Part shown: in pieces, positions 1 through 64,000 of the stretch
How the letters are laid out: each line of letters opens with the position of its first letter
Position numbering within the stretch: position 1 is the stretch's first letter
Assembly (NCBI RefSeq): GCF_011043545.1
Contig: NZ_JAAKGP010000002.1
Coordinates: forward strand, 248,001 to 312,000
Length of the DNA: 64,000 nucleotides
Direction: 5' to 3'
Origin: Rhodobacter sp. SGA-6-6
Lineage (GTDB): Bacteria > Pseudomonadota > Alphaproteobacteria > Rhodobacterales > Rhodobacteraceae
Program-made: the position numbers and the translations under genes
The notes under the pieces: model-generated
What the model was told of the DNA's origin: nothing
Database searches by the model: none
What the model saw: the letters and a program-made list of their open reading frames with translations, nothing else

Positions 1-759
1 CAGATAGGCCAGGTTCAGCATCACCACGGCGACGACGGGCGCGATGGCATTGGGGAAGGCATGGCGCCAGATGATCGTCATCGGCGACAGGCCCTTCAGC
101 TCGGCCGTCTCGACATAGGCCGACTGCATGACGTTCAGGATCGCCGCGCGGGTCATCCGCATCATATGCGCCAGCACCACCAGCACCAGCACGATCACCG
201 GCAGCGCCACGGCGTGCAGCTTGGCCCAGAAGCCCATGCCGGGGAAGACCATGGCGACCGGCTGGAAGATGGGGAACAGCTGCGTCAGCAGGTAGATGAC
301 GAAATAGGCGGCGACGAATTCCGGCAGGCTGATCGTCGACAGCGTGATGCCCGAGATCACCTTGTCCGGCCATTTCCCGGCATAGCGCGCCGCGACCAGA
401 CCCAGGATGATCGCCAGCGGCACCGCGATGGCGGCGGCGCAGCCGGCAAGGAACAGCGTGTTGCCCAGCCGCTGGCCGATGGATTGCGCGATGTCGGCGC
501 CGTTGGTCAGCGCCTTGCCCAGGTCGCCGGTCAGGATGCCGCCGAGCCAGGAGAAATAGCGGGTGAGCGGCGGCTGATCCAGCCCCAGCTTCGCCTCCAG
601 GTTGGCCACAGCCTGCGGCGTGGCCGACTGGCCGAGGATCGCCTGCGCGGTGTTGCCCGGCAGCGCCTCGACCCCCAGGAAAATCACCGCCGAAACGGCG
701 AAGAGCAGAAGGAGGCCCAGCGCGATGCGCTGGACCAGCAGTTTCAGGATCGGATGCAC
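1..759 (-). CDS. ABC transporter permease, dipeptide/oligopeptide type (3' end beyond the window)
   Basis: Inner-membrane permease of a peptide/nickel/opine-type importer, DppB/OppB-like. The frame opens at a GTG at 759, with GAGG eight bases upstream, 10 bases after the stop of the binding-protein gene. The first 253 codons are present and the gene runs off the left edge. The N-terminus shows the usual pattern: one hydrophobic segment, then a periplasmic stretch ending in LTGDLGKA, then several membrane segments. The EAA loop that contacts the ATPase is seen in the motif ETAELKGLSP followed by RHAFPNAIAP. It is co-transcribed with the preceding solute-binding protein; a second permease and the ATPases should lie further left. 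The substrate cannot be read from sequence. The neighbouring choline-sulfatase gene makes a quaternary amine or its sulfate ester possible, but that is inference. Confidence 0.9.
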   Translation of the reverse strand, partial: MHPILKLLVQRIALGLLLLFAVSAVIFLGVEALPGNTAQAILGQSATPQAVANLEAKLGLDQPPLTRYFSWLGGILTGDLGKALTNGADIAQSIGQRLGNTLFLAGCAAAIAVPLAIILGLVAARYAGKWPDKVISGITLSTISLPEFVAAYFVIYLLTQLFPIFQPVAMVFPGMGFWAKLHAVALPVIVLVLVVLAHMMRMTRAAILNVMQSAYVETAELKGLSPMTIIWRHAFPNAIAPVVAVVMLNLAYL

Positions 760-769
760 CGGCGGGGCC

Positions 770-2362
770 TCAGGCCAGCCAGCACTTCGACGGCGCGCGG
801 TAGTTCATCATCTCGGCGTTGGGATCGTCCACCCAGCCGCCGAGCGCGTCGCTGACACCGGCGACGAATTCGTTGAACATCGGCAGGATCAGGCCGCCCT
901 CGTCGCGGACGATATGGGCCATCTCGGAATACATGCCCTTGCGCTTGTCCTGGTCCAGCTCGGCCCGCGCCGCCATCAGCAGCTCGTCGAACTTGGCGTT
1001 CTTGAACTTGGTGTCGTTCCATTCCGCCGTGGACAGATAGGCGGTGGAATACATCTGGTCCTGCACCGGCCGGCCGCCCCAGTAGCTGGCGCAGAACGGC
1101 TCGACGTTCCAGACGTTGGTCCAGTAGCCGTCGTCCGGTTCCAGCTGCACCTGCAGCGGGATGCCGGCGGCCTGCGCCGAGGCCGCGAAGAGGTTGGCCG
1201 CATCCACCGCACCGGGGAAGGCGCCGGGCGCCGTGCGCATGATGATCGGGCTGCCGTCGTGGCCGGACTTGTCGTAATATTCCTTGGCCTTGGCCGCGTC
1301 GTATTCGCGCTGCTCGATGCTGTCGTCGAACAGCGGATAGGCCGCGTTGATCGGGAAGTCGTTGCCGACCGAGCCGAGCCCGCCGAGGATCTTGTCCACC
1401 ATCTCCTGCCGCTTGATGCCGTATTTCAGCGCCATCCGCAGGTCGTTGTTGTCGAAGGGCGCCTTGTCCACATGCATGATGAAGACATAATGCCCGCGGC
1501 CCACCGCGCGGCGCACCTGCACCCCGGGCGCGCCCTTCAGCAGTTCCACGATCTTCGGGTCCACCCGGTTGATCATGTGGACCTGCCCCGCCTGCAGCGC
1601 GGCCGTCCGGGCGGTGTTGTCGTTGATCGACAGGATCTCGACCTCGTCGGCATGGCCGGTGTTGGGGTCGAAGTAGTTGGGGTTCTTCTTGTAGGCGTAG
1701 CGGACGCCCGGCTCGAAGGTTTCCAGGATATAGGGGCCGGCGCCGATCCCCGCGGTCGGGTTGTCGTAGCCGCCGCCGGGCTGGATGATCAGGTGGTAGT
1801 CGGTCAGCAGGTAGGGAAGGTCGGCGGAAGGCGCTTCCAGCGTCAGCTCCAGCTTGTCGCCCTCGGCCTTCATCTCGGCGATGCCCTTGACGATCCCCAG
1901 CGCGCCGGATTGCGCATTCTCGTCGGTGTGGCGTTTGTAGGTCGCCATCACGTCCTCGGCCGTCACCGTCTGGCCGTTGGAGAATTCCACGCCCTGGCGG
2001 ATCTTGAAGGTCCAGACCTTGGAATCGGGCGAGGAGGACACTTCCTCGGCGATCCGCATCTCGACCGAGCCGTCGGGCATCATGTCGACCAGCTGCTCGC
2101 CCCATTGCGCGTTGCCGACCTGCGGCACGACCGAGGCGGCCAGCGCCGGGTCCAGCGTGTTGGTGCTTTCGCCGCCGGCGAGACCGGCGCGGATGACCCC
2201 GCCCTTCTTCGGCTCGGCGTGGGCGGCCTTGGTGTAAAGCGCGCCCGCAAGCGCTGCCGAGACGCCCAGCGCCGTGGTGCGGCCGACGAATTCACGCCGC
2301 GTCATGCGTCCGCGCCGCACGTCCTCGATCATGTGGTCCAGCCGCTGGCTTGCGTCAGACAT
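770..2362 (-). CDS. ABC transporter substrate-binding protein, family 5
   Basis: Periplasmic binding protein of a DppA/OppA-like importer, 530 aa, the usual size. Residues about 16-50 form a twin-arginine signal (RRGRMTRREF followed by a hydrophobic stretch and AHA), so Tat export is likely. The mature part has the SBP_bac_5 pattern, including WTFKIRQGVEFSNG and the GAGPYILE loop. ATG at 2362 is preceded by GGGAGA at good spacing. It is followed after 10 bases by the permease gene, so the two form an operon. It is divergent from betC, with 278 bp between the starts. Its ligand is unknown; context suggests a choline- or betaine-related compound, without proof. Confidence 0.92.
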   Translation of the reverse strand: MSDASQRLDHMIEDVRRGRMTRREFVGRTTALGVSAALAGALYTKAAHAEPKKGGVIRAGLAGGESTNTLDPALAASVVPQVGNAQWGEQLVDMMPDGSVEMRIAEEVSSSPDSKVWTFKIRQGVEFSNGQTVTAEDVMATYKRHTDENAQSGALGIVKGIAEMKAEGDKLELTLEAPSADLPYLLTDYHLIIQPGGGYDNPTAGIGAGPYILETFEPGVRYAYKKNPNYFDPNTGHADEVEILSINDNTARTAALQAGQVHMINRVDPKIVELLKGAPGVQVRRAVGRGHYVFIMHVDKAPFDNNDLRMALKYGIKRQEMVDKILGGLGSVGNDFPINAAYPLFDDSIEQREYDAAKAKEYYDKSGHDGSPIIMRTAPGAFPGAVDAANLFAASAQAAGIPLQVQLEPDDGYWTNVWNVEPFCASYWGGRPVQDQMYSTAYLSTAEWNDTKFKNAKFDELLMAARAELDQDKRKGMYSEMAHIVRDEGGLILPMFNEFVAGVSDALGGWVDDPNAEMMNYRAPSKCWLA

Positions 2363-2410
2363 GTCCGTTCTCCCTGTTGCAGTCCCGGCGTTTTCCGGGG
2401 GATTCTTTTG

Positions 2411-2426
2411 TTGACTCGGGAATCAA
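2411..2426. promoter_or_regulatory. Imperfect palindrome in the betC/ABC divergent region
   Basis: TTGACTC-GG-GAATCAA is a 16-bp dyad with one mismatch in each 7-bp arm, lying in the region between the divergent ABC binding protein and betC. The surrounding bases (TTTTGT and AATAAA) are the most AT-rich part of this spacer. It recalls BetI-type operators, which carry TTGA and TCAA halves, and TTGACT could also serve as a -35. No betI gene is present in the window, so regulator and function are inferred. Confidence 0.35.
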
Positions 2427-2640
2427 TAAACCGCGAAGCCCGCCGCGGGGCAAACCTTTTCGCGCTCCCCGGTTACATTTCCTGCCGTGAAACCCCGCTT
2501 CCCCTCCGGGCCCGTCCGAAAAGCGGTGCGGCCCTTTCGCCCGGCACTTCGTTTCCTTGCATCGTTGCGTCCGTTCCGTGCTATCGGGCCTCCCGGGCGC
2601 GGCTAACCTGCGCCCCGCAGCGCCAAGACCGGAGCCCCCG

Positions 2641-4158
2641 ATGACCCGCCCGAACATCCTGATCCTGATGGTGGACCAGCTGACCGGAACCCTGTTCCCC
2701 GATGGCCCGGCGGAGTTCCTGAAGGTGCCGAACCTGCGGAAACTGGCGGCACGCTCGGTCCGCTTCGCCAACAGCTACACCGGCTCGCCGCTCTGTGCGC
2801 CGGGGCGGGCCAGCTTCATGTCCGGCCAGCTGCCGCGGCGGACCCGGGTCTACGACAACGCGGCCGAGTTCACCTCGGACATCCCGACCTTCGCCCACCA
2901 CCTGCGCCGGGCGGGCTATCAGACCTGCCTCTCGGGCAAGATGCATTTCGTCGGCCCCGACCAGCTGCACGGCTTCGAGCAGCGGCTGACGACCGACATC
3001 TACCCCGCGGATTTCGGCTGGACCCCGGACTACAGGAAACCGGGCGAGCGGATCGACTGGTGGTATCACAACATGGGCTCGGTCACCGGGGCGGGGGTGG
3101 CCGAGATCACCAACCAGCTGGAATACGACGACGACGTGGCCTTCCAGTCGGTGCAGAAGATCTACGACCTGTCGCGCGGGGCCGATCCCCGGCCCTGGTG
3201 CCTCTGCGCCAGTTTCACCCACCCGCACGACCCCTTCGTCGCCCGGCGCAAATACTGGGACCTCTACGAAGGCGCCCCCGAGCTGGAGCCGCCCGAGGCG
3301 CTGTCCTTCGAGCAGCAGGACCCGCATTCGCAGCGCCTGCTGGAGGCCTGCGACTGGCGCGGGCTGGACGTGCAGCCCGACCACATCCGCCGCTCGCGCC
3401 AGGGCTATTTCGCCAATATCTCCTATGTCGACGACAAGATCGGCGAGATCCTCGCCGCGCTGGAGGCGACCCGGCAGGAGGCGATCGTGGTCTTCGTCTC
3501 CGACCATGGCGAGATGCTGGGCCGGCGCGGCCTGTGGTTCAAGATGAACTTCTTCGAGGGCTCCGCCCGGGTGCCGCTGATGATCGCAGCGCCAGAGTCG
3601 ATGGGGGGGCTGGAGCCGCGGCTGGTCGAGGACCCGGTCTCCACCATCGACCTGACGCCCACGCTCTGCGACCTGGCCGGGGTGTCGATGACGGAGGTGA
3701 TGCCCTGGACCGACGGCGAGTCGCTGCTGCCGCTGGCGAAGGGCGGCATGCGGACGACGCCGGTGGCGATGGAATATGCCGCCGAAGGCTCGATCACGCC
3801 GCTGGTGGCGCTGCGGCAGGGGGCGTGGAAATACACCCGCTGCCTGGCCGACCCCGAGCAGCTGTTCGACCTGGCCAACGACCCGGAGGAGGAGACGAAC
3901 CTCGCCGCCGACCCACGCGCCGCCGAGGTTCTGGCGCATTTCCGCGCGCTGGCCGATGCCCGCTGGGACCTTGCGGCCTATGACGCCGAGGTGCGGCAAA
4001 GCCAGGCCCGCCGCTGGGTGGTCTACGAGGCCTTGCGCAACGGCAGCTACTACCCCTGGGACTACCAGCCGCTGCGCGCCGCCTCGGAGCGCTACATGCG
4101 CAACCATATGGACCTGAACCTGCTGGAAGAGTCGAAACGCTTCCCGCGCGGGGAGTGA
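2641..4158 (+). CDS. betC: Choline-sulfatase
   Basis: Type I sulfatase of 505 aa that hydrolyses choline-O-sulfate to choline and sulfate in the cytoplasm, feeding glycine betaine synthesis and sulfur supply. The N-terminus is the sulfatase metal site (MTRPNILILMVDQ). Cys52 in SPLCAPGRASF is the C-x-P-x-R site converted to formylglycine. VSDHGEMLG supplies further metal ligands, and the last ~50 residues match the choline-sulfatase C-terminal domain (SYYPWDYQP, RNHMDLN). ATG at 2641 is chosen because GGAG lies six bases upstream and the family begins there; the frame is open further upstream. It is divergent from the ABC importer and convergent with the GMC oxidoreductase, separated by a strong hairpin. 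No betA, betB or betI of classical type is seen. Confidence 0.93.
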   Translation: MTRPNILILMVDQLTGTLFPDGPAEFLKVPNLRKLAARSVRFANSYTGSPLCAPGRASFMSGQLPRRTRVYDNAAEFTSDIPTFAHHLRRAGYQTCLSGKMHFVGPDQLHGFEQRLTTDIYPADFGWTPDYRKPGERIDWWYHNMGSVTGAGVAEITNQLEYDDDVAFQSVQKIYDLSRGADPRPWCLCASFTHPHDPFVARRKYWDLYEGAPELEPPEALSFEQQDPHSQRLLEACDWRGLDVQPDHIRRSRQGYFANISYVDDKIGEILAALEATRQEAIVVFVSDHGEMLGRRGLWFKMNFFEGSARVPLMIAAPESMGGLEPRLVEDPVSTIDLTPTLCDLAGVSMTEVMPWTDGESLLPLAKGGMRTTPVAMEYAAEGSITPLVALRQGAWKYTRCLADPEQLFDLANDPEEETNLAADPRAAEVLAHFRALADARWDLAAYDAEVRQSQARRWVVYEALRNGSYYPWDYQPLRAASERYMRNHMDLNLLEESKRFPRGE

Positions 4159-4237
4159 GGCATCCAGAGGCGCGGCTGCCGCCGCATTCCTTTTCGTTGC
4201 GGCTGATGGAGTCGCTTGGGGCTGCTGTCGGACTGAT

Positions 4238-4325
4238 GGGGGCATTCTGCCCCCAACCCCCCTGAGGATATTTAAGTCCAGAAAGAGGACAAAGGCCCTC
4301 TCCTCTTTCTGGACAATAAATATCC
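4238..4325. terminator. Tandem hairpins, bidirectional terminator and dispersed repeat element
   Basis: Two hairpins lie between the convergent betC and GMC genes. The first (4238-4254) is GGGGGCA-TTC-TGCCCCC. The second has arms 4266-4289 and 4301-4325: GTCCAGAAAGAGGA pairs perfectly with TCCTCTTTCTGGAC, extended by GGATATTTA/TAAATATCC with one extra base, around an 11-base loop. The architecture (G/C hairpin, then GAGGATATTT, then an inverted arm ending CGCCGGAGGCATCCGC) recurs elsewhere in the window. Confidence 0.7.
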
Positions 4326-4424
4326 CCGCCGGAGGCATCCGCGGCTTCAACCGGCACACCCTTGCAGAACCGTCCCGCGGCAGTGCCGCCGAGCGGGGGC
4401 TCGATGCCCCCCGAGGCGGCTCCC

Positions 4425-6038
4425 TCAGCGGGCGTCTTTCAGGAGGATCTCCCCCGCCTTCCAGCCGACCAAGATCGAGGGCGCGTTGGTGTTGCCGGCG
4501 ATCAGGTTGGGGAAGCTGGAGGCATCGGCCACCCGCAGCCCCTCCACCCCATGCACCCTGAGCCGCGCGTCGATCACCGAGGCCGCCGGGTCCGGCCCCA
4601 TCCTTGCGGTGCAGGAGGGATGGTAGACGGTCCCCGAGCGCTGGCGGAAGTCGTCGATCAGCGCCTCGTCGCTCTGCACCTGCGGGCCGGGGCGGAGTTC
4701 CTCTTCCACCCAGCGGGCGAAGCTGGGCTGCGCCGCGATCCGGCGCAGGAACTTCACCGCCAGCAGCATCTCCTCCACATCCTCCGCCGTCGAATAGGCG
4801 TTCGCCACGATCTCCGGATGCGCCAGCGGGTCGGGTGAGGCGATGCGGACATGCCCGCGCGAAGTCGGGCGGCAGTTCGACAGCCCCAGCGACAGGCCGG
4901 GGAAGGGATCAGGCGTCAAGAGCGGCCGCTCCCCCGCCCTCGGCAGCAGGGTCGAAAACGCCTGCATGTAGAGCTGCATGTTCGGCCGGTCGAGATCGGG
5001 CCTGGTGCGGAAGAAGCCGCCGCCGTGGTTGATCGACTTCGCCAGCGGTCCGCCGCCGAGGGCCAGATACCACATCCCCATCAGCGCCTTGCCGAACCAG
5101 GGCCGCAGGATGTTGTTGTAGGTCGGCACCTTCATCTTCCAGGTGTAGTTGATGCCGTGATGGTCGGTCAGATGCGCGCCGACATTGGCGTTCTCCACCG
5201 CCACCGGGATGCCCATCTCCTGCAGCAGCCCGCCCGGCCCGATGCCGGACAGTTGCAGCAGTTGCGGGGTGTTGATCGCGCCGCCCGACAGGATCACTTC
5301 CGCCCGCGCCCGCAGCAGGTGCCGCCGGCCGTCGCGCAGGTATTCCACCCCCACCGCCCGGTTGCCCTCCAGCAGCACCCGCGTCACCTGCGCGCCGGTG
5401 ACCACGCTCAGGGTCTTCCGCCGCATCGCCGGCCGCAGGAAAGCCCGGGCGGCGGAGTTGCGGCGGCGGCCGCGGATCGTCATCTGGTAGGTCCCGGCGC
5501 CTTCCTGGCTTTCGCCGTTGAAATCGTCATTGTAGGGCAGCCCCGCCTCGCCGCAGGCGGTGATGTAATCCTCGACCAGCCAGTGCAGCCCCTTGCGGTT
5601 GCGGCTGATGTAAAGCGGCCCGCCCTTGCCGCGCCAGTCGTTGCCGCCGGCCTCGTTGTCCTCGATCTGCCGGTAGGCGGCCAGCACTTCGTCCCAGCCC
5701 CAGCCCGGGTTTTCCGCGCCCCATTCGTCGTAATCGGCGCGGTGGCCGCGGATCCAGACCATGGCGTTGATCGAGGACGACCCGCCGAGGATGCGCCCGC
5801 GCGGGATATGGTCGCGCTGGCCGTTCAGCCCGGGGTCCGGCTCGGCGCTATACATCCAGTTCACCGCCGGGTTGTAGAACAGCTTGCCGTATCCCAGCGG
5901 CATCTGCACGAAGAACCGCCGATCCGAACCGCCCGCCTCCAGCACCGTCACCCGGTGCCTGCCGTTCTCGCTCAGCCGGTAGGCCAGCGCGCAGCCGGCC
6001 GACCCGGCGCCGACGATGATGTAATCGGTTTCTTCCAT
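4425..6038 (-). CDS. GMC-family FAD oxidoreductase, choline/alcohol dehydrogenase-like
   Basis: 537 aa, the normal size for choline dehydrogenase-like GMC enzymes. The dinucleotide-binding motif GAGSAGCALAYRLSE is at residues 10-24; the GMC signature GRILGGSSSINAM and the C-terminal YHPSCTARMG (catalytic His region) and NTNAPSI motifs are present. Such enzymes oxidise primary alcohols to aldehydes and pass electrons to oxygen or quinone. ATG at 6038 follows GGAGA at five bases. It is not in the usual betIBA order and is more like the broad GMC paralogues than a canonical BetA, so the substrate (choline, another amino alcohol or a polyol) is left open. Neighbours: convergent with betC, divergent from a sulfotransferase. 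Confidence 0.85.
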   Translation of the reverse strand: MEETDYIIVGAGSAGCALAYRLSENGRHRVTVLEAGGSDRRFFVQMPLGYGKLFYNPAVNWMYSAEPDPGLNGQRDHIPRGRILGGSSSINAMVWIRGHRADYDEWGAENPGWGWDEVLAAYRQIEDNEAGGNDWRGKGGPLYISRNRKGLHWLVEDYITACGEAGLPYNDDFNGESQEGAGTYQMTIRGRRRNSAARAFLRPAMRRKTLSVVTGAQVTRVLLEGNRAVGVEYLRDGRRHLLRARAEVILSGGAINTPQLLQLSGIGPGGLLQEMGIPVAVENANVGAHLTDHHGINYTWKMKVPTYNNILRPWFGKALMGMWYLALGGGPLAKSINHGGGFFRTRPDLDRPNMQLYMQAFSTLLPRAGERPLLTPDPFPGLSLGLSNCRPTSRGHVRIASPDPLAHPEIVANAYSTAEDVEEMLLAVKFLRRIAAQPSFARWVEEELRPGPQVQSDEALIDDFRQRSGTVYHPSCTARMGPDPAASVIDARLRVHGVEGLRVADASSFPNLIAGNTNAPSILVGWKAGEILLKDAR

Positions 6039-6245
6039 GCGGCTCTCCGGCGGCCCTTCCCGGGAACTCCCCCCGGCTGGCCGAGTTGGGGAGAGGGGAG
6101 GCCGGACCCGTGGTAATCCGGCCCGGGGCGGCAGCCTCGACCAAGGGCGACAGCGGATGTCGCAAACAGGGAAGGAATACCCGGCTTGACGCAATGGGGC
6201 GAATACGATGCAGCCTTGTCCGGCGGGAACGGACAGGAGCTTGCA

Positions 6246-7340
6246 ATGGACGGGGCCTTCATCCTGGGGACGGCGCGCTGCGGCTCGACGCTGGTCTCGG
6301 ACATCCTGAACCAGCATCCCGACATCCTCAGCCTGTCCGAGGTGTTCAGCACCGCCGCCTCGCATGCGCTGCTGCCCGGGAAGATGAATGCGGCGCGGTT
6401 CTGGCGCGGGCTGGCGGAGCCGAACCCGACCGGGATGCTGATCGGCAACCCGGACGAGGCACCGAAGGAATTCCTCTACGGCCGGGTCGAGAACCCCCGT
6501 CACGACCCCTGGCGCTGCCCGCCGCTGCTGGCGGTCGCCCTGCCGCACCTGACCGACCGGCCGGACGACCTGTTCGACTGGCTGGGCGAGCAGGTGCTGC
6601 GCCAGCCGGAGCAAAGCTCGGCCGCACATTACCACGACGCCTTCGCCGCGCTGGCCCGCCGGATGGGGCGGACCTCCTGGGTGGAACGCTCGGGCGGATC
6701 GATGACCGCCACCCGGACGCTGGCGCGGCTGTTCCCGCGGGCGCGCTTCGTGCTCTTGACGCGGGACGGACCGGACACCGCGCTGTCGATGCGCGACTAT
6801 CCCGCCACCCGCTACGCGATCCACATGGAGCACCGGCTGCGCCGCCTGGGGCTGGACCTGCTGCACCCCGACCGCCACTACGGCCGTGCCCGGTTCTGGC
6901 CCTGGCTGGAACGGCTGGGGTCGCTGGTGCCGCAGCAGCCGCTGCTGGACCGCCAGCCCGACGTGGCGATGGCCGGCGGCTTCTGGGCGCGGATGATCCG
7001 GCAGGGGGTGGAGGAGTTCCTCCACCTGCCCGAGGGGCGGCGGATGTATCTCAGCTACGAGGCGCTGGTGCGGGAACCGGAGGCGCAGATCGCCCGGCTG
7101 GGCCGCTTCCTGACCGGCAGCGCGCCGGAGGGCTGGGTGGCCAAGGCCGCCCGCCTGCCGCAGCCGCGCCCGTCACGCGCCGCCGCCCTGCCGGAGGCCG
7201 AGCGGCAGCGGCTGGAGGCGGCCTGCGCACCGGGCACCCGGGCGCTGGCCGCCTTGCAGCGCGATCACCTGCCCTTCCAGACCGGGTCGCGCTTCTCGGC
7301 GAAGGCGCGGGCACCTTCCAGCTGGTCCTCGGAGGAATAG
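6246..7340 (+). CDS. Sulfotransferase-family protein (PAPS-binding P-loop)
   Basis: 364 aa. The N-terminus LGTARCGSTLVSDIL (residues 7-21) is the 5'-phosphosulfate-binding loop of sulfotransferases, and WVERSGGS and FVLLTRDGPDTALSMRDYP resemble the acceptor and 3'-phosphate-binding regions. It would transfer sulfate from PAPS to an unidentified acceptor. ATG at 6246 has AGGAG seven bases upstream. Its last 76 bp overlap, in antisense, the 3' end of the crotonase gene, so the final ~25 residues (after about RDHLPFQTG) are the complement of another gene's C-terminus and may be a recent extension. Its place beside choline-sulfatase is suggestive, but there is no direct link. Confidence 0.8.
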   Translation: MDGAFILGTARCGSTLVSDILNQHPDILSLSEVFSTAASHALLPGKMNAARFWRGLAEPNPTGMLIGNPDEAPKEFLYGRVENPRHDPWRCPPLLAVALPHLTDRPDDLFDWLGEQVLRQPEQSSAAHYHDAFAALARRMGRTSWVERSGGSMTATRTLARLFPRARFVLLTRDGPDTALSMRDYPATRYAIHMEHRLRRLGLDLLHPDRHYGRARFWPWLERLGSLVPQQPLLDRQPDVAMAGGFWARMIRQGVEEFLHLPEGRRMYLSYEALVREPEAQIARLGRFLTGSAPEGWVAKAARLPQPRPSRAAALPEAERQRLEAACAPGTRALAALQRDHLPFQTGSRFSAKARAPSSWSSEE

Positions 7341-8065
7341 AGCCGGTCCACCGTCGGCATCTGCCGCTTGGTCACCCGGTTCAGCGCGTCCTGGAAGCGC
7401 ATGTTCTCGGCCTCGCGCACCACCTCCTTGATCGCGGCATAGACCAGCGGGGGCCCCGATTCCAGCAGCCGCGCCAGATCCCAGGCCTTGGCAAGCAGCT
7501 GATCCGGCTGGCAGATTTCCTTGATCAGGCCCCAGCGGAAGGCCTCCTCGGCGTCGAACCAGCGGCCCGTCAGCAGCAGGTCCATCGCCACGTGATAGGG
7601 AATGCGCTTCGGCAGCTTGATGCTGGCCGCATCGGCCACGGTGCCCGAACGGATTTCCGGCAGGGCGAAGGTGGCGGTGGTGGAACACAGGATGATGTCG
7701 CCCGACAGCGCCAGTTCCAGCCCGCCGCCGCAGCAGATGCCCTGCACCGCCATGATCACCGGCTTGTTCAGGTTGGGCAGTTCCTGCAACCCACCGAAGC
7801 CGCCGACGCCGTAGTCGCCGTCGACCGCATCGCCATCGGCCGCGGCCTTCAGGTCCCAGCCGGGGCAGAAGAACTTCTCGCCTTCGGAGCGGACGATGCA
7901 GACCCGCAGCGAGTCGTCGTCGCGGAAGTCGCGGAACACCACTCCCATCACCCGGCTGGTCTTCAGGTCGATGGCATTGGCCTTGGGCCTGTCGAGGGTG
8001 ACTTCGAGGATGGCGCCCTCGCGCCGCGTCTTCACCGGACCTTCGGTTCGCATTTCCATGGGCAT
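7265..8065 (-). CDS. caiD: Enoyl-CoA hydratase/isomerase family, carnitinyl-CoA dehydratase-like
   Basis: Crotonase-fold protein of 266 aa. The oxyanion-hole region CCGGGLELALSGD and the ALPEIRSGTV region (active-site Glu position) are intact. In this operon the natural role is reversible hydration of crotonobetainyl-CoA to carnitinyl-CoA, as for CaiD; that assignment rests on context as much as on sequence. It is the last gene of the carnitine operon, three bases after the CoA-ligase stop. The start at 8065 is the first ATG; a second ATG three codons on (8059) is possible. The 3' end overlaps the convergent sulfotransferase gene by 76 bp. Confidence 0.8.
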   Translation of the reverse strand: MPMEMRTEGPVKTRREGAILEVTLDRPKANAIDLKTSRVMGVVFRDFRDDDSLRVCIVRSEGEKFFCPGWDLKAAADGDAVDGDYGVGGFGGLQELPNLNKPVIMAVQGICCGGGLELALSGDIILCSTTATFALPEIRSGTVADAASIKLPKRIPYHVAMDLLLTGRWFDAEEAFRWGLIKEICQPDQLLAKAWDLARLLESGPPLVYAAIKEVVREAENMRFQDALNRVTKRQMPTVDRLYSSEDQLEGARAFAEKRDPVWKGR

Positions 8066-8068
8066 GTC

Positions 8069-10054
8069 TCAGACCTTCCTGATCAGCGCATCCACCGCCA
8101 CGGCCCCTTCGGGCCGGACGAGGACGGGGTTGATTTCGATTTCCTCAAGCGTGCCGTCGGCCAGCATCAGCGCGCCCAGCCGGACGGCGATCCCGGCGAC
8201 GGCGGCCATGTCGGCCTTCGGCCGGCCGCGGTAGCCGTCCAGGAGCGGCCAGAGCCGCAGGTGCCGCATCGCCTCCAGCACCTGCTCCGCCGTCGCGGGC
8301 AGCACCAGTGTCACGGTATCGGCCAGCACCTCGGCGGTGACGCCGCCCATGCCGAGGGTCAGGGTGACGCCATAGACCGGATCGCGGCGCAGGCCCAGCA
8401 GGACCTCGGCCACCGCGCCGGTCACCATCTCCTCCACCAGATAGCCGGCAGCGCCGGGCATCTCCTGCTGGCCTTCCAGCGAGGCCAGCCCAAGCCGCAC
8501 CGCCCCCGCCTCGGTCTTGTGCGCGAAGCCGAGGCCCTTGAGGACATAGGGCGGGGTCAACCCCGCCACGTCCAGCGTCTGCAACGTCGCCCCCGTCACC
8601 GACCGCGGCACCGCCACCCCCGCCGCCGCCAGCAACGCCTTGCCCTCGGCCTCGCTCAGCATCGCGGCCTCGCGCGGCGGCAGCGCCTGCGCCGGCCGCC
8701 AGCCCGGCAGCCCGGCCGGGGTCTGCGCCGCCCGGATCGCCGCCAGCGCGGTCTCCAGCCCCAGGAGTGCGCAGACCCCCTGCTCGCGCATCTCCGCCAC
8801 CCGCCCTTCACCGAAGTTCTCGGCCATCGAGGCGACCGGGAAGGCGATCCTGCCCGTGGCCTTCTGCGCCGCGACGATGGCGTTCAGCGCCGGCCGATAC
8901 CAGTCGTCGGAACAGCGGTCGGTCCGCGGCGTGTCGATGATGTAGATGCCGGCGTCGTAGGCCTCCAGCATCGCGGTGAAGACCTCGGTGGTCTTCGGCC
9001 CGTCGCCCCAGATGAAGGTGTGGTAATCCAATGGGTTGGAGATGGTGGGGATTTCCCCCAGCACCGCGAACAGCCGGTCGTGCGTCGCCTGCGGCACGGC
9101 CGGGAAGTCGATCCCGAACGGCGCCGCCAGATCGGCGACCAGCCCGGCCTCGCCGCCCGAACAGGACAGCGAGCAGATGCGGCGGCCGATCTGCGGGCCG
9201 TGCAGGTGGAAGATCTTCAGCGTCTCGATCAGTTCCGAGGGCGTGTTCACCTCCGCCACCCCGATCTGCCGCAGGAAGGCGCTGGAGGCCGCCCCGCCCC
9301 CCGCCAGCGAAGCGGTGTGCGAGGCGGCGGCCGTGCGGGAAAGCTCGGTCTTGCCCGACTTGATCGCCACCACCCCCTTGCCCATGGCGCGGGCCTTCTC
9401 GGCCAGCGCGGCGAAGGCCGGGGCATCGTCGATCCCCTCGATGTAAAGCCCCACCGCCGTGACCCGCGGATCGTCCAGCAGCGCCCCGGTCAGCTCGGCC
9501 AGGCCGACGACAGCGGCATTGCCGAGACAGGCGACATAGGCCACCGGCAGCCCCCGCGCCTGCATCCCGAGGTTGATGACGATGTTCGAGGATTGGCTGA
9601 CCAGCGCCACGCCCCGGTCGACCCGGACGCCGCCGTGCTGGTCGGGCCACAAGAGCGCGCCGTCGAGATAGTTGATCACGCCATAGCAGTTGGGCCCGAG
9701 GATCGGCATCTCCCCCGCCGCCGCGACCAGTTGCTCCTGCAACCCGGCCTCGCCGGCCTCGGTCCAGCCGGAGGCGAAGCAGATCGCCCCGCCGCCGCCG
9801 ATCCGGCGCAGGTCCTCGACCACCTCCAGCGTGGCATGGCGGTTGACGCCGATGAAGGTGGCATCCGGCGGCTCCGGCAGGTCGGCGAGACTGGGGTAAG
9901 CCTTGAGGCCCCCGATCTCGGCCTTGGTCGGATGCACCGGCCAGACCGGCCCGGCAAAGCCCATCTTGCCGCATTGCTCGATGACGTTCAGCGCCCAGCT
10001 GGCGCCCAGAACAGCGATGTGGCGCGGGCGGAGCAGACGGTCGAGGCGCGTCAT
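8069..10054 (-). CDS. Acyl-CoA ligase, ADP-forming (acetate-CoA ligase family)
   Basis: 661 aa with the single-chain ACD/Pat-like layout: an N-terminal CoA-binding Rossmann domain (HIAVLGASW; GVNRHATLEVVEDLR), succinyl-CoA-synthetase-like flavodoxin domains (SQSSNIVINLG; KSGKTELSRTAAASHT) and a C-terminal ATP-grasp domain (PPYVLKGLGFAHKTEAGAV; EIEINPVLVRPEG). It makes an acyl-CoA with release of ADP and phosphate. Here the likely substrates are gamma-butyrobetaine, crotonobetaine or carnitine, in the role CaiC plays in enterobacteria; this is inferred from neighbours. ATG at 10054 has GGAGG six bases upstream. The 264-bp gap before it, filled by a repeat pair, is the longest in the operon, so it may have its own promoter. 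Confidence 0.85.
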   Translation of the reverse strand: MTRLDRLLRPRHIAVLGASWALNVIEQCGKMGFAGPVWPVHPTKAEIGGLKAYPSLADLPEPPDATFIGVNRHATLEVVEDLRRIGGGGAICFASGWTEAGEAGLQEQLVAAAGEMPILGPNCYGVINYLDGALLWPDQHGGVRVDRGVALVSQSSNIVINLGMQARGLPVAYVACLGNAAVVGLAELTGALLDDPRVTAVGLYIEGIDDAPAFAALAEKARAMGKGVVAIKSGKTELSRTAAASHTASLAGGGAASSAFLRQIGVAEVNTPSELIETLKIFHLHGPQIGRRICSLSCSGGEAGLVADLAAPFGIDFPAVPQATHDRLFAVLGEIPTISNPLDYHTFIWGDGPKTTEVFTAMLEAYDAGIYIIDTPRTDRCSDDWYRPALNAIVAAQKATGRIAFPVASMAENFGEGRVAEMREQGVCALLGLETALAAIRAAQTPAGLPGWRPAQALPPREAAMLSEAEGKALLAAAGVAVPRSVTGATLQTLDVAGLTPPYVLKGLGFAHKTEAGAVRLGLASLEGQQEMPGAAGYLVEEMVTGAVAEVLLGLRRDPVYGVTLTLGMGGVTAEVLADTVTLVLPATAEQVLEAMRHLRLWPLLDGYRGRPKADMAAVAGIAVRLGALMLADGTLEEIEINPVLVRPEGAVAVDALIRKV

Positions 10055-10083
10055 CTGCAGCCTCCGGCCCGGCGGAAAGCGCC

Positions 10084-10292
10084 GGGGGCCGTCTGCCCCC
10101 GGACCCCCGAGGATATTTGGGGACAGATGAAAGGGGAAGAAAGGCGCCCTGCCCCGGCGGACCGAGGCAGGGTTTCACCCGTCACGGTCATCGGCGTCCC
10201 CGCCTGTACCGTGGAATCAGCTTTGCAGACCAAGGTTAACAAATCCTTTCATCTGTCTCTAAATATCCCGGGGGGTCCGGGGGGCTGGCCCC
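10084..10292. repeat. Inverted pair of GATATTT elements between acyl-CoA dehydrogenase and CoA ligase
   Basis: Left arm: GC hairpin CCGGGGGC-CGTCT-GCCCCCGG, then CCCCCGAGGATATTTGGGG and ACAGATGAAAGG (to about 10136). Right arm (10238-10292): CCTTTCATCTGT, CTCTAAATATCC, then CCGGGGGGC-TG-GCCCCCCGG. The arms pair over 24 positions with two mismatches. The ~100 bp between them holds a short AT-richer stretch near 10215-10240 (GGTTAACAAATCC) and no recognisable gene. The same architecture occurs near 4.25, 17.8 and 50.3 kb. Confidence 0.65.
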
Positions 10293-10318
10293 CCGGCCGT
10301 CGATGCAGCAGGCCGTCC

Positions 10319-11482
10319 TCAGGCCCCCAGCGCCCGCAGCATTTCCCGGCTGATGATGTGGCGCTGGATTTCCGAGGTGCCCTCCCAGATCCGCTCCACC
10401 CTTGCGTCGCGCCAGATCCGTTCCAGCGGCAGTTCGTCCATCAGCCCCATGCCGCCGTGGATCTGGATCGCCTCGTCGGCGATCATCGCCAGCACCTCGG
10501 TGGCCTTCAGCTTGGCCATCGACATGTCGGCCTCGGTCACCGTGCCCTGGTCGTATTTCCACGCCGCCTCGCGGGTCAGCAGCTCCGCCGCCTTCAGCTC
10601 CAGCGCCATGTCGGCCAGCTTGAAGGAAATCCCCTGGAACTTGCCGATCAGCTGGCCGAACTGCTTGCGCTCCGCCGCATAGGCCAGCGCCAGCCCCAAG
10701 GCCCGCTCGGCCCGGCCGAGCGAGGTGGAGGCCACCTGCAGCCGGGTCGCGCCCAGCCATTTGCCCGCCACCTCGAAGCCCTTGTGGACCTCGCCGAGAA
10801 TCTGGCTCTTCGGCAGCCGGCACTCGTCGAACTCCAGGATCATGTTGTTGTAGCCGCGGTGGCTGACGTTCCTGTAGCCGTCGCGCACCGTGAAGCCGGG
10901 GGTGCCCTTGTCGACCAGGAAGGCAGTGATCAGCTTCTTCTTGCCGCGCGGGGTGTCCTCTTCCCCGGTCGCCACCCAGACGATGGCGAAATCCGCCACA
11001 TCGGCGTGGGAGATGAAGTGCTTGGTGCCGTTCAGCACGAAATCGCCGCCGTCTTCCCGCGCGAAGGACTTCATCCCGCGCAGGTCGGACCCCGCGCCGG
11101 GTTCCGTCATCGCCTGGCAGTCGTGCCGCTCGCCGCGGACGCAGGGGAACAGGTAGCGGTCGCGCTGTTCGCCCTCGCAGGCCATCAGGATGTTCGAGGG
11201 TCTGCAAACCGTGGTCCAGTGCAGGGCGTAATTGGCCTTGCCGAGTTCCTTTTCGTAAAGCAGCCAGGTCAGGGTATCGAGGCCGGCGCCCCCCACCTCC
11301 ACCGGCATGTTCGCGGCGTAGAGACCCGCCGCCATGGCCTTGGCCTGCAACTCCTGCCGCAGATCCTCGCGCAGGACGCCGGTCCGCTCGACCTCCTGCT
11401 CGTGCGGATAAAGCTCCGCCTCGACGAAGGCCCGCGTGGTGTCGACGATCATCCGCTGTTCTTCGTTCAGCCCGAAATCCAT
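10319..11482 (-). CDS. Acyl-CoA dehydrogenase, probable gamma-butyrobetainyl-CoA dehydrogenase
   Basis: 387 aa, standard short acyl-CoA dehydrogenase size, FAD-dependent. Recognisable: CQAMTEPGAGSD (FAD/substrate loop), RKQFGQLIGKFQ, QIHGGMGLMDELPLER and WEGTSEIQRHIISREM near the C-terminus. By position between carnitine dehydrogenase and the CoA ligase, the likely reaction is gamma-butyrobetainyl-CoA to crotonobetainyl-CoA, the role of CaiA-type enzymes; this is inference. ATG at 11482 is used, with GAGG just upstream and only 4 bases after the lcdH stop; the frame is open further upstream inside lcdH, but there is no better start. Confidence 0.88.
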   Translation of the reverse strand: MDFGLNEEQRMIVDTTRAFVEAELYPHEQEVERTGVLREDLRQELQAKAMAAGLYAANMPVEVGGAGLDTLTWLLYEKELGKANYALHWTTVCRPSNILMACEGEQRDRYLFPCVRGERHDCQAMTEPGAGSDLRGMKSFAREDGGDFVLNGTKHFISHADVADFAIVWVATGEEDTPRGKKKLITAFLVDKGTPGFTVRDGYRNVSHRGYNNMILEFDECRLPKSQILGEVHKGFEVAGKWLGATRLQVASTSLGRAERALGLALAYAAERKQFGQLIGKFQGISFKLADMALELKAAELLTREAAWKYDQGTVTEADMSMAKLKATEVLAMIADEAIQIHGGMGLMDELPLERIWRDARVERIWEGTSEIQRHIISREMLRALGA

Positions 11483-11486
11483 CGCC

Positions 11487-12956
11487 TCACCCCTTCTTCT
11501 GGCCGATGGCGCGGCCCGCGCCTTCCGGCAGCGGCAGCCCCGCATGGGCCTCGGCAATCGCCTTCAGCTTGGCCCAGACCTCCGGCGCCGCGGCCACGGT
11601 CTTGCCCGCCTTCATGTCCACATGCAGGCAGAGCTGTTCGATGGTGGCGACGCAGTCCTCGCCCCGCATCACCCGCACGAAGGACCGGAAGCGCTTCTCG
11701 TCGGCCGAAATGATCTGCAAGGTGCCGGTCAGCCGGTCGCCCAGGCGCGCCTCGCCGAGGTGGCGGATGTGGGTCTCGGCCGAGTAGTAGCTGTGCCCTG
11801 CCGTAACGTAGTCCATCCCGGCGCCGATCAGCCGCAGGAAGGCGTCGATGGTCTCGGAATTGGCGAAGTAGTAGCGGCTTTCGGTCATGTGGCCGTTGTA
11901 GTCGATCCAGCCCGGCAGCACCTGCATATGCGCCATCACCAGCGGCTCGGCCTTGGGCGCCGAGTCGGTCTGGGCATGGAAGGCCGCCGCCCGTGCCTCG
12001 TCATGTTCGCGCAGCACCTTGCCGGCGCCCCAGTTGCGCTCCTTCAGCACCCGCAGGAAGCCCACCAGGTTCTGGTCGCGGATGCGTTCCAGCTCGCGGA
12101 TGCCATACATGCCGGATTGCGCGTCGGACTGGCTGGCCACCAGGTCGACCAGTTCCTCGTTGAACTCGGGCACGTCCATCAGCTTGGACCAGGGGAATTT
12201 CAGCGTCGGGCCGAACTGCGCCATGAAATGCCGCATCCCGGCCTCGCCCCCGGCGATGCGATAGGTCTCGAACAGGCCCATCTGGCCCCAGCGCAGGCCG
12301 AAGCCCATGCGGATCGCCTCGTCGATCTCCTCGGTGGTGGCGATGCCGTCCTTCAGCATCCACAGGGCCTCGCGCCAGACCGCCTCGAGGAAGCGGTTGC
12401 CGATGAAGGCGTCGATCTCGTGGCGGACCACCAGCGGGAACATGCCGATGTCCTTCATGATCTGCACCGTCTTCTCGACGGTGGCAGGCGGGTTCTTCTC
12501 CGACCCCGAGACCTCGGACAAGGGCAGCAGGTAGACCGGGTTGAACGGATGCGCGACGATGATGTTTTCCGGCGCAGGAGACCCCTTCTGCAGATCGCTG
12601 GCCTTGAAGCCGGAAGTGGAGGAGCCGATCAGCACCCCGGGATTGGCCTGCTGCAACTGGGCATAGACCTTGTGCTTCAGCTCGATCCGTTCCGAGACCG
12701 ATTCCTGCACATATTCCGCGCCCTCGACCGCCTCGGCCATGGTCCCGGCGAAGCTGAGTTTCCCTTCGGGAGGCATCGGCACGTCCGACAGCGCCGGCAG
12801 CGCCAGCCGCGCGTTCGACAGCACCGCATTGATCTTCCGCTCGGCCTCGGGGTCCGGGTCGAACACTGCCACGTCCCAGCCGTTGAGCAGGAACCGCGCG
12901 GCCCAGCCGCCGCCGATGACCCCTCCCCCGATGATTGCCGCTTTTCTATTCGTCAT
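11487..12956 (-). CDS. lcdH: L-carnitine dehydrogenase fused to a betainyl-CoA thioesterase domain
   Basis: 489 aa in two parts. Residues 1 to ~330 are a 3-hydroxyacyl-CoA-dehydrogenase-type fold: NAD loop GGGVIGGG at 10-17, AHPFNPVYLLPLSEV, and FIGNRFLEAVWREA. Residues ~340-489 are a hot-dog thioesterase with the DYNGHM motif (Asp near 352). The N-terminal part oxidises L-carnitine to 3-dehydrocarnitine with NAD+; the C-terminal part would hydrolyse betainyl-CoA made by the adjacent BKACE enzyme. This fusion is known in carnitine-degrading rhizobia and relatives. ATG at 12956 lies inside the last codons of the preceding small membrane gene (11-bp overlap), implying translational coupling. 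Confidence 0.92.
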   Translation of the reverse strand: MTNRKAAIIGGGVIGGGWAARFLLNGWDVAVFDPDPEAERKINAVLSNARLALPALSDVPMPPEGKLSFAGTMAEAVEGAEYVQESVSERIELKHKVYAQLQQANPGVLIGSSTSGFKASDLQKGSPAPENIIVAHPFNPVYLLPLSEVSGSEKNPPATVEKTVQIMKDIGMFPLVVRHEIDAFIGNRFLEAVWREALWMLKDGIATTEEIDEAIRMGFGLRWGQMGLFETYRIAGGEAGMRHFMAQFGPTLKFPWSKLMDVPEFNEELVDLVASQSDAQSGMYGIRELERIRDQNLVGFLRVLKERNWGAGKVLREHDEARAAAFHAQTDSAPKAEPLVMAHMQVLPGWIDYNGHMTESRYYFANSETIDAFLRLIGAGMDYVTAGHSYYSAETHIRHLGEARLGDRLTGTLQIISADEKRFRSFVRVMRGEDCVATIEQLCLHVDMKAGKTVAAAPEVWAKLKAIAEAHAGLPLPEGAGRAIGQKKG

Positions 12957-13293
12957 TACCGATCTTCCCGCTCGTGGGCCGAGGTCCATGTGAACCGGCC
13001 CGGATGAATGAAACCCATGCTCCGACCATGGCCGCCAGTCCCAGAACAGGCAGGACATAGGAGCCGCCCGTCAGGGCGAGGAAAAGACGCAGATCACCGC
13101 CCGCCGGGGCCAGCGCATAATCCGGATGGAGCGTTCGACCGGCGCCGAGCCAGGCCCAGACCACCACCGTCAGAACAGCCGCAAGATGAAAGACGAGCAG
13201 CTTGAACTGCCGCCGATAGCCCAAGGCCGCGCCAAAAACCGCCCCGAGAACCACGGCAGCAGCAATGCCCGATTGGACAATCGTCGTCGACAT
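12946..13293 (-). CDS. Small hypothetical membrane protein in the carnitine operon
   Basis: 115 aa with three apparent membrane segments (about residues 5-25, 32-52 and 74-97) and a charged tail. I do not recognise a family. Reasons to accept it: ATG at 13293 with GAGG at suitable spacing, translation overlap of 11 bp with lcdH, and membrane-like composition throughout. It could be a small transport or anchoring subunit for the carnitine pathway, or simply a gene carried in the operon; nothing in the sequence decides. Confidence 0.6.
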   Translation of the reverse strand: MSTTIVQSGIAAAVVLGAVFGAALGYRRQFKLLVFHLAAVLTVVVWAWLGAGRTLHPDYALAPAGGDLRLFLALTGGSYVLPVLGLAAMVGAWVSFIRAGSHGPRPTSGKIGNDE

Positions 13294-13373
13294 TCAGAAC
13301 CTCGTATGCCCGATCATCGCAGCCTTCCGCGCCATTCGCGCCATCCTTCCCTGTTGTCCCGCACCTCCGGGCG

Positions 13374-13703
13374 TCAATCCACGCAGATCGCCAGTTGCCG
13401 GCCCTGCCCGTCCAGAAACTCGTAGCAGCCGAACAGCGGCGTCACCTTGGAGCAGGTCCGGCTCTCGGCCAGACACACCCCCTCGCAATCGGCGGCCATG
13501 GTGCAGGCCTTGCCCGCATCCTTCAGCGGCCGGATGCAGATCTCGTCCGGCAGCATCCCGCCGCGCCCGACCGAGCCGCCCGCGGCCAGGCACTCCGCCC
13601 GCTCCGCCGCCGAGAGCGGCTTGCCTTCCGGCAGGACGGGCGGCTCCTCGGTGCAGCCGGCCAGCACGAAAGCCAGCGCCATGCCGATCCATGCTCCTCG
13701 CAT
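13374..13703 (-). CDS. Small cysteine-rich lipoprotein, unknown function
   Basis: 109 aa. The signal peptide ends in a lipobox LAGC with Cys17, so it should be lipidated and anchored in the envelope. The mature part has eight more cysteines (for example in EICIRPL, KACTMAADCEGVC, SRTCSKV, FGCYEF and a terminal ICVD), a pattern that suggests several disulfides in the periplasm. ATG at 13703 follows GGAAGG. It lies between the BKACE gene and the small membrane protein on the same strand. Function not recognised. Confidence 0.7.
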   Translation of the reverse strand: MRGAWIGMALAFVLAGCTEEPPVLPEGKPLSAAERAECLAAGGSVGRGGMLPDEICIRPLKDAGKACTMAADCEGVCLAESRTCSKVTPLFGCYEFLDGQGRQLAICVD

Positions 13704-13722
13704 CTTCCGCCCCTTCCTTGAC

Positions 13723-13742
13723 CCGAATGCTCCCGCCGGAGG
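13723..13742. repeat. Partial GCTCCCGCCGGAGGC repeat arm
   Basis: A short copy of the right-arm motif seen at 4321-4340 and 50446-50462 (here GAATGCTCCCGCCGGAGGC). It contains the small dyad GCTCC/GGAGC-like core CTCC-CGCC-GGAG and sits just past the BKACE stop codon at 13748, on its downstream side. Probably part of a transcription terminator or mRNA 3'-end structure. Confidence 0.4.
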
Positions 13743-13747
13743 CTCGG

Positions 13748-14662
13748 CTATTTCCCCGCCGGCGCCCGCTTCTCCAGCTTCAGCCGCGCCCGCACCTCGG
13801 CGGGGGTGATCACCCTTGCGCCCAGGTTCTCGATGATCGTCGCCGCGCGTTCCACCAACTGCGCGTTGGTCGCCAGCACGCCCTTGTCCAGCCAGAGGTT
13901 GTCCTCCAGCCCCACCCGCACGTTGCCGCCGCCCAGCACCGCCGCGGCGACATAGGGCATCTGGTTGCGGCCGAGGGCAAAGGCCGACCAGTGCCAGTGC
14001 TTCGGCACGTTGTTGACCATCGCCAGATAGGTGTTCAGGTCGTCCGGCGCCCCCCACGGCACGCCCATGCACAGCTGCACCAGCACCGGGTCGGGGATGA
14101 TCCCCTCTTCCGCCAGGGTCCTGGCGAACCACAGGTGGCCGGTGTCGAAGGCCTCGATCTCGATCCTTACGCCGCTGTCGACCATGCGCTTGGCCATGTC
14201 GCGCAGCATCCCGGGCGTGTTGACCATCACATAATCGGCTTCGTTGAAGTTCATCGTGCCGCAGTCCAGCGTGCAGATCTCCGGCCGGCATTCCACCACA
14301 TGCTGAACCCGTTCGGTCGCGCCGGCCATGTCGGATTTCTGCGACATCCGGTTCATCGCCTCGGTGCCGTCGAACAGCATGTCGCCGCCCATGCCGGCGG
14401 TCAGGTTCAGCACCACGTCGGTGTCCGAGTCGCGGATGCGCTCGGTCACCTCCCGATACAGCGCCGGATCGCGGGCGGGCTTGCCGGTCTCGGGGTCGCG
14501 GACGTGGCAATGCACCACCGCGGCGCCAGCCTTGGCCGCGGCGATGGCGCTTTCGGCGATCTGCTGCGGGCTGCGCGGCACATGGGGGGAACGGTCCTGC
14601 GTGCCGCCCGAGCCGGTGACGGCGCAGGTGATGAAGACTTCGCGGTTCATGGTCAGCGGCAT
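13748..14662 (-). CDS. Beta-keto acid cleavage enzyme, 3-dehydrocarnitine type (BKACE)
   Basis: 304 aa TIM-barrel zinc enzyme of the BKACE family. It condenses a beta-keto acid with acetyl-CoA and cleaves it; with 3-dehydrocarnitine the products are acetoacetate and betainyl-CoA. Visible: the zinc motif VVHCHVRDP near residue 47, NLTAGMGGDML, the EIEAFDTGH region and VRVGLEDNLW near the C-terminus. Substrate assignment rests on the adjacent lcdH fusion and cdhR. ATG at 14662 (MPLTM) is preferred over the ATG at 14650 because GGGAGG lies about six bases upstream. First gene of the operon, 72 bp from the divergent regulator. Confidence 0.9.
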   Translation of the reverse strand: MPLTMNREVFITCAVTGSGGTQDRSPHVPRSPQQIAESAIAAAKAGAAVVHCHVRDPETGKPARDPALYREVTERIRDSDTDVVLNLTAGMGGDMLFDGTEAMNRMSQKSDMAGATERVQHVVECRPEICTLDCGTMNFNEADYVMVNTPGMLRDMAKRMVDSGVRIEIEAFDTGHLWFARTLAEEGIIPDPVLVQLCMGVPWGAPDDLNTYLAMVNNVPKHWHWSAFALGRNQMPYVAAAVLGGGNVRVGLEDNLWLDKGVLATNAQLVERAATIIENLGARVITPAEVRARLKLEKRAPAGK

Positions 14663-14701
14663 GGAATCCTCCCTCGGTCTGGCGGATACCATAGCCCCCT
14701 T

Positions 14702-14718
14702 GGCAAGGCGTGCTTGGC
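14702..14718. promoter_or_regulatory. Candidate CdhR operator
   Basis: In the 72-bp divergent region between BKACE and cdhR, GGCAAGGCGTGCTTGGC contains CAAG and CTTG half-sites spaced by five bases, with matching G and C flanks. AraC/GlxA-type activators often bind dyads or direct repeats in such positions. Role inferred from position only. Confidence 0.35.
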
Positions 14719-14734
14719 ATATTACGCAATTCCC

Positions 14735-15700
14735 ATGACGGAAAATGCAATCTTCACGCCCTCGCGCGCGGCGCTGACCATCGCCCTTCTGGTGTTGCCG
14801 CAGGCCTCGATCCTCGAAGTCGCCTCGGCGCTGGACCCCTTGCGCAACGCCAACCGCCAGCTGCGGCAGGAGGCGTTCCGCTGGCGCGTGGTCACCCCGG
14901 ACGGGGCGCCGGCACCGCTGACCTGCGGGCTGTCGCTGCCCTCCTCCGGTCCGCTGGCGGCGGCCGAGGGGGCCGAGGCGCTGATCGTCATCGCCGGCTA
15001 CCGGCTGGACGAGGTGGCGACCCGGCCGCTGATCCGCGAGTTGCGCCGGATCGCGCCGCGCTTCGCCCTGGTCGGCGGCATCGACGCCGGCCCCTGGGTG
15101 CTGGCGCGGGCGGGGCTCTTGGACGGCCACCGGGCCACCGTGCATTGGGAGGATCAGGAGGACCTCGCCGCCCGCCACCCCGAGATAGACGTGGTGCCCG
15201 ACCGCTATGTCATCGACCGCAACCGGGTGACCATCGGCGGCGCGGCCCCGGCGCAGGACTTCATGCTGCACCTGATCCGCGCCCGCCACGGCGCCGGGCT
15301 GGCGCGGCAGGTGGCGCTGTCCTTCCTGTCCACCGTCCGCCCCGGCGGGGAGCCGCAGCTCTCCCGTCCCGGAACCGACCCGGCGATGGACCCCCGCGTC
15401 GCCCGCGCCGCCGCGCGGATGGAGGCGCGGCTGGACGCGCCGGAAAGCACCGCCGAGACGGCGGCGGCGGTCGGCCTGTCGCCCCGGCGGCTGGAGGTGC
15501 TGTTCCGCCAGGCCTTCGGCACCACGCCGGGCGCCCATGGCCTCGCGCTGAGGCTGCAGGCCGCCCGCCGGATGCTGGCCGAGACGCAGCACCCGCTGGC
15601 CGAGGTGGCGCTGCGCACCGGCTTCACCAGCCCCGCCACGCTGAGCCGCGCCTTCCGCAAGGCCTTCGGCCAGCCGCCCGGCGCGCTGCGACGGCCCTGA
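14735..15700 (+). CDS. cdhR: GlxA/AraC-family regulator, carnitine catabolism activator
   Basis: 321 aa. The N-terminal ~190 residues are a DJ-1/PfpI-like sensor domain (IALLVLPQASILEVASALDP; ALIVIAGYRLDE), and the C-terminal ~100 residues are an AraC double helix-turn-helix (TAAAVGLSPRRLEVLFRQ; EVALRTGFTSPATLSRAFRK). This architecture and its divergence from a BKACE/lcdH operon match CdhR, the carnitine-responsive activator known in Pseudomonas. ATG at 14735 fits the family N-terminus; the frame is open far upstream without a better start. It is convergent with the M3 peptidase gene, with a terminator palindrome between them. Confidence 0.87.
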   Translation: MTENAIFTPSRAALTIALLVLPQASILEVASALDPLRNANRQLRQEAFRWRVVTPDGAPAPLTCGLSLPSSGPLAAAEGAEALIVIAGYRLDEVATRPLIRELRRIAPRFALVGGIDAGPWVLARAGLLDGHRATVHWEDQEDLAARHPEIDVVPDRYVIDRNRVTIGGAAPAQDFMLHLIRARHGAGLARQVALSFLSTVRPGGEPQLSRPGTDPAMDPRVARAAARMEARLDAPESTAETAAAVGLSPRRLEVLFRQAFGTTPGAHGLALRLQAARRMLAETQHPLAEVALRTGFTSPATLSRAFRKAFGQPPGALRRP

Positions 15701-15704
15701 CGCC

Positions 15705-15725
15705 CGATCTTTCGCCGAAAGATCG
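15705..15725. terminator. Palindromic terminator-like hairpin
   Basis: CGATCTTTCG-C-CGAAAGATCG, a perfect 10-bp stem with a one-base centre, lies between the convergent cdhR and peptidase stop codons. It is flanked by GCCC and TGTCC, and almost the same ~30-base unit recurs at 20456-20485 and, in variant form, near 50.72 kb. Confidence 0.65.
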
Positions 15726-15730
15726 TGTCC

Positions 15731-17740
15731 TTACGCCGCGTCCAACAGGCCCCGGCCCTTCAGCAGCGCCTCCACCCCCGGCATCCGGCCGCGGAACTTC
15801 AGATACAGCGCCTCGGCCTCCTCGGACCCGCCGGCCGAGAGGATGAAGCGCTCCAGTTTCTCGGCGGTGGCGGGGTCGAAGGGGTCGCCGGTCTCCTCGA
15901 AGGCGGCGAAGGCGTCGGCGTCCATCACCTCGGACCACATGTAGCTGTAATATCCGGCGGAATAGCCGTCGCCCGAGAACACATGGGCGAAATGCGGCGT
16001 GGCATGGCGCATCCTTATCGCCCGCGGCATCCCCATCGCCTCCAGCACCTCGGCCTGTTTCTGCATCGGATCGGCCGGCGGCGGGCCGCTGTGGAACTCC
16101 AGGTCCACCATGGCGGAGGCGACGAATTCCACCGTGGCAAAGCCCTGATCGTAAGTCCCGGCATCCAGAAGCCGCTTCAGCAGGTCCGCCGGCATCGGCT
16201 CCCCGGTCCGGTAGTGCTTCGCATGGGCCTCCAGCACCGCCGGCACCTCCAGCCAATGCTCGTAGAGCTGGCTCGGCAGCTCCACGAAATCGCGGGCGAC
16301 CGAGGTGCCGGAGATGAAGCCATAGGTCACGTCCGACAGCATCTGGTGCAGCGCATGGCCGAATTCGTGGAACAGCGTGCGGGCGTCGTCGTAGGACAGC
16401 AGGCAGGGATCGCCCTTGGCGAAGTTGCAGACATTCACCACGATGGGCCGCTGGTCGCCGCCCAGCCTGCGCTGCGACCGCATCGCCGAACACCAGGCGC
16501 CCGAGCGTTTCGATCCCCGCGCGAAATAATCGCCCAGGAAGACCGCGACGTGTTCACCGCGCCGGGTGACCTCCCAGCCCCGCACATCCGGGTGGTAGAA
16601 CGGGCCTTCGATCTGCCGGAACTCCAGCCCGAACAGCCGATGCGCGCAGTCGAACATCGCCCCCAGCATGGCGTCGAGCGAGAGGTAGGGCTTCAGCGCC
16701 GCCTCGTCGAGGTCATGCTCGGCCTTGCGCCGCTTCTCGGAATAGTAGCGCCAGTCCCAAGGCTCCAGCGGCGCAGGCAGGCCGTCGGCGCGCAGCATCG
16801 CCTCCAGCACCGCGGCATCCTCCAGCGCCTTGGCCCGGGCCGGCTGCCAGACCCGCATCAGCAGGTCGCGCACCGCCGCAGGAGTCTTCGCCATCTCCGG
16901 CTCCAGCTTGAAGCTGGCGAAATCAGCATAGCCGAGAAGCGCCGCCCGCTCCGCCCGCAGCGCCAGAATCTCGGCGGCGATGGCCCGGTTGTCGGTCTCG
17001 CCGCCGTTCGCCCCCCGCGCCACCCAGGCCTCATAGGCCTTCTGCCGCAAGGCCCGGCGGGGCGAAAACTGCAGGAAGGGCACGATCAGGCTGCGGTTCA
17101 GCGTCACCACCGGACCGAGGCCGCGCTCGGCCCCCGCCGCCCGCGCCGCCTCGACCACGAAGCCCGGCAGGCCCTCCAGATCGGCCTCGGCCAGTTCCAT
17201 GAACCAGCTGCGCTCGTCCGCCAGCAGGTTCTGGGAAAACCGCGTCCCCAGCACGGCGAGCCGCGCCTTCACCGCCGTCAGCCGTTCCGCCGCCGCGCCC
17301 TCCAGCGCCGCGCCCGAGCGCAGGAACATCCGCCGATACAGTTCCAGCACCCGCAACTGCTCCGCCGTCAGCCCCAGCCCCTCGCGCCCCTGCCAAAGCG
17401 CCTCGATCTTTGCCCAGAGCGCCTTGTTGTTGGTGATCTCGCTGGAAAACGCGCTCATCTTCGGCGCCAGATCGCGCTGCAAGGCCTCGCGCGCGTCGTT
17501 GGAATCCGCCCCGGCGAGATTGTAGAAGACCCCCGCCACCCGGTCGAGATCAGCCTCCGCCAGTTCCAGCCCTTCGATCACCCCGGCGAAATCCGCCGCC
17601 TCCCCCTCTGCGATCCCGGCAACCGCTGCCCGGGCGCGTGACAAAGCCTCGTCGAAGGCCGGCGCGAAATCCTCGTCGCGAATCGACGCAAAGGGCGGCA
17701 GGCCGAAGGGCGTGTCCCATTTCTCCAGCAATATGTTCAT
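15731..17740 (-). CDS. dcp: M3-family oligopeptidase / peptidyl-dipeptidase
   Basis: 669 aa zinc metallopeptidase, near the 670-680 usual for Dcp and oligopeptidase A. The zinc motif HEFGHALHQ lies around residues 458-466 and is followed by the M3-typical VARDFVELPSQLYEHW. It degrades short peptides in the cytoplasm (or periplasm for some Dcp), but no signal peptide is seen, so cytoplasm is likely. The start at 17740 (MNILLEKWD) has AAGGAG eight bases upstream; an upstream ATG at 17770 lies inside a repeat element and lacks a ribosome site. Whether it is Dcp or PrlC is not certain. Confidence 0.88.
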   Translation of the reverse strand: MNILLEKWDTPFGLPPFASIRDEDFAPAFDEALSRARAAVAGIAEGEAADFAGVIEGLELAEADLDRVAGVFYNLAGADSNDAREALQRDLAPKMSAFSSEITNNKALWAKIEALWQGREGLGLTAEQLRVLELYRRMFLRSGAALEGAAAERLTAVKARLAVLGTRFSQNLLADERSWFMELAEADLEGLPGFVVEAARAAGAERGLGPVVTLNRSLIVPFLQFSPRRALRQKAYEAWVARGANGGETDNRAIAAEILALRAERAALLGYADFASFKLEPEMAKTPAAVRDLLMRVWQPARAKALEDAAVLEAMLRADGLPAPLEPWDWRYYSEKRRKAEHDLDEAALKPYLSLDAMLGAMFDCAHRLFGLEFRQIEGPFYHPDVRGWEVTRRGEHVAVFLGDYFARGSKRSGAWCSAMRSQRRLGGDQRPIVVNVCNFAKGDPCLLSYDDARTLFHEFGHALHQMLSDVTYGFISGTSVARDFVELPSQLYEHWLEVPAVLEAHAKHYRTGEPMPADLLKRLLDAGTYDQGFATVEFVASAMVDLEFHSGPPPADPMQKQAEVLEAMGMPRAIRMRHATPHFAHVFSGDGYSAGYYSYMWSEVMDADAFAAFEETGDPFDPATAEKLERFILSAGGSEEAEALYLKFRGRMPGVEALLKGRGLLDAA

Positions 17741-17766
17741 CGCTATGTCTCCTTCGGAAAGGCCCT

Positions 17767-17856
17767 TCATCTTGGCCCAAATACTCCACGGGGTAGTCCA
17801 TTGGTTTCGCCATCGGTTCGAGAAACCAATGGACTGGGGGGTGTGAAACCCCCGCT
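17767..17856. repeat. GGAGTATTT repeat element with a 13-bp hairpin
   Basis: Read on the minus strand after the permease stop: GGGGGTTTCACACCCCC, then a perfect 13-bp stem (arms 17796-17808 and 17822-17834, GTCCATTGGTTTC/GAAACCAATGGAC), then CCCCGTGGAGTATTTGGG and CCAAGATGAA. The hairpin is a likely terminator for the amino-acid permease. The same G-hairpin and GTGGAGTATTT motif occur at 50.24-50.29 kb, without the inserted hairpin. Confidence 0.6.
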
Positions 17857-17858
17857 GC

Positions 17859-18662
17859 CTACGCCTCCCGCCCGCGCGTCCGCATCCTGGCCTCGAACCG
17901 GCGCAAGAGCAGCGACAGGCCGATGGTCATCACCAGATAGATCAGCGCCGCCACGTTGTAGGTCTCGAAATAGCGGAAGTTCCCCGCCGCCGTCACCTTC
18001 GCCAGCTGCGCCACGTCGCCGATCCCCAGCACGGCGACCAAGGAGCTGTCCTTCACCATCGCCACGAAATCGTTGCCGAGCGGCGGCAGGATCATGCGGA
18101 AGGCCTGCGGAAAGACGATGTGGCGAAAGCGCTGCCAACCGTTCAGGCCAAGGGCCATCGCCGCCTCCACCTGGCCCTTGTCCACCGCCTGCAACCCGGC
18201 CCGGAAAATCTCGGCCAGGAAGGCGGAATAGGCCAGCATCAAGGCCAGCACCGCCCGCCACAGCAGCGGCACATCGCGGGTCCGCAGCACGGGCTCTCCC
18301 CCGAAGGCGGTCGCCACCCAGTTCGCCGCCTGCACCAGCCCCGGCACCAGCACGAAGGCGACGTAGAGCAGCAGCACCAGGATCGGCACCCCCCGCATCA
18401 TCTCGATATAGAGCCGGGCGATCTGGCGCAGCACCACATGCCGCGACAGCCCCATCACCGCCAGCCCGAGCCCGATCAGGCAGGCGCCGAGATAGGCGAA
18501 GACCGAGACGCCGATGGTGATCCAGACCCCCTTGCCCAGGGTCCGCAGCGCCGCACGGTAGGTCTCGTCCGACAGCATCTCCCACAACAGCCAGAGGCCG
18601 GTGACCGCAAGGATCGCCAGCCACCAGGGAAAATCCTTTTCGGGCTTCGGGTTCGGCGTCAT
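17859..18662 (-). CDS. Amino-acid ABC transporter permease
   Basis: 267 aa, HisM/GlnP family of polar amino-acid importers. It shows about five membrane segments, the N-terminal GVWITIGVSVFAYLGA region, and the EAA motif ATPase-contact loop (EAAMALGLNGWQRFRHIVFPQAFR). It follows the binding-protein gene by 43 bp on the same strand, so they are co-transcribed. Neither a second permease nor an ATP-binding gene is adjacent, so the ATPase must be shared or encoded elsewhere. Confidence 0.9.
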   Translation of the reverse strand: MTPNPKPEKDFPWWLAILAVTGLWLLWEMLSDETYRAALRTLGKGVWITIGVSVFAYLGACLIGLGLAVMGLSRHVVLRQIARLYIEMMRGVPILVLLLYVAFVLVPGLVQAANWVATAFGGEPVLRTRDVPLLWRAVLALMLAYSAFLAEIFRAGLQAVDKGQVEAAMALGLNGWQRFRHIVFPQAFRMILPPLGNDFVAMVKDSSLVAVLGIGDVAQLAKVTAAGNFRYFETYNVAALIYLVMTIGLSLLLRRFEARMRTRGREA

Positions 18663-18705
18663 CGGACCGGCCCCGGGGGTTCAGGTCGCCCCGGGGCCCG
18701 CGGGC

Positions 18706-19494
18706 TCATTCGCCCATCTTGTAGTCGACGAACCACTTCTGGTTCAGCGCATCCAGGGTGCCGTCCGCCTTCATGCTGGCGATGGCGGCATTGACCGGCG
18801 CCACCAGCTCCGACCCTTTCGGGAAGATGAAGCCGAAATCCTCGGCCGCCAGCGGCGCGCCGATGATCTTCAGCGTGCCGTTCGAGGCGCCGACATAGCC
18901 GTTGGCCGCGGTGGAATCCGACAGCGTCAGGTCCACGTCGCCGGTCTTCAGCGCCTCCAGCCCGGCGCCGAAGGTCTCGAACTTGATGATGCGGGAGTTC
19001 TCCTCGTTGCCGTCCAGGATCTCGTAGACCGCGGCATAGAAGGGCGAGGTGCCGGGCTGCGCCGAAACCAGCAGGTTCGGGTCGGCGGCGAAGCCGGCGG
19101 CGTCGGTGAAGCGGGTCTCGTCCGCCCGCACGATCATCAGCATTTCCGAGCGCATGTAGGCGTCGGAGAAGTCCACCTTCTCCTTGCGCTCGTCGTTGAT
19201 GGTGATGCCGGTCATGCCAAGGTCGTACTGGCCTTCCGCCACCGCGGGGATCATCGCGTCCCAGCTGGTGTTCTCGTATTTCACCGTGGCGTTCAGCCGC
19301 TTGGCGATCTCGGCCATGGCGTCGTATTCCCAGCCGACGGCGTTGCCGTCCTTGTCCAGGAACTGCAGCGGCGGATAGGCATTCTCGGTCACCACGGTGA
19401 TCTCCTGGCCGCCGAGGTCCGGCAGGTCCTGGGCGAAGGTGGCCGTGGCGGCGAAGGACAGCGCGAGCGCGCCGAGGGCAGCGGTCAGTTTCAT
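18706..19494 (-). CDS. Amino-acid ABC transporter substrate-binding protein
   Basis: 262 aa, SBP family 3. A Sec signal peptide (about residues 1-21, ending ATFA) precedes the mature protein. Typical features: [29 protein letters not shown], and [21 protein letters not shown], where the Arg and Asp of the family bind the amino-acid carboxyl and amino groups. Ligand specificity not assignable. First gene of a two-gene operon with the permease. Confidence 0.9.
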
Positions 19495-19658
19495 GGGTCA
19501 GGCTCCCGTCAGGTTCCGCGCGACTATGGGCAAGGCCGGGGCGGCTTGCAAGCGGCCGCCCGCCTGTGCATCTGCGCACCATCCCCCGCCGGTGCTGCCG
19601 GATTGCGCGGCGGCCCCGCCGGCCCCATCCTTGGCGCAGCAGCAAAGGAGAAGCGGCG

Positions 19659-20453
19659 ATGCCCCGGATGCCCAGCTATTTCATCAGCCACGGCGGCGGC
19701 CCCTGGCCCTGGATGCCCGACTGGCGGGCGATGTTCGCCAATCTGGAGGCCAGCTTCGTGCAGATGGTCAAGGACCTGCCCGAGCGCCCGAAGGCGATCC
19801 TGATGATCTCGGGCCATTGGGAGGACGACAGTTTCGCCGTCATGTCCTCGGCCTGTCCGCCGATGGTCTACGACTACCACGGTTTCCCGCCGCACACCTT
19901 CCAGATCACCTATCCCGCCCCCGGCGCGCCCGATCTGGCGCAGCGCGCCGCTGACCTGATCCGCGCCGCAGGCCTGCCCGCCCGGCTGGATGACCGGCAG
20001 GGCTACGACCACGGCTGCTTCGTCCCCGCCTTCGTCATGTATCCCGACGCCTCGATGCCGCTGTTCCAGGTCTCGCTCCGCCGCGGCTATAGCCCCAAGG
20101 AGCATTTCGCCCTCGGCCGTGCGCTGGCGCCCTTGCGCGACGAAGGCGTGCTGATCCTCGGCTCCGGCCTTTCCTACCACAACCTGCGGCTCTTCGGCCC
20201 GCAGGCCAAGGTCCCGTCCGAGGCTTTCGACGCCTGGCTGGCCGAGACCCTGGCCCTGCCCGCCGCCGAACGGACCGAGCGGCTGATCCGCTGGGAAGAA
20301 GCTCCCTATGCCCGGGTCTGCCACAAGGAGGAGGATCACCTCGTCCCTCTCTTCGCCGCCCTCGGCGCGGCGGAAGCGGAGCCCGCGACCATGGTCTACC
20401 ACGACAAGGACCTGTTCGGCGGCGTCACCGCATCGAGCTACCGCTTCGGCTGA
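19659..20453 (+). CDS. DODA-type extradiol aromatic ring-opening dioxygenase
   Basis: 264 aa, LigB/4,5-DOPA-dioxygenase-like. The metal-site residues are visible: FISHGGGPWPW near the N-terminus, ISGHWE, YDYHGFP, QGYDHGCFVP and GSGLSYHNLR. Related proteins cleave catechols or act on poorly defined substrates (YgiD). ATG at 19659 follows AAGGAG. The promoter region up to the divergent amino-acid binding protein is short (164 bp). Convergent with the MepA-like gene, separated by a palindromic terminator. No other aromatic-degradation gene is nearby, so the substrate is unknown. Confidence 0.85.
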   Translation: MPRMPSYFISHGGGPWPWMPDWRAMFANLEASFVQMVKDLPERPKAILMISGHWEDDSFAVMSSACPPMVYDYHGFPPHTFQITYPAPGAPDLAQRAADLIRAAGLPARLDDRQGYDHGCFVPAFVMYPDASMPLFQVSLRRGYSPKEHFALGRALAPLRDEGVLILGSGLSYHNLRLFGPQAKVPSEAFDAWLAETLALPAAERTERLIRWEEAPYARVCHKEEDHLVPLFAALGAAEAEPATMVYHDKDLFGGVTASSYRFG

Positions 20454-20459
20454 AGCGCC

Positions 20460-20480
20460 CGATTTTTCGCCGGAAAATCG
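20460..20480. terminator. Palindromic terminator-like hairpin, copy of the 15.7-kb unit
   Basis: CGATTTTTCGCCGGAAAATCG forms a 9-bp stem including one G-T pair. With its flanks (CGCCC before, TGTCC after) it matches the unit at 15.70 kb in nearly all positions. It sits between the convergent dioxygenase and MepA-like genes and should stop transcription from both sides. Confidence 0.65.
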
Positions 20481-20490
20481 TGTCCCCGCC

Positions 20491-21234
20491 TCACAGCTGG
20501 ACATGGATATGGTCGTCGTGCCGCGCCGCCCGGCAGCCCTGGAAGCGCAGCTTGCCGCCCGACACCCCCAGGCGGGCGGCCAGCGGCGGCTCCAGGAACA
20601 CCTTGCCCACCCGCGTGTCGGACAACAGCGCCCGCAGCAGCGCCGCGGTGCGTTCCGGCTCCAACTCCAGCCCGGCCATCGCCGGCCGCAGCCAGCGCAT
20701 CTCCCAGCGGAAGGTGGGGAAGGCGGGCGGGCAGGTCTCCTCCCCCGCCCGCTCGAAGGCGAAGTAGCCGATGGGCGACTTCGTCCGACCCACCGCATAG
20801 CCGCGCTCGTCGGCATAGAAGAAGGCGAAGTCCAGCTTGTCGCCGTCGCCGTGGCTCAGGTGCGGGATCATCGGGAAGCCGGACAGGAAGGGGAAATTGC
20901 CGTCCAGCGCCAGCGTCACCGTGCCCGGGTGGTCCCGCGCCACCCGCTCGGCGGCCCGCTGCGCCACCTCCCGCAGCTCGGGGCTGACGAAGTTGCGCAG
21001 GGTGACGCAGTAGAAGGCCGACTGCATCCGCAGCGGCCCGCCCCGGCAGGGGATCGGCTCCCGGCCCAATTGCGGCGCGGCCAGCTGCGCCACGGCCCAG
21101 AGCAGCCCGTAGGCCAACAGGAACGCCGCCCACCGCCGGCGCCGGAAAGCCAGCGCCACAACCCAGGCGATACCGCCCAGCTGGGTGATCGCCGTCAGGG
21201 TCAGGACGGCCGCCCCGTGTAGCACAAATCGCAC
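20491..21234 (-). CDS. Membrane-anchored protein with MepA/LAS-type metallopeptidase motifs
   Basis: 247 aa from a GTG at 21234, chosen because GAGGG lies six bases upstream; a longer GTG start at 21288 lacks a ribosome site. Two membrane segments are at residues ~5-30 and ~35-52. The rest would be periplasmic. His128 and Asp135 form H-x6-D in LSHGDGDKLDF, and the C-terminus RHDDHIHVQL carries H242-x-H244. This spacing and the terminal DHIHV resemble the zinc ligands of LAS peptidases such as the murein endopeptidase MepA (M74). Overall similarity to MepA otherwise seems weak, so peptidoglycan hydrolysis is a hypothesis. Confidence 0.6.
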   Translation of the reverse strand: MRFVLHGAAVLTLTAITQLGGIAWVVALAFRRRRWAAFLLAYGLLWAVAQLAAPQLGREPIPCRGGPLRMQSAFYCVTLRNFVSPELREVAQRAAERVARDHPGTVTLALDGNFPFLSGFPMIPHLSHGDGDKLDFAFFYADERGYAVGRTKSPIGYFAFERAGEETCPPAFPTFRWEMRWLRPAMAGLELEPERTAALLRALLSDTRVGKVFLEPPLAARLGVSGGKLRFQGCRAARHDDHIHVQL

Positions 21235-21299
21235 CAGAAACCCTCTTCCCAGGCCGGTCTTCCGCCTCCACTCTGTCACCGACAGCACCGGAGACGCAA

Positions 21300-22811
21300 A
21301 TGGCCCGTTCCCTCCTTGCCCCCGCCGTCCTTGCCCTGCTCGCTACCCCCGCCCTTGCCGAGGGTGAGGTGGACCTGCGGATCATGTCCTTCAACATCTG
21401 GTATGGCGGGGTGCAGGTCAGCCAGCCGCAGCTGATCGAAGTCATCCGCGCGGCCGATGCCGACATCGTCAGCCTGCAGGAACCCGACGGCCAGACCGCG
21501 GCCATCGCCGCCGCCGCGGGCTACCCCTACGTCGACCTGCGCCGCCACATCATCAGCCGGGTTCCGCTGTTCGACCCCAAGCTGGGCGAGCGGACCGAGG
21601 AAGGCCAGGCCCCCTATCCCCTCGCCGGGCTGGACGCCGATGCGCCGCATGTCTGGGCCATGGTCGCGCCCGGGCAGGTGATCGCGCTCGGCAACCTGCA
21701 CCTGTCCTCCGACCCCTACGGCCCCGACCTGCTGCGCGACGGCGCCACGCCCGAGGAGGTGCTGGCGGCGGAAAACGAGGTCCGGCTGGCCGAGATCGAC
21801 GCCTATGCCGCGGGGATGGAGCCGCTGGTCGCCAAGGGCATCCCGGTCGTCGTCACCGGCGATTTCAACAGCCCCTCGCATCTGGACTGGACCGAGACCG
21901 CCAAGGGATCGCGCCCGCAGCAAAGCATCGCCCTGCCCTGGCCGGTGACGCAGAGGATGGAGACCGCAGGCTTCGCCGACGCCTTCCGCACCGCCCACCC
22001 GGACCCGGTGGCGCGGCCCGGGATCAGCTATTCTCCCGGCTTCCCCTGGCCCCTGCAGGTGGAGGGCGAAAGCCTGGACCGCATCGACTACATCTTCGCC
22101 GCCAATGCCGAGGTCCGCGGGGCCGAGCTCTGGGGCGAGCCCGGCAACCCGGACGTAGACCGCGGCTTCGCGCCCTGGCCCTCGGACCACCGCGCCGTCA
22201 TCGCCGACCTGACCGTCACCCCCGCCCCGGCCCCCGCCCTCCTGGCGGTGGAGCCGCGGCTGGTGCCGGAAGGCGGCACCTTCCTCGTCCGCGGCTATCT
22301 GCCCGGCGATGCCACCTGGGGCGTCCGCATCGTGCCGCGCGGGGGCGATCCTGCGGCAGAAACCGTCACTTCGGTCGAGGGGCTGACGCCGTCCTGGAAC
22401 CGCGCCTTCCGCCTCTCTACCCTCGGCCTGACGCCCGGCCCCTGGGACGCGGTGCTGATCGGCGAGGCCGGGACGGAACAGGCCCGCATCCGGTTTTCGG
22501 TGATAGGCCACGACGGCAAGCCGACGCTTTCCACCGCCAGCCCCACGGTCAAGGCGGGCGAATCCGTCACCGTCAGCTGGACCGGCGCGCCGGGGCTGAA
22601 ATACGACTGGATCGGCGTCTTCGCGGCGGGGGACCCGAATGTCTACAACTACCTCGCCTTCGCCTATACCGGCGCGGTGCTGGACGGCAGCATGACGCTG
22701 ACGCCGGACCTCTACTACGACACGCTGGCGCCCGGCGACTATCTGCTGCGGCTGATGGCCGACGATCACTATGTCGTCCTGGCCGAGACTCCCTTCACGG
22801 TGACGGAATAG
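21300..22811 (+). CDS. Secreted endonuclease/exonuclease/phosphatase-family protein
   Basis: 503 aa. Signal peptide about residues 1-20 (ending ALA-EGE). Residues ~25-305 are an EEP fold: MSFNIWYGG (Asn), VSLQEPDGQ (metal Glu), VVTGDFNSPSH (Asp/Asn) and PSDHRAVIADL (catalytic His), all intact. Residues ~310-503 form two beta-rich, Ig-like regions (RLVPEGGTFLVRGY; VKAGESVTVSWTG). It probably hydrolyses a phosphodiester or phosphomonoester outside the cytoplasm; the substrate is unknown. It overlaps the convergent moeB gene by 17 bp. Confidence 0.83.
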   Translation: MARSLLAPAVLALLATPALAEGEVDLRIMSFNIWYGGVQVSQPQLIEVIRAADADIVSLQEPDGQTAAIAAAAGYPYVDLRRHIISRVPLFDPKLGERTEEGQAPYPLAGLDADAPHVWAMVAPGQVIALGNLHLSSDPYGPDLLRDGATPEEVLAAENEVRLAEIDAYAAGMEPLVAKGIPVVVTGDFNSPSHLDWTETAKGSRPQQSIALPWPVTQRMETAGFADAFRTAHPDPVARPGISYSPGFPWPLQVEGESLDRIDYIFAANAEVRGAELWGEPGNPDVDRGFAPWPSDHRAVIADLTVTPAPAPALLAVEPRLVPEGGTFLVRGYLPGDATWGVRIVPRGGDPAAETVTSVEGLTPSWNRAFRLSTLGLTPGPWDAVLIGEAGTEQARIRFSVIGHDGKPTLSTASPTVKAGESVTVSWTGAPGLKYDWIGVFAAGDPNVYNYLAFAYTGAVLDGSMTLTPDLYYDTLAPGDYLLRLMADDHYVVLAETPFTVTE

Positions 22812-23826
22812 CGCCGCACACCGGGCAATCCGGTCGCCGCTTCACGCCGATGACCCGGGTCTCGGCGTAAAGCGCATCGTGGATCATCAGCCTTCCCCGC
22901 AGCGGCTCCCCCGCGCCGGTGATCAGCTTCACCGCCTCCGCCGCCATCATCGCGCCGATGATGCCGGGCAGGGGCGAGGCCACGCCCGCCTCGGCGCAGG
23001 TCGGCACCAGCCCAGGGGCCGGCCGCTCGGGGAAGACGCAGGCCGAACAGGGCGCGCCGCGGGCCGGGTCCCAGACCGAAAGCTGCCCCTCCCATTGGGT
23101 GATCGCCCCCGCCACCAGCGGCTTGCCCGCCCTGACGCAGGCCAGGTTCACCAGGTCCCGGGTGTCGAAATTGTCGGTGCCGTCCAGCACCAGGTCATAC
23201 TCCGCCACCAGATCGGCGGCGATCCCCGCCTCCAGCCGCCGGTGATAGGGCCGCACCGCGACGAAGGGGTTCAGCGCCTTCATCGCCGCCTCGGCCGAGA
23301 ACACCTTCGGCATCCCGATCCGCGCGTCGCTGTGGATCACCTGCCGCTGCAGGTTCGAGGCCTCCACCACATCGGGGTCGATCACCCCGATGGTGCCCAC
23401 GCCGCTGGCCGCCAGATAGAGCAGCGCCGGCGAGCCGAGGCCGCCCGCGCCGACGACCAGCACCTTCGCCGCCTTCAGCCGCGCCTGCCCCGGCCCGCCG
23501 ATCTCGCGCAGGAAGATATGGCGGGCATAGCGGTTCAGTTCGGTCTCGGAGAACCCCGCAGCGGGGGCCGCGACGGCAGGAGGGGCCGCCCGCGCCTTCA
23601 CCGCGCGGAAGACGGTGGCGTAAAGCCAGACCAGCGCCGCCAGCAGGCCGAAGACCAGCCAAGCCCGGAAATCGCCGCCGACCAGCCCCTCGGCCCCGAT
23701 CCCCGGCGCATGGGCCAGCAGGATCGCCCCCCACCAGATGGCCGTCGCCGTCCAGAGCAGCCCGCGCCCGGCCCCGCGCCAGAGCCCGAAGCCCCAGATC
23801 GCCGCGAAGCCGAGGAGGCCGATCAT
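22795..23826 (-). CDS. moeB: Molybdopterin-synthase adenylyltransferase-like (ThiF/MoeB), with N-terminal membrane segments
   Basis: 343 aa. The first ~85 residues hold three hydrophobic stretches (from [14 protein letters not shown]), and the E1-like domain follows: [17 protein letters not shown] (ATP loop), [10 protein letters not shown] (Arg finger), [18 protein letters not shown] and CPVC (zinc cysteines) and [10 protein letters not shown] (catalytic Cys region). It adenylates the C-terminus of a ubiquitin-like sulfur carrier such as MoaD. No rhodanese domain. ATG overlaps the dut stop (ATGA). The membrane part is unusual compared with E. coli MoeB but I believe recurrent in this bacterial group. 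Confidence 0.86.
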
Positions 23827-24302
23827 CTGCCCGGCACCGAGAATCCGGTGGAGCCGAAGCCGCCCTCGCCCCGCTCGGTCGCATCCAGCGCCTCGACCAC
23901 CAAGAAGCCCGCCCGCACCACCGGCGCGATCACCGCCTGAGCCACCCGGTCGCCGTGGCGGATGGTGTAGGGCTCGGCACCGAGGTTGACCAGCGCCACG
24001 CCCAAGGGGCCACGATAGTCGGAATCGATGGTGCCGGGGGTGTTCGGCAGGGTGATGCCGTGCCTGGTCGCCAGCCCCGACCGCGGCCGGACCTGCATCT
24101 CGAACCCCTCGGGGATCGCCACCCGCAGCCCGGTCGGGCAGATAGCGCGCTGCATCGGCTGCAGCGTCAGGCCCCCGGCCCGGGTCCCGGGCGGGAAATT
24201 GGCGCAGATGTCGGCGCCCGCCGCGCCGGCGGTCTGGTAGGCGGGCAGCGGCAGGGACGGGTCGGCCCAGTCCTCGCGCAGGATGCGGACGACCGGGGTC
24301 AT
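23823..24302 (-). CDS. dut: dUTP diphosphatase
   Basis: 159 aa trimeric dUTPase, hydrolysing dUTP to dUMP. Motifs in order: [10 protein letters not shown] (motif 1), [11 protein letters not shown] (2), [13 protein letters not shown] (3, with catalytic Asp), GDRVAQAVI (4) and [11 protein letters not shown] (5, P-loop-like). Start taken at ATG 24302 by family length; a TTG at 24338 with GGAAGA upstream would add 12 residues. Lies in the operon coaBC-dut-moeB, separated from coaBC by 58 bp carrying two hairpins. Confidence 0.93.
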
Positions 24303-24312
24303 CGGGCAACCG

Positions 24313-24357
24313 GCAGGAATTTTGGAAAATTCCTGCAAAAATCTTCCAGGATTTTTG
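24313..24357. terminator. Two adjacent hairpins between coaBC and dut
   Basis: GCAGGAATTTT-GG-AAAATTCCTGC (24313-24336) is a perfect 11-bp stem, followed by CAAAAATC-TTCCAG-GATTTTTG (24336-24357), an 8-bp stem. They share one base and their arms resemble each other, so alternative pairings are possible. Located just after the coaBC stop on the minus strand and before the dut start; likely a terminator or attenuator in the operon. Confidence 0.5.
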
Positions 24358-24360
24358 CCC

Positions 24361-25557
24361 TCATGCCAGCGCCTCCGCGATCCGCGCCGCCAGCCGCCGC
24401 GCCACCTCGTCCTTGCCCATCCGCGGCCATTCCTCCGCCCCTTCGGCGCCGATCAGCACCACCGCATTCTCCGCCCCGCCCATGATGCCGGTGGCCGGCG
24501 AGACGTCGTTCGCCACGATCCAGTCGCAGCCCTTGCGCGCCCGCTTGGCCATCGCGTGTTCCACCACCTTCTCGGTCTCCGCCGCGAAGCCCACCACCAG
24601 CCGCGGCCGCGGCACGCCCTGCGACACTGCGGCCAGGATGTCCGGGTTCTCGGCGAAGACCAGCGCCGGAGCCTTGCCGGAGCCGTCCTTCTTCATCTTC
24701 TGCGCGCCGGCATTGGCGACATGCCAGTCGGCCACCGCCGCCGCCATCACCGCCGCATCCGCCGGCAGCGCCGCCTGCACCGCCGCCAACATCTGGGCGG
24801 CCGTCTCCACCCGCACCACCTCCACCCCTGCGGGCGGCGGGACCGCGGCCGGGCCGGTGACGAAGGTCACCCTTGCCCCCAGATCGCGCAGCGCCGCCGC
24901 CAGCGCGGTGCCCTGCGCGCCCGAGGAGCGGTTGGCGATATAACGCACCGGGTCGATGGGCTCATGCGTCGGGCCGGAGGTCACCAGCACATGCTTTCCT
25001 TCCAGCGGACCCGAGGCCAGCAGGCCCTCCACCGCCGCGACGATCTCCAGCGGCTCGGCCATCCGGCCGATCCCGGCCTCGCCGCTCTCGGCCATCTCGC
25101 CCCGGTTCGGGCCGACGAAACGCACGCCGTCCTGTGCCAGCAGCGCATGGTTGCGCCGGGTCGCCGGATGCGCCCACATCCGCGGGTTCATCGCCGGCGC
25201 CATCAGCACCGGCCGGTCGGTCGCCAGCAGCACGGCCGAGGCCAGGTCGTTCGCCAGCCCCTGCGCCAGCTTCGCCATCAGGTCGGCGGTGGCCGACACC
25301 ACCACGATCAGCTCGGCCTCGCGCGCCAGCCGGATATGGCCCACGTCCTGCTCGTCCTGCCGGTCGAAGAGATCGGTGAAGACGTGATCCGCCGTCAGCG
25401 CCCCGACCGACAGCGGCGTGACGAACTGCTGTGCCGCGGCGGTCATCACCGCCCGCACGCTTGCCCCGCGTTCCCGCAGCCGCCGGATCAGGTCCAGCGC
25501 CTTGTAGGCCGCGATCCCGCCGCCGATGATCAGAAGCACCCGTTTTCCGGCCAGCAT
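24361..25557 (-). CDS. coaBC: Bifunctional phosphopantothenoylcysteine decarboxylase / phosphopantothenate-cysteine ligase
   Basis: 398 aa, coenzyme A synthesis. The N-terminal flavoprotein (decarboxylase) domain has [18 protein letters not shown], the catalytic-His segment [10 protein letters not shown] and APAMNPRMW. The C-terminal ligase domain has [35 protein letters not shown] and [13 protein letters not shown] at 25557 is chosen because GAGG lies six bases before it; a start four codons upstream is possible. Head of the coaBC-dut-moeB operon. Confidence 0.95.
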
Positions 25558-25619
25558 CCCGCACCTCATCTTGCGGCCGGCAGGTTAGGCCCGGCCCGGC
25601 CCGAACTCAACCGCCGCGC

Positions 25620-26405
25620 TCAGCCCGAGAACGCCCGGCACGGGTCTTCCCGCTCCGGCGCGGGGGCGGTCTGCACCGCGTCATAGGGCTCGTCCCCCTC
25701 GGGCGCCCCCTCGATCTGGCCGAGGCTCCAGACCGTCACCTCCGGGTGCGCCGCCGCAATCAGGGCGGGGGCGCCGCTGTCCTTGCGGGCATGGCCCGAG
25801 CCGGTGATCACCACCACCGGCCCCTTCCCGGCCTCGACCGCCGCCACCGCCAGCGCGGCCAGCGACCAGTCGCGCATCCGCTGCGCCTCGACCATGCCGG
25901 GCAGCAGGTCCTCGGGCAGGGCGTTGCAATGCGCCGCGCGCTGCTCGGCCTCGCGCGCCTCCTGCTCCGCCGGCGCCAGCGGCCCCATCGGCCAGCCCTC
26001 GGCCCTGTCGCCAAGCGCCGCAGCCGCCCCTTCGCCGATCGCCTTGCGCAGATCGGGCCGCGGCACCGTGGCGCCGCGATGCGCCGCCTCGCCCGCCGCC
26101 GCTAAGATCGGGTGATACAGGGCGAAATCCGGCCAGCCCGAGTTCGCCCAGTCCAGCGCCTGCGCCATGGCCGCGCGGTCGGTCCGGTCCACGCCCGCCA
26201 TCGCCGCCACCTGTTCCGGGGTCAGCATCTCCCAGACCACCGTCTTCGGCGCGATCAGCGCCACCAGCCGGGCCTGCTCGGCGTGATGGGCGGGGTTGTC
26301 GTGCACCTCGCCCAACACATAGACATCCATCCCCGGCGGCGGAACTACCTCCGCCATCCCGGGGCCGGCCAACAGGGCCAGCGTCAGCGCGATCATCCAT
26401 TTCAT
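25620..26405 (-). CDS. ChaN-like periplasmic protein
   Basis: 261 aa with a signal peptide (residues 1-18, ending GMA), but no lipobox cysteine, unlike ChaN lipoproteins. The family pattern is present: YVLGEVHDNPAHH near the N-terminus (the GE.HDN motif), VVWEMLTPEQ and VVVITGSGHAR. ChaN relatives bind haem and take part in iron uptake; this is family knowledge and no haem or iron gene is adjacent. A downstream cysteine-containing tail (EDPCRAF) is of unknown meaning. Confidence 0.75.
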   Translation of the reverse strand: MKWMIALTLALLAGPGMAEVVPPPGMDVYVLGEVHDNPAHHAEQARLVALIAPKTVVWEMLTPEQVAAMAGVDRTDRAAMAQALDWANSGWPDFALYHPILAAAGEAAHRGATVPRPDLRKAIGEGAAAALGDRAEGWPMGPLAPAEQEAREAEQRAAHCNALPEDLLPGMVEAQRMRDWSLAALAVAAVEAGKGPVVVITGSGHARKDSGAPALIAAAHPEVTVWSLGQIEGAPEGDEPYDAVQTAPAPEREDPCRAFSG

Positions 26406-26514
26406 GCCGCGCAGTCATGCACGGGCCGCGGCGCGGGCTCAAGCGGCAATCGCCCCTTCCGCCCGCGGCCCCCGCCCGGCTATACCCGGACCACCCCTGC
26501 CGAAGGAGCCCGCC

Positions 26515-27042
26515 TTGCCCGACCTGCCCCGACTGACGCTGGTGACCGGCGGCGCGCGTTCCGGCAAGTCGGGCTATGCCGAGGCGCTGGCCACGGCCTC
26601 GGGCCGCCCCCGCCGCTACATCGCCACCGCGCAGGCCTTCGACGCCGAGATGGCGGAGCGCATCGCCCGCCACCGCGCCCAGCGGGGCGAGGGCTGGGTC
26701 ACGGTGGAGGCGCCGCTGGATCTTGCCGCCGCGCTGGCGCAGGCACGGGCGGAGGAGGTGGTGCTGGTCGACTGCCTGACGCTCTGGCTGACCAACCACC
26801 TGCTGGCCGGCCATGATCTTGAGGCCGAGACCGCCCGGCTGGCCGAGGCGCTGCGCGCCTGTCCCGCCCCCGCGATCTGCGTCACCAACGAGGTGGGCTG
26901 GGGCATCGTCCCTGCCGATCCGCTGTCGCGCCGGTTCCGCGACGAGCAGGGGCGGCTGAACCAGCGGCTGGCGGGCGAGGCGGGGCTGGTGGTCGCCGTC
27001 CTCTGCGGCCTGCCGCTGGCGCTGAAGGGACGGCTGCCATGA
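26515..27042 (+). CDS. cobU: Bifunctional adenosylcobinamide kinase / adenosylcobinamide-phosphate guanylyltransferase
   Basis: 175 aa, cobalamin nucleotide-loop assembly (CobU/CobP). P-loop GGARSGKSGYAE at about residues 12-23, followed by YIATAQAFDAEM and the VDCLTLWLTN and VTNEVGWGIVP motifs. The start is a TTG at 26515: GGAG is seven bases upstream and the family N-terminus fits; no ATG is near. It overlaps the next gene by 4 bp (ATGA). No cobalamin riboswitch was recognised upstream. Confidence 0.9.
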   Translation: MPDLPRLTLVTGGARSGKSGYAEALATASGRPRRYIATAQAFDAEMAERIARHRAQRGEGWVTVEAPLDLAAALAQARAEEVVLVDCLTLWLTNHLLAGHDLEAETARLAEALRACPAPAICVTNEVGWGIVPADPLSRRFRDEQGRLNQRLAGEAGLVVAVLCGLPLALKGRLP

Positions 27043-27602
27043 CCCGGTTCTGGCTGGTCCGCCACGGCCCGACCCATGCCAGGGGCATGGTCGGCTGGAC
27101 CGACCTGCCCGCCGACCTGTCGGATGCCGCCGCGCTGGCCCGCCTCTCCGCCCACCTGCCCGCGGAGGCCCCGGTGATCTCGTCCGACCTCTACCGCGCC
27201 GTCGCCACCGCCGATGCGCTGGCCGGCCGCCGGCGGCTGCCGCACGACCCGGGCTTGCGGGAAATCCACTTCGGCCGCTGGGAAACCCGCCGCCACGACG
27301 AGGTGGAAGCCGAGGAGCCCGCGCTGATCCGCGCCTTCTGGGAAACGCCCGGCGAGGTCCGCCCCCCCGGCGGCGAAAGCTGGAACGACCTTTCCGCCCG
27401 CACCCTGACAGCGCTCCACCGCCTGCAAGGCACGGCGCCCGAGATCATCGTCGTCGCCCATTTCGGCCCGATCCTCTCGGCCCTGCAACGGGCCGCGGGA
27501 CTGACGGCCGAGGCCGTCTTCGCCCACCGGATCGAGCCGCTTTCCGTCACCACCCTGACCCTGACGCCGCCGCAGACCTTCGCCATCAATCACCGGCCGT
27601 GA
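27039..27602 (+). CDS. cobC: Histidine phosphatase, probable alpha-ribazole phosphatase
   Basis: 187 aa phosphoglycerate-mutase-like enzyme. The phosphohistidine motif WLVRHGPTHA is at the N-terminus; SSDLYRAVATADAL, LREIHFGRWE and VVAHFGPILSAL complete the active site. Translationally coupled to cobU (ATGA), which supports a role in removing the phosphate of alpha-ribazole phosphate in cobalamin synthesis. General phosphatase function cannot be excluded. Confidence 0.85.
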   Translation: MTRFWLVRHGPTHARGMVGWTDLPADLSDAAALARLSAHLPAEAPVISSDLYRAVATADALAGRRRLPHDPGLREIHFGRWETRRHDEVEAEEPALIRAFWETPGEVRPPGGESWNDLSARTLTALHRLQGTAPEIIVVAHFGPILSALQRAAGLTAEAVFAHRIEPLSVTTLTLTPPQTFAINHRP

Positions 27603-27675
27603 TGACCGGCGTCACCATTGATCGTTTGGCCCCGGGGGCGCCGCCGCCCTAGCCTGCCGCGAAACGGAGAGGCCC

Positions 27676-28548
27676 ATGACCTACGACCTCGCGATCGGCG
27701 ACCGCGCCTATTCCAGCTGGAGCCTGCGCGGCTGGCTGCTGTTCGACGCCTTCGGCATCCCGGTCCGCACCCGCAGCGCCCGGCTCTACACCGACGAATT
27801 GCCCGCGCTTCTGGCCGGTTTCCCCCCGGCCCGCACCGTGCCGGTGATGCGCACGCCCGAGGGCAGCGTGGTCCCCGAGACCATCGCCATCGCCGAGGAA
27901 CTGGCAACGCGCCACCCCGAAGCCGGGATCTGGCCGCAGGCCCCCAGGGCCCGCGCCACCGCCCGGGCGCTGGCAGCCGAGATGCACGCCGGCTTCGCCG
28001 CGCTGCGCAACCATTGCCCGATGAACCTGCGGGTGTTCTATCAGGACTGCGCCCCGCCGGCCGAAGTGCTGGCCGACCTCGCGCGCCTCGAAACCCTGTG
28101 GTCCTGGGCCCACGCGACGACCGGCACGACAACCCCCTGGCTCTGCGGCGAATATTCCGCCGCCGACGCCTTCTTCGCGCCGGTCGCCGCCCGCATCGCC
28201 GGTTACAACCTGCCCGTCGGGGCCGAGGCGATGCTCTACGTCAACGCCCATCTCGCCCATCCCTCCTTCCGCCGCTGGCGGGCGATGGGGCTGGTCGACG
28301 GCCCGGACCAGGACTTCTACCGCCGCGACTGGCCCCGGCGCGACTGGCCCGGCCCCCAGCCACTGGCCGCCCGCGCCGTCCAAGGGGCCGAGGCCGAGAA
28401 CGCCACCTGCCCCTATTCCGGCAAGCCCGTCACTCATGTGCTGGAACTGGCGGGCCGCCGCTTCGGCTTCTGCAATGCCTTCTGCCGAGACAAGACCGCA
28501 GCCGACCCCGAGGCCTGGCCGCAATTCATGGCGCTCTACCGCCCCTGA
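27676..28548 (+). CDS. Glutathione S-transferase with C-terminal TRASH-like metal-binding tail
   Basis: 290 aa. Residues 1-~220 are a GST: the N-terminal thioredoxin fold begins YSSWSLRGWLLFDAFG, with PEGSVVPETIAIAEEL (SES/TES-like glutathione contact), then the helical domain. Residues ~240-290 form a separate module: C245-P-Y-S-G, then C266-N-A-F-C270, which gives C-x20-C-x3-C, exactly the TRASH zinc/copper-binding spacing. It would couple a GST to a metal sensor or metal-scavenging finger. The stop codon is inside a 10-bp palindrome. Confidence 0.82.
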   Translation: MTYDLAIGDRAYSSWSLRGWLLFDAFGIPVRTRSARLYTDELPALLAGFPPARTVPVMRTPEGSVVPETIAIAEELATRHPEAGIWPQAPRARATARALAAEMHAGFAALRNHCPMNLRVFYQDCAPPAEVLADLARLETLWSWAHATTGTTTPWLCGEYSAADAFFAPVAARIAGYNLPVGAEAMLYVNAHLAHPSFRRWRAMGLVDGPDQDFYRRDWPRRDWPGPQPLAARAVQGAEAENATCPYSGKPVTHVLELAGRRFGFCNAFCRDKTAADPEAWPQFMALYRP

Positions 28549-28565
28549 TTTTCGTCGAAAATCAG
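28545..28565. terminator. Palindromic hairpin overlapping the GST stop codon
   Basis: CTGATTTTCG-T-CGAAAATCAG is a perfect 10-bp stem that contains the TGA stop of the GST gene (28546-28548). Probably an intrinsic terminator or mRNA 3'-end stabiliser; similar hairpins follow other genes in the window. Confidence 0.55.
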
Positions 28566-28637
28566 TCTCCTCCCGCCGCCGCTCACACTTTCTTAACCAT
28601 TCCCCCGCTACCCGTTAACCGGAGTTGCGGAGGGATC

Positions 28638-30149
28638 ATGGTCGCGCGCGCCTATACGGTGGCCTTCGAGGGGGTCGAGGCCCGCATGGTCGAGGTGCAG
28701 TGCTCCGTCACCACCGGCTCCGCCGGCTTCAGCCTGGTCGGCCTGCCCGACAAGGCGGTGTCCGAGGCGCGGGAAAGGGTGCGCTCCGCCCTCGCCGCGC
28801 TGTCCATCGCGCTGCCGCAGAAGCGGATCACCGTGAACCTCTCGCCCGCCGATCTGCCCAAGGAGGGTTCCCACTTCGACCTGCCGATCGCGCTGGCGCT
28901 GCTGGCGGAACTGGAGATCATCCCGAAGGACGAGGTCGAACATACCGTCGCCATGGGCGAGCTGTCGCTGGACGGCCGGCTGATGCCGGTCGCCGGCGCC
29001 CTGCCCGCCGCCATGGCCGCGGCCGAGGAGGACCGCGCGCTGCTCTGCCCCCGCGCCTGCGGGGCCGAGGCCGCCTGGGTCGGCGCCGCCGAGGTGCTGG
29101 CGGCCGACGGGCTGAACGCGGTGGTCCGCCACTACACCGGCCAGGCCGCTCTGCCCCCGGCGGCGGCGGGCGAGGTCACCGCCGGCCCGCCGGGCCGCGA
29201 TTTGCGCGAGGTGAAGGGCCAGGAACGCGCCAAGCGGGCGCTGGAGATCGCCGCCGCCGGGCGGCACCACCTGATGATGGTGGGCACGCCGGGGTCCGGC
29301 AAGTCGATGCTGGCCGCCCGCCTGCCCGGCATCCTGCCGCCTTTGACCGCGGCCGAGGCGCTGGAGACCTCGATGATCCATTCGCTGGCAGGGCTGCTTT
29401 CCGAAGGCGGCATCTCGCGCCAGCGCCCCTTCCGCGAGCCGCACCACACCGCCTCGATGGCCGCCATCGTCGGCGGCGGCAAGGGGGCGAAGCCGGGGGA
29501 GATTTCGCTGGCCCACAACGGCGTCCTGTTCATGGACGAATTCCCCGAATTCTCCCGCGCCGTGCTGGAGACCCTGCGCCAGCCGGTGGAGACCGGCGAG
29601 GTGATGATCGCCCGCGCCAATGCCCATATCCGCTATCCCTGCCGCTTCCTGCTGGTCGCCGCCGCCAATCCCTGCCGCTGCGGCTACCTGACCGACCCGG
29701 CCCGCGCCTGCGGCAAGGCGCCCCTCTGCGGCGAGGACTACCTCGGCCGCATCTCGGGGCCACTGATGGACCGCTTCGACCTGCGGGTCGAGGTGCCGCC
29801 GGTCGCCTTCACCGACCTCGACCTGCCCGCCTCCGGCGACACCTCCGCCGCCATCGCCGCCCGGGTGGCAACGGCGCGCGAGGTGCAGGCGGCACGCTTC
29901 CGCGATCACCCCGGCCTGCGGGTCAATGCCGACATGGAGGGCGGACTGCTGGAGGAAACCTCCACCCCCGATGCCGAAGGCAAGGCGCTGCTGGTGAAGG
30001 TGGCCGAACGGATGGGCCTCTCCGCCCGCGGCTACCACCGCGTCCTGCGCGTCGCCCGCACCATCGCCGACCTCGACGGCGCGCCGCAGGTCCGCCAGCC
30101 GCATGTGGCCGAGGCGATCGGCTACCGGCTGACGGTGAAGACCAACTGA
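28638..30149 (+). CDS. comM: YifB-family Mg-chelatase-like AAA+ ATPase (ComM)
   Basis: 503 aa hexameric helicase-like ATPase; in naturally competent bacteria ComM drives branch migration during DNA uptake recombination. Domains: N-terminal ChlI-like domain (SLVGLPDKAVSEARERV, GELSLDGRLMPV), AAA+ core with Walker A MMVGTPGSGKSMLA, Walker B GVLFMDEFPEF, sensor ANPCRCGY with a Cys cluster (ACGKAPLCGED), and the C-terminal domain (RGYHRVLRVARTIADL). ATG at 28638 follows GGAGG. The CRISPR-like array lies directly downstream. Confidence 0.93.
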   Translation: MVARAYTVAFEGVEARMVEVQCSVTTGSAGFSLVGLPDKAVSEARERVRSALAALSIALPQKRITVNLSPADLPKEGSHFDLPIALALLAELEIIPKDEVEHTVAMGELSLDGRLMPVAGALPAAMAAAEEDRALLCPRACGAEAAWVGAAEVLAADGLNAVVRHYTGQAALPPAAAGEVTAGPPGRDLREVKGQERAKRALEIAAAGRHHLMMVGTPGSGKSMLAARLPGILPPLTAAEALETSMIHSLAGLLSEGGISRQRPFREPHHTASMAAIVGGGKGAKPGEISLAHNGVLFMDEFPEFSRAVLETLRQPVETGEVMIARANAHIRYPCRFLLVAAANPCRCGYLTDPARACGKAPLCGEDYLGRISGPLMDRFDLRVEVPPVAFTDLDLPASGDTSAAIAARVATAREVQAARFRDHPGLRVNADMEGGLLEETSTPDAEGKALLVKVAERMGLSARGYHRVLRVARTIADLDGAPQVRQPHVAEAIGYRLTVKTN

Positions 30150-30184
30150 CCCCGCCTCGTCGATGCCTCAGGCACTCCTCGGCT
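30148..30184. repeat. CGCCTCGTCGA / ACTCCTCGGCT element after comM
   Basis: Immediately after the comM stop: GACCCCGCCTCGTCGA, a small dyad TGCCTCAGGCA, then CTCCTCGGCT. The same unit, with the dyad GCACTCCGTGC, follows the glnD stop at 36949-36987. It abuts the first, half-lost repeat of the CRISPR-like array. Confidence 0.5.
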
Positions 30185-30524
30185 CCCCGCGAGGGGCGAC
30201 ACATCCGCCCGTTCGGTTTCGGCGTCGGACAGTGTGTCTCGATCCGCGCTCACATGTGGAGAGAGACGGGAGCACGTCCATGACCACGACTGTCGACGGA
30301 CTGTTTCGATCCACACTCCCGCACGGGGAGCGACATTATGCGCTTGCGGCCTACAACGCCGGTCCCGGGTTTCGATCCGCGCTTCCGCGTGGAAGCGACA
30401 GCTGGGCGAAGCCCTGGCCGTGGCCTGCGACAAGTTTCGATCCGCGCTTCCGTGGGAAGCACCAGCCCGAATTACCCGCGCATCGTCGATGCCGTGTTTC
30501 GATCCGCGCTCCCGCGAGGAGAAG
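30182..30524 (-). CRISPR. Degenerate orphan CRISPR array, type I-C-like repeats
   Basis: Six related ~29-32-base units: a half repeat ending at 30200, then 30236-30267, 30303-30334, 30369-30399, 30434-30462 and 30496-30524. On the plus strand four begin exactly GTTTCGATCC and one GTCTCGATCC, continue with a short hairpin (for example GCTTCC-GCGT-GGAAGC) and end GCGAC in the better copies. The intervals are 35, 35, 34, 34 and 33 bases and unique. This matches type I-C repeats, which read GTCGC...GGATCGAAAC on the minus strand. No cas gene lies in the window. The region 30150-30542 holds nothing else but the comM 3' element. Repeats differ from each other, so the array is probably no longer acquiring spacers. 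Confidence 0.7.
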
Positions 30525-30542
30525 CCGAAGGCGCACGACGAG

Positions 30543-31484
30543 CTACCGCCGCTTCGCCTCGATCGCCTCCCAGATCCGCGCCGCCGCATTGGTGCCGTCG
30601 AAGCGCTCCAGCTCCTGGATCCCGGTCGGCGAGGTCACGTTGATCTCGGTCAGCCAGTCGCCGATCACGTCGATGCCGACGAAGACCTGCCCCTTCTCGC
30701 GCAAGGTGGGCCCGATGGCCCGGCAGATCTCCAGGTCGCGCTCGGTCAACCCCACCTTCTCGGGCCGTCCGCCGACATGCATGTTCGACCGGGTCTCTCC
30801 GGCCTGCGGCACCCTGTTGATGGCGCCAACGGGCTCGCCGTCCACAAGGATCACCCGCTTGTCGCCCCTGGCGACGGCGGGCAGGAACTTCTGCACGATC
30901 ATCGGCTCACGGCTCATGCTGGTGAACAGCTCATAGAGCGATGACAGGTTGCGGTCGTTCTCGTCCAGCCGGAACACCCCCGCGCCGCCGTTGCCATAGA
31001 GCGGCTTCAGGATGATGTCGCCGTGCCGCGCCTTGAAGGCCCGGATCGTCTCCAGGTCGCGGGCGATGGCGGTCGGCGGCGTCAGGTCGGGGAAGTTCAG
31101 CACCAGGAGCTTCTCGGGGAAGTTCCGCACCCAGAACGGATCGTTCACCACCAGCGTCTTCGGATGGATCATGTCGAGAAGATGGGTCGAGGTGATGTAG
31201 CCCATGTCGAAGGGCGGGTCCTGCCGCAGCCAGACCACGTCCATATCGGCCAAATCAACCTCGACCTCCGGCCCGTAGGAGACGTGATTCCCGGCCTCCC
31301 GCCGCAGCTCGATCCACTGGCCGCGCGCCACAACCCGCCCCTCGACGAAGGCCAGCCGGTCCGGCGTGTAGAAGAACAGCGCATGCCCGCGCGCCTGCGC
31401 CTCCAGCCCGATGCGGAAGGTCGAATCGGCATTGATGTTGACCGACCCGATCGGGTCCATCTGCAGGGCGACCTTCAGGGCCAT
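30543..31484 (-). CDS. gshB: Glutathione synthase
   Basis: 313 aa ATP-grasp enzyme joining gamma-glutamylcysteine and glycine. Typical N-terminus [16 protein letters not shown]-binding segments [29 protein letters not shown] and the metal/substrate region [16 protein letters not shown] at 31484 is preferred because AAGGAG is six bases upstream; the ATG at 31490 would sit on that ribosome site. Follows yraN on the same strand after 69 bp. Confidence 0.95.
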
Positions 31485-31553
31485 CGGCATCTCCTTCGCA
31501 AAGATGCCCCTTGATGGCGCAAGCCCGCCGGGGATGCAAACCCCGATCCGCCG

Positions 31554-31955
31554 CTAGAAATACAGGAAGGATTCCATCACCTCGATCCGGCCGCGCCCGT
31601 CGACCAGCGCCAGATCCAGCCGCATGTCGGAAATCCCCTCGCCCGCCATGTCCTGCATGCAGCGTTCGCAGGCCATCGACACCCGATGCAGCTGTGCCGG
31701 GCAGGCATGTTCCATGGCAAGGTCGTGGGTGGCGCTGGACTTCACCTCGATGGCGACGAGTTGCGCGCCCTGCCGCATCAATATGTCGATCTCGCCCTCG
31801 GGACAGCGCTTGCGGCAGGCGACCAGATCGTAGCCTTCGGCGAGATAGCGGCGGCGGACCGCTTCTTCCGCAGCGAGCCCGGTCAGATAAGAGCGTTTGC
31901 CCCGCCGCTGCCGGGCCGTGGAGAAATCGCTGTCGAAACCGAAATCGAAGGGCAT
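31554..31955 (-). CDS. yraN: YraN/UPF0102 family protein, endonuclease-like fold
   Basis: 133 aa. Family features: GLAAEEAVRRRYLAEGYDLVA, then the PD-(D/E)XK-like core GEIDILMRQGAQLVAIEVKSS, in which Asp, Glu and Lys would bind metal. Function in cells is not established. A strong ribosome site (AGGAGG) precedes ATG at 31955. Grouped with rsmI and an LppC-like gene, as in many proteobacteria. Confidence 0.88.
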   Translation of the reverse strand: MPFDFGFDSDFSTARQRRGKRSYLTGLAAEEAVRRRYLAEGYDLVACRKRCPEGEIDILMRQGAQLVAIEVKSSATHDLAMEHACPAQLHRVSMACERCMQDMAGEGISDMRLDLALVDGRGRIEVMESFLYF

Positions 31956-31993
31956 GGTCACCTCCTGCCTGCGGGAAGGATAGCACCCTTCCT

Positions 31994-32866
31994 TCACCTC
32001 TCCGACAGGTTTAGCGCCAATTGGTAAATGCTTCGCTTACTGGTCCCGGTCTTCGCCGCCACTTCCGCCGCAGCGTCTTTCACGCTGAGCCGGGTCATCG
32101 CCTCGCGCAGCAGGTCCTCCAGCGTCGCCGCATCGGCCTGCACCTCCGCGCCGCGGTCGATGACCAGAACGATTTCGCCCTTCGGCTCCGCCGCAGCGAA
32201 GCGTTCGGCGAGGTCGCCGAGGGTGCCCCGCGTCACCTCCTCGAAGCGCTTGGTCAGTTCCCGGCAGAGCGCCGCCTGCCGGGTCTCTCCCAGCCCCTCC
32301 GCCAGTTCGCCGAGCAGCCGCCCGACCCGGCGGGGCGATTCGTAAAGGATCAGTGTCGCCCGCAGCGGGGCCAGTTCGGCGATGAACCTTGCCCGCTCCC
32401 CCGCCGCCGCCGGCGGGAAGCCGGCGAAGAGGAAGCGGTCCGACGGCAGGCCCGAGACCGCCAGCGCCGCCAGCACCGCCGAGGCGCCGGGCGCCGCCAC
32501 CACCGCGATCCCCTCGGCCGCCGCCGCCCGCGCCAGGCCGAAGCCGGGGTCCGAGACCAGCGGCGTGCCCGCCTCCGGCGCATAGGCCACCGACTTGCCC
32601 TCGCGCAGCGCCGCCATCAGCCGGGGCAGCGCCGCAGCCTCGTTGTGGTCGTGATAGGCGACCAGCGGCCGGCCGTTCAGCGCGATCCCGTGGATCTCCA
32701 TCAGGTGGCGCAGGGTTCGCGTGTCCTCGGCCGCCAGCACATCCGCCCCCGCCAGCACGTCCAGCGCCCTGAGCGTGATGTCGCGCGCCGCCCCGATCGG
32801 CACCGCCACCAGATGCAGCCCCGGCGGAATGCCGCCTGCCCCGCGCCCGGCGGGCGCGGCGGTCAC
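31994..32866 (-). CDS. rsmI: 16S rRNA (cytidine-1402-2'-O)-methyltransferase
   Basis: 290 aa SAM-dependent tetrapyrrole-methylase-fold enzyme. Motifs: LHLVAVPIGAARDITLRAL, AEDTRTLRHLMEIHGI, YHDHNE, EAGTPLVSDPGF and FLFAGFPP. The start is a GTG at 32866 with GGAGG five bases upstream; no ATG is suitable. The C-terminal ~50 residues (DLLREAMTRLSVKDAAAEVAAKTG) form the small helical tail. Divergent from the LppC-like gene. Confidence 0.92.
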   Translation of the reverse strand: MTAAPAGRGAGGIPPGLHLVAVPIGAARDITLRALDVLAGADVLAAEDTRTLRHLMEIHGIALNGRPLVAYHDHNEAAALPRLMAALREGKSVAYAPEAGTPLVSDPGFGLARAAAAEGIAVVAAPGASAVLAALAVSGLPSDRFLFAGFPPAAAGERARFIAELAPLRATLILYESPRRVGRLLGELAEGLGETRQAALCRELTKRFEEVTRGTLGDLAERFAAAEPKGEIVLVIDRGAEVQADAATLEDLLREAMTRLSVKDAAAEVAAKTGTSKRSIYQLALNLSER

Positions 32867-32896
32867 CGCATCCTCCGGCAAATCGCGTTGCCTGCG

Positions 32897-32925
32897 TTTA
32901 CAGCGGGATCGGAACCAATTAACCT
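32897..32925 (+). promoter_or_regulatory. Candidate promoter for the LppC-like gene
   Basis: TTTACA, 17 bases, then TAACCT, in the 99-bp divergent spacer between rsmI and the LppC-like gene, ending 40 bases before its ATG. The -35 matches well and the -10 only partly. Placed by eye. Confidence 0.35.
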
Positions 32926-32965
32926 GCCCAACGTCGCCGCGCCTTTCCAGATACGGGGTTTTTCC

Positions 32966-34159
32966 ATGTTGTCCGCATTCCGCCGGGCCCGCAAGTCCTT
33001 GGCCCGCCTTGTCCTCTCCCGCCGCCTGCCGTTGCCCGCCCTGCTGTTGTCGGCCTTCGCGCTGACCGGCTGCGTGGCCGGGGGTCCCTCCGCCGGCCCC
33101 GCGACCACGCGGGGAGAGCCGGTGCAGGTCGCCCTTCTGGTCCCCGGCGGCTCGGGCCAGGCCACCGATGCGGCCATGGCCACCCAGCTGGAAAACGCGG
33201 CGCGGCTGGCGATGGCGGACCTGTCCGGCGTCGCCATCGACCTGCGGGTCTACCAGACCGGCGGCAGCCCCGAGGCCGCCCGCGCCATGGCGGTGAAGGC
33301 GATGGACGAGGGCGCCAAGGTCATCCTCGGCCCGGTCTTCGCGCAGGAGGCCAATGCGGCCGGCGTCGCCGCCGCCGGGCGCGGCATCTCGGTCCTCGCC
33401 TTCTCGAACAACACCGACATCGCCGGCGGCAATGTCTATGTCCTCGGGCCGACCTTCGCCAACACCGCCCGCCGGCTGGCCTCCTATGCCGTCCGCCAGG
33501 GCAAGAACCGCATCATGATCGTGCATGACAAGAATGCGGCGGGCGAGGCCGGCAAGGCCGCGATCCAGCGCGGCGTCTCCGCCGCCGGCGGCACCATCGT
33601 CGCCGTCTCCGGCTACGAATTCTCGCAAAGCGGTGTCGCCGCCGCCGCGCCCTCGATCGTCTCGACGGCCCGGAGCGCGGGCGCTTCGGCGCTGTTCCTG
33701 ACCGCCGACACCGCCGGTGCGCTGCCCCTCTTGTCGCAGACGCTGATCGACAGCGGGCTGGACCGTTCGGCGACCAAGTTCCTGGGCCTGACCCGCTGGG
33801 ACATCCCCTCGGCCACGCTGTCGCTGCCCGGCGTGCAGGGCGGCTGGTTCGCCATGCCGGACCCCAATCTCTACGCCCAGTTCCAGAGCCGCTACCAGGC
33901 CGCCTATGGCGAGACGCCGCTGCCGATCGCGGGCCTCGCCTATGACGGCATCGCCGCCATCGGCGCGCTGGCGAAATCCGGCAAGGGCCTCGGCGCCGCC
34001 GGGCTGACCCAGAACGCGGGCTTCGTCGGCGTCACCGGCATCTTCCGCCTGCGCCCCGACGGCAGCAACGAGCGCGGCCTCGCCATCGCCGAAATCCGCA
34101 ACAACCAGGTCTTCGTGATTGACCCCGCCCCCCGCAGCTTCGCCGGCGCCGGCTTCTGA
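32966..34159 (+). CDS. Penicillin-binding protein activator, LppC/LpoA-like lipoprotein
   Basis: 397 aa. Signal peptide with lipobox LTGC (Cys36), then a periplasmic-binding-protein-like fold of the LppC family: VALLVPGGSGQATDAAMATQLENAARLAMAD, ILGPVFAQEANA, SVLAFSNNT and GLAYDGIAAIGALA. In enterobacteria LpoA activates PBP1A; here the protein is shorter, lacking the extra N-terminal helical domain of LpoA, so the same role is plausible but unproven. Divergent from rsmI-yraN and just upstream of glnD. Confidence 0.87.
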   Translation: MLSAFRRARKSLARLVLSRRLPLPALLLSAFALTGCVAGGPSAGPATTRGEPVQVALLVPGGSGQATDAAMATQLENAARLAMADLSGVAIDLRVYQTGGSPEAARAMAVKAMDEGAKVILGPVFAQEANAAGVAAAGRGISVLAFSNNTDIAGGNVYVLGPTFANTARRLASYAVRQGKNRIMIVHDKNAAGEAGKAAIQRGVSAAGGTIVAVSGYEFSQSGVAAAAPSIVSTARSAGASALFLTADTAGALPLLSQTLIDSGLDRSATKFLGLTRWDIPSATLSLPGVQGGWFAMPDPNLYAQFQSRYQAAYGETPLPIAGLAYDGIAAIGALAKSGKGLGAAGLTQNAGFVGVTGIFRLRPDGSNERGLAIAEIRNNQVFVIDPAPRSFAGAGF

Positions 34160-34223
34160 TCCGGCCGGGGCCATCGCCCCGTCCGCCCTTTCCGAAGGAC
34201 CGCTGGCCGGGGGGCCGCTGCTG

Positions 34224-36950
34224 ATGCCCCCCGACCAGATCATCGACCCGCGCGCGGTGATGGCCGCGATCCTGGCCGAACTGCCGCCGGGCACCGATCC
34301 GCGCGCCGCCCGCGGCATCGCCACCCGCCACCTGGCCGAAGCGAAGGCCCGGGCCAACGCCGTGCTGGAGGCCGGCTTCGCCAACGACCCGCGCCATGCA
34401 AGGCACCTGATCACCTCGCAGGCGCATCTGACCGACGGGCTGGTGATCGCTGCCCTTGCGGTGTCGCAGCACCTGCATCCGCTGCCCTCCCCGACCGAGG
34501 CCGAGCGCATCGCCGTGCTCGCCGTCGGCGGCTACGGCCGCGCCGAGATGGCGCCGCAATCCGACGTGGACCTGTTGTTCCTGACGCCGTGGAAGATCAC
34601 CCCCTGGGCGGAATCGGTGATCGAGACCATGCTCTACCTGCTCTGGGACCTGAAGCTGAAGGTCGGCCATGCCAGCCGCACGGTGAAGGACTGCATCCGG
34701 CTGGGGCGCGAGGACATCACCATCCGCACCGCCCTGCTGGAGCACCGCTTCATCGCCGGCCACGCGCCCTTGGCCGCCGAACTGGCCGACCGGCTCTGGG
34801 GCGAGCTGTTCCGCAACTCCGGCCCCGAATTCATCGAGGCCAAGCTGGCCGAACGCACCGCCCGGCACAAAAGACAGGGCGGCCAGCGCTATGTGCTGGA
34901 ACCCAACGTCAAGGAGGGCAAGGGCGGCTTGCGCGACCTGCAGACGCTCTACTGGATCGGCAAATATCTGCACCGCGTGCCCCGCGCCTCGGGCCTGGTC
35001 GATGCGGGTCTCTTCACCCGCGACGAATACGAGGCCTTCGCCCGGGCCGAGGATTTCCTCTGGGCCGTCCGCTGCCACCTGCACTACATCGCGAAGCGCC
35101 CCACCGACCAGCTGACCTTCGACCTGCAGGTCGAGGTGGCGGCACGGATGGGATATTCCGACCAGCGCGGACGGCGGGCGGTGGAGGTGTTCATGCAGGA
35201 CTACTTCCTCCACGCCACCCGCGTCGGCGAACTGACCCGCATCTTCCTGACCGAGCTGGAAGCCCGCCACGCCAAGCGCGAGGCCAGCCTGTTCGGCATC
35301 TTCCGCCGCACCAAGAGGGTGAAACCGGGCTACAAGCTGGTGCAGGGAAGGCTGGACCTGAAGGACCCCAGGGCCTTCCTCCAGGACAAGCTGAACCTGC
35401 TGCGGGTGTTCGAGGAAGGCTTGCGCACCGGCTACCTGATCCACCCCAACGTGATGCGGATCGTCGCCGCCAACCTGCACCTGATCGACGACGACATGCG
35501 CGAGGACCCCGAGGCCGCGCGCATCTTCCTCGACCTGCTGCTGAAGCACGGCAACCCGGAACGCAGCTTGCGGCGGATGAACGAACTCGGCGTCCTCGCC
35601 GCCTTCATCCCCGAGTTCGAGCCGATCGTGGCGATGATGCAGTTCAACGTCTACCACCACTACACGGTGGACGAGCACATCATCCAGACCATCTCGATCC
35701 TCGCCCAGATCGAGCGCGGCGAGCTGGTCGAGGACCTGCCGCTGTCGTCCTCGATCCTGAAGGAGGGCGTCAACCGCCGGGTGCTCTACGTCGCGCTGCT
35801 GCTGCACGACATCGGCAAGGGCAGGCCGGAGGACCATTCCATCCTCGGCGCCCGCATAGCCCGGCAGGTCTGCCCCCGCCTCGGCCTGACCGAGGAGGAA
35901 TGCGAGACCGTCGAATGGCTGGTGCGCTATCACCTGCTGATGTCCGACATGGCGCAGAAGCGCGACATCGGCGACCCGCGCACCGTGCGCGACTTCGCCA
36001 AGGCGGTGAAGACGCGGAAACGGCTGGACCTGCTGACGGTGCTGACCACCTGCGACATCCGCGGCGTCGGGCCGAACACCTGGAACAACTGGAAGGCCAT
36101 GCTGCTGCGCCAGCTGCACAAGGAGACAGCGGCGGCGCTGGAAGGCGGGCTGGAACGGGTCAACCGCGAGAACCGCGAGGACGAGGCCAAGCGCGCCCTG
36201 CGCGAGCGGCTTTCCGACTGGGACGCCAAGGACCTGCGGGCGGAACTGGCCCGCCATTACCCGCCCTATTGGCAGGGGCTGATGACCGACACCCATGCGG
36301 TCTTCGCCACCCTCTTGCGCGGGCTGGCCGACGACGAGATCCGCATCGACCTGCATCCCGATCCCGACCGCGACGCCACCCGCGCCTGTTTCGCGCTGGC
36401 CGACCATCCCGGCATCTTCTCGCGCCTCGCCGGGGCCTTGGCGCTGGTCGGCGCCAACGTGGTGGACGCGCGGACCTATACTTCCAAGGACGGCTACGCC
36501 ACGCCGGTGTTCTGGGTGCAGGACGCCGAGGGCAAGCCCTACGAGGTCTCGCGCCTGCCCCGGCTGCGCCAGATGATCGAGCGCACGCTGAAGGGCGAGG
36601 TGATGCCGCGCGAGGCGCTGAAGGACCGCGACAAGGTGAAGAAGCGCGAGCGCGAGTTCCGCTTCCCCACCCATATCACCTTCGACAACGAGGGTTCGGA
36701 CATCTACACCATCATCGAGGTCGACACCCGCGACCGGCCGGGCCTGCTGTATGACCTGACCCGGACGCTGGCCAACAACACCATCTCCATCGTCTCGGCG
36801 GTGATCGCCACCTACGGCGCGCAGGTGGTGGACACCTTCTACGTCAAGGACATGTTCGGCCTGAAGCTGCACCAGAAGGCCAAGCAGGAGGCGCTGGAGA
36901 AGAAACTGCGCGCCGCCATCGCCGAGGGGGCGGAGCGGGCGCAGGGATGA
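34224..36950 (+). CDS. glnD: Bifunctional PII uridylyltransferase / uridylyl-removing enzyme
   Basis: 908 aa from ATG 34224; the nitrogen sensor that modifies PII proteins according to glutamine. Domains: nucleotidyltransferase (GGYGRAEMAPQSDVDLLFL), GlnD-type helical linker (LEPNVKEGKGGLRDLQTLYW), HD hydrolase (LLHDIGKGRPEDHS) and two C-terminal ACT domains (ADHPGIFSRLAGALALVG; RDRPGLLYDLTRTLANN) for glutamine sensing. Start uncertain: the frame is open to a TTG at 34119, inside the upstream gene, which would add 35 residues. Separated by 154 bp from murJ, as is common in this group. Confidence 0.92.
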   Translation: MPPDQIIDPRAVMAAILAELPPGTDPRAARGIATRHLAEAKARANAVLEAGFANDPRHARHLITSQAHLTDGLVIAALAVSQHLHPLPSPTEAERIAVLAVGGYGRAEMAPQSDVDLLFLTPWKITPWAESVIETMLYLLWDLKLKVGHASRTVKDCIRLGREDITIRTALLEHRFIAGHAPLAAELADRLWGELFRNSGPEFIEAKLAERTARHKRQGGQRYVLEPNVKEGKGGLRDLQTLYWIGKYLHRVPRASGLVDAGLFTRDEYEAFARAEDFLWAVRCHLHYIAKRPTDQLTFDLQVEVAARMGYSDQRGRRAVEVFMQDYFLHATRVGELTRIFLTELEARHAKREASLFGIFRRTKRVKPGYKLVQGRLDLKDPRAFLQDKLNLLRVFEEGLRTGYLIHPNVMRIVAANLHLIDDDMREDPEAARIFLDLLLKHGNPERSLRRMNELGVLAAFIPEFEPIVAMMQFNVYHHYTVDEHIIQTISILAQIERGELVEDLPLSSSILKEGVNRRVLYVALLLHDIGKGRPEDHSILGARIARQVCPRLGLTEEECETVEWLVRYHLLMSDMAQKRDIGDPRTVRDFAKAVKTRKRLDLLTVLTTCDIRGVGPNTWNNWKAMLLRQLHKETAAALEGGLERVNRENREDEAKRALRERLSDWDAKDLRAELARHYPPYWQGLMTDTHAVFATLLRGLADDEIRIDLHPDPDRDATRACFALADHPGIFSRLAGALALVGANVVDARTYTSKDGYATPVFWVQDAEGKPYEVSRLPRLRQMIERTLKGEVMPREALKDRDKVKKREREFRFPTHITFDNEGSDIYTIIEVDTRDRPGLLYDLTRTLANNTISIVSAVIATYGAQVVDTFYVKDMFGLKLHQKAKQEALEKKLRAAIAEGAERAQG

Positions 36951-36957
36951 CCCCCGC

Positions 36958-37069
36958 CTCGTCGAGCACTCCGTGCACTCCTCGGCTTGCCCTTTCCCTG
37001 CAAGCAGCGCAGGAAGCAGCCGACGAACAAGACGCCGGTCCGCGAGGAGTGCACGGAGTGCTCGACGAG
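36958..37069. repeat. 27-bp perfect inverted repeat between glnD and murJ
   Basis: The arms 36958-36984 and 37043-37069 are exact reverse complements (CTCGTCGAGCACTCCGTGCA followed by CTCCTCG). Each arm carries a small dyad (GCAC-TCC-GTGC). The 58-base spacer includes GCTTGCCC and GCAAGCAGC, which can extend pairing. The left arm begins eight bases after the glnD stop and the right arm ends 35 bases before murJ. The left unit resembles the element after comM. Confidence 0.75.
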
Positions 37070-37104
37070 CGATCCGGGACCGAAGCCCCGAAAGGCCCCG
37101 CCCA

Positions 37105-38649
37105 ATGAAACCCATGCGCCTGATCTCGGGCTTCCTGACCGTCGGCTTCTGGACGCTGATGTCCCGCATCGCCGGGCTGGTGCGCGACATCCTGATGGCC
37201 CGCTTCCTGGGCGACGGGCCGGTGGCCGAGGCCTTCGTGGTGGCGCAGTCGCTGCCCAACATGTTCCGCCGCTTCTTCGCCGAGGGCGCCTTCAACTTCG
37301 CCTTCATCCCGATGTTCGCCAAGAAGTCCGAGGCCGGCGAGGACGCGGAAGCCTTCGCCCGCGACGCCTATTGGGGCATGGCCGCGCTGCTGACCGTCTT
37401 CTCGGCCATCGCCATGCTGGCGATGCCGCTTCTGGTGCTGATGATGGCCTCCGGCTTCGCCGGGGACGAGAGGTTCGATCTTGCCGTCACCCTGGGGCGG
37501 ATCGCCTTTCCCTATATCCTGTTCATCTCGCTGACCGCGCTCCTGTCGGGGATGCTGAACGCGATGGGGCGTTTCCTCGTCACCTCGGCGGTGACCATCC
37601 TGCTGTCGCTCAGCCTGATCGCCGGGATGCTGCTGGCCGACCGCTTCGGCTGGGACATGGGGCGGACGCTGGCCTGGGCGGTCACGGTCTCCGGGGTGCT
37701 GCAACTGCTGGTCTGCTGGATCGCCGTGCGCCGCCTCGGCTTCCGCCTGCCCTTCCGTCGGCCGGTGCTGACGCCGGAATTGAAGCGCCTTGCCATCATC
37801 GCCGCCCCCGCCGTGCTGGCGGGGGGCGTGGTGCAGGTGAACCTGATCGTCGGCCGCCAGGTCGCCTCGATGACCGAGGGCGCGATGGTCTGGCTCTACA
37901 ACGCCGACCGTCTCTACCAGCTGCCGCTCGGCGTGGTCGGCATCGCCATCGGCATCGTGCTGCTGCCGGAACTGTCCCGCCGCCTGCGCGCCGGCGACGA
38001 CGAGGGGTCGCGCAATGCCTACAACCGCGGCACCGAATTCGCGCTGCTGCTGACGGTGCCCGCAGCGGTGGCGCTGGTGGTGATCGCCTGGCCGATCATC
38101 ACCGTGGTCTACCAGCGCGGCGCCTTCGGACCCGAGGCCGCGGTCTACACCGCGCAGGCGCTGGCCGCCTATGGCGTCGGCCTGCCCGCCTTCGTGCTGC
38201 AGAAGGTGCTGCAGCCGCTGTATTATGCCCGCGAGGACACCCGCAGCCCGTTCCGCTTCGCGCTGTGGTCGATGGTGGTCAACGTGGTGCTGGCGGTCGG
38301 GCTCTTGCCCGTCCTCGGCTTCCTCGCCGCCGCCATCGCCACTTCGGTGTCCGCCTGGGTGATGGTCTGGCAGCTCTGGCACGGCAGCCGGAAGATGGGA
38401 GAGGCCGCCACCTTCGACCCCCGCTTCCTGCACCGGCTGCCGCGGATCATCGCCGCCTCGGCGCTGATGGGCGCGGTGCTCTGGGGCCTGTCCTGGGCGC
38501 TTGCCGGGCAGCTGGCCACCCCCGGCCCGCGCACGGCGGCACTCGGCGGGATCATCCTCGCCGGCATCGCCACCTATTTCGCCGCCGCGGCCGCCCTCGG
38601 CGCGATGAGCCTGCCGGAGCTGAAATCGGTCCTGCGCAGAAAGCGGTAG
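37105..38649 (+). CDS. murJ: Lipid II flippase MurJ
   Basis: 514 aa polytopic membrane protein of the MOP superfamily, flipping lipid II for peptidoglycan synthesis. About 14 membrane segments. Family signatures: LVRDILMARFLG, AFVVAQSLPNMFRRFFAEGAF, FVLQKVLQPLYYAREDTRSPF. ATG at 37105 fits the family N-terminus (MKPMRLISGFLTVGFWTLMSR). Its 5' region holds the right arm of a 27-bp inverted repeat, which could influence translation or termination from glnD. Confidence 0.94.
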   Translation: MKPMRLISGFLTVGFWTLMSRIAGLVRDILMARFLGDGPVAEAFVVAQSLPNMFRRFFAEGAFNFAFIPMFAKKSEAGEDAEAFARDAYWGMAALLTVFSAIAMLAMPLLVLMMASGFAGDERFDLAVTLGRIAFPYILFISLTALLSGMLNAMGRFLVTSAVTILLSLSLIAGMLLADRFGWDMGRTLAWAVTVSGVLQLLVCWIAVRRLGFRLPFRRPVLTPELKRLAIIAAPAVLAGGVVQVNLIVGRQVASMTEGAMVWLYNADRLYQLPLGVVGIAIGIVLLPELSRRLRAGDDEGSRNAYNRGTEFALLLTVPAAVALVVIAWPIITVVYQRGAFGPEAAVYTAQALAAYGVGLPAFVLQKVLQPLYYAREDTRSPFRFALWSMVVNVVLAVGLLPVLGFLAAAIATSVSAWVMVWQLWHGSRKMGEAATFDPRFLHRLPRIIAASALMGAVLWGLSWALAGQLATPGPRTAALGGIILAGIATYFAAAAALGAMSLPELKSVLRRKR

Positions 38650-38670
38650 GGCATCGCTCCCGCTACTTCG

Positions 38671-38887
38671 GGCGGGAACAGGCGAGGCACTGCCTCGCCC
38701 CCGCCCGTGCGCAGCGGTAGCACCCGGAAACGCTGGCAGCCCTGAACCCCGCGAGGCCAGCGCCCGACCCGGCGGGCGAGAAGCGCCCGCCGAGGGCGGG
38801 GCGGGCGCTGGCCGTGCCTTAGGGGCCCGGCCGGACAAGGTGAACCGTTGCGCCTTGGCGAAGGCACACGCCTTCGCCAAGGAAACC
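38671..38887 (-). repeat. 217-bp multi-hairpin dispersed repeat, copy A
   Basis: Between the convergent murJ and rhomboid genes. In order on the plus strand: GGCGAGGCA-C-TGCCTCGCC; a long stem of GAGGCCAGCGCCCG with CGGGCGCTGGCC enclosing GCGGGCG-AGAAG-CGCCCGC; a G/C stem around GGGGCCCGGCC; and CCTTGGCGAAGGC-ACAC-GCCTTCGCCAAGG. It ends with GGAAACC 16 bases before the rhomboid stop. Assigned to the minus strand because each copy lies directly beyond the stop of a minus-strand gene. Confidence 0.8.
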
Positions 38888-38903
38888 GGGACGGGCACCT
38901 ACC

Positions 38904-39590
38904 CTACCTGTTCCGCAGCCGCCCCATCACCCGGTTCCAGCCGCCCGGCGCCACCACGAAGGACAGCAGGAACCCGGTCGCGAAGCCGGCCAGTTCGGCC
39001 ACCCAGGCCACGCCGCCGTAGATCGCGCCGAAGAAGATCTGCACCCCCATCAGCACGCCGATCAGGGTGAAGGCCCGCCACTGGTTGCCCCCGGTCGCCG
39101 CCTGCCGCACCCACATCAGGAAGGTGAAGGCGCCGATCAGCCCGTAGACCGCCGGGAAGCCGCCCACCAGCGGCACCCGGTTGCCCGGCATCACCAGCGT
39201 GTAGACCAGCGCCGCCATGGCCGCCGAGCCCACGAAGACCAGCGCCACCGCCCACCAGCGGAACACCTCGCCCACCATCTTGCCCAAGGCCAAGAGCAGG
39301 ACCACCACGAAGACGGTCGAGGTCACCTCCCCCTGCACCAGCACGTAGGAGACCTGCCGCCAGAGCGTCTCCAGCGGCCATTCTCCCGTCTCCAGCGCCC
39401 GGCGCAGGAAATCGGGCGAGAAGGCGAACCATTCCATCGCCCGCAGCCGCCAGCCCACGGCCTCCGGCCCCCCGGCCAGGCCGGAGGTCCCCAGCTGCAC
39501 CACCACCTCCACCGCGATCAGCGGCAGGGCCAGCACCCAGACGATCCAGGGCAGCGGGTTCAGCGGCGGGGCATTCAGGTCGCGGTCCAT
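38904..39590 (-). CDS. Rhomboid-family membrane protein lacking the catalytic residues
   Basis: 228 aa with about six membrane segments. The rhomboid TM4 pattern GxSGxxxGLxGAF is represented by GGFPAVYGLIGAF: the catalytic Ser position is Phe145 and the following Gly is Pro146. The TM6 His position (AHLGG in active enzymes) is Glu199 in AELAGFATGFLL, and the TM2 His region (FVHG..H...N) reads LVQGEVTST. So it should be a proteolytically inactive member, akin in principle to iRhom or derlin proteins. ATG at 39590 follows AAGGAG. Divergent from trpS by 84 bp. Confidence 0.8.
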   Translation of the reverse strand: MDRDLNAPPLNPLPWIVWVLALPLIAVEVVVQLGTSGLAGGPEAVGWRLRAMEWFAFSPDFLRRALETGEWPLETLWRQVSYVLVQGEVTSTVFVVVLLLALGKMVGEVFRWWAVALVFVGSAAMAALVYTLVMPGNRVPLVGGFPAVYGLIGAFTFLMWVRQAATGGNQWRAFTLIGVLMGVQIFFGAIYGGVAWVAELAGFATGFLLSFVVAPGGWNRVMGRLRNR

Positions 39591-39674
39591 CCGGTCTCCT
39601 TCCGGGCGGGCCGTTGACGCCCCCCGGCCCATGGATTACGCGAGGAGGCCTGCGATTTCCAGACGGAGTCCCCC

Positions 39675-40697
39675 ATGGCCGCCAGCTTCAAACCCCGCAT
39701 CTTCTCGGGCATCCAGCCCTCGGGCGGGCTGACCCTCGGCAACTACCTCGGCGCGCTGAAGCGTTTCGTGGAAAAGCAGGAGGAAGGGATCGAGACGATC
39801 TACTGCCTCGTCGACATGCACGCGATCACCGTCTGGCAGGACCCCGAGAAGCTGCGCCAGCAGACCCGCGAGGCCGCCGCCGCCTTCATCGCCGCCGGGA
39901 TCGACCCGAAACGCTCGATCCTCTTCAACCAGTCCCAGGTCAGCGGCCATGCCGAACTGGCCTGGATCTTCAACTGCGTCGCCCGCATCGGCTGGATGTA
40001 TCGGATGACCCAGTTCAAGGACAAGACCTCGGGCAAGAACGCCGAGAATTCCTCGCTGGGCCTCCTGGCCTATCCCTCGCTGATGGCCGCCGACATCCTG
40101 CTCTACCACGCCACCATGGTGCCGGTGGGCGAGGACCAGAAGCAGCACCTGGAGCTGACCCGCGACATCGCCGCCAAGTTCAACCACGACTACGGCACCG
40201 AGTTCTTCCCGATCACCGAGCCGGTGATCGAAGGCGCCGCCACCAGGGTGATGAGCCTGACCGACGGCACGAAGAAGATGTCGAAGTCCGATCCGTCCGA
40301 CAACAGCCGCATCAACCTGACCGACGATGCCGACACCATCGCGAAGAAGATCCGCCGCGCCAAGACCGATCCCCTGCCGCTGCCCGAGACGGTGGAGGGG
40401 CTGAAGGACCGGCCCGATGCCCGCAACCTGGTGAACATCTACGCCGGCCTCTCGGGCCAGCCGGTGGCCGGGGTGGTGGCGGAATTCGCCGGCGCCCAGT
40501 TCGGCACCTTCAAGCCGAAGCTGGCCGAGCTGGCGGTGGCGAAACTCGCCCCGATCACCACCGAGATGAACCGGCTGATGAAGGACCCGGCCGAGATCGA
40601 CCGCATCCTCGGCGACGGCGCCGACCGCGCCGATGTCATCGCCGCCCCGATCCTGGCGCGGACAAAAGAGATCGTCGGCATGATCGGCCGGGGGTGA
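39675..40697 (+). CDS. trpS: Tryptophan-tRNA ligase
   Basis: 340 aa class I aminoacyl-tRNA synthetase. [19 protein letters not shown] contains the TIGN-type version of HIGH, and [10 protein letters not shown] near residues 199-208 is the KMSKS loop. Also [14 protein letters not shown] and [18 protein letters not shown] at 39675. Followed about 100 bp downstream by a clear intrinsic terminator. Confidence 0.96.
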
Positions 40698-40798
40698 GGC
40701 CGTCACACGGCTGAATCCTTCGCCTGCCATCAAGGCGGCGGCGGGCTGTCCCCTTCCCCTCAGCCCGGGCCTCCCCAGACCCGGACCCGCCAATCTCG

Positions 40799-40836
40799 GG
40801 CCCCCGCGCCTCCCCTCGCGCGGGGGCCGTCTTTTT
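40799..40836 (+). terminator. Intrinsic terminator after trpS
   Basis: Perfect 11-bp stem GGCCCCCGCGC / GCGCGGGGGCC with an 8-base loop, followed by GTCTTTTT. The only textbook rho-independent terminator with a T-run that I see in this part of the window. Confidence 0.88.
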
Positions 40837-40906
40837 GCCGGGGCCGCGCCCGCGCGGGAACCATCCGGCCCGCCTTGTGGTTTTCCATCGCAAGGAGGAC
40901 CCGACG

Positions 40907-41113
40907 ATGACCCAGCCGCATCAGGACAAGACCGCCCCGAAGGACAGCTTCCGCGTCGAGGCCGAGGCGCAGAAGCGCAAGATGGACCAGGCGGCCAGCA
41001 AGCACGCCAACACCATCCCTGGCAATGCCGAGGCCAATGCCGGCGGCGTCAACCGCGAGAAGGGCGACCGCAAGGCCCGCCAGAACGACCGCGCCACCAA
41101 CGGCGGGGAATGA
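40907..41113 (+). CDS. Small hydrophilic protein, unknown
   Basis: 68 aa, rich in Lys, Gln, Asn, Ala and Asp, with no hydrophobic stretch; likely disordered or helical (DSFRVEAEAQKRKMDQAASK). AAGGAGG lies upstream of ATG 40907, which supports translation. It starts 70 bases after the trpS terminator and is followed 44 bases later by another 68-aa gene. Composition recalls stress- or desiccation-related small proteins, but no family is recognised. Confidence 0.7.
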   Translation: MTQPHQDKTAPKDSFRVEAEAQKRKMDQAASKHANTIPGNAEANAGGVNREKGDRKARQNDRATNGGE

Positions 41114-41157
41114 CCCCCGCCGCAGCCGTTCCCCGCAGCGACCCGAAGGAGGTAGCC

Positions 41158-41364
41158 ATGGAACATCCGAAGACGACCTGGGATGCCACCGCCCCGAAAG
41201 GCCCGGCCGGCGAGGCGGAGAAGAAACCCGCCAAGCCCAAGCCGCATGACTACGTCCGCCCCGCCGGGCGGAAGGAAATGGATATTCCGCCCCGGAAATG
41301 GGACATGGTGGACGAGCAGAACGACGAGTCCTTCCCCGCCAGCGACCCGCCGGGGAATTACTGA
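41158..41364 (+). CDS. Small protein with DESFPASDPPG motif
   Basis: 68 aa. The first half is Lys/Pro/Ala-rich and low complexity (EKKPAKPKPHDY); the C-terminus is VDEQNDESFPASDPPGNY. The ESFPASDPP motif recurs in small proteins of unknown role in many proteobacteria and cyanobacteria. A strong ribosome site (AAGGAGG) precedes ATG 41158. Together with the preceding gene it forms a two-gene unit. Function not known. Confidence 0.75.
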   Translation: MEHPKTTWDATAPKGPAGEAEKKPAKPKPHDYVRPAGRKEMDIPPRKWDMVDEQNDESFPASDPPGNY

Positions 41365-41384
41365 GCAGCCATTGGACAACCCTC

Positions 41385-41409
41385 ATGGCGGGCCCTTGCG
41401 GCCCGCCAT
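41385..41409. terminator. Hairpin between convergent small genes
   Basis: ATGGCGGGCC-CTTGC-GGCCCGCCAT, a perfect 10-bp stem with 5-base loop, without a T-run. Lies between the ends of the DESFPASDPP gene and the 64-aa minus-strand gene, and may serve both. Confidence 0.6.
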
Positions 41410-41452
41410 CGTCATGCCGGCGGTTGATCCGCGCGCTGGCCGACAGATGCCG

Positions 41453-41647
41453 TCATTCCCCCTTGCCGCCCGCCTTCGCGGCCTTGGACGGCGAAGCCGG
41501 CGGGACAAGGGCATTGCCCTCGGCCTGGACGCCGGGCAGCCAGTGCTTGCGGCGCAGCGACGCGCGCAGCCTGCGGGCTTCGGGGGTTGCGGGCTTGCCG
41601 AGGAACTCGGTCAGATCGAACGGCGCCTTCTGCGAGAACATCGTCAT
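41453..41647 (-). CDS. Small basic protein, unknown
   Basis: 64 aa. ATG 41647 has AGGAGG at ideal spacing, which is the main reason to accept the gene. The sequence begins MTMFSQKAPFDLTEFLGKPA, continues with a basic segment (ARRLRASLRRKHW) and ends in a Lys/Ala/Gly-rich tail. No family recognised. Lies in a cluster of three small genes. Confidence 0.6.
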   Translation of the reverse strand: MTMFSQKAPFDLTEFLGKPATPEARRLRASLRRKHWLPGVQAEGNALVPPASPSKAAKAGGKGE

Positions 41648-41931
41648 GGTCGCCTCCTGTGGCGGCGAAGTGCCGCCCCGACCGGCCTAGGAGGTATGGG
41701 GTCGCGTGGCAAGGTTAATCGGCCGATACGAATTCGGGCCGGGTTTCCGTCATTGCCACAGCGGCAGACCCCGTCTTTTCCACAGAAGAATTTGCAAGAA
41801 TTCGCTTTACAGGCTTCCCCGGCCCCAGCACTATATCTAGTAAGGGCGCGTCGAGCAAACGCTGACCCTTGCCAGACACCCAGCTTCTTGGGGTCTCCAT
41901 GGCCGCAAGGGCATCATGATGAGGCCGGGCA

Positions 41932-42435
41932 ATGTCGCTTTCCGAAGAGTTCCTGCTGAACGAGGACCTGCATCCGATCGACATCGTCGAGACGCTGGCC
42001 ACCCATAACGACTGGGAATTCGACCGCGTGACCGAGGACCAGATCGCCATGGCGGTCGAGGGCCAGTGGCGGACCTATTCGCTGACGCTGGCCTGGAGTC
42101 CGCAGGACGAGACGCTGCGGCTGATCTGCACCTTCGAGATGGAGCCGCCGGAGGACCGCCTCGGCGCGCTCTACGACGTGCTGAACCGCTGCAACGACAT
42201 GGTCTGGACCGGCGCCTTCACCTGGTGGGCCGAGCAGAAGCTGATGGTCTGGCGCTACGGCCTCTGCCTTGCCGGCGGACAGGTGGCGGGGCCGGAACAG
42301 ATCGACCGGCTGATCGCCGGCGCGGTGATGGCGGCGGAACGCTTCTATCCGGCCTTCCAGATGGCCGCCTGGGGCGAGAAGACCCCGGCCGAGGCGATGA
42401 AGGTCGCCATCGCCGAGGCTTACGGACGGGCCTGA
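41932..42435 (+). CDS. YbjN-domain protein
   Basis: 167 aa with the YbjN / secretion-chaperone-like fold: HPIDIVETLATHNDWEFDRV, then alternating strands (YSLTLAWSPQDETLRLICTFEM) and a C-terminal helix pair (IDRLIAGAVMAAERFYPAFQ). YbjN proteins affect motility and stress traits in enterobacteria; the mechanism is unknown. It lies 112 bp upstream of proC, separated by strong palindromes, so it is probably its own unit. ATG 41932 is the family start. The region 41648-41931 upstream holds an AT-richer stretch near 41790-41840, probably the promoter, but no clear -35/-10 pair. Confidence 0.85.
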   Translation: MSLSEEFLLNEDLHPIDIVETLATHNDWEFDRVTEDQIAMAVEGQWRTYSLTLAWSPQDETLRLICTFEMEPPEDRLGALYDVLNRCNDMVWTGAFTWWAEQKLMVWRYGLCLAGGQVAGPEQIDRLIAGAVMAAERFYPAFQMAAWGEKTPAEAMKVAIAEAYGRA

Positions 42436-42440
42436 CGCGC

Positions 42441-42480
42441 CGGTTTCCGCGCGGAAACCGGACCGGAATCCGCGCGGATT
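42441..42480. terminator. Two consecutive perfect palindromes after the YbjN gene
   Basis: CGGTTTCCGC-GCGGAAACCG (42441-42460) and AATCCGC-GCGGATT (42467-42480), six bases apart, directly after the YbjN stop. Probably a terminator; the shared CCGCGCGG centre allows alternative pairing between the two. Confidence 0.55.
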
Positions 42481-42547
42481 TCGTCTTGAACGGGCTTCCG
42501 TGCCGCCCGGTCCCGGTCTAACCTCCTCCCCCGCAAAGGGGGTGCTC

Positions 42548-43360
42548 ATGACACTGGAAACCGTGGCCCGCGAAGGGCTTGTGCTGCTCGGCTGCGGCAA
42601 GATGGGCTCGGCGCTGCTGGCGGGCTGGCTGGAGGCGGGGCTGCCCGCGGCTTCGGTCCGGGTGATGGAGCCGAACCCGAGCGACTGGCTGAAAGGCACC
42701 GGCGTGCGGCTGAACGAGGGCATTCCCCCCGCCCCCGCGGTGGCGCTGCTGGCGGTGAAGCCGCAGATGATGGGGGCGGCGCTGCCCGCCCTGCAAGCGC
42801 TCGGCAACGGCCGCACGCTCTTCGTCTCCATCGCCGCCGGGACGACCATCGCCAGCTTCGAGGCCGCCTTGGGCGACCGCACCCCCATCGTGCGGACGAT
42901 GCCGAACACCCCCGCCATGGTCGGCCGCGGCATCACCGCGATCGCCGGCAATGCCCATGCCACGCCGGCCCATCTGGCGCTGGCCCGGGCGCTGATGCAG
43001 GCCGTGGGTCAGGTGGTGGAGCTGGCAGGCGAAGATCAGATCGACGCGGTGACCGCGGTTTCCGGCTCCGGCCCGGCCTATGTCTTCCACCTGATCGAGG
43101 CGCTGGCCGCGGCGGGCGTGGCCGAGGGGCTGCCGGCGGAGGTCGCCATGCAGCTGGCCCGGGCCACGGTCTGCGGGGCGGGGGAACTGGCCTTCCGCTC
43201 GCCGGACAGCGCCGAGCAGCTGCGGGTCAACGTCACCTCCCCCGGCGGCACCACCGCGGCGGCCTTGCAGGTGCTGATGGACCCCGACAGCGGCTTCCCG
43301 GCGCTGCTGCGCCGCGCGGTGAAGGCCGCCGCCGACCGCGGGCGGGAGCTTGGCAAGTGA
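42548..43360 (+). CDS. proC: Pyrroline-5-carboxylate reductase
   Basis: 270 aa, last step of proline synthesis. NADPH loop LGCGKMGSALLAGWL near residue 13, VALLAVKPQMM, SIAAGTTIASFEAALG, VRTMPNTPAMVGRG, and the C-terminal signature SGSGPAYVFHLIEALAAAGV. ATG 42548 follows AAAGGGGG. First of a tightly packed set of four genes (proC, CsaA-like, dehydrogenase, sulfotransferase), all overlapping by 1-4 bp. Confidence 0.95.
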   Translation: MTLETVAREGLVLLGCGKMGSALLAGWLEAGLPAASVRVMEPNPSDWLKGTGVRLNEGIPPAPAVALLAVKPQMMGAALPALQALGNGRTLFVSIAAGTTIASFEAALGDRTPIVRTMPNTPAMVGRGITAIAGNAHATPAHLALARALMQAVGQVVELAGEDQIDAVTAVSGSGPAYVFHLIEALAAAGVAEGLPAEVAMQLARATVCGAGELAFRSPDSAEQLRVNVTSPGGTTAAALQVLMDPDSGFPALLRRAVKAAADRGRELGK

Positions 43361-43689
43361 TCGGCTTCGACGATTTCCTGAAGGTCGACATCCGCGTCGG
43401 CCGCATCGTCAGGGCCGAGCCCTTCCCCGAGGCGCGCAAGCCCGCCTACAGGCTCTGGGTCGATTTCGGCGGCGATCTTGGCGTGAAACGATCTTCGGCG
43501 CAGATCACCCGGCATTATACGCCGGAGGGGCTGATCGGCCGCCAGGTGATGGCGGTGGTCAACTTCCCGCCGCGGCAGATCGGCCCGGTGATGTCCGAGG
43601 TGCTGGTCCTCGGCGTTCCCGACGAGGCGGGCGAAGTGGTCTTGCTGGGCCCGGGGCACGAGGTGCCGCTGGGGGGAAGGATGTTCTGA
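43357..43689 (+). CDS. csaA: tRNA-binding domain protein, CsaA-like
   Basis: 110 aa OB-fold of the EMAP/Arc1p type: FLKVDIRVGRIVRAEPFPEARKPAYRL, SAQITRHYTPEGLIGRQVMAVVNFPPRQIG and the terminal PDEAGEVVLLGPG. CsaA homologues form dimers that bind tRNA or act as chaperones in protein export. Start is a GTG at 43357 overlapping the proC stop (GTGA). Confidence 0.9.
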   Translation: MIGFDDFLKVDIRVGRIVRAEPFPEARKPAYRLWVDFGGDLGVKRSSAQITRHYTPEGLIGRQVMAVVNFPPRQIGPVMSEVLVLGVPDEAGEVVLLGPGHEVPLGGRMF

Positions 43690-44639
43690 TGCGCCTGCTT
43701 GTCACCCGCCGCCTGCCGGACCGCGTGATCGAGGCCGCCGCCGCGCGCTTCGACCTGGTGCTGCGCGACCGCACCTCGCCGCTGTCGGCCGAGGAGTTGC
43801 GCGACAGCTTGCGCGACTTCGACGTGATCCTGCCCACCCTTGGCGACCGCTATCAGGCCGATGTCTTCGCCGATGTGCCGAAACCCCGCGCCCGGCTGCT
43901 GGCGAATTTCGGCGTCGGCTACAACCATATCGACGTGGCGGCGGCCCGTGCGGCGGGCCTGGCGGTGACCAACACCCCCGGGGCCGTCACCGACGCCACC
44001 GCCGACATCGCGCTGGCGCTGATCCTGATGACCGCCCGGCGGCTGGGGGAGGGCGAGCGGATGGTGCGCGCCGGCAAATGGGAGGGCTGGCATCCGGTGC
44101 AGATGCTGGGCGCCCACGTCACCGGCAAGACGGTGGGCATCCTCGGCTTCGGGCGGATCGGCAAGGCCATCGCCCGGCGCTGCCATTTCGGCTTCGGGAT
44201 GCAGGTGGTCTACCACAACCGCTCCACCGTCGCCGCCGATTTCCCGGCGCGGCAGGTGGACATGGCCACCGCGATGGCGGCGGATGTCGTCGTGGCCGCG
44301 GTGCCGGGCGGGCCGGCGACGCGGCATCTGGTGGATGCGCGGGCGCTGGCGGCAATGAAGAGGACGGGCATCTTCGTCAACATCAGCCGCGGCGACGTGG
44401 TGGACGAGGCCGCGCTGATCGAGGCGCTTCAGGCCGGGCGGATCGCCGGCGCCGGCCTCGACGTCTACGAGTTCGAGCCGGAGGTGCCGGCGGCGCTGCG
44501 GGCGATGGAGAACGTCACCCTGCTGCCGCATCTCGGCACCGCCTGCCTGGAGGTGCGCGAGGCGATGGGGATGATGGCGGTGGACAACCTGATCGCCTTC
44601 GCCGAGGGACGGGACCTGCCCAACCTGATCGCGCCATGA
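43689..44639 (+). CDS. D-isomer 2-hydroxyacid dehydrogenase, glyoxylate-reductase-like
   Basis: 316 aa NAD(P)-dependent dehydrogenase. NFGVGYNHIDVAAARAAGL, the nucleotide loop VGILGFGRIGKAIARR near residue 150, the Arg of FVNISRGDVVDEAAL, the Glu of GLDVYEFEPEVP and the His of LLPHLGTACLEVREAM form the active site. Closest in pattern to glyoxylate/hydroxypyruvate reductases. ATG overlaps the previous stop by one base. Substrate not certain. Confidence 0.9.
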   Translation: MRLLVTRRLPDRVIEAAAARFDLVLRDRTSPLSAEELRDSLRDFDVILPTLGDRYQADVFADVPKPRARLLANFGVGYNHIDVAAARAAGLAVTNTPGAVTDATADIALALILMTARRLGEGERMVRAGKWEGWHPVQMLGAHVTGKTVGILGFGRIGKAIARRCHFGFGMQVVYHNRSTVAADFPARQVDMATAMAADVVVAAVPGGPATRHLVDARALAAMKRTGIFVNISRGDVVDEAALIEALQAGRIAGAGLDVYEFEPEVPAALRAMENVTLLPHLGTACLEVREAMGMMAVDNLIAFAEGRDLPNLIAP

Positions 44640-45286
44640 TCATCTCGCGCCGCCGCCGGTTCATCTTCGTGCATGTGCCGAAGACCGGCGGCACGGCGCT
44701 GAGCCTGGCGCTGGAGGCGCGGGCGGCCAAGGACGACATCCTGATCGGCGACACCCCGAAGGCGCGGGCGCGGGCCGGGCGCTGGAAGGGGGTGAAGACG
44801 GCGGGGCGGGTCTGGAAGCACTCCACCCTGTCGGATGTGGTCGGGCTGGTGACGCCGGAGGAGATCGCGGATTTCCTGACCGTCACCCTGGTGCGCAACC
44901 CCTGGGACCGGGCGGTCAGCTATTACCACTGGCTGCGGGCGCAGGGCTTCGCGCATCCGGCGGTGGGGCTGGCCAAGGCGCTGGACTTCGGCGGCTTCCT
45001 CGCCCACCGGCAGACCCGCGCCGCCTTCCGGCTCTGGCCCTACGGCGCCTATCTGCGGCTGCCCTCGGGGCAGGAGAAGGCAAGCCTGTTCATAAGGCTG
45101 GAGCATTTCGCCGAGGAGGTGCAGCCCTTCGAGGCGCATCTCGGCTTCCGCCTGGCCCTGCCGCGGGCGAACGAGAGCGAACGAGGCCGGGACTGGCGGG
45201 TGTATTACACCGGGGAAACGGCGGCCTTGGTGGCCGAGGACTGCGCCGAGGACATCGCCCGCTTCGGCTATCGCTTCGACCCGTAA
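44636..45286 (+). CDS. Sulfotransferase-family protein
   Basis: 216 aa, sulfotransferase family 2 type. FIFVHVPKTGGTALSLAL (residues 9-26) is the 5'-phosphosulfate loop and VRNPWDRAVSYYHWL the 3'-phosphate loop. The acceptor is not predictable; members modify cell-surface glycans or exopolysaccharide. ATG overlaps the dehydrogenase stop (ATGA), so it is the last gene of the proC unit. The 3' end faces repeat copy B. Confidence 0.85.
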   Translation: MIISRRRRFIFVHVPKTGGTALSLALEARAAKDDILIGDTPKARARAGRWKGVKTAGRVWKHSTLSDVVGLVTPEEIADFLTVTLVRNPWDRAVSYYHWLRAQGFAHPAVGLAKALDFGGFLAHRQTRAAFRLWPYGAYLRLPSGQEKASLFIRLEHFAEEVQPFEAHLGFRLALPRANESERGRDWRVYYTGETAALVAEDCAEDIARFGYRFDP

Positions 45287-45314
45287 ACCCGCCCACCCGA
45301 ACCAAGACCGGGTC

Positions 45315-45530
45315 GGGCGAAAAAAGGCGAGGCAATGCCTCGCCCCGCCCGTGCGCGACGGCTGCACCCGGAAACGGCAGCAGCGAAAACCCCGAGAGGC
45401 CAGCGCCCGACCCGGCGGGCGAGAAGCGCCCGCCGGGGGCGGGTCGGGCGCTGGCCGGGCCTTGGGGGCCCGGCCGGTCAAGCTGACCCGTTGCACAGTG
45501 GCGAAGGCACACGCCTTCGCCAGAGAAACC
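45315..45530 (-). repeat. 217-bp multi-hairpin dispersed repeat, copy B
   Basis: Between the convergent sulfotransferase and fadB-like genes, same orientation as the other copies. Shows GGCGAGGCA-A-TGCCTCGCC, GAGGCCAGCGCCCG...CGGGCGCTGGCC, GGCCGGGCCTTGGGGGCCCGGCC-type stem and GGCGAAGGC-ACAC-GCCTTCGCC, ending 10 bases before the fadB stop codon. Confidence 0.8.
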
Positions 45531-45540
45531 GCCTCGGTGC

Positions 45541-47727
45541 TCAGGCCACCGCCTTCTCGCCCCCGAACCGGCTGTAGAAGGTCTCGCCCTTCTCCGCCAT
45601 CTCGACCAGCAGCTTCGGCGCGTGGAAGCGCTTGCCGAATTGCGCGGTCAGACCGCGGCATATCTCCACCGCCCGCGCCGCCCCGATCATGTCCAGCCAG
45701 CTGAACGGCCCGCCCGACCAGGGGGCGAAGCCCCAGCCGAGGATGGCGCCCACGTCGCCCTCGCGGATGTCGGTCAGCACGCCTTCCTCCAGCGCCCGCA
45801 CCGCCTCCAGCACCTGCGCCATCAAGAGCCGGTGCTGCACGTCGGCCAGCGAGGGCTGCATCTTGTCCAGCGGATATTTCGCCGCCAGCCCCTCCCACAG
45901 GCCCTGACGCTCGCCCTTGTCCGAATAGGCATAGAAGCCGGCATTGGCCTTGCGGCCGAGCCGTCCGTGGTCGGCCATCCAGAACAGCACCTCGTCCACC
46001 GCGCCGTCGGGATAGTCCGATCCCATCGCCGCCCTGGTCGCCTTGGCGATCTTGACGCCCAGGTCGATGGAGGTCTCGTCCACCAGCTGCAGCGGGCCCA
46101 AGGGCATCCCCACCAGCTTGGCGGCATTCTCCACCAGCGCCGGCTCCACCCCCTCGGCCACCATGCGGATGCCTTCGTTGATATAGGGGATGATGCAGCG
46201 GTTGGCGTAGAAGAAGCGGGCGTCGTTGACCACGATCGGGGTCTTCCTGATCTGGCGGACGAAATCCAGCGCCTTGGCCACCGCCACCTCGCCGGTCCTC
46301 TCGCCCCGGATGATCTCGACCAGCATCATCTTGTCGACGGGGCTGAAGAAATGGATGCCGATGAAGTTCTCCGGCTGGCTTGAAGCCGCCGACAGCGCGG
46401 TGATCGGCAGGGTGGAGGTGTTGGTGGCATAGACCACGCCGGGCGCCGCCACCTCGGCCTTCTTCGTCACCTCGGCCTTGACCTTCGGGTCCTCGAACAC
46501 CGCCTCCACGATCAGGTCCACGCCCTGCAGCGCGGCATAATCGGTGGTGGCCGTGACCCGCCCCAGCACCTCGGCCTTCTTCTCCGCCGTCACCTTGCCG
46601 CGCTTCACGCCCTTGTCGAGCAGGTCCTCGGAGTGCTTGCGCCCCCGGTCGGCCGCCTCCTGCGTCGCGTCGATCAGCACCACCTCGATGCCGGCATTGG
46701 CGGCGACATAGGCGATCCCCGCCCCCATCATCCCGGCGCCGAGGACGCCCAGCTTCCTGACCGTCTGGTCCTCAACCTTCGGCCGGTTGGCGCCCTTCTC
46801 CAGCGCCTCCTTGTTGATGAAGAGGCTGCGGATCATCGCCGAGGACGACGGGTTCATCAGGACGGAGGTGAAATGCCGCGCCTCGATCCGCAGCGCCGCA
46901 TCGAAGGGCACCAGCGCGCCCTCGTAGACCGCCGCCAGCAGCGCCTTGGCCGCCGGGAACACGCCCTGCGTCTTGCCGTTCACCATGGCCGAGGCGCCGA
47001 CGAAGGTCATGAAGCCCGCCGGGTGATAAGGCGCGCCGCCGGGCATCTTGTAGCCCTTGTCGTCCCAGGGCTTGACCAGATCGGCCTCCTTCGCCGCCAG
47101 CACCCACTCCTTGGCCCGGGCCAGCAGGTCCCCGGCCGGGACCACCTCGTCGATCAGCCCGGCAGCCTTGGCGGCCTTCGGGTCGCTCAGCTTGCCCTCC
47201 AGCAGGAAGGGCGCCGCCATCATCGCCCCCAGCTTGCGGCTCAGCCTTGTGGTGCCGCCGGCGCCGGGGAAGATGCCGACCATGATCTCCGGCAGGCCGA
47301 TCTTCGCCTTCGGATTGTCGGCGGCGATGATGCGGTGGCAGGACAGCGGCAGCTCCAGCCCGATGCCAAGCGCGGTGCCCGGCAGGGCTGCGACGATGGG
47401 CTTCCCCCCTTTCTTCGTCTTGAAATCCATCCCCGCCAGCTCGATCTTGCGCAGGACGCCATGCATCTGCATCACGCCGTCGAAGATCGCCTGCGCCCCG
47501 CCCGCCCGCATCTGCGCGATGACGTTCAGGTCCATGCCGCCGGCGAAATCCTTCTTGCCGGAGGTGATGATCACCCCCTTCACGGCCGGATCGGCCAGGG
47601 CGGCGTCGACATGGCCGCTCAGTTCGGCGAAGCCGGCCAGCGACATGACGTTCATGCTCTTCGCGGCCACGTCCCAGGTGATGGTGGCGACGCCATCGGC
47701 ATCGACGGCATAGGTGAAATCGGTCAT
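45541..47727 (-). CDS. fadB: Trifunctional-type fatty oxidation protein: enoyl-CoA hydratase + 3-hydroxyacyl-CoA dehydrogenase
   Basis: 728 aa, FadB/FadJ architecture. Residues 1-~300: crotonase fold (ALPGTALGIGLELPLSCHRI; GLPEIMVGIFPGAGGTTRL, with the two active-site Glu positions). Residues ~320-500: NAD domain (GVLGAGMMGAGIAYVAA; IGIHFFSPVDKMMLVEIIRG with the catalytic His). C-terminal: two HCDH helical domains (DARFFYANRCIIPYINEG). It performs hydration and oxidation in beta-oxidation. ATG 47727 follows AGGAGG. Last gene of the block that begins with the MerR genes. Confidence 0.94.
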   Translation of the reverse strand: MTDFTYAVDADGVATITWDVAAKSMNVMSLAGFAELSGHVDAALADPAVKGVIITSGKKDFAGGMDLNVIAQMRAGGAQAIFDGVMQMHGVLRKIELAGMDFKTKKGGKPIVAALPGTALGIGLELPLSCHRIIAADNPKAKIGLPEIMVGIFPGAGGTTRLSRKLGAMMAAPFLLEGKLSDPKAAKAAGLIDEVVPAGDLLARAKEWVLAAKEADLVKPWDDKGYKMPGGAPYHPAGFMTFVGASAMVNGKTQGVFPAAKALLAAVYEGALVPFDAALRIEARHFTSVLMNPSSSAMIRSLFINKEALEKGANRPKVEDQTVRKLGVLGAGMMGAGIAYVAANAGIEVVLIDATQEAADRGRKHSEDLLDKGVKRGKVTAEKKAEVLGRVTATTDYAALQGVDLIVEAVFEDPKVKAEVTKKAEVAAPGVVYATNTSTLPITALSAASSQPENFIGIHFFSPVDKMMLVEIIRGERTGEVAVAKALDFVRQIRKTPIVVNDARFFYANRCIIPYINEGIRMVAEGVEPALVENAAKLVGMPLGPLQLVDETSIDLGVKIAKATRAAMGSDYPDGAVDEVLFWMADHGRLGRKANAGFYAYSDKGERQGLWEGLAAKYPLDKMQPSLADVQHRLLMAQVLEAVRALEEGVLTDIREGDVGAILGWGFAPWSGGPFSWLDMIGAARAVEICRGLTAQFGKRFHAPKLLVEMAEKGETFYSRFGGEKAVA

Positions 47728-47792
47728 CGGGTCCTCCTGTCCGGTATCGGAGGCGGGGACGCCTGCCCCCGCGGGATGTTTCGTTCGGGCGG

Positions 47793-48266
47793 TCAGCGCG
47801 GCCCCTGCCAGTCGCTGCCGTCGCGGTAGGTGTGACGAACCTCCCTGCCGCCTTCGATCTCCATGCGGAAATCCACGTCGGAATAGGTCGCCACTTCCTT
47901 CGGCGCCTTGGTGCCGACGATCAGGAAGCTGGCCGGCGCGTCCGAGCGGTTCTCGAAACGGTGGCCGTTCGGCACACCCGCCTTCCAGGCGGCGAATTCG
48001 CCCGGGGCCATCGGGAACGCGCCCTCGTCCTCCACCAGCACCAGCGCGCCGGACAGGACCACGGCGAATTCGTCCTCGTTCTGATGCCAGTGGCGCAAGC
48101 TGGCCACCGCCCCCGGCTCCAGCATCACCAGATTGGCGCCGAACTGCGTCAGCCCGGCCAGATCGCCCAGCCGGCGCGAGGACCGGCCCTTCATCATGGC
48201 CGCATAGGGTTCGGGGTAGGTCGAGCCGGTCTTCAGCGGCGCGTCTTCGGGGTCCAGCTTGGGCAT
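47793..48266 (-). CDS. Cupin-domain protein
   Basis: 157 aa single-domain cupin. Metal-binding motif 1 LRHWHQNEDEFAVVLSGALV (His, His, Glu) and motif 2 PNGHRFENRSDAPASFLIVG (His) are complete. ATG overlaps the fadA stop (TGATG), so it is translated with fadA. Its role in a fatty-acid block is unknown; it could be a small metal-dependent enzyme or a sensor. Confidence 0.83.
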   Translation of the reverse strand: MPKLDPEDAPLKTGSTYPEPYAAMMKGRSSRRLGDLAGLTQFGANLVMLEPGAVASLRHWHQNEDEFAVVLSGALVLVEDEGAFPMAPGEFAAWKAGVPNGHRFENRSDAPASFLIVGTKAPKEVATYSDVDFRMEIEGGREVRHTYRDGSDWQGPR

Positions 48267-49477
48267 CACACGCGCTCGATGATGGTCGCGGCGCCCATGC
48301 CGGAGGCGATGCAGAGCGTGGCAAGGCCGGTGCCCTTGCCGGTCCGCTCCAGCTCGTCCAAGAGCGTGCCGATGATGATCGCCCCGGTCGCGCCCAGCGG
48401 GTGGCCCATGGCGATGGAGCCGCCGTTGGGGTTGACCTTGGCCGGGTCCACGTCGAAGGCCTGCAGGAAGCGCAGCACGACCGAGGCGAAGGCCTCGTTC
48501 ACCTCGAACAGGTCGATGTCCGAAATCGACATGCCGGCCTCCTTGAGGATCTTCTGCGTCACCGGCACCGGGCCGGTCAGCATGATCGTCGGATCGGTGC
48601 CGATCTTCGCCGTGGCGCGGATGCGGGCGCGGGGTTTCAGCCCGTGGGCTTTGCCGAATTCCGCATTTCCGATCAGCACCGCCGCGGCGCCGTCGACGAT
48701 GCCGGAGGAATTCCCCGCATGGTGGATATGTTCGATCCGTTCAAGGTGGGGATATTTCATCAGCGCCACCTTGTCGAAGCCGGGCATCACCTCGCCCATC
48801 GCCTTGAAGCTGGGCTCCAGCTTCGCCAGCGCGGCCAGGTCGGTGCCGGGACGCATGTATTCGTCGCGGTCGAGGAGGATCAGGCCGTTGCGGTCCTTCA
48901 CCGGCACGATGGATCTGGCGAACCGCCCATCCTCCCAGGCCGCCGCCGCCCGGCGCTGGCTTTCCACCGCCAGCGCATCGGCCTGGGTGCGGGTGAAGCC
49001 GTATTCGGTGGCGATGATGTCGGCCGAGATGCCCTGCGGCACGAAATAGGTCTTCATCGCCAGAGTCGGGTCCACCGCGATGGCGGCGCCGTCGCTGCCC
49101 ATGGCGACCCGGCCCATCATCTCGACCCCGCCGGCGATATAGGCCTGGCCCGCACCGCCCCTGACCTGGTTGGCGGCCAGGTTCACCGCCTCCATGCCGG
49201 AGGCGCAGAAGCGGTTGATCGCCAGCCCGGGGATGCTTTCGTCCAGGTCCGACAGCAGCACGGCGCTGCGGGCGAGGCATCCGCCCTGTTCGCCGACCTG
49301 GGTGACGTTGCCCCAGATCACGTCCTCGACGGCATGGCCGGTCAGCCCGTTCCGCTCCTTCACCGCGTTCAGGATGCCGGCGGAAAGGGCGACCGAGGTC
49401 ACCTCGTGCAGCGCGCCGTCGGCGCGGCCCTTGCCCCGCGGGGTGCGGCAGGCGTCGTAGATGAAGGCTTCGGTCAT
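48266..49477 (-). CDS. fadA: Acetyl-CoA C-acyltransferase (3-ketoacyl-CoA thiolase)
   Basis: 403 aa thiolase. NRFCASGMEAVNLAANQV holds the nucleophilic Cys (near residue 90), FEVNEAFASV the first His-containing region, GGSIAMGHPLGATG the catalytic His loop and LCIASGMGAA the second Cys. Last step of beta-oxidation, paired with the fadB-like gene. ATG 49477 follows GGAGG (AAAGACATG nearby). In the same direction as the upstream GST. Confidence 0.94.
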   Translation of the reverse strand: MTEAFIYDACRTPRGKGRADGALHEVTSVALSAGILNAVKERNGLTGHAVEDVIWGNVTQVGEQGGCLARSAVLLSDLDESIPGLAINRFCASGMEAVNLAANQVRGGAGQAYIAGGVEMMGRVAMGSDGAAIAVDPTLAMKTYFVPQGISADIIATEYGFTRTQADALAVESQRRAAAAWEDGRFARSIVPVKDRNGLILLDRDEYMRPGTDLAALAKLEPSFKAMGEVMPGFDKVALMKYPHLERIEHIHHAGNSSGIVDGAAAVLIGNAEFGKAHGLKPRARIRATAKIGTDPTIMLTGPVPVTQKILKEAGMSISDIDLFEVNEAFASVVLRFLQAFDVDPAKVNPNGGSIAMGHPLGATGAIIIGTLLDELERTGKGTGLATLCIASGMGAATIIERV

Positions 49478-49573
49478 GTCTTTCCTCCGTCAGGTCGGGC
49501 GCCGGGTCGGGCACCGGGAGCCCTTATCCGTTTCTGGTCCCTGCCGCCCCGGTCGCGCAACGGTTTCGCTGCG

Positions 49574-50206
49574 TCACGCGCCCGGAAAGGCGCGGCGCAT
49601 CAGGTCGTAGGGATGCCTCCAGCCGGGCAGCGCGGCGATGCGGTCCAGCCAGCGGTCGATCTCCGGCCAGTCGGGGCGGGCGAAGCCGAAGGGCTCGGGG
49701 TAATAGAGGTAGGAACAGCAGGAGAGGTCGGCAATGGTCGGGCCGTCCCCGACGATCCAGTGGCGGCCCTGCAGGTGGGCATCCAGCACCCGATAGGCCG
49801 CCTTGAGCCGCCCTTGCAGGAATGGCGCCACACCCTCGGGCCGCTTCTCGGGGGCGAGGAAGTTCATCAGGAACCGGCAGGTGCCGGCCTGGGTCGAGAG
49901 CTTGTGGTTGTCCCAGAGGATCCAGCGCCAGATTTCGCGCCGCTCCGCCTCGGTCGCGCCGCCGAGCCTGCCGGTCCTTTCGGCGATGTGCTGGAGGATG
50001 AGGCCGGATTGCGTAAGCACCTCGCCACCGTCGACCAGCACCGGCACCTCGCCCATCGGGTTCAGGGCCAGGAAGTCCGGGGAGCGCGCCGCGCCGCGGA
50101 AGAAATCGACATGGACCGGCTGCCAGGGCGTGCCGGTCATCTCCAGCGCCAGCGCGCATTTATAGGCATTGCCGGATTCGCCGAAACAGTGGAGTTGGGC
50201 TGTCAT
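49574..50206 (-). CDS. Glutathione S-transferase family protein
   Basis: 210 aa GST. N-terminal thioredoxin domain LHCFGESGNAYKCALALEM (Ser as probable activating residue), NPMGEVPVLVDGGEVLTQSGLIL (cis-Pro and Gln-Ser glutathione contacts), C-terminal helical domain with HWIVGDGPTIADLSC. Substrate unknown. ATG 50206. Upstream, 50207-50480 holds a repeat pair. Confidence 0.88.
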   Translation of the reverse strand: MTAQLHCFGESGNAYKCALALEMTGTPWQPVHVDFFRGAARSPDFLALNPMGEVPVLVDGGEVLTQSGLILQHIAERTGRLGGATEAERREIWRWILWDNHKLSTQAGTCRFLMNFLAPEKRPEGVAPFLQGRLKAAYRVLDAHLQGRHWIVGDGPTIADLSCCSYLYYPEPFGFARPDWPEIDRWLDRIAALPGWRHPYDLMRRAFPGA

Positions 50207-50235
50207 CCGTGGTTCCCCTCTCTGCCGTCGGAGGC

Positions 50236-50463
50236 GGGGGTTTCACACCCCCGCACCCCCGTGGAGTATTTTTGCCAAGATGAATAAGGACTTGTTAATG
50301 ATTCCCACGTCATTCTCCGGCTTGCGGTGCAGGCTGGAGAGCCGATGACCGCCCGAGGTGAAGCCCCGCCCCGAAGCCCCGGTAGCCAATCCGGACAGTC
50401 GGGGCGGGGTGGACATGCCATTTCACCTTGGCCCAAATACTCCCGCCGGAGGCATCCGCACTT
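50236..50463. repeat. Inverted pair of GGAGTATTT elements
   Basis: Left: GCGGGGG-TTTCACA-CCCCCGC, then ACCCCCGTGGAGTATTTTTG and CCAAGATGAA. Right (50419-50463): TTTCACCTTGGCCCAAATACTCCC then GCCGGAGGCATCCGC. The arms are imperfect reverse complements (GGAGTATTT and CCAAG conserved). The ~125 bp between them contain a 10-bp-scale GGGGC-rich stretch and no gene that I can support. Confidence 0.6.
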
Positions 50464-50480
50464 CCCACCCCGCGCACTCC

Positions 50481-50693
50481 CTACCGCTTGCGCGCCTCAA
50501 GCTCCGAATTGAACAGCCGCATCCGGTGGGTCAGGTTGTCCTTGTCCGTCACCGAGTCGAAATTCTCGAACAGGAAGGACAGCGCCTCGCCCTCGTCCAG
50601 CCCCGCCTCGGCGGCGAAGCGTTTCAGGCGGCGGTAGCCGTCTTCCGTCATGGCGACCGGAAAGCGGCGGGTCAGGCGGAAACGTCTGGGCAT
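50481..50693 (-). CDS. Small conserved-looking protein, possible ribbon-helix-helix
   Basis: 70 aa: basic start (PRRFRLTRRFPVAM), then TEDGYRRLKRFAAEAGLDEGEALSFLF and a charged tail. The order strand-helix-helix and the EGEALSFLFENF segment recall small DNA-binding or antitoxin-like proteins. ATG 50693 follows GAGG by about six bases. I recall similar small proteins in Rhodobacterales but cannot name a function. No toxin partner is adjacent. Confidence 0.65.
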   Translation of the reverse strand: MPRRFRLTRRFPVAMTEDGYRRLKRFAAEAGLDEGEALSFLFENFDSVTDKDNLTHRMRLFNSELEARKR

Positions 50694-50719
50694 CGGGCAC
50701 CTCGGGCAGGACGGGGCGC

Positions 50720-50740
50720 CGATCCTTCGGAGAAGGATCG
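50720..50740. terminator. Palindromic hairpin after the acyl-CoA dehydrogenase gene
   Basis: CGATCCTTC-GGA-GAAGGATCG, a perfect 9-bp stem, just beyond the stop of the acyl-CoA dehydrogenase gene (minus strand). With flanks GCGC and GGTCC it is a third, diverged member of the ~30-base unit at 15.70 and 20.46 kb. Confidence 0.6.
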
Positions 50741-50753
50741 GGTCCCCCGCAGC

Positions 50754-52529
50754 CTAGAACGCCTCGGCCGCCAGCGCCATCACCGGATCGGCGCCGCTTT
50801 CGATCCGCGCCAGGTGGGAGGCGCAAAGCGGCAGCTGCCGGGCCATGTAGAAGCGCCCGGTGGCAAGCTTGGTTTCCAGGAATCCGCGGTCGCCGCGGCC
50901 CTCGTCCAGCGCCGTCAAGGCCGCCTTGGCCATCCGGGTCCACATCAGGCCCAGGCAGACATGCCCCATCAGGTGCATGAAATCGTAGCTTCCGGCCAGC
51001 GCCGCATTGGGGTTCTTCATGCCGTTCTGCATGAAGAACATCCCCGCCGCCTGCATCTGCTTGGACGCCGCCTTCAGCGGCTCGACTAAGGGCTTCATCC
51101 GCTCGTCGCCGTCATGCGCCTTGCACTCGGCCTTCACCATCTCGAAGAAGGCCATGACGTGCTTTCCGCCGTCCGCCGCCAGCTTGCGCCCCACCAGGTC
51201 CAGCGCCTGCACGCCGTTGGCGCCTTCGTAGATCATGGCGATGCGGGCGTCGCGGGCGAACTGGGACATGCCCTGTTCCTCGATATAGCCGTGGCCGCCG
51301 AAGACCTGCTGGGCCTGCACCGCCATGGCGAAGCCCATGTCGGTCTGGAAGCCCTTGATCACCGGAGTCAAGAGGCCGACCAGCCCGTCGGCATCGGCAT
51401 CGCCCTTGCGATGCGCCGCGTCGATCAGCGCGGCGCCCCAGAAGGTCAGCGCCCGCGCGCCCTCGACGAAGCTCTTCTGCTCCATCAGGTTGCGGCGGAT
51501 GTCGGGGTGGACGATCAGCGGGTCGGCGGGGCCATCGGGGTTCTTCGCCCCGGTCACGTCGCGGCCCTGCAGCCGCTCCTTCGCGTAGGCCGCCGCGTTC
51601 TGGTAGGCGGCCTCGGCCACCGCATAGCCCTGCAGGCCGACGCCGAGCCGGGCCTCGTTCATCATGGTGAACATGGCCCGCATCCCCTTGTGCAGCTCGC
51701 CCAGCAGCCAGCCGGTGGCGCCGTCGTAGTTCATCACGCAGGTGGCATTGCCGTGGATGCCCATCTTCTCCTCGATCTTGCCGACCGAGACGGCGTTGCG
51801 GGCGCCCGGCGACCCGTCCTCGTTCACCAGGAATTTCGGCACGATGAAAAGGGAAATCCCCTTGGTCCCCTCGCCGCCGCCCGGGGCCTTCGCCAGCACC
51901 AGATGGATGATGTTCTCGGCCATGTCATGATCGCCCGCCGAGATGAAGATCTTCTGGCCGGTGATCCGGTAGGACCCGTCCGCCTGCGGCTCGGCCTTGG
52001 TCCGCATCATGCCGAGGTCGGTGCCGCAATGCGGCTCGGTGAGGTTCATGGTGCCGGTCCAGTCGCAGGAGACCATCTTCGGCAGGTATTTCGCCTTCTG
52101 CTCGTCGGTGCCGTGCACCAGGATCGCCGAATAGGCGCCGTGGGTCAGGCCCTGATACATGTTGAAGGCCATGTTGGCCGAGACGAAGGTCTCGTTCACC
52201 GCGGTGTGCATCAGGTAGGGCAGGCCCTGCCCGCCCAGCTCGGGCGCGGCGTCCAGCGCGGTCCAGCCGCCCTGCTTCACCGCCTCGAAGGCCTGCTTGA
52301 AGCCGGTGGGGGTGCGGACCACGCCGTTCTCCAGCACGCACCCCTCGCGGTCGCCCACCGCATTCAGCGGCGCCAGCACTTCGGAGGCGAGTTTGCCCGC
52401 CTCCTCCAGCACGGCGGAGGTGAAGGAGGCGTCGAGGTCGCCGTAGCCCGGCACATCGCTTGTCGTGACCTTCAGCACCTCCTGCAGCAGGAACTGCATG
52501 TCGGCGACGGGGGCGGTGTAGCTGGGCAT
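50754..52529 (-). CDS. Acyl-CoA dehydrogenase, long form
   Basis: 591 aa, the long FadE/DmdC-like type with an extra C-terminal domain. Motifs: [20 protein letters not shown] (FAD contacts), [59 protein letters not shown] and [17 protein letters not shown] with the catalytic Glu region. It begins beta-oxidation of an acyl-CoA with FAD. Homologues include methylmercaptopropionyl-CoA dehydrogenase (DmdC); sequence alone does not separate them. It follows a MerR gene by 16 bp. Confidence 0.9.
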
Positions 52530-52545
52530 GGTCGGTCTCTCCCTC

Positions 52546-52959
52546 TCAGTGGTCTTCGGGCGCCTCTGCGGCGGCTTTCTTCAGGCTTTCGATCGCGGGC
52601 GCGCTGGCTTCCAGCTCGGCCTTCAACTCGGCGATGGCCTCGTCCAGCTCGGCTCTTTGCGCCTCCATCGCGGCGAGGCGGTCCTGCGCCAGTTGCCAGG
52701 TTCGCAGCAGCTGGGTCGAGTTGCCGCCCTCGCGGTCGTAGAGGTCCAGGGTCTGGCGGATGTCCTCCAGGCTGAAGCCGAAGCGCTTGCCGCGCAGGAT
52801 CAGCTTCAGCCGGGCGCGGTCGCGGCGGGTGTAAAGGCGGCGGGTGCCGAGGCGGATCGGGTTCAGCAATTCCTTGGCTTCGTAGAAGCGCAGCGTCCGC
52901 GGCGTGACGTCGAAGGCGTCGCACATTTCGCGGATCGTCATCTGGTCGGGTTCGGTCAT
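52546..52959 (-). CDS. MerR-family transcriptional regulator
   Basis: 137 aa. N-terminal winged helix [28 protein letters not shown], followed by [31 protein letters not shown] and a coiled-coil dimerisation helix to the C-terminus ([21 protein letters not shown]). No cysteine effector site. Start 52959 chosen over a GTG at 52980. Very similar to the second MerR protein upstream; both resemble regulators of branched-chain or fatty acid catabolism such as LiuR. A dyad lies 72-96 bp upstream. Confidence 0.88.
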
Positions 52960-53030
52960 GGGTGTCTCATCTGCACGCACTGCAACTGCCGGGGCAGATG
53001 GGGGTGCGGTCCAGCGGATACCAGCGCGCT

Positions 53031-53055
53031 TGACGTTAAGGTAAGCATAACGTCA
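53031..53055. promoter_or_regulatory. MerR-type operator dyad
   Basis: TGACGTTA-AGGTAAGCA-TAACGTCA: perfect 8-bp arms with a 9-base spacer, 72 bp upstream of the MerR ATG at 52959. MerR regulators bind such dyads overlapping promoter spacers. A related half-site CGTCACG lies alongside. Confidence 0.55.
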
Positions 53056-53154
53056 CGTCACGGGTAAAGGCGACGCGGGGTCAGATCGTGGGGTTTGCGG
53101 TTGGGGGGAGGGGCGGGGATCGTAGGCGGGGTTCCCCCCGCCATCCCTTTCCGC

Positions 53155-53370
53155 GGGCGGGAACAGGCGAGGCACTGCCTCGCCCCGCCCGTGCGCAGCG
53201 GTTCAACCGGAGACGATGGCAGCACACAACCCCGGGAGGCCAGCGCCCGACCCGGCGGGCGAGAAGCGCTTGGCCCAAGGGCGGGGCGGGCGCTGGCCGG
53301 GCCTTTGAGGCCCGGCCGGACAAGGGGAAGCGTTGCACGATGGCGAAGGCGATGGCCTTCGCCAAGGGCG
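53155..53370 (-). repeat. 217-bp multi-hairpin dispersed repeat, copy C
   Basis: In the 431-bp gap (52960-53390) between the two MerR genes; apart from this element and the dyad at 53031 I see nothing in that gap. GGCGAGGCA-C-TGCCTCGCC is present, then the GAGGCCAGCGCCCG...CGGGCGCTGGCC stem. The inner hairpin differs from other copies: CGCTTGG-CC-CAAGGGCG replaces CGCCCGCCGAGGGCG. Ends with GGCGAAGGC-GATG-GCCTTCGCC 20 bases before the upstream MerR stop. Confidence 0.75.
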
Positions 53371-53390
53371 CCGGATCGGCGAGTTGCTCC

Positions 53391-53774
53391 CTACCCCTCG
53401 CCCAGCTTCGTCATCTCCTCCACCGCGGTCGCCCGCAGCGCCTTGAGATCGGCGATGGTCACGTCCAGCTCCGCCCGCTGGCGTTCCAGTTCCACCAGCT
53501 GGCGGTCGGCCAGCGTCAGCCATTGGCCCAGCTGCTGCTTCTCGCCCTTCTTGCCGTAGACCAGCAGCCACTGGCGGATCTCCTCCAGCGAAAAGCCGAA
53601 CCGCCGCCCGCGCAGGATCAGCTTCATCCGCGCCACCTCGCGCGGGCCGTAGAAGCGGGCGCGGCCCTCCTTCTCGGGGGCCAGCAGCTCGATGTATTCG
53701 TAGTAGCGCAGCGTCCGCGGCGTCACCTCGAACTTCGCGCACATCTCCTTGAAACTCAGCCGCTCGGTCGTCAT
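53391..53774 (-). CDS. MerR-family transcriptional regulator, paralogue of the next gene
   Basis: 127 aa. Same layout as its neighbour: FKEMCAKFEVTPRTLRYYEYIELLAPEKEGRARFYG, then VARMKLILRGRRFGFSLEEIRQWLLVYG and a C-terminal coiled coil. Identity with the second MerR is high in the DNA-binding half (KLILRG.RFGFSLE.IRQ), so the pair likely arose by duplication. Convention: first gene in the fatty-acid block. ATG 53774; 175 bp to the divergent thioesterase. Confidence 0.88.
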   Translation of the reverse strand: MTTERLSFKEMCAKFEVTPRTLRYYEYIELLAPEKEGRARFYGPREVARMKLILRGRRFGFSLEEIRQWLLVYGKKGEKQQLGQWLTLADRQLVELERQRAELDVTIADLKALRATAVEEMTKLGEG

Positions 53775-53949
53775 TCCAGCCCCTGCCAGTCTTCCCCGCC
53801 AGTCCCCGGCCCCGCCTGATCCGAAGGCTATGCGGGACGCCCCGCAATCTCAACCGTCTTGAGCGGACGCAGGGAAAGGCGGCCGCGACACTTGCGCGCC
53901 GGCGGGGATGGGCCAATAACGGTGGCGGAAACGCAGCAGGGGGAAGACC

Positions 53950-54375
53950 TTGGCCGAAGCGCAGACCAGCCAGGCACAGCAGTTCATCGCCGCCCTGCCC
54001 CATGCCCGCGCGCTCGGGCTGGTGGTGGAGGAGATCGGCGAGGGCCGGGCGACGATCCTGATGCCCTACGACGCGCGGCTGGTCGGCGACCCGGCGACCG
54101 GGGTGATCGCCGGCGGCGCGGTGTCGACGCTGATGGACACCGCCTCGGGCGCCTCGGTGATGTGCCACCCGGCCAACACCGCCACCACCGCCACGCTGGA
54201 CCTGCGGATCGACTACATGCGCCCCGCCACCCCGGGACAGGCGATCCGCGCCCGGGCCGAATGCCACCATGTCACCCGGTCCGTCGCCTTCGTCCGCGTC
54301 ACCGCGACGGACGAGGACGAAAGCCGCCCCGTCGCCATGGCCACCGGCGCCTTCACGGTGGAGCGGGCGAAATGA
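53950..54375 (+). CDS. PaaI-family thioesterase (hot-dog fold)
   Basis: 141 aa. Start is a TTG at 53950 with GGGGGA six bases upstream. [19 protein letters not shown] is the PaaI/4HBT-like helix with the catalytic Asp region; [18 protein letters not shown] follows. Hydrolyses an acyl-CoA, possibly an aromatic or short-chain one. Overlaps the next thioesterase gene by 4 bp. Confidence 0.85.
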
Positions 54376-54806
54376 CCGCGCGAACCGAAAGGCTGAACGG
54401 GCTGGCGGCAGGCATCCCCTACCTGCGCTTCCTCGGCCTGCGGTTCGAGACCGCGGGCGACCGGCTGACCGCGGTGCTGCCGTTCTCGCCGATGCTGATC
54501 GGCAATCCGGTGATCCCGGCGCTGCACGGCGGCGTCACCGCGGCTTTCCTGGAGGCCACGGCGATCCTCGGGCTGGTCTGGTCGGGCCTGACCGCCGAGG
54601 ACCCGCTGCCGCCCTTGCCGAAAACCATCGACCTGACGGTGGACTACCTGCGCCCCGGCCTGTCGCGCGACAGCTTCGCCGAGGCGCGGGTGGTGCGGCA
54701 GGGCCGGCGCTATGCCTCGGTCCATGTGGAGGCTTGGCAGGAGGACCGCGTCCGCCTCTTCGCGCAGGGCACCGGGCATTTCCTGATGCCCGAAGGCGCG
54801 CGGTGA
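54372..54806 (+). CDS. PaaI-family thioesterase (second copy)
   Basis: 144 aa, hot-dog fold: [60 protein letters not shown]. In the place of the usual Asp near HGG..T, this copy has Glu (FLEATA). Together with the previous gene it may form a hetero-oligomer or two specificities. ATG 54372 overlaps the upstream stop; GTGA overlap with the MATE gene downstream. Confidence 0.84.
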
Positions 54807-56137
54807 GCCGACCCGTCCTCGATCCCGGGCCGATGACCAACCGGCGGATCTGGCGCATCGCCGGGCCGATCGTGCTGTCGAACGCCACCGTGCCGCTGAT
54901 CGGAGCGGTGGATACCGGCGTGGTCGGGCAGATGGGGCTGGCGGCGCCCATCGGCGCGGTCGGGCTGGGTGCGGTGGTGCTGGCGACGGTCTACTGGCTG
55001 TTCGGCTTCCTGCGCATGGGCACCTCCGGCCTGGCCGCGCAGGCGCACGGGCGGGGCGACGGGGCGGAATCCGCGGCCATCCTCTTGCGGGCGCTGCTGG
55101 TGGCGGCCGCGGCCGGGCTGGTGCTGATCGTCCTGCAGGCGCCGCTGATCTGGGCCGCCTTCCGCATCGCCCCGGGCAGCGCCGAGGTCGAGTCGCTGGC
55201 CACCACCTATCTGTCGATCCGCATCTGGGGCGCCCCCGCCACCATCGGGCTTTACGCCGTCACCGGCTGGCTGCTGGCGACCGAACGGCCGCGCGGGATG
55301 GTGATGGTGCAGCTCTGGATCAACGGGCTGAACATGGGGCTGGACCTGTGGTTCGTGCTCGGCCTCGGCTGGGGCGTGCCGGGGGTCGCCTTCGCCTCGC
55401 TGGCCGCGGAGTGGACCGGGCTGGCCCTCGGCCTCTGGCTCTGCCGCGGCGCCTTCCGCGGCCCGGTCTTCGCCGCCGCCCGTGCCAGACTGACAGATAC
55501 GCAGGCGCTGCGGCTGATGCTGGACGTGAACCGCGACATCATGATCCGCTCGGTGGTGCTGCAACTCTGCTTCACCAGCTTCATCTTCCTCGGCGCGCGG
55601 CAGGGCGACGTGACGCTGGCCGCCAACCAGGTGCTGCTGCAGTTCCTGGAGATCACAGCCTATGCGCTGGACGGCTTCGCCTTCGCCGCCGAGACGCTGG
55701 TCGGCCAGGCCGTCGGTGCCCGCGTGCCGCGCGCGGTGCGGCAGGCGACGCGGCTGGCGCTGCTCTGGGGCTTTGCCGGCGCGGCGCTGCTGGCGCTGGT
55801 GTTCTGGGCGGCGGGGCCGGCGATCATCGACCTTATGGCCCGCGCACCCGAGGTGCGGGCCGAGGCGCGGGAGCATCTGTGGTGGCTCATCGCCGCGCCG
55901 CTGGTCGGCTCGGCGGCCTGGACCTGGGACGGGGTCTTCATCGGCGCCACGCTGACCCGCACCATGCGCCGGGCGACGCTGCGCTGCGCCGCGCTTTACC
56001 TGCTGGCGCTGCTCCTGCTGCTGCCCGCGGGCAACCATGGCCTCTGGGCAGCGCTGATGGTGCTGAACCTTTCCCGCTCGATCCTGCTGGCCTTCCACTA
56101 CCCCGAGGCCGAGGCGAAGGCCGCCCCTGCCGGCTGA
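54803..56137 (+). CDS. MATE-family efflux transporter
   Basis: 444 aa, 12 membrane segments, DinF-like. TNRRIWRIAGPIVLSNATVPLIGAVDTGVVG, the interdomain GARQGDVTLAANQVLLQFLEI and ALDGFAFAAETLVGQAVGA are typical MATE signatures. Exports cationic compounds with Na+ or H+. Start GTG 54803 overlaps the thioesterase stop; ATG 54833 is an alternative. Coupling to thioesterases may suggest export of a released acid or detoxification, but that is speculative. Confidence 0.88.
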   Translation: MSRPVLDPGPMTNRRIWRIAGPIVLSNATVPLIGAVDTGVVGQMGLAAPIGAVGLGAVVLATVYWLFGFLRMGTSGLAAQAHGRGDGAESAAILLRALLVAAAAGLVLIVLQAPLIWAAFRIAPGSAEVESLATTYLSIRIWGAPATIGLYAVTGWLLATERPRGMVMVQLWINGLNMGLDLWFVLGLGWGVPGVAFASLAAEWTGLALGLWLCRGAFRGPVFAAARARLTDTQALRLMLDVNRDIMIRSVVLQLCFTSFIFLGARQGDVTLAANQVLLQFLEITAYALDGFAFAAETLVGQAVGARVPRAVRQATRLALLWGFAGAALLALVFWAAGPAIIDLMARAPEVRAEAREHLWWLIAAPLVGSAAWTWDGVFIGATLTRTMRRATLRCAALYLLALLLLLPAGNHGLWAALMVLNLSRSILLAFHYPEAEAKAAPAG

Positions 56138-56191
56138 GGCTTGCGTTTCCGGCCCGCGGCGGGGATGATCCGCGGGCAAAGGGAGAGACAT

Positions 56192-56647
56192 ATGCGGAAA
56201 TTCCTCGTCGTGCTGGACGACAGCCGCGAATGCCTGAACGCCATGCGCTACGCCGCGCTGCGGGCCGCCCATACCGCCGGGGGGGTGGTCATCCTCTCGA
56301 TCATCCCGCCCGAGGAATACCAGCACTGGATGGGCGTGGCCGACCTGATGCGCGCCGAAACGCGCGAGCGGATCGAGGCGCATTTCGAGGTCTTCGCCAA
56401 ATGGATGCGCGACAAGCAGGGGGTGAACCCCGAACTGGTGATCCGCGAGGGCGATCCGGTGACCGAGATCCTGGGCCAGATCAACGACGACCCGGCCATC
56501 GGGGTGCTGGTCCTCGGCGCGGGGACGGAAAAGCACGGACCGGGGCCGCTGGTCACGGCGATGAGCCGGAACTCGGGCAACCTGCCGATCCCCATCACCA
56601 TCGTGCCGGGCGACATCTCCAAGGAGCGGCTGGAGAAGATCACCTGA
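56192..56647 (+). CDS. Universal stress protein
   Basis: 151 aa UspA fold: FLVVLDDSRECLNAMRYAALRA at the N-terminus, ELVIREGDPVTEILGQI and the C-terminal VLVLGAGTEKHGPGPLVTAMS, where G-x2-G-x9-G(S/T) would bind ATP (present only approximately). ATG 56192 follows GGGAGAGA. Last gene of the thioesterase-MATE unit, 54 bp after it. Followed by a weak GACGGC/GCCGTC hairpin and repeat copy D. Confidence 0.87.
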   Translation: MRKFLVVLDDSRECLNAMRYAALRAAHTAGGVVILSIIPPEEYQHWMGVADLMRAETRERIEAHFEVFAKWMRDKQGVNPELVIREGDPVTEILGQINDDPAIGVLVLGAGTEKHGPGPLVTAMSRNSGNLPIPITIVPGDISKERLEKIT

Positions 56648-56690
56648 GGGGACGGCGGGCACTCCTCCAGGCTTGAGCCGTCGTTTGGCC

Positions 56691-56907
56691 GGGCGGGAAA
56701 AGGCGAGGCACTGCCTCGCCCCCGCCCGTGCGCGGCATGTCAACCAGAGACGGTGGTGGCCCTGAACCCCGAGAGGCCAGCGCCCGACCCGGCGGGCGAG
56801 AAGCGCCCGCCGAGGGCGGGGCGGGCGCTGGCCGGGCCTTGGGGGCCCGGCCGGGCGGGTTGAAACGGTGCACTGTGGCGAAGGCGATAGCCTTCGCCAA
56901 GGAAACC
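56691..56907 (-). repeat. 217-bp multi-hairpin dispersed repeat, copy D
   Basis: Between the convergent usp and glycosyltransferase genes. Same order of hairpins: GGCGAGGCA-C-TGCCTCGCC; GAGGCCAGCGCCCG...GGGCGCTGGCC with the inner GCGGGCG-AGAAG-CGCCCGC; GGCCGGGCC-TTGGG-GGCCCGGCC; TGGCGAAGGC-GATA-GCCTTCGCCA. It ends 13 bases before the glycosyltransferase stop codon. Confidence 0.8.
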
Positions 56908-56920
56908 GCGGCCGCCCGAC

Positions 56921-58143
56921 CTACCCCTTCGGCCCCAGCCCTTCCACAAGCGCCACCATCTTCGGCAGGCAGACCCGGGTCAGGTCGTAGCGCTCCTGCA
57001 CCGTCCGGCGGGCCTGGGCGCGCAGGCGGTCCTGCGCAGCGGGGTCGGCAAGGCATTCGGTCAGCACCCGGCTCCAGCCTTCCACGTCGAAGAAATCGAC
57101 CAACCTTCCGTTGTGGCCGTCGCGCAGCACCTCCTCCACCGGCGGCACCCTGGCGCCGACGACAAGGCAGCCCGCCGCCATCGCCTCCATCATCGACCAG
57201 CTGAGGACGAAGGGGTAGGTCAGGTAGGCGTGGACGCGGCTGACCTGAAGGGCCGAGACGAATTGCGGATAGGGCACCTTGCCGAGGAAATGCACCCGGG
57301 ACAGGTCCAGCCGGTCCTTCACCTCGTTCAGGAAGACCTCCTTCCAGCTGCCCTCCTTCGGCGCCGCGCCATAGGACACCTCGTCGCCGCCGATGATCAC
57401 CACCTGCGCGTCGGGCCGCGCCGCCAGCACCTGCGGCAGCGCCCGCATGAAGATGTGGTAGCCGCGATAGGGCTCCAGGTTGCGGTTGACGAAGGTCAGC
57501 ACCTCGTCCCCCGCGCGCAGCACCTTCCCGTCCGGCAGGGTCAGGCTGGCGGTAGGATCGGGGGCCAGCGCATCGGTGTTCACCCCGTCGAAGACCACCT
57601 CGATCATCGACCGCAGAGCCGGCGGATAGGTCGAGGCCTGCCAGAAGGTGGGCGAGACGCCCTTGTCGGCATGGGCCAGCGCCTGCCCCAGATGCGCGGT
57701 CCGCCCCTGCGCGATCATCACCTGGTCGAAGGAGGCAGGGCCGAACTCGCGGTCGAAGCCCACGTCGGCGCCGCGGCCGCGGTAGTAGAACTCGGCATAG
57801 ATCAAGAGCTTCGCCTCGGGCCAGACCTCTTTCAGGAACAGCGTCTCGCCCCAGCCGGAATGGCCGAAGATCACGTCGGGCACATAGCCCTCGCGCTCGC
57901 GCAGTTGCAGGCAGGCGCGGGCGACGGTGACGCCGCGGTCCGACATGGTGGTGTAGTTGCGCCCCAGCCGGGTGGCGGCGGGATCGACCTTCTCGGCCGC
58001 GTGCCGGTAGCGCCAGACCGGGATCGGCGAGGCGCGGGTGTTGCCGGCATCGGTCAGCGCCCGGCAATCGTGGCCGCGGGCGGCAAGGGCGGGGGCGAGG
58101 TGCAGGAACTGGCCGGGGAAATTCTGGTGGACGAACAGGATCT

Positions 58144-58147
<4 letters not shown>
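56921..58147 (-). CDS. Glycosyltransferase, family 4 type
   Basis: 408 aa, GT-B fold. N-terminal KILFVHQNFPGQFLHLAPALAARGH; C-terminal nucleotide-sugar domain with LTFVNRNLEPYRGYHIFMRALP, VVIIGGDEVSYG, VHFLGKVPYPQFVSAL and LSWSMMEAMAAGCLVVGARVPP, the E-x7-E region. Likely adds a sugar to a surface polymer. ATG overlaps the stop of the ABC ATPase gene (ATGA), so it is translated as part of the yej operon, an unusual partner. Repeat copy D follows. Confidence 0.88.
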
Positions 58148-59738
<1,591 letters not shown>

Positions 59739-59742
<4 letters not shown>

Positions 59743-60848
59743 CTGAAGGTCTTCCGCGGGTCGAAAGCATCGCGGACGCCCTCGAAGATGAAGACGATCA
59801 GCGTCAGCATGATGGCATAGGTGAAGAAGGCCACGAAGGCCAGCGACGGCATCTGCAGGTTCTGCTGCGCCTGCCGCGCCAGCTGGCCCAGCGAGGGCGC
59901 CGAGGCCGGCAGGCCGAAGCCAAGGTAGTCCAGCCCCGCCAAAGCGCTGATAGTGCCGACGATCAGGAAGGGCATGAAGGTCAGCGTGGCGACCATGGCG
60001 TTCGGCAGCACATGGCGGAACATGATCGCCATGTCGCCGACGCCAAGCGCCTTGGCCGCGCGGACATATTCGAAGTTGCGCGCCCGCAGGAACTCGGCCC
60101 GCACCACGCCGACAAGCGCGGTCCAGCCGAACAGCACCATCAGCAGCACCATCAGGGTCACGGATCGGGAGAACACCGCCGACAGGATGATGATGACGTA
60201 AAGCGAGGGGATCGAGGACCAGATCTCGATCAGCCGCTGGAACACCAGATCGACGACACCGCCGAAATAGCCCTGGATCGCCCCGGCGGCGATGCCGAGG
60301 ACCGAGGAGATGGCGGTGACCACCAGTGCGAAGGTGATCGACAGCCGGAAACCGTAGATCACCCGGGCCAGCACGTCGCGGCTGGCGTCGTCGGTGCCGA
60401 GCCAGTTCTGCGCGGTGATCGGCCCCGGCGCCACGCCGCGGGTGTTGACGATGGTCTGGTAGCTGTAGGGGATCGGCGCCCAGAGGATGAAGCCCTTGTC
60501 CACCGGCTGGCCGAGGACGGTGCCCTTTTCCTCGACCTCGGCCAGGATGCCCTCGGGGTCGTCCCAGCACTCCAGCGCGCCGGCCGACATGATCAGGCAT
60601 TGCACCTCGGGCAGGGCGTATTCGGCCTCTGTCCGCAGGTCGCCGCCGAAGGTCTGTTCGGAGTAGAAGTTCAGGAAGGGCGTGTGCCACTCGCCCCGGT
60701 AGCGCACCAGCAGAGGGTGATCGTTCGCCAGCAGTTCCGCGAACAGCGACAGGCCGTAGAGGAAGCCCAGCAGGATCAGCGACCACAGCGCCCGGCGGTT
60801 GGCCTTGAAGTTGCGCCAGCGGCGCTGGTTCAGCGGCGACAGCGCCAT
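59739..60848 (-). CDS. yejE: ABC transporter permease (YejE-like)
   Basis: 369 aa. N-terminal segment LSPLNQRRWRNFKANRRALWSLILLGFLYG, a long periplasmic loop (HTPFLNFYSEQTFGGD), then five membrane segments with the EAA loop FEYVRAAKALGVGDMAIMFRHVLPNA. The periplasmic insertion is characteristic of YejE. Start ATG 60848, 3 bases after the yejB stop. Confidence 0.94.
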
Positions 60849-60851
60849 CCC

Positions 60852-61994
60852 TCAGCCCTCGCGCCTGGCGAAGTCGATGCGGGGATCGACGAAGACATAC
60901 ATCAGGTCCGACAGGAGCCCGACGACAAGGCTGATCAGCCCGAAGGCGAAGAGGGTGCCGAACATCACCGGATAGTCGCGTTCGACGGCGGCCTTGAACG
61001 AAAGCTGCCCCAACCCGTCCAGCGAGAAGATCGTCTCGATCAGCAGGGCCGACCCGAAGAAGACGCCCAGAAAGACCGAAGGAAAGCCCGCGATCACCAG
61101 CATCATGGCATTGCGGAACACATGGCCGTAAAGCACCCGGTTTTCCGACAGGCCCTTGGCGCGGGCCGTCATCACATACTGCTTCTTGATCTCGTCCAGA
61201 AAGCTGTTCTTGGTCAGCAGCGTCAGGGTGGCAAAGGCCGAAATCAGCTGCGCCGTGACCGGCAGCACGATATGCCACAGGTAATCGGCCACCTTGCCCA
61301 GGGGCGACAGCTGGTCGAAATTCTCCGAGGTCAGGCCGCGCAGCGGGAACCACTGGAAATAGCTGCCGCCGGCGAAGACCACCATCAGCACGATGGCGAA
61401 CAGGAAGGACGGGATCGCATAGGCGGCGATGATGATGCCGCTGGTCCAGGTATCGAAGCTGGAGCCGTCCTTCATCGCCTTGCGGATGCCCAGCGGGATC
61501 GAGATCAGATAGCCGATCAGCGTCGACCACAGCCCCAGCGTGATCGAGACCGGCATCTTTTCCAGAACGAGATCGACGACCGAGATCGAGCGGAAGTAGC
61601 TTTGCCCGAAATCCAGCGTCAGATAGTTGCCCATCATGATCAGGAACCGTTCGGTCGCGGGGATCGGCTCCTTGCGGCATTCCGGCGCGGTGATCGACGG
61701 CACTCCGGCAAAGCCCTCGTCGCAGACGATGCGGGCAAAGCCGAACTGCAACTCGAGCCGCGCCAGGAATTCGGGTGGCAGGCCGCGGCTGCCGACATAG
61801 CCGCCCTCTTCCTGCACGCCGCCGCCCGCGGTTCCGCCCAGGCTCTGGATGGCGTCGCCCTCGCCCTCGAACCGGGCCTGGATCTGTTCGATCGGGCCGC
61901 CCGGAACGAACTGCGTCAGCACGAAGTTGATCACCATCACCCCGAACAAGGTGGGGATGACCAATGCCAGACGGCGTAAGATATAGGCGCCCAA
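60852..61994 (-). CDS. yejB: ABC transporter permease (YejB-like)
   Basis: 380 aa. AYILRRLALVIPTLFGVMVINFVLTQFVPGGP is the DppB-type N-terminus; EAA loop KKQYVMTARAKGLSENRVLYGHVFRNAM; about six membrane segments. ATG 61994; 18 bases after yejA. Confidence 0.94.
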   Translation of the reverse strand: MGAYILRRLALVIPTLFGVMVINFVLTQFVPGGPIEQIQARFEGEGDAIQSLGGTAGGGVQEEGGYVGSRGLPPEFLARLELQFGFARIVCDEGFAGVPSITAPECRKEPIPATERFLIMMGNYLTLDFGQSYFRSISVVDLVLEKMPVSITLGLWSTLIGYLISIPLGIRKAMKDGSSFDTWTSGIIIAAYAIPSFLFAIVLMVVFAGGSYFQWFPLRGLTSENFDQLSPLGKVADYLWHIVLPVTAQLISAFATLTLLTKNSFLDEIKKQYVMTARAKGLSENRVLYGHVFRNAMMLVIAGFPSVFLGVFFGSALLIETIFSLDGLGQLSFKAAVERDYPVMFGTLFAFGLISLVVGLLSDLMYVFVDPRIDFARREG

Positions 61995-62012
61995 AGTCCT
62001 GCCCGTTCCTGC

Positions 62013-63932
62013 TTATTTCAACGCGCCCTTTGCCTTCAGCGCGTCGGCTTTTTCGGGGTTGTACCACCAGAAGGCCAATTCGCCCAGAGCATAGGGCGGC
62101 AGCGTCTCGGGGTGCTCGTAGATGTCGAAATAGGCCACGGTATGAATCTTCTTGAAATAGCGCGGCACCACGACGTGCTGCGACCGGAGCACGCGGTCCA
62201 GCGCCCGGATCGCGGCGCGCAGCTCCTCGCGCGAGGTCGCGGCCTCTGCCACCTCCAGCAGCCGGTCCACCGCCGGATCGGCATAGCCCATGCGGTTGCG
62301 GCTGGAATTGTCCTTTGCCACCGAGGACCAGGCCTGTTTCAGCACGCCGCCCGGTTCCAGCCCGCCGTTCACCACGGTCGTCGGCAGCGCGTCGAAATCG
62401 AAATTCGGCGGGCTGGCGCGTTGCTGCAACTGCGGATCGTCGATGATGTCGAAGCTGGCGTCCACGCCCAAAGCGCGCAGGTTTTGGACAAAGGCGTTGC
62501 AGACCGGCAAAAGGTCGGTGCGGGAATGGACCATCGCCATGCGCAGGGTTTCGCCCTTGGCATTGCGGCGCATCCCGTCATCGCCCACCGTCCAGCCCGC
62601 CTCGTCCAGCAGGGCCGAGGCCTTGCGCAGGTTCCTGCGGTCCAGCGCGTTGTCCTTGGACGACACCGGGGCCATCGGAACTTCGTCGGTCAGGATGCCG
62701 GCGGGCAGCAGCCCCTCGTCGACCAGGGGCTGCAGGATCGCCACTTCGTCCGGCCCGGCCACGCCCGTCGCGGCGAGGTCCGAGTTTTCCCAGATCGAAT
62801 TGATGCGCGAGAAGATGCCGTAGAACAGCGTCTCGTTCGACCATTCGAAGTTGAACATCAGCCCGATCGCCTCGCGGACCCGCGGGTCCTGGAACTGCTC
62901 GCGCCGCAGGTTGAAGATGAAGGCCTGGCCGCCGGCGATATCGCCCGAGGGCAGCTCGGCCTTGATCACGTCGCGTGCCGCGACCGCCGGGAAGCCGTAG
63001 CCCGTCGCCCATTGCTTGGCCGAGCTTTCGTTGCGGAAGGTGTAGACGCCCGCCTTGAACGCCTCCATCGCCGCATTGTCATCGGCAAAGTATTCGATCC
63101 GGATGCGGTCGAAATTGTTCTGCCCGACGTTCAGCGGATGGGTCTCGCCCCAGTAGTCCTCGTCCCGCTTGTAGATGATCTGCTGGCCCGGCCTGTAGCT
63201 TTCCAGCACATAGGGGCCGGTGCCGAGGAAGGGCTCGAAACTCGATTTTTCAAGATCGCGGTTGTTGGCCTCGTAATGCGCCTTCGAGAAAATGACCGTG
63301 CCGCCCGCGTTCACCGGCATGTCGCGGAACGGCGTGCCGGGGGTGAAGGTGAACTTGATCCGGTAGGGGTCCAGCACCTCGACCGACTGGTATTTCCCGT
63401 TCGACACGCTGCGGAATTCGGGAATGCCCTTGTCCCGGAACAGCTCGTAGCTGAACAGCACGTCTTCGGCGGTAAAGGGACTGCCGTCGGAAAAGGTCAC
63501 GTCCTTGCGCAGGTTGAAGATCACCCAGGATCGGTCTTCGGGATATTCCATCGTCTCGCACAGCAGGCAGTAGGCGGCGCTGACATCATCCGCCGTGCCG
63601 GACAGGATGGATTCGTAAAGGATCGACGACAGCGCCCCGGCATTGCCCGCGATCGCATAGGGGTTGAACGAATCGAAGCTGCCGGGCGCCCACTGGCTGA
63701 TCTCGCCGCCTTTCGGCGCGTCGGGGTTGACATAGGGAAGGTGGGTGAAGTCGGCCGGCAGCTTGAGGTCGCCGAAGGTCGAGATGCCGTGCGAGGTGAT
63801 CACCTTCTCCTCGGCCCGCGCGGCGGTGGCCAGCGCAAGCCCGCAGATCATCGCCCCCACCGCAAGGGCCGTGGCGCGAAGCCCCTGCCCTGCCGTCCTC
63901 TCCGCCGCCCGCGTGACTGCCCGTTCTGCCAT
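62013..63932 (-). CDS. yejA: ABC transporter substrate-binding protein (YejA-like)
   Basis: 639 aa extracellular binding protein, family 5. N-terminal signal (hydrophobic stretch about 20-40, ending ARA-EEKV), then HGISTFGDLKLPADFTHLPYVNPDAPKGGEI, which is typical of YejA, and FSDGSPFTAEDVLFSYELF, GTGPYVLESYRPG and AKQWATGYGFPAV. In E. coli YejA imports microcin C and short peptides. First gene of the operon; ATG 63932 follows GGACGGAAGA. The 68 bp beyond it are the window edge; no promoter is clear. Confidence 0.94.
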   Translation of the reverse strand: MAERAVTRAAERTAGQGLRATALAVGAMICGLALATAARAEEKVITSHGISTFGDLKLPADFTHLPYVNPDAPKGGEISQWAPGSFDSFNPYAIAGNAGALSSILYESILSGTADDVSAAYCLLCETMEYPEDRSWVIFNLRKDVTFSDGSPFTAEDVLFSYELFRDKGIPEFRSVSNGKYQSVEVLDPYRIKFTFTPGTPFRDMPVNAGGTVIFSKAHYEANNRDLEKSSFEPFLGTGPYVLESYRPGQQIIYKRDEDYWGETHPLNVGQNNFDRIRIEYFADDNAAMEAFKAGVYTFRNESSAKQWATGYGFPAVAARDVIKAELPSGDIAGGQAFIFNLRREQFQDPRVREAIGLMFNFEWSNETLFYGIFSRINSIWENSDLAATGVAGPDEVAILQPLVDEGLLPAGILTDEVPMAPVSSKDNALDRRNLRKASALLDEAGWTVGDDGMRRNAKGETLRMAMVHSRTDLLPVCNAFVQNLRALGVDASFDIIDDPQLQQRASPPNFDFDALPTTVVNGGLEPGGVLKQAWSSVAKDNSSRNRMGYADPAVDRLLEVAEAATSREELRAAIRALDRVLRSQHVVVPRYFKKIHTVAYFDIYEHPETLPPYALGELAFWWYNPEKADALKAKGALK

Positions 63933-64000
63933 TCTTCCGTCCTTCCGTCCCGGTTCCCGCCATTGACCATGCTAAGCCCGGCTTTGCCAAGCGCAAAGGC

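Follow-up and report, generated by a model that had tools for sequence, protein, structure and literature searches.

Type I-C CRISPR repeats are about 32 nt long and consist of a hairpin and a handle of the GGATTGAAAC/GGATCGAAAC type. In the crRNAs of this type the repeat is divided into an 11-nt 5' handle and a 21-nt 3' handle, according to the relevant part of PMC5965380, and the repeat hairpin is recognised by Cas5d, now named Cas5c (PMC8406640, in extract). Arrays that lie far from cas genes (orphan arrays) are treated in the text available from PMC8616872 as a mark of degeneration, with some still functional. In terminal repeats the 3' end is frequently missing (PMC8047081, in extract). 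Degenerate type I repeats outside the main array are also a feature of CreTA, which, as outlined in PMC9458426, has mostly one or two repeats, is linked to a CRISPR-Cas locus, and combines a toxin RNA with a match to a promoter. Among the entries and extracts on orphan or degenerate arrays and on Gemmobacter CRISPR, none was recognised as the locus described here.

Layout of the array

In the window, by which we mean the whole 64-kb stretch of DNA analysed, GTTTCGATCC is present exactly at 30303, 30369, 30434 and 30496, and with one mismatch at 30236. The unit starts are thus spaced 67, 66, 65 and 62 bases apart, in agreement with the period of 62-67 given by the first-pass annotation. With one mismatch or fewer, about 4.0 sites would be expected per 64 kb on both strands, and the Poisson probability of five such units within 270 bases is about 1e-11; chance is excluded as the origin of the repeat. 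In the minus-strand reading, a full unit has a hairpin part, some 21 nt long, and after it an 11-nt end with GGATCGAAAC, and shares the 21+11-nt division of type I-C crRNAs described in PMC5965380. A sixth unit, R0, is truncated and lacks its 3' (handle) part, like the terminal repeats mentioned in PMC8047081. Six units with a conserved motif had been claimed; five carry the GTTTCGATCC-type motif, while R0 retains the hairpin part GGCTCCCCGCGAGGGGCGAC alone. A GCGAC end ascribed to the units is found in three of the six (R0, R2 and R3), and the intervals, said to be unique and 33-35 bases long, are unique but range from 31 to 35 nt.

The array occupies the gap between the stop of comM/yifB (30149) and that of gshB (30543-30545, minus strand), and NCBIfam/TIGR profile matches confirm both genes between which it had been reported to be squeezed. 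Its right end, placed 18 bases from the gshB stop, measures 15-18 bases from it. The features are listed below; the borders of R4 and R5 are uncertain by a few bases.

28701-30149, plus strand: comM/yifB, YifB-family Mg-chelatase-like AAA ATPase, 3' part as searched, converging on the array (TIGR00368)
30181-30200, minus strand: R0, truncated leader-distal unit, hairpin part without handle; 21-nt fold of -7.0 kcal/mol
30201-30235, minus strand: interval 0 (searched as 30202-30235), without credible source
30236-30267, minus strand: R1, handle with one mismatch, hairpin lost
30268-30302, minus strand: interval 1, without credible source
30303-30334, minus strand: R2, hairpin kept through G-U pairs, handle kept
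30335-30368, minus strand: interval 2, resembling a VirB1-like lytic transglycosylase gene (ALAAYNAGPG), plasmid matches
30369-30399, minus strand: R3, hairpin kept by paired changes (CUUCC/GGAAG), handle kept
30400-30433, minus strand: interval 3, without credible source
30434-30464, minus strand: R4, hairpin and handle kept, indels at the far end
30465-30495, minus strand: interval 4, without credible source
30496-30527, minus strand: R5, unit nearest gshB, retaining the handle and a weakened hairpin; no leader beyond
30543-31490, minus strand: gshB, glutathione synthase (NCBIfam NF003573, TIGR01380), candidate source of read-through

A coding, terminator or other non-CRISPR repeat might be suspected here, as one minus-strand ORF (30122-30589) crosses the array and a plus-strand terminator-like site overlaps R0. 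However, no Pfam family matches the ORF at E<=0.01, the period is not consistently divisible by three, and the best Rfam match scores 13.8 bits against a cut-off of 123, with no family near. Nor does the unit recur as a coding or terminator repeat at other loci, recurrence being what the first-pass annotation had said would count against an array: its core pattern is present at eight sites in the genome, four in this array, one in the main array discussed below and three scattered singles. Since the resident type I-C array also shares the handle, we give a non-CRISPR origin hardly any credence.

The resident type I-C system

The exact 10-mer handle is represented by 354 copies in the genome. 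Contig C16 carries an array with 230 of these, 229 of them identical over 32 nt, and contig C18 has 112 copies, of which 109 are identical, and besides these 112 at least one repeat with a changed last base. Each contig starts within an array. There is an 8-nt overlap between the two ends, and joining them yields a 34-nt spacer, which is the median length in the C16 array. On the strength of this overlap and of the joining spacer, C16 and C18 probably belong to a single array that has some 343 nearly uniform repeats and is interrupted by an insertion of about 1.4 kb (L031 1-15253 on C16 and L144 1-8842 on C18). All but one of the 229 C16 spacers are distinct (228/229). If the contigs join, this main array is long against the figures quoted from the review PMC8047081, where bacteria are said to have typically fewer than 50 spacers and Haliangium ochraceum 587.

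A search for type I-C cas genes elsewhere in the genome, as proposed in the first-pass annotation, gave profile matches to all seven families (Cas2, Cas1c, Cas4, Cas7/Csd2, Cas8c/Csd1, Cas5c and Cas3) beside the array on C16. The match to Cas5c extends over 143 of 203 profile positions, and Cas3 has an HD domain above the cut-off and a helicase core that scores 97.1 against a cut-off of 102.45. Judged by these matches, the genome appears to encode cognate cas genes away from the stranded array. The label "orphan" therefore holds locally and not genome-wide; the claim that no cas gene lies within the window stands for Cas1, the family searched, whose only match in the genome is on C16. The suggestion that the array is served by Cas proteins encoded elsewhere may be correct, since candidates for all seven families are found on that contig.

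Two further features of the main array were observed on C18. The interruption of about 1.4 kb near its leader-distal end (L144 7068-8501) has a changed repeat at its edge and contains a 131-aa ORF, which by its appearance we take to be a transposase-associated protein. Another ORF (L144 8789-9694), presumably related to IS110-type transposases, overlaps the leader-distal end.

The stranded array shares with the resident array the handle GGATCGAAAC, the layout of hairpin and handle, a period of about 66, unique intervals and the orientation. The type I-C-like assignment and the minus-strand reading made in the first-pass annotation are supported, because the handle is identical and the resident cas genes lie on the side that matches the right end. 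In contrast to the main array, the locus has five and a half unlike repeats, no leader and no adjoining cas gene. Like the orphan arrays in the available part of PMC8616872 it sits away from cas genes, but here the cognate genes are elsewhere in the same genome and the repeats are unlike. It resembles CreTA, as far as described in PMC9458426, in having degenerate type I repeats outside the main array, but differs in that it comprises five units, is unlinked, and gave no convincing promoter match with the four of five intervals searched.

Divergence of the repeats

Using the main-array repeat as a stand-in for the ancestor, we counted 31 differences over 160 positions of the five units in a gapped alignment, which bears out the description of the array as degenerate. 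These differences fall unevenly, with 29 in 105 positions of the hairpin part and 2 in 55 of the handle (binomial P 3e-4), or 30 in 110 and 1 in 50 for a 10-nt handle, although the comparison is biased because the units were detected by their handle and R0, which has none, was left out, and the gapped alignment of R3-R5 also influences the counts. The handle is exact in four of the five units, has one mismatch in the fifth and is absent from R0.

The type I-C hairpin folds fully in R2, R3 and R4, weakly in R5 and not at all in R1. In R3 and R4, CUUCC/GGAAG replaces the CUCCC/GGGAG of the main repeat; as the two share a change they are not independent. When the main hairpin was substituted at random (2000 trials, substitutions alone, at most six for R4 and R5), folds at least as stable arose in 11 percent of trials for R2, 3 for R3, 9 for R4, 19 for R5 and 90 for R1.

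These observations speak against regarding the array as a remnant: decay should strike all positions alike, yet the handle is far less altered than the hairpin part, and three of the five hairpins survive. Because the differences avoid the handle and those hairpins are kept, drift under constraint or residual use of the array has to be considered, and the pattern of differences hints at the former. The retained handles, the folds of R2-R4 with the paired changes in R3 and R4, and the presence of the cas families are in favour of an array that still works. Served in trans, with the resident Cas5c processing a transcript that follows gshB, it would hold a fixed memory in repeats too unlike to recombine; in the case of CreTA, ectopic repeats that are degenerate can function and withstand recombination (PMC9458426, in extract). 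Against this, R1 and R5 lack a full hairpin, the handle test is biased, and the randomisation figures make hairpin retention a weak argument. Taken with the transcription signals and intervals considered below, such an array seems unlikely to us.

Leader and transcription signals

The 207 bases beside the main array, a query that recovered itself at full length as a control, gave only two 9-nt matches at this locus (E 0.59), and the leader that had been placed at the right end is not borne out. Neither promoter-like sites nor minus-strand terminator-like sites were detected within 30000-30700. The lack of the former argues against a working array, the transcription of which is predicted only; that of the latter, between gshB and the array, is in its favour. 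As there is no such terminator, and the array immediately follows gshB and shares its strand, read-through could yield a precursor RNA. Cas5c encoded on C16 could then conceivably cut R2, R3 and R4, since this protein recognises the repeat hairpin (PMC8406640, in extract), and would release one or two crRNAs with the intervals that these units enclose, 2 and 3.

A plus-strand terminator-like site is located at 30194-30210, downstream of comM, where it overlaps R0. The array remnant may serve as the terminator of comM.

Possible sources of the intervals

The intervals were searched against phage and plasmid collections, a check suggested in the first-pass annotation, and interval 2 stands out from the other four, for which no credible source was obtained. 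In one frame it encodes the ALAAYNAGPG motif of lytic transglycosylases, and its plasmid matches include 28/28 bases in Rhodococcus (E 1e-5) and 29/31 in Pseudohalocynthiibacter (E 1e-4); over all 34 bases the best ungapped match is 29. At E<=1 it matched 194 plasmid records, 96 of them typed as conjugative, versus 3 phage records. Five plasmid records were inspected: one is from Rhodococcus, and in the four from Rhodobacterales the next annotated gene encodes a type IV secretion protein. Interval 2 thus resembles, in sequence, the VirB1-like lytic transglycosylase genes that belong to type IV secretion systems or conjugative elements, but as the motif is conserved it names a kind of gene and not one element. 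It has no exact protospacer and the related sites are followed by variable bases, so that no PAM was read. On contig C8 (L154 1-1968) an SLT-domain transglycosylase comes after a TraG-like P-loop ORF, the two forming a conjugation-type gene pair. Self-targeting of this VirB1-like gene by interval 2 was considered, and the match of 26/34 bases is not convincing.

For the remaining intervals the best matches were as follows: interval 0, plasmid E 0.02 (Haloarcula) and phage E 0.4; interval 1, no plasmid at E<=1 and one phage at E 0.4; interval 3, plasmid E 0.3 and phage E 0.03 (a cyanophage); interval 4, plasmid E 0.2 and no phage at E<=1. None of the five intervals has an exact protospacer in these collections, a further point against a working array, and one of the five shows a resemblance to a mobile-element gene, by a conserved motif. 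Matches to Microbacterium phage primase, obtained with the whole array as query, lie across the junction between interval 4 and R5 (E 0.1) and were taken as chance. Five scans of viral contigs with codon-degenerate interval cores were empty in four cases and gave a single match in the fifth (L145). None of the 229 spacers of C16 recurs among the intervals, no match between them exceeding 12 nt.

A regulatory mini-array, similar to CreTA (PMC9458426, as far as described there) or to Cas-regulating RNAs and with guides that partly match a host promoter, would likewise combine degenerate repeats with cognate Cas proteins in one genome. A genome-wide search with TTC plus seed for intervals 1-4, allowing two mismatches in 17 bases, gave 6, 1, 1 and 1 sites outside the array, none of them a convincing target; interval 2 read backwards as a control gave 4, and the sole site with one mismatch matches 18/31 bases overall. 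Outside the arrays, in the window, C16 and C18, no seed was better than the best shuffled guides. A regulatory role is accordingly very improbable in our judgement.

Distribution in relatives

The comM end was searched in 60 genomes, including the present one; 42 matched, and among the best 30 of these 42 loci the handle, in either type I-C form, is absent from all 29 that belong to other genomes. On the gshB side, 80 loci from named GTDB genomes were compared, the closest being from Gemmobacter, Tabrizicola and other Rhodobacterales, and the handle is found in two, both times outside the comM-gshB gap. Where comM and gshB converge less than 400 bases apart, 53 of 53 loci are without a handle between the genes (12 loci from the set of 29 and 41 from that of 80, sets that may overlap in species). 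Most of these gaps are shorter than 30 bases, versus 393 here.

The R3 form of the repeat is present in one of 394 genomes of the family, namely the present one, and this search revealed no intact ancestor of the array. A wider type I-C pattern occurs in 2 of 13 genomes of the genus, the second having one chance-like site. As the sites in relatives are empty, sequence comparison indicates that it was in this lineage that the array arrived or was left behind. The relatives examined accordingly offer no counterpart of the intervals, whose conservation alongside changing repeats was the other refuting condition named in the first-pass annotation. As no relative with an intact ancestor was found, descent from the resident type I-C system can be put forward only as a possibility.

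Origin and meaning of the array

The locus is type I-C-like by its handle, hairpin and layout, and we class it as a remnant and not as a working member of this group, since its repeats are not uniform and it has no leader. We consider it likely that it is a stranded type I-C remnant that no longer acquires spacers. The regular units of type I-C layout, the resident system, the missing leader, the 53 empty sites, the truncation of R0 and interval 2 all speak for this interpretation; to the points against it given above must be added that four of the five intervals are without a credible source. The array would once have taken up spacers as type I-C arrays do. With neither a leader nor adjoining cas genes at the site, acquisition would have ended, and the repeats presumably differ because copying from one leader-end repeat had stopped. 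That the array has lost its function is no less likely than use in trans.

It is also conceivable, though we think it quite improbable, that a frozen set of crRNAs has been functionally kept, riding on gshB transcription, cut in trans by Cas5c, and with repeats that drifted by pairing-preserving changes. Such drift would prevent the array from recombining with the main array of about 343 repeats, or from collapsing as that array can. Protection of a memory by repeat divergence is an idea proposed for the CreTA repeats (PMC9458426, in extract).

As a stranded remnant, the array would be an unremarkable vestige of earlier immunity, found at a new site. Had its repeats stayed crRNA-competent without a leader, it would show that a CRISPR memory can be preserved unchanged away from the growing array, shielded by the divergence of its repeats.
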